Below, in pieces: positions 1 to 22,212 of a stretch of DNA of 22,212 bases; position 1 is the first letter of the stretch; the number at the start of each line of letters is the position of its first letter. The stretch is from a virus: the IMG/VR virus record IMGVR_UViG_3300042451_001514, positions 1 through 22,212 of that record, one strand, 5' to 3'. Position numbers and translations under genes: made by a program. The notes under the pieces are model-generated. The model had not been told where the DNA came from. It made no database searches and saw only the letters and a program-made list of their open reading frames with translations.

Positions 1-156
1 GAAAAACCATTCAGTCAATTAGAGATTGGTGACCATGTTTATGGTAATAGTCAGTTAACTATTCCGCCGATTAACGCCAATTTTACGATTTCAAATGGCT
101 CAACATTTATTCAAATTGGTGGGACTTTAATTATTAATAAAGGAATCTGTGGTTAA
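1..156 (+). CDS. C-terminal end of a hypothetical protein (5' truncated)
   Basis: Frame 1 is open from the first base to a TAA at 154-156 and gives the last 51 residues of a protein that starts outside the window. The fragment is rich in Asn, Ile, Thr and Gly (for example the stretch NGSTFIQIGGTLIINKGICG at its end), which suggests a beta-rich virion protein. It lies 46 bases upstream of the Thr/Pro-rich protein at 203 on the same strand, so a tail-fibre or surface role is plausible from context. No family can be named from this piece. Confidence 0.6.
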   Translation, partial: EKPFSQLEIGDHVYGNSQLTIPPINANFTISNGSTFIQIGGTLIINKGICG

Positions 157-191
157 ATTTTTTTTAAAAGGTATAAAACAAAACAAATAGG

Positions 192-199
192 TATTTATT
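192..199 (+). promoter_or_regulatory. TATTTATT motif, candidate late promoter
   Basis: The octamer TATTTATT ends three bases before the ATG at 203. The same octamer with the same three-base gap occurs before the gene at 7724. If it is a -10-type element, transcription would begin at or next to the start codon. Promoter function is inferred from recurrence only. Confidence 0.4.
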
Positions 200-202
200 G
201 AC

Positions 203-1702
203 ATGGCGTTAGGTGTAAGAATTTTAAGTGATAATTTGAGTGGTCAAACCACAAATGTTACGTATTTTCCCGATACAGGAGGTACAATTAATTTAGGTAC
301 TCAAGTTTTTCCATTTAACTATATATCAAGTTATTATTACGGTATATATGATTGTTATGTTCCAACATATGGTTACACATATTCATTAAATGTACCAGCA
401 CCAACACCAACAGTAACACCTACACCAACAGTAACACAAACAACAACGCCAACAATAACTCCAACACCAACTAGTACATTTGGGTTGTCACCAACCCCAA
501 CTAGTAGTCAAACCGCAACACCGACTCAAACACAAACTAACACTCAAACACCTACAAATACTCAAACACCAACCGTAACACCAACTAGTACTTTAACACC
601 AACACCTTCCGTTACCATTGGATTAACTCCAACCGCAACTGCAAGTAATACACCAACACCGACAGTTACTCCAAGTATTACACCTACTAACACCGAAACA
701 CCAACTAATACCCCTACTAATACTGAAACTCCAACTAATACCCCTACTAATACTGAAACACCTACTAATACCCCTACGAATACTGAAACTTCAACATCGA
801 CACCTACTCAAACACCAACTAATACAGAAACCCCAACTAACACACCAACTAACACTCAAACACCAACTAACTCACTATGTAAAACTTATTTATTATTTGG
901 TGGAACAACAAATCAAACAACGTTTGCGGGTATTGATTGTGACGGATTCCCTTACGATTTCTTCTTAGAAGTTTTTGACACTCTAACCTATTGTGCTCAA
1001 AGTGTTATTATTGTTGATGGTGATGGTTTTGCAACTTATTTAGGTGGATGTCCTTTACCAACTCCAACCGCAACTCCAACAAATACTTCAACTCAAACGA
1101 CAACACCATCGGTTACATCAAGTAATACACCGACACCAACTGAAACACCGACTCAAACACCAACAAATACGGAAACGCCAACTAACACACCTACAAACAC
1201 TGAAACTCAAACACCAACACCAACAAACACTGAAACTCCAACTGAAACTCCAACTAATACACCGACCAATACGGAAACTCCAACTAATACACCGACTAAT
1301 ACGGAAACTCCAACTAATACACCGACCAATACAGAAACTCCAAGTGAAACTCCAACTAATACACCAACCATTACTAACACTCAAACACCAACAAGTACTC
1401 CAACAAATACTGTAACTGTAACGCCAAGTGTAACTGTTGGATTAACCCCAACACCTACCCCAACTCATAGTAGAATTTCATTTACCGTTTACCCAGGTAG
1501 TGTTCAATTAGACGCTTGTAATCAAGTAAACCCATCAACAACAATTTATGGTGATGACCCACAATTTGATTTATCAACTCAATTTTGGAATGTACCTAAC
1601 GGTAGTTCAACAATTAATATGTCAGGTTACTATCAAAATAATGGTTATGTAGTTCAACTTGATTTAAATGGTTTTACTATTGGATTTGGTGTATTATGCT
1701 AA
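203..1702 (+). CDS. Mucin-like Thr/Pro-repeat virion surface protein
   Basis: This 499-residue protein is built as beads on a string. An N-terminal module (about 1-62, with a YFPDTGGTINLG segment and many Tyr) is followed by a long Thr/Pro/Asn/Glu repeat. A Cys-containing module lies at about 226-283, then a second Thr/Pro stretch, then a C-terminal module at about 424-499 whose core (DAC...TIYG...FDL..FWN...GYY) is homologous to a module in the protein at 1978. The 10-residue unit PTNTPTNTET is repeated in tandem in both Thr/Pro stretches. There is no signal peptide or membrane segment. Low-complexity Thr/Pro shafts separating globular modules suggest an extended, possibly O-glycosylated fibre or capsid decoration; this is inference. 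The start is supported by the open N-terminal module and the TATTTATT motif just upstream. Confidence 0.7.
   Translation: MALGVRILSDNLSGQTTNVTYFPDTGGTINLGTQVFPFNYISSYYYGIYDCYVPTYGYTYSLNVPAPTPTVTPTPTVTQTTTPTITPTPTSTFGLSPTPTSSQTATPTQTQTNTQTPTNTQTPTVTPTSTLTPTPSVTIGLTPTATASNTPTPTVTPSITPTNTETPTNTPTNTETPTNTPTNTETPTNTPTNTETSTSTPTQTPTNTETPTNTPTNTQTPTNSLCKTYLLFGGTTNQTTFAGIDCDGFPYDFFLEVFDTLTYCAQSVIIVDGDGFATYLGGCPLPTPTATPTNTSTQTTTPSVTSSNTPTPTETPTQTPTNTETPTNTPTNTETQTPTPTNTETPTETPTNTPTNTETPTNTPTNTETPTNTPTNTETPSETPTNTPTITNTQTPTSTPTNTVTVTPSVTVGLTPTPTPTHSRISFTVYPGSVQLDACNQVNPSTTIYGDDPQFDLSTQFWNVPNGSSTINMSGYYQNNGYVVQLDLNGFTIGFGVLC
701..790 (+). repeat. 30-bp in-frame tandem repeat (three units)
   Basis: Three consecutive 30-bp units, at 701-730, 731-760 and 761-790, each encode PTNTPTNTET and differ at a few bases only. 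Degenerate versions extend on both sides. The period is a multiple of three, so gain or loss of a unit would change shaft length without a frameshift. Confidence 0.85.
1251..1340 (+). repeat. 30-bp in-frame tandem repeat (second array)
   Basis: Three consecutive 30-bp units, at 1251-1280, 1281-1310 and 1311-1340, encode the same 10-residue unit as the array at 701-790. They use partly different codons (CCGACCAATACGG in place of CCTACTAATACTG). Within-array identity is higher than between-array identity, which suggests local unit expansion. Confidence 0.85.
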
Positions 1703-1735
1703 TAACAGAAATAAAAAAATTAAACACAAAATAAA

Positions 1736-1948
1736 ATGGCCTGTAGCAAATACACACTAACAAACACTGGAACAACTCAAGTGAATTTCAACTATAGAAG
1801 ATGTGACGACACAATGTGGGAATATCAAGTTGAACTAGAACCAAATCAGACAAAAAACATTTGGTTGATTGATAACTCTTATTCTATTGCTTCGTTATTC
1901 GTACCTAATGTTATTTTAATAAATGATGGTGTATTTCCACCAAACTAA
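1736..1948 (+). CDS. 70-residue stand-alone virion head module, paralogue of the next gene's N-terminus
   Basis: The protein starts MACSKYTLTNTG and ends at GVFPPN. Over its whole length it closely matches residues 1-70 of the protein at 1978; shared segments include NFNYRRCDD, WEYQVEL, PNQTKNIWLI and NGVFPP or DGVFPP. It stops where its neighbour runs on into a Thr/Pro shaft, so it is either a complete small anchor protein or a remnant that lost its shaft. The leader between 1703 and 1735 is A-rich with no Shine-Dalgarno sequence and no TATTTAT motif, so it is probably co-transcribed with the gene at 203. The short all-beta-looking sequence with two Cys suggests a small virion component, but no family is recognised. 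Confidence 0.7.
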   Translation: MACSKYTLTNTGTTQVNFNYRRCDDTMWEYQVELEPNQTKNIWLIDNSYSIASLFVPNVILINDGVFPPN

Positions 1949-1950
1949 AG

Positions 1951-1958
1951 TATTTATA
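1951..1958 (+). promoter_or_regulatory. TATTTATA motif, candidate late promoter
   Basis: The octamer lies directly after the stop of the 70-residue gene and 19 bases before the ATG at 1978. The rest of the leader is A-rich. It belongs to the set of motifs seen at 192, 7713, 8127, 12368(-), 13939(-), 15749, 17943(-), 17981 and 22151. Confidence 0.4.
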
Positions 1959-1977
1959 TTTAAAAGAAAATAAAACG

Positions 1978-3153
1978 ATGGCATGTAGTAAATATACTTT
2001 GACGAACACGGGTTCAACTATAATAAACTTTAATTATAGAAGATGTGACGATTCACTTTGGGAGTACCAAGTTGAATTAAATCCAAACCAAACTAAAAAT
2101 ATTTGGTTAATTAATAATACGTATTCAATTGCACCTTTATTTCAGAGTAGTGTAGTATTGGTTAATAACGGTGTATTTCCACCTGTTTACCCATCACCAA
2201 CACCTACAATGACACCATCGACTACTCCAACTAATACACCAACACCAAGTGTTACTGCAACTAATACACAAACACCAACAAATACTTCATCTAACACTCC
2301 AACACCGACTAACACTGAAACTCCAACATCAACACCTACACCAACAAATACTGAAACTCCTACTAACACACCAACTCAAACTCAAACAGGAACCCCTAAT
2401 GTAACCGTAACACCAACTAATACTGAAACCCCAACTAATACTCCAACTCAAACTCAAACAGGTACTCCTAACGCAACTCCAACACCTACTAACACTGGTA
2501 CACCAACTAATACACCTACACCTACTATCGCTAGAGTTTCATTTACAGTCTATTACGGAGCGACACAAGATGATGCTTGTGGTCAATACAATAGTACTTC
2601 AACGATTTACGGTAATAATCCACAGTTTGATTTATGTTCCGAATTTTGGAATGTTGCAACTGCAGGACCTACTGTTGATATGACAGGTTTCTATAAAAAT
2701 GGTAATTATGTTGTTGAACTTGATTCGAACGGTAATACGGTTGGACTTGGCTCATTATGTCAAACTTTAACACCAACACCAACAAATACTGAAACACCAA
2801 CGGCAACCCCAACAAATACTCAAACACCAACAAATACTACAACAGTTACTACAACTGAAACACCAACGGCAACCCCAACAACAACACCAACTGCAACATT
2901 TGGTTACTACACTTATAGTTTAGGTACTGGAGGAACAGCTAATGATGCATGTACCGACTTTATTTCAGCACCTAACACAATTTACGGTACAGTTGCTGGA
3001 GGACCTGGTCCAAATGCAGGTGAATTCTTATACTTTAATACTGCGTTAACAATACCTGTTGCTAACGGTTACTACTCTAACGGAACTGCTGCATTCCTTG
3101 TATCAGGAGGAGCGGGTGAAGTTACGGGTGTCGACCCAACAGCTTGTATCTAA
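1978..3153 (+). CDS. Mucin-like Thr/Pro-repeat virion surface protein with duplicated head and globular modules
   Basis: This 391-residue protein has five segments. Residues 1-74 form a head nearly identical to the preceding 70-residue protein. Residues 75-181 form a Thr/Pro shaft containing a 24-residue tandem repeat (PTNTETPTNTPTQTQTGTPN core). Residues about 186-261 form a module homologous to the C-terminus of the protein at 203. A second short Thr/Pro shaft (262-305) is followed by a C-terminal module (308-391) with the same DAC...TIYG...GYY pattern. The head-shaft-bead-shaft-bead architecture matches a fibrous virion decoration. The gene ends 21 bases before a strong terminator and closes the surface-protein operon. 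Function is inferred from composition and context only; the modules could be receptor-binding beads or glycan-displaying spacers. Confidence 0.7.
   Translation: MACSKYTLTNTGSTIINFNYRRCDDSLWEYQVELNPNQTKNIWLINNTYSIAPLFQSSVVLVNNGVFPPVYPSPTPTMTPSTTPTNTPTPSVTATNTQTPTNTSSNTPTPTNTETPTSTPTPTNTETPTNTPTQTQTGTPNVTVTPTNTETPTNTPTQTQTGTPNATPTPTNTGTPTNTPTPTIARVSFTVYYGATQDDACGQYNSTSTIYGNNPQFDLCSEFWNVATAGPTVDMTGFYKNGNYVVELDSNGNTVGLGSLCQTLTPTPTNTETPTATPTNTQTPTNTTTVTTTETPTATPTTTPTATFGYYTYSLGTGGTANDACTDFISAPNTIYGTVAGGPGPNAGEFLYFNTALTIPVANGYYSNGTAAFLVSGGAGEVTGVDPTACI
2341..2484 (+). repeat. 72-bp in-frame tandem repeat (two units)
   Basis: Two 72-bp units, 2341-2412 and 2413-2484, encode PTNTETPTNTPTQTQTGTPN plus four variable residues each, followed by a partial third unit. 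The repeat lies in the Thr/Pro shaft and keeps the reading frame. Confidence 0.8.
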
Positions 3154-3174
3154 AAAAACAAAATTAATATACTC

Positions 3175-3205
3175 AAAAACCCTTCACCTTCGTGGAGGGT
3201 TTTTT
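3175..3205 (+). terminator. Rho-independent terminator after the surface-protein operon
   Basis: A hairpin with arms 3175-3187 and 3192-3204 pairs AAAAACCCTTCAC with GTGGAGGGTTTTT, with one T.G wobble and a CTTC loop. A T-rich run follows (TTTTTTATTTTT). It separates the mucin-like genes from the glycosyltransferase operon. Confidence 0.85.
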
Positions 3206-3230
3206 ATTTTTATGTATAAAATAATAATAC

Positions 3231-4496
3231 ATGAAAATTTTCGTTCAAATCGCGGCTTACAGAGACCCTCAGTTGGTCCCAACAATTAAAGACATGTTGG
3301 CAAATGCCAAAAAACCAAATAACCTTGTTATCGGTATTGCAAGACAATATAGCGACGAAGATGGGTTTGATAATTTAGATGAGTATAGAAAGGACAAAAG
3401 ATTTAGAATCTTAGATATTCCTTATCAAGATGCCAAAGGTGTCTGTTGGGCAAGACATCAAGTTCAACAACTTTACAAAGGTGAAACATACACATTACAA
3501 ATTGATTCTCACATGAGATTTGTTAAGGATTGGGATGATATCCTTATCAAAATGATAAAGGGGTTACAGAAGGACGGGTATAAGAAGCCTCTACTTACGG
3601 GCTACGTTCCTTCTTTTGACCCCGATAATGACCCTGCAGGAAGAGCTCAAGATGCATGGAGAATGGTGTTTGACCGATTCATTCCTGAAGGTGCGGTATT
3701 CTTCTTACCTGAAACAATTCCAAGATGGAAAGAAATGAAAAAACCCGTGACCGCAAGATTCTACTCGGCTCACTTCTGTTTTACATTAGGTGAGTTTTCA
3801 ACTGAAGTTCAACACAACCCTGAATATTATTTCCACGGTGAAGAGATTTCAATCGCTGCAAGAGCTTACACTTGGGGTTATGATTTGTTTCACCCACACA
3901 TTCCTGTTGTTTTCCACGAATACACTCGTAAAGGTAGAACAAAACAATGGGATGATGATAAAACTTGGGGTCAACGAAATACCCATTCGCATTTAACAAA
4001 TAGAAAACTATTTGGTATGGATGGTGAAAAACAAGAAGGTCATGATGGGCCTTATGGATTTGGACCAGTTAGAACTTTGACTGATTATGAAAAATACGCA
4101 GGTATTCTTTTTTCAAAAAGAGCAATTGACAAACACACATTAGATAAAAATTACCCACCAAACCCATACAATTTTGAAACAGAACAAGAATGGAAAGATA
4201 GTTTCTGTATGATGTTCAAACACTGTATTGATATCGGATATTCTCAAGTTCCTGAAACAGATTATGAATTTTGGGTAGTTGCATTTCATAACGATAAAGA
4301 TGAAACTTTATTTAGAAAAGATGCAGACAAAAATGAAATTGCAGGTTTTATGAGAGACCCTGACAAATACTGTAAAGTATGGAGAGAATTCCAAACCGAT
4401 GAAATGCCTTCATACTGGGTTGTATGGCCTTACTCAGAATCTAAAGGATGGTGTGATAGAATCACAGGTAGATTAACCCACAATCACGTTAGTTAA
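3231..4496 (+). CDS. Glycosyltransferase of the Skp1 GlcNAc-transferase-like family (PF11397 type)
   Basis: The N-terminus (MKIFVQIAAYRDPQL) and the block from about residue 66 to 100 (KGVCWARHQVQQLY ... LQIDSHMRFVKDWD) are characteristic of the GlcNAc glycosyltransferase family typified by Dictyostelium Gnt1. Gnt1 transfers GlcNAc from UDP-GlcNAc to a hydroxyproline in a protein. The D92-S-H94 triplet is the expected metal and nucleotide-sugar binding motif. A later segment with HGEEISIAARAYTWGYDLFHP fits the acceptor and catalytic region. At 421 residues it is longer than the catalytic core, and the C-terminal quarter is unassigned. It starts after the terminator at 3175 and is coupled by TAATG to the next gene. 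The acceptor is unknown: the adjacent Thr/Pro proteins are attractive candidates, host glycans are the alternative. Confidence 0.8.
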   Translation: MKIFVQIAAYRDPQLVPTIKDMLANAKKPNNLVIGIARQYSDEDGFDNLDEYRKDKRFRILDIPYQDAKGVCWARHQVQQLYKGETYTLQIDSHMRFVKDWDDILIKMIKGLQKDGYKKPLLTGYVPSFDPDNDPAGRAQDAWRMVFDRFIPEGAVFFLPETIPRWKEMKKPVTARFYSAHFCFTLGEFSTEVQHNPEYYFHGEEISIAARAYTWGYDLFHPHIPVVFHEYTRKGRTKQWDDDKTWGQRNTHSHLTNRKLFGMDGEKQEGHDGPYGFGPVRTLTDYEKYAGILFSKRAIDKHTLDKNYPPNPYNFETEQEWKDSFCMMFKHCIDIGYSQVPETDYEFWVVAFHNDKDETLFRKDADKNEIAGFMRDPDKYCKVWREFQTDEMPSYWVVWPYSESKGWCDRITGRLTHNHVS

Positions 4497-5230
4497 TGAA
4501 TATTACGAGTATCCCTAAGTTTGTCGTTAATTTAGAAAGACGACCTGACCGATTAGAACATATCCAAAAAGAAATGGATTATATGGGATGGGATTATGAA
4601 GTATTCAAAGCAGTTGATTTAAATAATCATGGTGGTTGTACTCTATCCCATACTCAAATCATTAAAATCGCCAAAGAACGAAGGTATGATTCGGTCATGG
4701 TGATTGAGGATGATTGTACTTTTTTACCCTACTCAAAAGATTTAATTAATAAAATTGAAACCGAATCAGGCGAATTTGAATTTGGTGTTATTAATCTTTC
4801 TCCAACATTAAATCGACCAGTTAATCGTAGTATAGAACAACCATTATTTTTAGACATAACAAATTTACCACCAAAGAAAGAACACGAAAGAGGTATATTT
4901 GCAACTAACATGATGATTTATCATAATTCAATTTATGATAATGTTTTGGAAATGGAAAAACAGGAAATTTTAGGTTATTATGCAATTGACGATTATATCT
5001 ATCAATTTGTTTATCCCATCAAACCAAGTTATTCTCCAATATTACCAATTGCTCCGCAAATGAGTAGTTGGTCTGATGTATCTCAAGGACAATACAATAA
5101 TTTTTATACCCAAACTTATAATTGGAATCTATATAGTCCATATAAAATACCTTCAGAATATTTACACGGTACATTAACACACGAATTAAAAACAAATAAA
5201 CAACACAAAGAATTTACATATGTCAGTTAA
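4496..5230 (+). CDS. Glycosyltransferase family 25-like protein
   Basis: Family 25 includes lipooligosaccharide galactosyltransferases and collagen beta-galactosyltransferases. The marks seen here are the opening KFVVNLERRPDRLEHI (residues 8-23), the GCTLSH motif at 47-52 and the acidic VMVIEDDCTF motif at 68-77, in the expected order and spacing. At 244 residues it is a single-domain enzyme with no signal peptide or membrane anchor, so it should act in the cytoplasm of the infected cell. The ATG overlaps the upstream stop as TAATG, and its own end overlaps the next gene by 11 bases, so the four transferases look translationally coupled. Donor sugar and acceptor cannot be read from the sequence. 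Confidence 0.75.
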   Translation: MNITSIPKFVVNLERRPDRLEHIQKEMDYMGWDYEVFKAVDLNNHGGCTLSHTQIIKIAKERRYDSVMVIEDDCTFLPYSKDLINKIETESGEFEFGVINLSPTLNRPVNRSIEQPLFLDITNLPPKKEHERGIFATNMMIYHNSIYDNVLEMEKQEILGYYAIDDYIYQFVYPIKPSYSPILPIAPQMSSWSDVSQGQYNNFYTQTYNWNLYSPYKIPSEYLHGTLTHELKTNKQHKEFTYVS

Positions 5231-6038
5231 ATTTATTACATCAATATACAGCGATTTGTATGGTACTGAGTATGGTGGACGAATTGGTAGAGGAGGTCAT
5301 TATAGATATAGTTTATTATCACTCTTAAAAATGACTAATGCCGATTTCTTATGTTACACATCAGATAGAGAATTACCATCATTAATCTCATTTTTTTATG
5401 AAACACATGGTATATCACCAGATAAAGATGTTGAAATGACTAAAAAATCTGATAGATGTATTGAGGTACAATATAGTAAATTCCATTGGTGGTGGAATGA
5501 AGATAAATCTTATGATTATTATTATTGGATTGATGCTGGTCTATCACATTGTGGGTTAATCCCTGTAAAATATTTGACAGGAACTCATCCTGAACAAAGA
5601 TACTACGAATCAACATTATTTAACAACAATTTTTTAAACAACGTAATTGAAGATACTGGTGATAAATTTTTAATTCTTGGAAAAGAAAATGACCGAAATT
5701 ATTGGTCAGGTACATTAGACCCTAAGTGGTATACTAATTGGGAGAGAGGCCTTCACATTATTGGAGGATTGTTTGGAGGTCATAGAGATAAGTGGGACGA
5801 GATTGTAACATTATTTGAAACTTATACTAAAAATGTAATAACTGAGGATAAAGGTTTACCTCACGAAGAAAATATAATGACATTAATGTATTATAACCAT
5901 AAAGAATTATTTGAACGTAAACATTTTGATATTTGGTGGTGTAGAGATAACGCACCTGCAGGTGTTACAGATGAGATGTTTGAATTAAATAAAAGCTTTT
6001 TTAGAATTTTAGAAGAATTTAATAGAATATATGAGTAA
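5220..6038 (+). CDS. HtrL/YibB-like (WlaTC family) putative glycosyltransferase
   Basis: This 272-residue protein opens with a typical FITSIYSDLYG strand-loop and has YYWIDAGLSHCG at about 101-112, where D105 is the likely metal or sugar-nucleotide ligand. A GGLFGG segment follows near residue 180. These features match the HtrL/YibB group, which is linked to lipopolysaccharide or capsule decoration in bacteria and has a GT-A-like fold; biochemical proof in the family is thin. Its start codon lies 11 bases inside the previous gene and its end overlaps the next by 8 bases. The N-terminal half of the next gene has the same fold pattern (WIDGGL, GGFFGG), so the two are probably an ancient duplication. 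Substrate is unknown. Confidence 0.6.
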   Translation: MSVKFITSIYSDLYGTEYGGRIGRGGHYRYSLLSLLKMTNADFLCYTSDRELPSLISFFYETHGISPDKDVEMTKKSDRCIEVQYSKFHWWWNEDKSYDYYYWIDAGLSHCGLIPVKYLTGTHPEQRYYESTLFNNNFLNNVIEDTGDKFLILGKENDRNYWSGTLDPKWYTNWERGLHIIGGLFGGHRDKWDEIVTLFETYTKNVITEDKGLPHEENIMTLMYYNHKELFERKHFDIWWCRDNAPAGVTDEMFELNKSFFRILEEFNRIYE

Positions 6039-7707
6039 TATAACTTTAGTAACAGGAATATGGGATATTGGTCGAGGGGAATTGTCCGAAGGATGGTCAA
6101 GACCTTACCAACATTATTTAGATAAGTTTGAACAACTTTTGAAGTGTGACGAAAACATGATTATTTTTGGAGATGAAGAACTTCAAAAGTTTGTTTTTGA
6201 AAGACGAAGTGAGGAAAACACCCAATTCATACTTAGACCAATGTCTTGGTTTAGAGAGTCTGAGTTTTTTGATAAAATTCAAAAAATCAGAACTAATGAA
6301 AATTGGCAAAACTTAGCAGGTTGGTTAAAAGAATCAACTCAAGGTAGATTAGAAAACTACAATCCGTTAGTTATGTCTAAAGTATTTTTATTACATGACG
6401 CAAAAATCATGGACCGATTTAATTCTGAACACATGTTTTGGATTGACGGTGGTTTAACAAATACAGTTCACCAAGGATATTTTACACATGATAAAGTTCT
6501 TAATAATTTATCAAAATATATCTCCAAGTTTTCTTTTATTTGTTTTCCTTATGATGCCGAAAATGAAATACACGGATTTGAGTATAATAAGTTAAATTCA
6601 ATTGCAGGTGCTAAAGTCAATAAAGTTGCAAGAGGTGGATTCTTTGGTGGACCAAAACATACAATTGGTGATATTAATGGGATTTATTATGGTTTATTAA
6701 AATCAACCTTAGAAGAAGGTTATATGGGTACTGAAGAATCGATATTTAGTATTATGTGTTATAAACATTCTGATTTGGTTAATTATTTTGAAATTGAATC
6801 TAATGGTTTAGTTGGTAAATTTTTTGAAGATTTAAAAAATGATGACCTAAAGCCTAAATCAGAAAATATTCATAAAGAAACGAACACATTAGACATTAAT
6901 AAAGTTGGTTTATATGTTATTACATTTAATAGTCCAAAACAATTTTCAACTTTAATTGATTCGATGAATGCTTATGACAAAGATTATTTATTAAAAACTA
7001 AAAAGTATTTGTTAGATAATTCAAGTGATGAGTCGACATTTAATGATTATGCTAAATTATGTGAAGAAAATGGTTTTGAACACATTAAGAAAGATAATTT
7101 AGGGATTTGTGGTGGTCGTCAGTGGATTGCAGAACATTTCCAAAATAAAACAGATTTGGATTTTTATTTGTTTTTTGAGGATGACATGTTTTTTTATCCA
7201 AAAGAAGGTGATGTGTGTAGAAATGGTTTTAACAGATATGTCCCAAATTTATTTTCAAAAACATTACAGATTGTTAAAAAAGAAAACTTTGATTTCTTAA
7301 AACTAAATTACAGTGAATTTTTTGGCGATAACGGAACTCAATGGTCTTGGTATAATGTACCTCAAAGTGTTAGAGAAAAATATTGGCCAGGTAAAGACAG
7401 ATTACCTGTTCAAGGACTAGACCCAAATGCTCCGAGAGCGGTGTATGATTCGGTTAGTTCATTCCAAGGTATTCCATATGTAACGGGTGAAGTGTATTAT
7501 TGTAATTGGCCTCAAATCGTTACAAGAACAGGAAACCAAAAAATGTTTTTAGACACAACATGGGGACATCCATTCGAACAGACATGGATGAGTCATATGT
7601 ATCAGTTAGTTAAGAAGGGTGAATTGTATCCTGGTTTATTACTTATGACACCAACAGAACACGATAGATTTGAACATTACGAAAGAAGTTTAAGAAAAGA
7701 GTCATAA
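6031..7707 (+). CDS. Two-domain glycosyltransferase: HtrL/YibB-like plus GT2-like
   Basis: The 558-residue product has two enzyme-like halves. Residues 1 to about 260 start ITLVTGIWDIGRGEL, the HtrL/YibB signature, and carry WIDGGL at 137-142 and GGFFGG further on. Residues about 290-558 begin VGLYVITFNSPKQFSTLIDSM, a GT-A Rossmann-type start, and contain FFEDDMFF with acidic residues at 383-385, the DXD-like site of family 2 enzymes. A charged linker joins them near 270-290. A bifunctional enzyme could add two sugars in succession. It overlaps the upstream gene by 8 bases and is the last of the glycosyltransferase operon; the next gene has its own candidate promoter. Acceptor and donors are not identifiable. 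Confidence 0.65.
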   Translation: MSNITLVTGIWDIGRGELSEGWSRPYQHYLDKFEQLLKCDENMIIFGDEELQKFVFERRSEENTQFILRPMSWFRESEFFDKIQKIRTNENWQNLAGWLKESTQGRLENYNPLVMSKVFLLHDAKIMDRFNSEHMFWIDGGLTNTVHQGYFTHDKVLNNLSKYISKFSFICFPYDAENEIHGFEYNKLNSIAGAKVNKVARGGFFGGPKHTIGDINGIYYGLLKSTLEEGYMGTEESIFSIMCYKHSDLVNYFEIESNGLVGKFFEDLKNDDLKPKSENIHKETNTLDINKVGLYVITFNSPKQFSTLIDSMNAYDKDYLLKTKKYLLDNSSDESTFNDYAKLCEENGFEHIKKDNLGICGGRQWIAEHFQNKTDLDFYLFFEDDMFFYPKEGDVCRNGFNRYVPNLFSKTLQIVKKENFDFLKLNYSEFFGDNGTQWSWYNVPQSVREKYWPGKDRLPVQGLDPNAPRAVYDSVSSFQGIPYVTGEVYYCNWPQIVTRTGNQKMFLDTTWGHPFEQTWMSHMYQLVKKGELYPGLLLMTPTEHDRFEHYERSLRKES

Positions 7708-7712
7708 CAATA

Positions 7713-7720
7713 TATTTATT
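7713..7720 (+). promoter_or_regulatory. TATTTATT motif, candidate late promoter
   Basis: The octamer is three bases upstream of the ATG at 7724, exactly the geometry seen at 192-199. It sits in the 16-base gap after the glycosyltransferase operon, so the small downstream gene may be transcribed separately. Confidence 0.4.
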
Positions 7721-7723
7721 GTT

Positions 7724-8101
7724 ATGGAATTCTTTATTAAACAAAATGCAACACTACCTGTATTAAAAATGCAAGTAGTTAAAGATGGTAGGGCGGGTTA
7801 CTTAGAACTAATGCAGGACTTAGAAGTTTCTACTATTTTCTTCACAATGATTGATGTCGAAACTGAAATTCCTAAAATTGTGTCAGCCCCTTGTGAAATC
7901 GTTTCACTTATCTTACCATTGGGCGCAACACCTGAATATTATATATACTATAAATTTACTTCAAGAGATACAAACACACCAGGTAGGTATGTTGGTCAGT
8001 TCTTAATAAAGAACGATGAAGGTAATTTAATTCTTCCAATCAGAGAAGAGTTGTATATCAACATTCAACCAAGTTTTATTTCAGAAACTGCTTGTTGTTA
8101 A
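7724..8101 (+). CDS. Small beta-rich protein, possibly a virion Ig-like (BppU_N-like) module
   Basis: This 125-residue protein is not confidently recognised. Its pattern (LPVLKMQVVKDGRAGYLELM, alternating strands, then TPGRYVGQFLIKNDEGNLIL and a final IREELYINI strand) resembles the single Ig-like domain at the N-terminus of some phage baseplate upper proteins, where a G-x-Y-x-G-x-F strand precedes a final beta-strand. The resemblance is judged by eye and is weak. It ends in ACC with two adjacent Cys. It has its own TATTTATT element 3 bases before the ATG, which groups it with the late or structural genes rather than with the polymerase that follows. Confidence 0.5.
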   Translation: MEFFIKQNATLPVLKMQVVKDGRAGYLELMQDLEVSTIFFTMIDVETEIPKIVSAPCEIVSLILPLGATPEYYIYYKFTSRDTNTPGRYVGQFLIKNDEGNLILPIREELYINIQPSFISETACC

Positions 8102-8126
8102 TTTGATTAAATAGATTTTTCATTTA

Positions 8127-8134
8127 TATTTATT
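8127..8134 (+). promoter_or_regulatory. TATTTATT motif upstream of the DNA polymerase gene
   Basis: The motif lies in the 88-base gap before the polymerase, 55 bases from its ATG, the longest leader in the set. The leader holds only a two-codon ATG-GTG-TGA at 8154. This copy could be a promoter or a chance AT-rich match. Confidence 0.3.
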
Positions 8135-8189
8135 TACGAAGGTAAATTTCACGATGGTGTGAAAGCTAATAAACCAACGAAATAATATT

Positions 8190-10919
8190 ATGATATCTAA
8201 CGAAGAAATTGAATCTTTCTTGCACGGGAATGACCCTGAAGAATTTATTGTAGCAATCGAATTTGACTACGCATCCAACTCCATTTATAAAATCAAAGAA
8301 ATTCCTGGTAAAGGAAAAGAAATCCGTAAGGATACATTTACACCATTCGCTTGGGTAGGTGATTTACGCAATATTAACTTTTATGGTGGTTCCAAAGCTG
8401 CTCAAAAAGAAGCCATGGCTAAACATGGTATCATGATTGACAAATTGGAAACTCATGGTGATGAACGATTAGAAAGAGGTATGACCTTTATGGTTAAATC
8501 TCTTAAAGGTTATCGTGAACTTATTCAATTCTTCCGTGAGGGTGGATGTGACCCATGGGGTGAAAAGACAAAGGATAAAATCATTATTCTTCCACCTGTA
8601 GAACAATACCTCATCTCAAAAGAAAAACGACTATTTAAGGGATTCGAGAATTACGATGAAGTAACCCGACTCGTATATGACTTAGAGACGACCTCTCTTG
8701 AACCACAGGACGGTCGTATCTTCATGATTGGAATTAAAACAAATAAAGGATACCACAGAGTTATCGAATGTATTGATGAATCGGAAGAACGAAATGCAAT
8801 CATAGAGTTCTTCAACGTAATCAACGAATTAAAACCAAGTATCATCGGTGGTTACAATTCAGCAAACTTTGACTGGCATTGGATTTTTGAACGTTGTAGA
8901 ATTTTGGGAATTGACCCAAAAAAGATTTGTAAGTCATTGCACCCCCAACATTCATTTACAAGAAAAGACGGGATGTTGAAACTTGCCAACGAGGTGGAGA
9001 CATATACTCAAACTTCAATTTGGGGTTATAACGTAATTGACATTATTCACGCAGTTCGTAGAGCTCAAGCAATCAACTCAAGTATCAAGGCTGCAGGTTT
9101 GAAATACATTACAAAGTATATCAACGCTGAATCACCAAGTCGTGTTTATATTGACCACGATAATATCGGTAAAATGTTCCTTAACAAAGAGGAGTATTGG
9201 TTAAACATTCAGAATGGTAACTACAAGAAAGCCAACAATCCTGCGTACGATAACTTAGACACAAAGTTCCCTAACGTATACAAAAAGATTACGGGTGACA
9301 AGATTGTAGAGATGTATCTTGACGATGACTTAGATGAAACCTTAAAGGTTGACCAAGAGTTTAATCAGGGTTCGTTCCTACTTGCTGCGATGATTCCAAC
9401 AACATACGAGAGAGTATCTACAATGGGTACCGCAACTTTATGGAAGATGCTGATGTTGGCTTGGTCTTATAAACATGGACTTGCGATTCCTGAAAAACAA
9501 GGTAAGACAGACTTCGTAGGAGGTCTCTCACGACTACTTAAGGTTGGTTATAGTAAGAACGTACTTAAACTCGACTTCTCGTCTCTGTATCCATCTATTC
9601 AGTTGGTACACGATGTATTCCCTAAGTGTGACGTAACAGGTGCAATGAAAGGAATGTTAAAATACTTCCGTGACACTCGTATCAAATACAAACAACTTGC
9701 GGAACAATATTACGAAACTGACCGTAAGAAATCTGAATCGTATGGTAATAAACAATTACCAATTAAGATTTTCATCAACTCGATGTTCGGTGCTTTGTCT
9801 GCTCCACAGGTATTTGCGTGGGGTGACATGTATATGGGTGAACAGATTACTTGTACAGGTAGACAATACCTACGTCAGATGATTAAGTTCTTTATGACAA
9901 AAGGATATGTTCCTTTGGTAATGGATACGGACGGTGTGAACTTCTCTACTCCTGACGATGCAAAAGACAGAGTTTATGTTGGTCGTGGATTGAATTGGAA
10001 AGTTAAGTTGGGTAAAGAATATTATGGACCTGAGGCTGACGTTGCAGAATACAATGATATATTCATGAGAGGTGAGATGGCACTTGATACGGATGGGGTT
10101 TGGCCTTCATGTATTAACTTGGCTCGTAAGAACTATGCAGTTATGGATGCTAAGGGTAAAATCAAATTGACAGGTAATAGTATCAAGTCAAAGAAACTTC
10201 CAATCTATATCGAGGAGTTCTTGGATAAAGGAATTAAAATGTTATTAGAAGGTGATGGTCAGGCGTTTGTTGAGTATTACTATGAATACTTACAAAAGAT
10301 TTTTGACAAACAAATTCCGTTAAGTAAAATCGCACAACGAGCTAAAGTTAAATTATCTCTTGATGATTATAAGAAACGATTAAATACAAAAACCAAAGCA
10401 GGTAATAGTATGAGTCGTATGGCTCACATGGAACTTGCATTACATGAAAATCTTGCCGTAAATCTTGGTGATGTTATCATGTATGTTAATAACGGATTAA
10501 GAGCGTCTCATGGTGATGTTCAGAAAAAAGGTGATGGGGTTCAACTTAATTGTTATATGTTAAGTAAGGATATATTGGAAAACAACCCAAACTTAACGGG
10601 TGACTATAATGTGCCAAGAGCAATCTCAACATTCAATAAGAGAATGGAACCATTAATGGTAGTATTCCAAGATGAGGTTAGAAATAACTTAATTGTTAGT
10701 GACCCTGAAAAAAGAGGTATCTTTACAAAGGCACAATGTGAATTAATTAACGGACATCCATTAGGTAATGGTGACCAAGACAGTTTACAAGAAGATGTGC
10801 TTGATGTTACCGAACAAGAATTAAAGTATTGGGAAAAAAGAGGATTAAGCCCTGACTATATGTATGACTTTGCCGAAGAGGATTGGAAAGAAAAATTAGG
10901 AATTCTTGAGTCCGTCTGA
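8190..10919 (+). CDS. DNA polymerase, family B (T4 gp43-like) with 3'-5' exonuclease
   Basis: This is the replicative polymerase, 909 residues, close to T4 gp43 in size. The exonuclease domain shows Exo I as VYDLETTS (D164, E166), Exo II as GGYNSANFDW (N223, D228) and an Exo III-like Y376-L-D-D-D380. The polymerase domain shows motif A as KLDFSSLYPS (D462), motif B ending INSMFGALSAPQ (N530-G534) and motif C as VMDTDGVNF (D579, D581). All catalytic acids are present, so it should be active. Motif C reads DTDG rather than the usual DTDS. The N-terminal 150 residues correspond to the family's N-terminal domain. It sits between structural and surface genes rather than in a visible replication cluster, and its 3' end overlaps a convergent minus-strand gene by 24 bases. 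Confidence 0.95.
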   Translation: MISNEEIESFLHGNDPEEFIVAIEFDYASNSIYKIKEIPGKGKEIRKDTFTPFAWVGDLRNINFYGGSKAAQKEAMAKHGIMIDKLETHGDERLERGMTFMVKSLKGYRELIQFFREGGCDPWGEKTKDKIIILPPVEQYLISKEKRLFKGFENYDEVTRLVYDLETTSLEPQDGRIFMIGIKTNKGYHRVIECIDESEERNAIIEFFNVINELKPSIIGGYNSANFDWHWIFERCRILGIDPKKICKSLHPQHSFTRKDGMLKLANEVETYTQTSIWGYNVIDIIHAVRRAQAINSSIKAAGLKYITKYINAESPSRVYIDHDNIGKMFLNKEEYWLNIQNGNYKKANNPAYDNLDTKFPNVYKKITGDKIVEMYLDDDLDETLKVDQEFNQGSFLLAAMIPTTYERVSTMGTATLWKMLMLAWSYKHGLAIPEKQGKTDFVGGLSRLLKVGYSKNVLKLDFSSLYPSIQLVHDVFPKCDVTGAMKGMLKYFRDTRIKYKQLAEQYYETDRKKSESYGNKQLPIKIFINSMFGALSAPQVFAWGDMYMGEQITCTGRQYLRQMIKFFMTKGYVPLVMDTDGVNFSTPDDAKDRVYVGRGLNWKVKLGKEYYGPEADVAEYNDIFMRGEMALDTDGVWPSCINLARKNYAVMDAKGKIKLTGNSIKSKKLPIYIEEFLDKGIKMLLEGDGQAFVEYYYEYLQKIFDKQIPLSKIAQRAKVKLSLDDYKKRLNTKTKAGNSMSRMAHMELALHENLAVNLGDVIMYVNNGLRASHGDVQKKGDGVQLNCYMLSKDILENNPNLTGDYNVPRAISTFNKRMEPLMVVFQDEVRNNLIVSDPEKRGIFTKAQCELINGHPLGNGDQDSLQEDVLDVTEQELKYWEKRGLSPDYMYDFAEEDWKEKLGILESV

Positions 10920-11231
10920 AGATAAAATATACCAGTTACCAACACAAAATCTAAATTCAATACAAGCGTACTTGTCAGCAACAATTTCATCGTAATCTTC
11001 ATCAATTCTACCAATATCAGGTTTAATTGTTAAATGAGTCATTGATTTTATAACTACATGGTCTGTTGTTTTTGAGTCTAAAATAACTGTTGATTCTGCA
11101 ACATTTCTAATAATGACACATTCCTCACCGTTTGTTCTATATTCTCTTTCAGACACTATTGAAATTTCTGATGTTTCAAGGATTTCACCATTAATCAATC
11201 TTGTTGATGGTATTGTTCTAATAATTGCCAT
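10896..11231 (-). CDS. Conserved-looking hypothetical phage protein, 111 residues
   Basis: The product begins MAIIRTIPSTRLINGEI and is made of short beta-strand-like segments (ECVIIRNVAESTVILDS, HVVIKSMTHLTIKP), with an aromatic end GNWYILSSDGLKNS. The repeating strand pattern suggests a small beta-sandwich or beta-helix virion protein, but no family is recognised. It starts 3 bases after the stop of the upstream minus-strand gene and has no promoter motif of its own, so it should be translated from the same mRNA. The last 24 bases overlap the end of the polymerase gene on the other strand. Confidence 0.65.
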   Translation of the reverse strand: MAIIRTIPSTRLINGEILETSEISIVSEREYRTNGEECVIIRNVAESTVILDSKTTDHVVIKSMTHLTIKPDIGRIDEDYDEIVADKYACIEFRFCVGNWYILSSDGLKNS

Positions 11232-11234
11232 AAA

Positions 11235-12356
11235 TTATATTACGTATATTTGACGAGGCATTGCTCTGAATTTCATTTGTTTATTTAGATTTTCAGCAAG
11301 TAATGCTTCTTTTTCCATTACTTTTTCAGGACGTAATCTTGTTAACCAACCTTCAGGTCCTGTCAATTCCTCAATCAATTTTGTTTTTTCATCTTTACCT
11401 TCGGTCAATAAACTTGTGTAGTCCATTGTTAATTCTGAGTCAGGAGCCTTTAAGTTTCCACTATATTTTCCTCTAACTCTACCTAATGTTTCTTTAACAT
11501 ATGCGGTGAACCATCTTCTCACCCATTGTTGAGCGGGTACATTTAAATCAGTCCAAGTCATTTCCTCTAAAGGAACTTCGTTTGGCATTTTGATTACGTC
11601 AGGGTTATTCTTCAAACAATCTGCTCTACTGTCAGGAGTTGTTTCATAATACCAATACCATACAGCTTTACCGACATAACTACTATATTGAGTCCAGTTA
11701 AAGTTATTACCAGGTGCATTGTAAAGTTGTAAATCTTTTTTACCGTCAGGTAGTGCGGTAATTCTATAAGTTAAAGAACCACCAAGAATTCTGTTTAAAA
11801 TATTTGATTCTTGCATTCTTATTAAGTAGTCAAAACCTGACATCATAAAATAAGAACCTTGATAACCCATTTGTGCAAAACCAGCTTCACTGGCGCCTAA
11901 ACCAACACCACCAAATCCACCAATACCCCCCATACCAAATGCTGTCCATGGTTGATTACTAAACCATAAAACTTCATTGATTTCACGACCAGCAGGTATT
12001 TCATAGTTTTGTTTGTCCCTTTCAAGGATGATATAATCTTTCTTTAATACCCAAGGACCTTGAGCTTGAAGACCAACAATTTTAGAATATGAATATGAGA
12101 ACTGTTGCTCAAAATCCATTGTTCTTGTGATTAACGCTTGTGCAACAGATTTTTCAGTCATGTTAAGATTAACCAAGTTAACCCACTGACTATCAATTAA
12201 CCAATTCAAGATATACTGTTCATAATCTTGAATGGATAATTCCATTAGAGAATCCATCATTTCGTCAGTGACTTCGACACTACGTAATGGTGCACCCAAG
12301 AGATGTTTAATCCTTGTATATATTTTTGACCTTTCTGGTTCTGGTATAACTGACAT
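11235..12356 (-). CDS. Probable virion structural protein with Gly-rich loop
   Basis: This 373-residue protein starts with a helical segment (KIYTRIKHLLGAPLRSVEVT, then DEMMDSLMELSIQDYEQYI) that resembles the N-terminal helices of phage head-tail connector or adaptor proteins. A central region (about 130-175) is very rich in Gly (FGMGGIGGFGGVGLG) and Met, followed by Trp/Tyr-rich strands and a Lys/Glu-rich helical C-terminus. No enzyme motif is visible. A neck or connector role is an inference from the N-terminal resemblance and the nearby neck genes. A TATTTATT motif ends four bases before its ATG, so it may head its own transcript together with the 111-residue gene. Confidence 0.6.
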   Translation of the reverse strand: MSVIPEPERSKIYTRIKHLLGAPLRSVEVTDEMMDSLMELSIQDYEQYILNWLIDSQWVNLVNLNMTEKSVAQALITRTMDFEQQFSYSYSKIVGLQAQGPWVLKKDYIILERDKQNYEIPAGREINEVLWFSNQPWTAFGMGGIGGFGGVGLGASEAGFAQMGYQGSYFMMSGFDYLIRMQESNILNRILGGSLTYRITALPDGKKDLQLYNAPGNNFNWTQYSSYVGKAVWYWYYETTPDSRADCLKNNPDVIKMPNEVPLEEMTWTDLNVPAQQWVRRWFTAYVKETLGRVRGKYSGNLKAPDSELTMDYTSLLTEGKDEKTKLIEELTGPEGWLTRLRPEKVMEKEALLAENLNKQMKFRAMPRQIYVI

Positions 12357-12360
12357 ATCT

Positions 12361-12368
12361 AATAAATA
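12361..12368 (-). promoter_or_regulatory. TATTTATT motif on the minus strand
   Basis: Read on the minus strand, GATATTTATTAGATATG places the octamer four bases before the start codon at 12356. This minus-strand instance with near-contact spacing mirrors those at 192 and 7713 on the plus strand. Confidence 0.4.
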
Positions 12369-12380
12369 TCTTTTAGTTTA

Positions 12381-13910
12381 TTATATGTTATATAAAAGTG
12401 AGTTAGGGGGGAAAACAAAGTTACCATCAACAATTTTTGGTTTCTTATCAAACACCAAAACGTTTTTCCCCCTTTGGAATACCATCCAATCAGTTTTATA
12501 TAATTTTACACTTGCGGTACCTTCCAAAGTTATACCATCATCAGTGACAATCATTTCTCTAAATGGTTTAACTTGTGCGGTGTGTAATTTACCATCTTTA
12601 AATATCTCCAAATCGACACCTTGTATTGCATCTTTTTTGTTTCCTAATTCACCAACAATTTCAACTTTAGCACTTTGACCAAAATATCTTTTAAGGATTG
12701 ATGCTGTAATTTGTTCTCTTTTATCACCCGCTTTATTTTTATCCGTCAATGTTCTCAATAGATTGTGTAACGTAGAACTTTCTTTATCAAAAATTCGGTA
12801 TTTGAAATGGTCTAACGCTCTCACAAATCTCTCAACTTCTTTCTTTTGTTCTGCGGGAGTTTTGTCCATAAAACTAATAGGTTTTTTGTTTGCGATTGTT
12901 GAGATTACTTGATTTAAATCTTTTAATAGGATACAAAATGCGGTATAATTTGTATTTAATTTATTTAATACAGACCTACCAGGTCCCTCAATATTATATA
13001 CGCCAGGTAATTCGTTATTACTTGGTTTGTCGATATAATCATCATTAAAGACTTCTTTAAGAATTCTATTAATACCATTCATGTAAGTCCATTTAATATC
13101 TTGGTTTACATTGAATAACATTCGATAAAATTCGTTATCTGATTTAGAACACATTTCAGATTTACCTTCACTTAAGATTTGTTTCATTTTGGTAGACTCA
13201 ACTAACTTGGTTTCAACTTTCATCTCATACATTTTAGTTACAAAATCCCAATTGACAACTTTCCAAAAGTTTACGATATATTCATCTCTTTTGTTTCTAT
13301 ACTTCAAATAATAAGCATGTTCCCACAAATCTAACCCCAACAATGGAAAACCACCACCTTCAATCACATTCATTAATGGATTGTCTTGGTTTGGAGTTGA
13401 CATAATCTTCAATGTATTTTTGGAGGTTAAGACTAACCATACCCAACCTGAACCAAATCTTTCTTTGGCAATTTTTTCAAATTCTTTTTTGAAGTTTGTA
13501 AATGTCCCCCACTGTTTGGTAATCTTTTTGTAAAGTTCGCCTGTAAGTTTCTTTGGTTCGGGAGTTAACATATTCCAAAACAATGCGTGGTTAAATGCCC
13601 CACCTGCGTTGTTTCTAATTGTTTTATCGAAACGACCGATTGTTTTGATTATTTTTTCTAAATCTAAATCTCCGTATTTCTTTTTTGATAATGCGTCGTT
13701 TAGTTTATCAACATACCCTTTGTAATGTTTATTGTAGTGAAAACTCATGGTTTCAGGGTCAATAAACTGTTTGAGGGCTGAGTAGGAATAAGGTAGTTTC
13801 TCTATTCCGATTTTTTTCATTTCTGTAATCAACAACTCTTTTTCTTTTGTTACGTGATTTTCAAGTATCTGTAACTCTAGTTGTTGGATTTTCTCTTCTG
13901 TTTTTTTCAT
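12381..13910 (-). CDS. Mn-type superoxide dismutase fused to a PD-(D/E)XK nuclease-like domain
   Basis: The 509-residue product has a short N-terminal coiled coil (1-35), a complete Fe/Mn superoxide dismutase domain (about 36-230), a helical linker (231-390) and a C-terminal domain (391-509). All four SOD metal ligands are present: H58 in MSFHYNKHY, H108 in AFNHALFW, and D194 and H198 in GLDLWEHAYY. The second-shell Tyr is Y66. NNAGG before H108 together with Gln175 in NQDNPLM is the Mn-type arrangement. The C-terminal domain shows E399, D433 in GVDLEIF and QVK at 446-448, the E...D...(E/Q)xK order of PD-(D/E)XK nucleases; its nuclease assignment is inference. The SOD would convert superoxide to peroxide. 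The reading frame is continuous with no internal restart, so the fusion looks real. It follows the SNF2 gene. Confidence 0.8.
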   Translation of the reverse strand: MKKTEEKIQQLELQILENHVTKEKELLITEMKKIGIEKLPYSYSALKQFIDPETMSFHYNKHYKGYVDKLNDALSKKKYGDLDLEKIIKTIGRFDKTIRNNAGGAFNHALFWNMLTPEPKKLTGELYKKITKQWGTFTNFKKEFEKIAKERFGSGWVWLVLTSKNTLKIMSTPNQDNPLMNVIEGGGFPLLGLDLWEHAYYLKYRNKRDEYIVNFWKVVNWDFVTKMYEMKVETKLVESTKMKQILSEGKSEMCSKSDNEFYRMLFNVNQDIKWTYMNGINRILKEVFNDDYIDKPSNNELPGVYNIEGPGRSVLNKLNTNYTAFCILLKDLNQVISTIANKKPISFMDKTPAEQKKEVERFVRALDHFKYRIFDKESSTLHNLLRTLTDKNKAGDKREQITASILKRYFGQSAKVEIVGELGNKKDAIQGVDLEIFKDGKLHTAQVKPFREMIVTDDGITLEGTASVKLYKTDWMVFQRGKNVLVFDKKPKIVDGNFVFPPNSLLYNI

Positions 13911-13921
13911 AGTATTGGATT

Positions 13922-13948
13922 ATCCGTTATATATAAATAATCCGTTAT
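13922..13948 (-). repeat. Direct repeat ATAACGGAT flanking a candidate promoter
   Basis: On the minus strand the nonamer ATAACGGAT occurs twice (plus-strand ATCCGTTAT at 13922-13930 and 13940-13948), start to start 18 bases apart. The octamer TATTTATA lies between the copies. The pair fills the 41-base gap before the SOD-fusion gene and could be an operator. Confidence 0.4.
13932..13939 (-). promoter_or_regulatory. TATTTATA motif upstream of the SOD-nuclease gene
   Basis: On the minus strand TATTTATA lies 21 bases before the ATG at 13910, between two ATAACGGAT repeats. The plus-strand reading is TATAAATA, the T4 late promoter sequence, but no plus-strand gene follows, so the minus orientation is preferred. 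Confidence 0.4.
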
Positions 13949-13951
13949 TCG

Positions 13952-15706
13952 TTAATATCGCAGTTCGTTAATTCTTTGTAGTATTTCTTCTGCTGCATCG
14001 GCGGGATGTTGGTTGTCTCCCATAACGGTGGCGATGACTTGTTTTTTGTTGTTTAAGATATCGTAGATGATACCTTCGATTGTGTTTTCGAATATTGGAT
14101 AATAAACCAAAACATTATTTTTTTGACCGTAACGATAAGCTCGGTCTTCAGCTTGAGCGTGGTCTGAAGGTAAGAATGATAAGTCATTCATGATTACCGC
14201 TTCAGCCGCGGTTAATGTAATACCAACACCTGCGGCTTTAATATTACCCACAAATACTTTAACTTTTGGGTTATCTTGAAATTGGTCGACAGAGTTTTGA
14301 CGTTCAACTTTTGACATAGAACCATCAAGTTTAACCGCCAATTTACCAAAGTGTTCGGAAATTTTATTTAATGAATCCGTGAAATTACAGAAAATAATAA
14401 CTTTCTTGTCTTGTTCAAGAATGTTTTCAGCGAGTTCAATAGTTTGTGCAATTTTTTCATCTGCAATGATTTGTCTAACTTTTGTTAATTTTGAAAACTG
14501 TACGGTAAGTGATTTGGACTCTTCAGGGTTTTTGTCGTACCAATCGTAGTATTCACCCATCACATTTTCATATGATTTTGATTTCAATCTTAAATATACG
14601 GGAGTGATAATCTTGTCGGGTAAATCAAGAACGTTTTCTTTTAATCGTCTTAACGTTAAACCAACAGTTCGGTCTCTTAATTCTTCAAGGTTAGAGGCCC
14701 CCGTTACATTCCAAACTTTTCTTCCACCAACATTAAATTGGTATCCTGAACAATAACGGATAGCATAAGCCATCCAATTTTTTGCAACAGGTGAGTCAAT
14801 CAAACTTAATAAGTTGAAATAGTCAATAGGTCGTGATGTCATCGGTGTTCCCGTCAACAACCAAAGTCGTTCAGTTTTTTTAACGATGTCGTTAATTAGT
14901 TTTGTCCTTTGTGCTGTAGCATTTTTGATATAATGTGCTTCATCGATAATAACCAAATCAAAATTGGCAGCAAGAACTTGAGAGTCATCTTTCTTTTTAG
15001 GGTCATGGAAATTTTTTATAATGTCATAATTTATGATAACAAAATCAGCTTCTGTACTGAAATTTTTACTTTCAGCAATGTAGATTGATTTATCTGAATA
15101 ATTTTCAATCTCACGTTTCCAGTTAATCTTTAATGTTGCAGGACAAATGATTAATACTTTTTTTGAACCTGATTCTAATGCCGCAATGATTGTCGATGTT
15201 GTTTTACCAAGACCCATATCATCGGCAAGGATGAATTTTTTATTCTCCACCAATTTTTGAATTGCTTCTTTTTGGTGGTCAAGTGGTGGACGATGTGAAT
15301 ACTTTGAATAATCAATTACAACATCTTTAACTGAATTGTCTTTGATGATTGCCGCCTTTGGTAACCAAAAATCGTGGAATTCTTCTTTGTCTAAAACTTT
15401 ACCCCAAATGTGGTAAGCCTTTTCTTTATCCGCCAATAACTTCTCAACCCATACCTTTTGTGGTATTTCGGTATATAATTTGTCGTCAGCTAATTTCTGT
15501 GCGAAGTAAGCGTCAAGTATAACCCACTTCTTAGCAACCTTTGGTTGTTTGTTGTGGAAATTGATAATGTAATCTGATTGACTTCGTGTCGGATAAAACT
15601 TTTTATTGATTTGTGATTTACGTTTTAATTCCAAAATATAGTTGTTGCCACCCTCATAGGATTCAAGAATTGACATCGCTTTTGACTCTAAACTAACATC
15701 ACTCAT
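13952..15706 (-). CDS. SNF2-family DNA helicase/ATPase
   Basis: This 584-residue superfamily 2 motor has the full SNF2 motif set: Walker A DDMGLGKT at 162-169, motif Ia ICPATLKINWKREIE near 187, DEAH at 255-258, motif III LLTGTPM near 283-289, and motifs V and VI as AGVGITLTAA and EDRAYRYGQ in the C-terminal RecA lobe. The compact, insert-free layout resembles the SMARCAL1 group of annealing helicases. In T4 the comparable job (branch migration, fork restart, late replication) is done by UvsW, so a recombination or fork-remodelling role is likely by analogy. Residues 1-130 form an N-terminal domain that may bind DNA. It is the first gene of the minus-strand block, with the SOD-nuclease gene 41 bases downstream. 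Confidence 0.92.
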   Translation of the reverse strand: MSDVSLESKAMSILESYEGGNNYILELKRKSQINKKFYPTRSQSDYIINFHNKQPKVAKKWVILDAYFAQKLADDKLYTEIPQKVWVEKLLADKEKAYHIWGKVLDKEEFHDFWLPKAAIIKDNSVKDVVIDYSKYSHRPPLDHQKEAIQKLVENKKFILADDMGLGKTTSTIIAALESGSKKVLIICPATLKINWKREIENYSDKSIYIAESKNFSTEADFVIINYDIIKNFHDPKKKDDSQVLAANFDLVIIDEAHYIKNATAQRTKLINDIVKKTERLWLLTGTPMTSRPIDYFNLLSLIDSPVAKNWMAYAIRYCSGYQFNVGGRKVWNVTGASNLEELRDRTVGLTLRRLKENVLDLPDKIITPVYLRLKSKSYENVMGEYYDWYDKNPEESKSLTVQFSKLTKVRQIIADEKIAQTIELAENILEQDKKVIIFCNFTDSLNKISEHFGKLAVKLDGSMSKVERQNSVDQFQDNPKVKVFVGNIKAAGVGITLTAAEAVIMNDLSFLPSDHAQAEDRAYRYGQKNNVLVYYPIFENTIEGIIYDILNNKKQVIATVMGDNQHPADAAEEILQRINELRY

Positions 15707-15761
15707 TTAAATTACTAAATTATAAACTAAATATAGTAAAAGTTTAAGTATTTATCAATAT
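15707..15761. promoter_or_regulatory. Divergent intergenic region between the helicase and neck genes
   Basis: This 55-base AT-rich gap separates divergent genes and must hold both start signals. On the plus strand TATTTATC (15749-15756) lies 5 bases before the ATG at 15762. On the minus strand only a near match, TATATTTAG, is seen about 20 bases before the ATG at 15706, so the helicase may use a different, perhaps earlier, promoter. Confidence 0.4.
15749..15756 (+). promoter_or_regulatory. TATTTATC motif, candidate late promoter for the neck operon
   Basis: The octamer precedes the ATG at 15762 by five bases. It would drive the coupled neck, hypothetical and gp15-like genes. Confidence 0.4.
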
Positions 15762-16286
15762 ATGAAACAAACGTCAGAAAAATTGGTACCAATTACAAGA
15801 TTGGGTAAATTCTTCGGTGGTGAAGATTTTGACCTTGATATTGGTATGGGTCAAGAATGGCTCGAGGGTGATATGAACTTCACAATCGTATTGTATCGTA
15901 TTGACCGTTATAAAACAAAGAAAGACAATGTATACGGTGAAGTGGTTGAAGATGGGGTACAATTTATGGCACCTGTCGAATTAAAAGGATTGGTTCAAGT
16001 TATGGCTCCGACCAATAAATTTTATGGTAATTCAAGAGTTGAGATTCAAGAGCCAGGAAGTATGAAATTTTCAATTTATCAAAAACAACTTGATGACTTG
16101 GAAGTTGAAATATTCATGGGTGATTATATTGGATATTATGAAACTGAAGACAGAGTTAGATATTATTCAGTTAGTGATGACGGATATGTTAGGTCTGATA
16201 ATAAACACACTTATGGTGGATACAAACCGTTCTATAGAACGATTACAGCAACATGGGTAAGTGAAAATGAATTTAAAGGAATCTAA
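15762..16286 (+). CDS. Neck protein, T4 gp14-like
   Basis: In T4, gp14 forms part of the neck that closes the filled head and joins it to the tail. The 174-residue product has the features expected of that family: an LYRIDRYKTKKDNVYGEVVE segment near 46-65, a mid-protein block on oxidised-looking beta strands (APTNKFYGNSRVEI), then FMGDYIGYYETEDRVRYYSV, matching the GD(L/Y)IY...FEI strand, and a final TITATW strand. The match is judged by eye and fits the position upstream of the sheath. The stop and the next ATG overlap as TAATG, so the downstream gene is coupled. Confidence 0.6.
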   Translation: MKQTSEKLVPITRLGKFFGGEDFDLDIGMGQEWLEGDMNFTIVLYRIDRYKTKKDNVYGEVVEDGVQFMAPVELKGLVQVMAPTNKFYGNSRVEIQEPGSMKFSIYQKQLDDLEVEIFMGDYIGYYETEDRVRYYSVSDDGYVRSDNKHTYGGYKPFYRTITATWVSENEFKGI

Positions 16287-16699
16287 TGCAAGTAATAATA
16301 ACTGAATCACAATTCGATAATTTATTTTTGGGTAAAAAAGTAATGGTGTATTACAATTTACACAAACACACATTTTCTGTAACATACAACAGTAAAGTTA
16401 TTATGCATGCAGACTATGTTAAATTAGGTGACGTTGAGTTTAGAGTTAGAAAAGGTGGTAAAGAAAAAGTTCGTTCAGAAAAGTCAAAAAATGTTCACGC
16501 ATTTGTGATTGGAAAATTATTAGATTATTGTGAATATCCTTGTGATGACATTCCGAATCCACCATCAGATATGATTGTAACTTATAATCCATACAGATAT
16601 GATTCATTTGTTTATAAACAAAGTGAAGAACCTGTTTATAGAGCTCAAGAAGTTGACATGATTAATTCACAAAATAAACTATTTGTAGTAAAAGAATAA
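16286..16699 (+). CDS. Hypothetical phage protein, 137 residues
   Basis: The product contains VMVYYNLHKHTFSVTYN near residue 19, KSKNVHAFVIGKL near 69 and YNPYRYDSFVY near 101. To me this pattern of His/Tyr/Asn-rich blocks resembles uncharacterised proteins of T4-like phages, but no function is known to me. Lys/Arg-rich segments between the blocks could bind nucleic acid; this is weak. It is coupled to the neck gene by TAATG, and its stop is directly followed by the ATG of the next gene, so it is made together with neck and tail-end proteins. Confidence 0.65.
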   Translation: MQVIITESQFDNLFLGKKVMVYYNLHKHTFSVTYNSKVIMHADYVKLGDVEFRVRKGGKEKVRSEKSKNVHAFVIGKLLDYCEYPCDDIPNPPSDMIVTYNPYRYDSFVYKQSEEPVYRAQEVDMINSQNKLFVVKE

Positions 16700-17743
16700 A
16701 TGCCATTACCAAGGACAGTAGTTAAACCAACATTACCTTTAGTACCAAAAAAAGTTTTATCTGAACGTAGAGAAGAACTTTTACAATATATTAAAGAAGA
16801 TGGAACCTATTTACCAAAATCTGTATTACATGCGGATTTGGATAGGGGTATGCTTGATTTTGTTAAGACAGAACTTGAAGTTGTAACCGCAGGTAAAGTC
16901 GTTCCTATGTTGGACATAATCATTACAACTCAAAACTGGACACAGTATTTGGAAACTTGGCAGTTTGTGGATTTAGATTACAATGCCGCACCACCATTTA
17001 TTACTGTAGTTAGAACACCTGAAGTTAAGTATGGTACAAACCCATCACTTCAATATACTATTCCAAATAGAAAACAATTCTATTATGCCTCAGTTCCAAC
17101 ATGGAACGGAAACGAACAAGGTATGGATATCTACACAATACCACAACCTGTTCCTGTTGATATCAATTATCAAGTTAAAATCATTTGTAACAGAATGAGA
17201 GAGTTGAATCAATTAAATAAAATTGTAATGCAAACTTTTTCATCAAGACAGGCATATACTTTTATCAAGGGTCAGTATGTTCCAATTATTATGAACAACG
17301 TATCGGATGAATCACAGATGAATATGGATTCAAGAAAGTATTATGTTCAGAGTTATGACTTTACCATGTTAGGTTATTTAATTGACGAAGATGAGTTTGA
17401 AGTAAAACCCGCAATTCAAAGAGTTACTCAACTTATTGAACTTGATACTTCAACAAGAAAACAAAGAAGGAACAAATATCCTGAAAATCCTGATGAGTTT
17501 GAAATGCCGTTTTTATTTGTTTCAGGTAATACTGTTTTAAATGACCGAATTGATTTTACCGCAAATATGAACTTACTTTCAACAAGTAATGTGGACACAT
17601 TTGATGTGTATATTAATGGTGATTATTATGGTAGTGACCTTCAACGAATTGAAATCACAACAAACGACATTTTAAGAATAGAAGTAACAAAGAATGATAA
17701 CACCCAAGACTCACTTATAACATACGAAAACAAGTTAGTTTAA
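16700..17743 (+). CDS. Probable gp15-like tail completion / sheath terminator protein
   Basis: In T4, gp15 caps the tail at the neck and stabilises the contractile sheath. Residues about 150-240 of this 347-residue protein (INYQVKIICNRMRELNQLNK, then TFSSRQAYTFIKGQYVPIIM and YVQSYDFTMLGYLIDEDEF) share the order seen in gp15: a strand-helix describing pairing across measurements of the tail end, a basic segment, and a strand entering a conserved GYL block. The C-terminal 80 residues look like an extra beta domain not present in T4 gp15 (272 residues). Position between the neck gene and the sheath gene supports the call. The next gene downstream is convergent and overlaps its stop by 4 bases. 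Confidence 0.5.
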   Translation: MPLPRTVVKPTLPLVPKKVLSERREELLQYIKEDGTYLPKSVLHADLDRGMLDFVKTELEVVTAGKVVPMLDIIITTQNWTQYLETWQFVDLDYNAAPPFITVVRTPEVKYGTNPSLQYTIPNRKQFYYASVPTWNGNEQGMDIYTIPQPVPVDINYQVKIICNRMRELNQLNKIVMQTFSSRQAYTFIKGQYVPIIMNNVSDESQMNMDSRKYYVQSYDFTMLGYLIDEDEFEVKPAIQRVTQLIELDTSTRKQRRNKYPENPDEFEMPFLFVSGNTVLNDRIDFTANMNLLSTSNVDTFDVYINGDYYGSDLQRIEITTNDILRIEVTKNDNTQDSLITYENKLV

Positions 17744-17901
17744 TCTTCCCCATAAATATCTTTCTTCTCTTTACACTTTTCAAAGATTAAATTCTCTAAA
17801 AATTTATAAATCTTAATTCCACGCTTATCACAGTACTTTTTTAAGATATCGTGTGATTCAGGGGATATTTTGATATTCTTTATTTCTTTCTTGGTTTTCA
17901 T
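17740..17901 (-). CDS. 53-residue ribbon-helix-helix-like protein
   Basis: A minus-strand frame runs from ATG at 17901 to TAA at 17740. Its product starts MKTKKEIKNIKISPESHDIL and continues with KKYCDKRGIKIYKFLENLIF and a Lys-rich end. A basic strand (KNIKIS) followed by two helices with a turn (PESHDILKKYCDKRG, then IYKFLENLIFEKC) fits the ribbon-helix-helix DNA-binding fold of small phage and plasmid repressors. It is on the strand opposite to its neighbours, overlaps the stop of the gp15-like gene by 4 bases, and is preceded by TATTTATA 34 bases upstream. The frame is uninterrupted and codon use resembles real genes. It may regulate the adjacent divergent sheath promoter. Confidence 0.65.
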   Translation of the reverse strand: MKTKKEIKNIKISPESHDILKKYCDKRGIKIYKFLENLIFEKCKEKKDIYGED

Positions 17902-17935
17902 GGGTAGAAAAAAGGCAGAATTATTTCATACCGTT

Positions 17936-17943
17936 TATAAATA
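17936..17943 (-). promoter_or_regulatory. TATTTATA motif for the small minus-strand gene
   Basis: On the minus strand GTATTTATA lies 34 bases before the ATG at 17901. It is back to back with the plus-strand motif at 17981, making a divergent promoter pair between the small regulator-like gene and the tail sheath gene. Confidence 0.4.
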
Positions 17944-17980
17944 CTTATCCAAAAGTAAAGTTTTTTCATCAAAAGTCGAA

Positions 17981-17988
17981 TATTTATC
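17981..17988 (+). promoter_or_regulatory. TATTTATC motif, candidate late promoter of the tail sheath gene
   Basis: The octamer lies 33 bases before the ATG at 18022, in an A/T-rich leader without a Shine-Dalgarno sequence. A strong late promoter is expected here because the sheath is made in many copies. Confidence 0.45.
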
Positions 17989-18021
17989 AATAAAATAAAT
18001 CTGTAACAGAATAATTTAATA

Positions 18022-21000
18022 ATGGCAACAGCACAAGCAAATCAAAAAGTATTCGTTTCACCAGGCGTATACACATCTGAGACCGACCTATCATTCGTAG
18101 CCCAAAGTGTTGGGGTAACAACTTTAGGTCTTGTTGGAGAAACTTTAAGAGGTCCAGCATTCGAACCAGTATTCATAACTAACTACGACGAGTTCCAAGC
18201 ATATTTTGGTGGAACTGAACCCGTTAAATTTTATAACACTCAAATCCCAAAATATGAGGCGGCATACATTGCTAAATCATACTTGCAACAATCAAACCAA
18301 TTGTTTGTTACAAGAATCTTAGGATTGTCAGGTTATGATGCGGGTCCATCTTGGAGTTTATCATTAATTGCAAATGTTGACCCAACAACAATTGGTGACC
18401 CATCAAACGCCACAACTTTCACCGCAACATTTACAGGATACTCATCAGGAAGTACTGTTGAATTTACTTCCTCATTACCTGCACAAGTTCAGGCTAATTT
18501 AAATACACAATATAGATTAAATGACGGTTCTACATCAACACTACAAACCGACTTTAACGCTTACTTAGGTGGTATAATTGATACACCATCATTGTCAGCA
18601 ACAACTTCGGTTGTGTATGGTGCAATACCTAATACAGATTACGACAGTTTAGTTACCACATACTCTGCGGTTACTGACCCTTACAATTGTGTTAATACAT
18701 TTGACGATAATGATTTATCTTCATCAGCAAATGACCCATGGTTTTACGCTAACTTTGATATTTCTTCAGGAAATGCTTACACAGGATATTCATTCTACTA
18801 TGTTGTTAGTAATTTAGTTACTGGTGGTACAGGAGTTTACACAGGAACAATAAGTGGTGAGACTTATACATTCACAGGAACTGCATATACAGAGTTCAAT
18901 AACATGGTAGTTGGAACACTTCGTTCAAGAGGTATTTCATTATATAGTAATAGTTCTACAAGTGAAAACCACGGTCCTGTTTATCAAGTAAGTGGTCTTA
19001 CCGATTTACAATTGGTAAGTACAGGTCAATACTCAGGTATTACTTCATCACCATATGCTACTTTCTTATTATCAGGTGTTACAAGAGATAATGACACCTT
19101 CTCTTTTGAGACTTCATTATTAGCATCATCTTCAAAATATATAACTAAAGTTTTAGGTGTTGATAATTTTGGAAAATCAAGATTTGAAGTACCTGTTTAT
19201 GTTGAAGAAGCATATCAAGGTAGTTTGAATTACGCTTATAACCAAGGTTATATTAGAGGTTTAAATTCAACTTTAATTGCATTACCTGACGCAAGAAGTC
19301 AATCAAGTCAGTCAATTGCTTGGAATTTGGAAAGATACCAATCACCTGAGACACCATTTTTGGTTTCAGAATTGAGAGGTAATAAAGTTTATAACTTATT
19401 TAAATTTATATCAATTTCTGATGGTGATTCTGCAAACACTGAAATTAAAGTTTCAATTGCAAACTTGTCATTTAATAACATGTCTTTTGATGTGTTTGTT
19501 AGAAATTTCTTTGATACAGATGCAAATCCTATCGTAATTGAAAAATATACTAATTGTAATTTAGACCCAGCGTCGAATAACTTTATCGCTAAAAAGATTG
19601 GTTCTTCAGATGGAGAATACGCTTTGATTTCAAAATATATTATGATTGAAATGGCTGACGAAGCACCAATCGATGCAATCCCTTGTGGATTCTACGGTTA
19701 CACTCAAAGAGAGTATGAAGATGTTTCAATTTATCCATCACCATATCCTAAGTTTAAAACTAAATATGATTATCCAGGTGAAGTTATTGCTAACCCACCT
19801 TTTGGTACTCCAACAGGAGGTTCTAACACTGTTGAATCTGGTGGTGATATTGTAAGAAGAACTTATTTAGGTTTCTCAACACAATATGGTATTGACGAAT
19901 CATTCTTAACTTATAAAGGAAAACAAAACCCACAATCAAATTGGACATTAGCAACTGATTCAACTAAATGGAACGTATTAAGTAAAGGTTTCCACATGGA
20001 CTCAGGTGCAACGGTTGTAACAATATCAAACACTTCAATGTCAAGTGGTCAAACGGCATTTGAATGTGGTGTTGCAGACTTTAGAGAAGACCCTGCAACT
20101 CAAGAAAACCCATACTACTTCATTTACTCAAGAAAGTACACTGTGTGTTTCGCGGGTGGATTTGATGGTTGGGATATCTACAGAGAGTGGAGAACTAACG
20201 AGGACAGATTCCAATTGGGGGCATCAGGTTTCTTAGCAGGTTTTGCACCATCTTCAAGATATCCAACCGCAACAGGTGACGGTATGTTTAAGAGAATTGT
20301 TGTTCAAAACAATACTCAGGATTTTGCAAACACTGACTACTACGCATACTTACTTGGTATCTTAACGTTCGCTAACCCTGAAGCAACAAACATTAACATA
20401 TTTGCAACTGCAAGTATCGATTATGTTAACAACTCTAACCTTGTGGAAGAGGCGATTGACATGGTACAATACTCAAGAGCAGATTCAGTTTATATCTGTA
20501 CTACTCCTGACTATCAAATGTATACACCAGATGCGACAAGCTCTTTGGATATTATCTACTCACAAGAAGCGGTTGACAACTTGGATAACACAGGTATCGA
20601 CTCTAACTATACCGCAACTTACTATCCTTGGATTTTAACAAGAGATACTGTAAACAATACACAAATTTACTTACCACCAACAGGTGAGGTTTGTAGAAAC
20701 TTAGCATTGACTGATAACATTTCATTCCCTTGGTTCGCATCTGCGGGTTACACAAGAGGTCTTGTAAACTCAATCAAAGCTAGACAAAAACTAACACAAA
20801 CTGACAGAGATACATTGTATCAAGGTAGAATTAACCCTATCGCAACTTTCTCTGATGTTGGAACTGTAATTTGGGGTAACAAAACTTTACAAGTCGCTGA
20901 CACAGCACTTAATAGATTGAACGTAAGAAGATTATTACTTCAAGCTCGTAAGTTGATTTCAGCAGTAGCGGTAAGATTATTGTTCGAACAAAACGACCAA

Positions 21001-21222
21001 ATCGTTAGACAACAATTCTTGGATAGTGTTAACCCTATCTTGGATTCAATCAGAAGAGATAGAGGTTTATACGATTTCCGTGTAACTGTTTCATCTTCAC
21101 CTGAAGACTTAGACAGAAACACATTAACAGGTAAAATTTACTTAAAACCTACGAAGGCATTAGAATTCATCGATATTGAATTCTTCATCACTCCAACAGG
21201 AGCTTCGTTTGAGAATATTTAA
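18022..21222 (+). CDS. Tail sheath protein, T4 gp18-like (enlarged)
   Basis: This contractile sheath subunit is 1066 residues; T4 gp18 is 659. The N-terminal region (VFVSPGVYTSETDLSFVAQS, then GLVGETLRGPAFEPVFI and LFVTRILG by residue 105) is the classic sheath start. The C-terminal part from about 885 (GEVCRNLALTDN, PWFASAGYTRGLV, RINPIATFSD, then FRVTVSSSPEDLDRNTLTGK and a final IEFFITPTG strand) is the conserved sheath core domain. The extra length lies mainly between about 110 and 400 and between about 550 and 720, rich in Ser, Thr, Gly and Tyr, and probably forms outward-facing domains of the sheath ring. It starts after a divergent promoter pair and ends 10 bases before a terminator hairpin. 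Confidence 0.95.
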   Translation: MATAQANQKVFVSPGVYTSETDLSFVAQSVGVTTLGLVGETLRGPAFEPVFITNYDEFQAYFGGTEPVKFYNTQIPKYEAAYIAKSYLQQSNQLFVTRILGLSGYDAGPSWSLSLIANVDPTTIGDPSNATTFTATFTGYSSGSTVEFTSSLPAQVQANLNTQYRLNDGSTSTLQTDFNAYLGGIIDTPSLSATTSVVYGAIPNTDYDSLVTTYSAVTDPYNCVNTFDDNDLSSSANDPWFYANFDISSGNAYTGYSFYYVVSNLVTGGTGVYTGTISGETYTFTGTAYTEFNNMVVGTLRSRGISLYSNSSTSENHGPVYQVSGLTDLQLVSTGQYSGITSSPYATFLLSGVTRDNDTFSFETSLLASSSKYITKVLGVDNFGKSRFEVPVYVEEAYQGSLNYAYNQGYIRGLNSTLIALPDARSQSSQSIAWNLERYQSPETPFLVSELRGNKVYNLFKFISISDGDSANTEIKVSIANLSFNNMSFDVFVRNFFDTDANPIVIEKYTNCNLDPASNNFIAKKIGSSDGEYALISKYIMIEMADEAPIDAIPCGFYGYTQREYEDVSIYPSPYPKFKTKYDYPGEVIANPPFGTPTGGSNTVESGGDIVRRTYLGFSTQYGIDESFLTYKGKQNPQSNWTLATDSTKWNVLSKGFHMDSGATVVTISNTSMSSGQTAFECGVADFREDPATQENPYYFIYSRKYTVCFAGGFDGWDIYREWRTNEDRFQLGASGFLAGFAPSSRYPTATGDGMFKRIVVQNNTQDFANTDYYAYLLGILTFANPEATNINIFATASIDYVNNSNLVEEAIDMVQYSRADSVYICTTPDYQMYTPDATSSLDIIYSQEAVDNLDNTGIDSNYTATYYPWILTRDTVNNTQIYLPPTGEVCRNLALTDNISFPWFASAGYTRGLVNSIKARQKLTQTDRDTLYQGRINPIATFSDVGTVIWGNKTLQVADTALNRLNVRRLLLQARKLISAVAVRLLFEQNDQIVRQQFLDSVNPILDSIRRDRGLYDFRVTVSSSPEDLDRNTLTGKIYLKPTKALEFIDIEFFITPTGASFENI

Positions 21223-21232
21223 TAAACTTAAC

Positions 21233-21256
21233 GGGGGTACTAATCATACCCCCTTT
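21233..21256 (+). terminator. Terminator downstream of the tail sheath gene
   Basis: The stem GGGGGTA (21233-21239) pairs with TACCCCC (21247-21253) around a 7-base CTAATCA loop, followed by TTTATTT. It should end the sheath transcript or reduce read-through into the HAD-like gene, which starts at 21268. Confidence 0.75.
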
Positions 21257-21267
21257 ATTTGCCAAGT

Positions 21268-22098
21268 ATGAAAAGACAACTTAGAGAGGGATTTAAAGGT
21301 GAAGGAACACCAGATATGAAGTATTATGCATTTGATTGGGATGATAACATTGTTCATATGCCAACAAAGATAATGTTAAAAACTGAAGATGGTGATGAAG
21401 TTGGTATGAGTACAGATGATTTTGCGGAATACAGAGGTAAAATTGGAAAAGAAGATTTTGAGTATAATGGAGACACTATTGTAGGGTTTGGAGAAGACCC
21501 TTTTAGAAACTTCAGAACTGCGGGTGATAAAGATTTCTTAGTTGATGCGATGAGAGCAAAACTTGGACCAGCATTTAATGACTTTAAAGAAGCGATTAAT
21601 AACGGGTCAATTTTTTCAATCATTACCGCAAGAGGTCACAACCCCAACACTTTAAAACAAGCCGTTTACAATTATATTATTGACGGATTTAATGGTATAG
21701 ATAAAGACCAACTAGTTAAGAACCTTAAAAAATACAGGACGTTTGTAGATGAGGACGATATGACTGACGATGAATTAATCAAGTCGTATTTAGAACTCAA
21801 CAAATATCATCCAGTGTCTTTCGGAGATGAAGAAGGAGCTGCCAACCCTGAAGAAGCTAAAGTTCGTGCGATGGAGGATTTTGTTTCCTATATTAAAGGA
21901 ATGGCAAATTTATTAAATAAGAAAGCATTTATTAAAAATGATGTATCAAATAACTTTGTACCAGAGCAACCTAGTATTGGATTCTCAGATGATGATGTTA
22001 GAAATGTAGAAGTAATGAGTAAACACTTTAAAGATAAACCAGATAATATAGTTAAGACTTATTCTACTGCTGGAGGCGTTAAAAAGGAATATAAGTAG
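21268..22098 (+). CDS. HAD-like phosphatase-fold protein between sheath and tube genes
   Basis: The 276-residue product has YYAFDWDDNIVHMPTKI near residue 20, a match to HAD motif I (hhhDxDxx, with the nucleophile Asp in FDWDD), and IFSIITARGHNP near 117-128, the motif II Thr. Lys and acidic pairs for motifs III and IV may lie in KKYRTFVDEDD and SFGDEEGA but cannot be fixed by eye. HAD enzymes hydrolyse phosphate esters; substrate is unknown. A helical C-terminal 80 residues follow. The ATG at 21268 is preferred over an in-frame TTG at 21259 because it follows the terminator stem directly and Bacteroidota genes rarely use TTG. It is followed by a candidate promoter for the next gene. Confidence 0.65.
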   Translation: MKRQLREGFKGEGTPDMKYYAFDWDDNIVHMPTKIMLKTEDGDEVGMSTDDFAEYRGKIGKEDFEYNGDTIVGFGEDPFRNFRTAGDKDFLVDAMRAKLGPAFNDFKEAINNGSIFSIITARGHNPNTLKQAVYNYIIDGFNGIDKDQLVKNLKKYRTFVDEDDMTDDELIKSYLELNKYHPVSFGDEEGAANPEEAKVRAMEDFVSYIKGMANLLNKKAFIKNDVSNNFVPEQPSIGFSDDDVRNVEVMSKHFKDKPDNIVKTYSTAGGVKKEYK

Positions 22099-22150
22099 AT
22101 TATAATCTCGACAAAATAAAAGTAAAGAGAAAAATTTTTTAACAAGACTA

Positions 22151-22158
22151 TATTTATA
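22151..22158 (+). promoter_or_regulatory. TATTTATA motif and poly-A leader of the next gene
   Basis: The octamer is 43 bases upstream of the ATG at 22202. The leader between them is almost purely A with runs of 10 and 9 A, which suits strong translation in Bacteroidota, where A-rich leaders replace Shine-Dalgarno pairing. This predicts a highly expressed product. Confidence 0.45.
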
Positions 22159-22201
22159 GGATATAAACAACAAAAAAAAAACAAAAAAAAATTAAAATAA
22201 C

Positions 22202-22212
22202 ATGGCTGATTT
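22202..22212 (+). CDS. Start of the next gene, possibly the tail tube protein (truncated)
   Basis: Only ATG GCT GAT TT is present (M-A-D-), after a candidate late promoter and a strong A-rich leader. In T4-like gene order the tube gene (gp19) follows the sheath gene, so tail tube is the most likely identity; three codons cannot confirm it. Confidence 0.35.

Follow-up and report, generated by a model that had tools for sequence, protein, structure and literature searches.

Why would a phage build a superoxide dismutase (SOD) into the same protein as a nuclease-like domain? The question is raised by one gene in the window, a 22,212-base viral record (i.e. a 22-kb fragment). A preliminary description had proposed that one continuous frame joins a catalytically complete Mn-type SOD, through a helical linker, to a C-terminal domain with the E...D...QxK residue order of PD-(D/E)XK nucleases. 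No published SOD-nuclease fusion was found in the literature that we searched. SODs of phages are usually taken to be metabolic cargo encoded on its own. In this case an SOD is covalently built into a predicted DNA-processing protein and has been retained across a large and varied lineage, yet can be lost or swapped.

Two domains in one reading frame

The gene lies on the minus strand, which the preliminary description had not named. It runs from an ATG at 13910 to its end at 12381 and encodes 509 amino acids without interruption; the plus strand over the same interval contains many stops. The features of the locus are collected in Table 1.

Table 1. The fusion gene, its parts and its neighbours in the window
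Feature	Positions	Strand	Basis or context
SOD-nuclease fusion gene, 509 aa	12381-13910	-	ORF, Pfam, full-length homologues
N-terminal coil, residues 1-35	13806-13910	-	several SOD-less orthologues have a similar coil joined to the linker
Fe/Mn superoxide dismutase domain, residues 36-230	13221-13805	-	Pfam, PDB match, invariant residues
Hinge, residues 231-255	13146-13220	-	model confidence lowest at 236-244; SOD/no-SOD junction here
Helical region, residues 256-390	12741-13145	-	conserved GRSxINKLNTNYxxFC motif
PD-(D/E)XK-type nuclease domain (predicted), residues 391-509	12384-12740	-	AlphaFold model, fold matches, invariance
Nuclease residue E399	12714-12716	-	
Nuclease residue D433	12612-12614	-	
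Nuclease residue Q446	12573-12575	-	
Nuclease residue K448	12567-12569	-	
SNF2-family helicase/translocase	13952-15706	-	41 nt upstream of fusion gene
Head-tail adaptor (phrog_211) homologue	11235-12356	-	24 nt downstream of fusion gene
Small conserved protein, function unassigned	10896-11231	-	last gene of minus-strand cluster

The single frame is also found outside the window. A first scan of IMG/VR recovered full-length relatives at 75-100% identity from many independent contigs, and later scans extended these to about 50% identity with the architecture unchanged, giving 124 distinct fusion proteins in all. An assembly chimera or an accident of frame is ruled out by the many independent contigs that share the frame. 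The final set of 154 distinct proteins consists of these 124 fusions and 30 sequences without an SOD in the same ORF. Three of the 30 are special cases (a homologue from a 735-kb phage, L252; the frameshifted L186; the split locus L292), which leaves 27 SOD-less orthologues. The fusion architecture and the conservation of both active sites are near certain.

For the SOD half, both Pfam domains of the Fe/Mn SOD family exceed their curated cutoffs (Sod_Fe_N, PF00081, E 2.7e-22; Sod_Fe_C, PF02777, E 1.2e-39) and the best PDB sequence match is a superoxide dismutase (E 1.4e-56, residues 37-229). The metal ligands H58, H108, D194 and H198 are invariant in all 124 fusions, as are H62, Y66, G104, N107, W156, W158, Q175, W196 and E197. 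The second-sphere residues Y66 and Q175 and the E197-H198 bridge motif are thus present, the residues of the SOD dimer motif are invariant, and the enzyme is probably dimeric. The outer-sphere Gln in the C-terminal half (Q175) together with Gly at 104, found in 124 of 124 fusions, is a pattern that we take to be that of Mn-type enzymes, and the proposal of a catalytically complete Mn-type SOD is borne out. Judged by its family, this half is very probably an active enzyme. It has the full ligand set, the second-sphere Tyr and Gln and the bridge motif of the Mn-type members of the Fe/Mn SOD family. Unlike them, it is joined to a coil on its N-terminal side and to a nuclease region of 279 residues, is encoded by a phage and is optional within its lineage. 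Where dS could be estimated, pairwise dN/dS comes to about 0.02-0.05 in the SOD and 0.04-0.2 in the nuclease; the values are rough, since many pairs are close to dS saturation. Comparison of the sequences thus indicates purifying selection on both halves, stronger on the SOD. Its nearest cellular relatives are mostly from Bacteroidota, at about 45-56% identity, which suggests Bacteroidota hosts.

For the other half, residues 231-509, nothing significant was found in Pfam, NCBIfam, PADLOC or PDB profile and sequence searches, and the sole signal there was a sub-cutoff match to DUF6602. The profile searches did not place it in a known Holliday-junction resolvase family. A PHROGs match, phrog_1764 (E 7e-4), was set aside, since it involved one of 10 members, covered the helical part only and gave nothing in the window. 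The evidence for a nuclease comes instead from conserved residues and from structure prediction. Only 12 of the 119 columns of the domain are invariant, and these include E399, D427, G431, D433, Q446 and K448. E399, D433, Q446 and K448 are invariant wherever covered in the 154 distinct proteins, SOD-less orthologues and the homologue from the 735-kb phage included. An AlphaFold2 model of residues 231-509, run with 21 sequences, has a mean pLDDT of 87.7. It places E399 in a long helix, followed by strands that carry D433 and Q446/K448. The core order is alpha, beta, beta, beta, then a hairpin and loop in the usual place of the second core helix, then beta. The proposed PD-(D/E)XK domain therefore stands as to its residues, their invariance and a PD-(D/E)XK-like model, but a hairpin and loop replace the second core helix.

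Searches with the model against known structures returned matches that are weak by E-value (best 3e-3), of which the credible ones are members of the PD-(D/E)XK superfamily; nuclear receptors and the other listed matches have low probability and were treated as noise. The best match is the PD-(D/E)XK homing endonuclease I-Ssp6803I (PDB 2ost; E 3.1e-3, probability 1.00), which presumably shares the E...D...QxK arrangement. It differs from our protein in that there is no sequence-level match and no sign of an intron home, and the target TM-score is only about 0.4. The archaeal Holliday-junction resolvase Hjc (PDB 1gef; probability 0.93, target TM-score 0.54) is also alike in fold. We take Hjc to have ExK where the fusion has QxK; unlike Hjc, the fusion has an extra helical region and an SOD, and no Pfam match to a resolvase family. 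Among predicted viral structures (BFVD) the top matches were A0A8D9CCA0 (1113 aa) and A0A6J5L953, a 501-aa protein of an uncultured Caudovirales phage that matches the nuclease-region model over 282 columns. The latter is annotated as 'superoxide dismutase', a name that leaves out the nuclease half; annotation and structural match together make it very probably the same fusion. Fold and motif together make it likely that the C-terminal domain is an active nuclease, and our best guess is that it represents a previously unnamed PD-(D/E)XK-type family.

How the two halves are held together is suggested by a model of the full-length protein (mean pLDDT 82, pTM 0.55), in which the SOD has SOD-like secondary structure and the nuclease half is well predicted. 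The region between the two domains is helical, as had been proposed for the linker. The hinge at 236-244 is predicted with low confidence and is therefore probably flexible, which suggests that the two domains are tethered and not rigidly packed.

SOD-less and split forms of the gene

About 27 distinct SOD-less orthologues occupy the same genomic slot as the fusion gene. In several of these the N-terminal coil runs directly into the linker that otherwise follows the SOD. For example, the SOD-less L235 reads MNFLENKIKIITEKIEAIDQKIDESHLFKQILSESSSEKCS, and the fusion L240 begins MKKIQEKINIITEQL and continues MDESISLREVLSEGKSEKCS past the SOD. In a tree, the SOD-less rows are not confined to one side of a branch. 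L235 groups with the SOD-bearing L240 with support of 99/99 and, on these sequences, is read as a clear case of SOD loss. The main SOD-less clade may reflect either loss or ancestral absence, as its rooting is too weak because the outgroup branch is very long. No Fe/Mn SOD was found anywhere in five SOD-less contigs of 178-309 kb. The same search of two contigs with the fusion gave a single SOD in each, the fusion itself; none of these contigs is proven complete.

One contig, L292, has a natural split of the gene, in which an intact 241-aa ORF for the SOD precedes a distinct one for the nuclease. Compared with fusion-bearing phages, L292 shows 92% identity in the SOD and 96% in the adaptor. 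Its nuclease is 82% identical to those of SOD-less phages and 59% to that of the best SOD phage. The simplest reading of this single contig is a recombinant allele, with both types being exchanged at one locus. Together with the SOD-less orthologues in the same slot, the split locus indicates that the nuclease half seems to be the core of the gene and the SOD an optional add-on. Both forms argue against models in which the nuclease depends on the SOD, and are ready-made comparison proteins. In a further contig a frameshift splits the fusion gene into overlapping SOD and nuclease ORFs (L186:5252-6813), which could be a sequencing error or a recent mutation.

More remote relatives of the C-terminal region are scarce. 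The only clear one among the records of the phage collection is the stand-alone 290-aa protein of the uncultured 735-kb phage, which lacks an SOD, is 25% identical over 197 residues and retains the E, D, Q and K; no close relatives of it were found in IMG/VR. A pattern scan of the bacterial and archaeal genome collection found no relative of the C-terminal region, and a cellular origin of the window was rejected on this basis.

Genomic neighbourhood and phage type

The fusion gene directly follows an SNF2 helicase gene, as had been noted from the window, and this arrangement is general, which supports the proposed setting in DNA metabolism. In the de-duplicated set, an SNF2 gene of the same strand is found no more than 1.2 kb upstream in 122 of 124 fusion loci and in all 29 loci whose ORF lacks an SOD (L186 and L292 among them), a total of 151 of 153. 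The head-tail adaptor homologue is downstream in 116 of 124 fusion loci (within 300 nt) and in 25 of the 29 others, with some contigs ending first. The neighbourhood also includes a DNA polymerase gene, adjacent on the opposite strand.

The assignment to T4-like phages is supported by the major capsid protein gp23, which was matched in all five large related contigs tested (E 4e-62 to 5e-66), although the DNA polymerase has no close named relative. Related contigs reach up to 309 kb. The carriers are large, uncultured T4-like phages and form a widespread group. The T4-type late promoter TATAAATA is uninformative, with four sites in the window against 3.2 expected by chance.

These contigs have some other features. 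In the window, a homologue of the mycobacteriophage L5 gp82 family lies at 16286-16699 (PF25735, E 2.5e-29), two long Thr/Pro-rich repeat proteins with TPTNTETPTNTP repeats, possibly surface or tail proteins, at 203-3153, and four consecutive ORFs (421, 244, 272 and 558 aa) that are glycosyltransferase-like by eye only at 3231-7707. The SNF2 gene of L292 (L292:1342-4188, 948 aa) has an apparent intein inside, with an overlapping 267-aa ORF at 2348-3151 that resembles a homing endonuclease; the SNF2 ORFs of L235 and L222 are similarly enlarged.

Possible roles of the fusion protein

The explanation that we favour, giving it as a whole slightly under an even chance, is a branched-DNA nuclease that works with the SNF2 protein and carries an optional protective SOD. 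The nuclease core would be a metal-dependent PD-(D/E)XK-type enzyme within the replication, recombination and packaging machinery of large T4-like phages. It would most likely cut branched DNA, such as Holliday junctions and forks, remodelled by the neighbouring SNF2 translocase, a job comparable to that of endonuclease VII and UvsW in T4. The SOD would be an optional, hinge-tethered module, strongly selected for its own activity, that clears superoxide from around phage DNA and enzymes when the host is aerobic. This protective role is a best guess from the family. The branched-DNA role beside SNF2, suggested by genomic context, is a serious candidate that may well be wrong.

The large contigs appear to have a vacancy for a resolvase. 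Endonuclease VII gave no match above cutoff in those tested (T4 positive control, 3.9e-23) and three below it, near 0.007, in SOD-less contigs. There was no match to RuvC or RusA, the RuvC set being partly different and the contigs not proven complete. The nuclease homologue is present in seven of seven large contigs. A review of jumbo phages proposed that SNF2 helicases stand in for UvsW and that, in phages without a known resolvase, unclassified REase-fold proteins do this job (PMC7824862). These have the same proposed role and the same type of partner, but are not described with an SOD (the word 'superoxide' is absent from that paper). In T4 the resolvase gp49 works on branched DNA at the portal and frees packaging that has stalled there (PMC9958956). 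The vacancy, the presence of the nuclease in all seven contigs and these precedents make a resolvase or branched-DNA nuclease our leading guess.

The neighbouring head-tail adaptor could point to a role in the virion instead. The nuclease would then process DNA at the portal or neck, and an SOD in the particle would protect packaged or newly injected DNA. Chlorovirus particles carry an SOD, which offers a precedent, and the adaptor is the next downstream gene in most fusion loci. However, the upstream gene is a helicase and the polymerase is adjacent on the other strand, so that the neighbourhood is one of mixed classes, and we consider a virion or packaging protein unlikely. Accessory functions are often dispensable and traded among phages, as this SOD is, which would fit a protein of counter-defence or host takeover, in which the nuclease degrades host or rival DNA and the SOD dampens an oxidative or abortive reaction of the host. 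This we regard as improbable, since models of defence systems gave no match and the nuclease keeps a fixed place next to the SNF2 gene whether or not an SOD is present, unlike typical accessory cargo.

The two remaining possibilities concern the fusion itself. PD-(D/E)XK enzymes can use Mn, and some proteins with this fold have lost activity. The redox state, dimerisation or Mn loading of the SOD might control or feed the nuclease, an idea to which the invariant dimer-motif residues and a covalent fusion retained among proteins down to about 50% identity lend some weight. However, orthologues in this slot that lack the SOD still have the nuclease residues, one locus is naturally split and the hinge is probably flexible; a coupled enzyme of this kind is accordingly a long shot. 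Equally doubtful is the more specific proposal that superoxide dismutation or SOD-bound Mn directly protects, feeds or gates the adjacent nuclease, making the oxidative state an input to DNA processing. If the halves do cooperate, oxidative stress would be tied to phage DNA metabolism. Least credible, and very improbable, is a C-terminal domain that only binds DNA and targets the SOD to it, the fold being kept without nuclease activity. The lack of a second core helix in the model would be consistent with this, but the four catalytic positions are invariant and the domain persists where there is no SOD to target.

If the nuclease proves to be the junction resolvase that seems to be missing, as in the reading that we favour, a defined recombination enzyme could be assigned to a common group of large phages. 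Two large phages also encode distant paralogues of 375 and 359 aa (L428:1306-2433 and L429:2027-3106) that share the E...D...QxK core and have an ILNxFDTNP motif, so the domain family is broader than the fusion gene.
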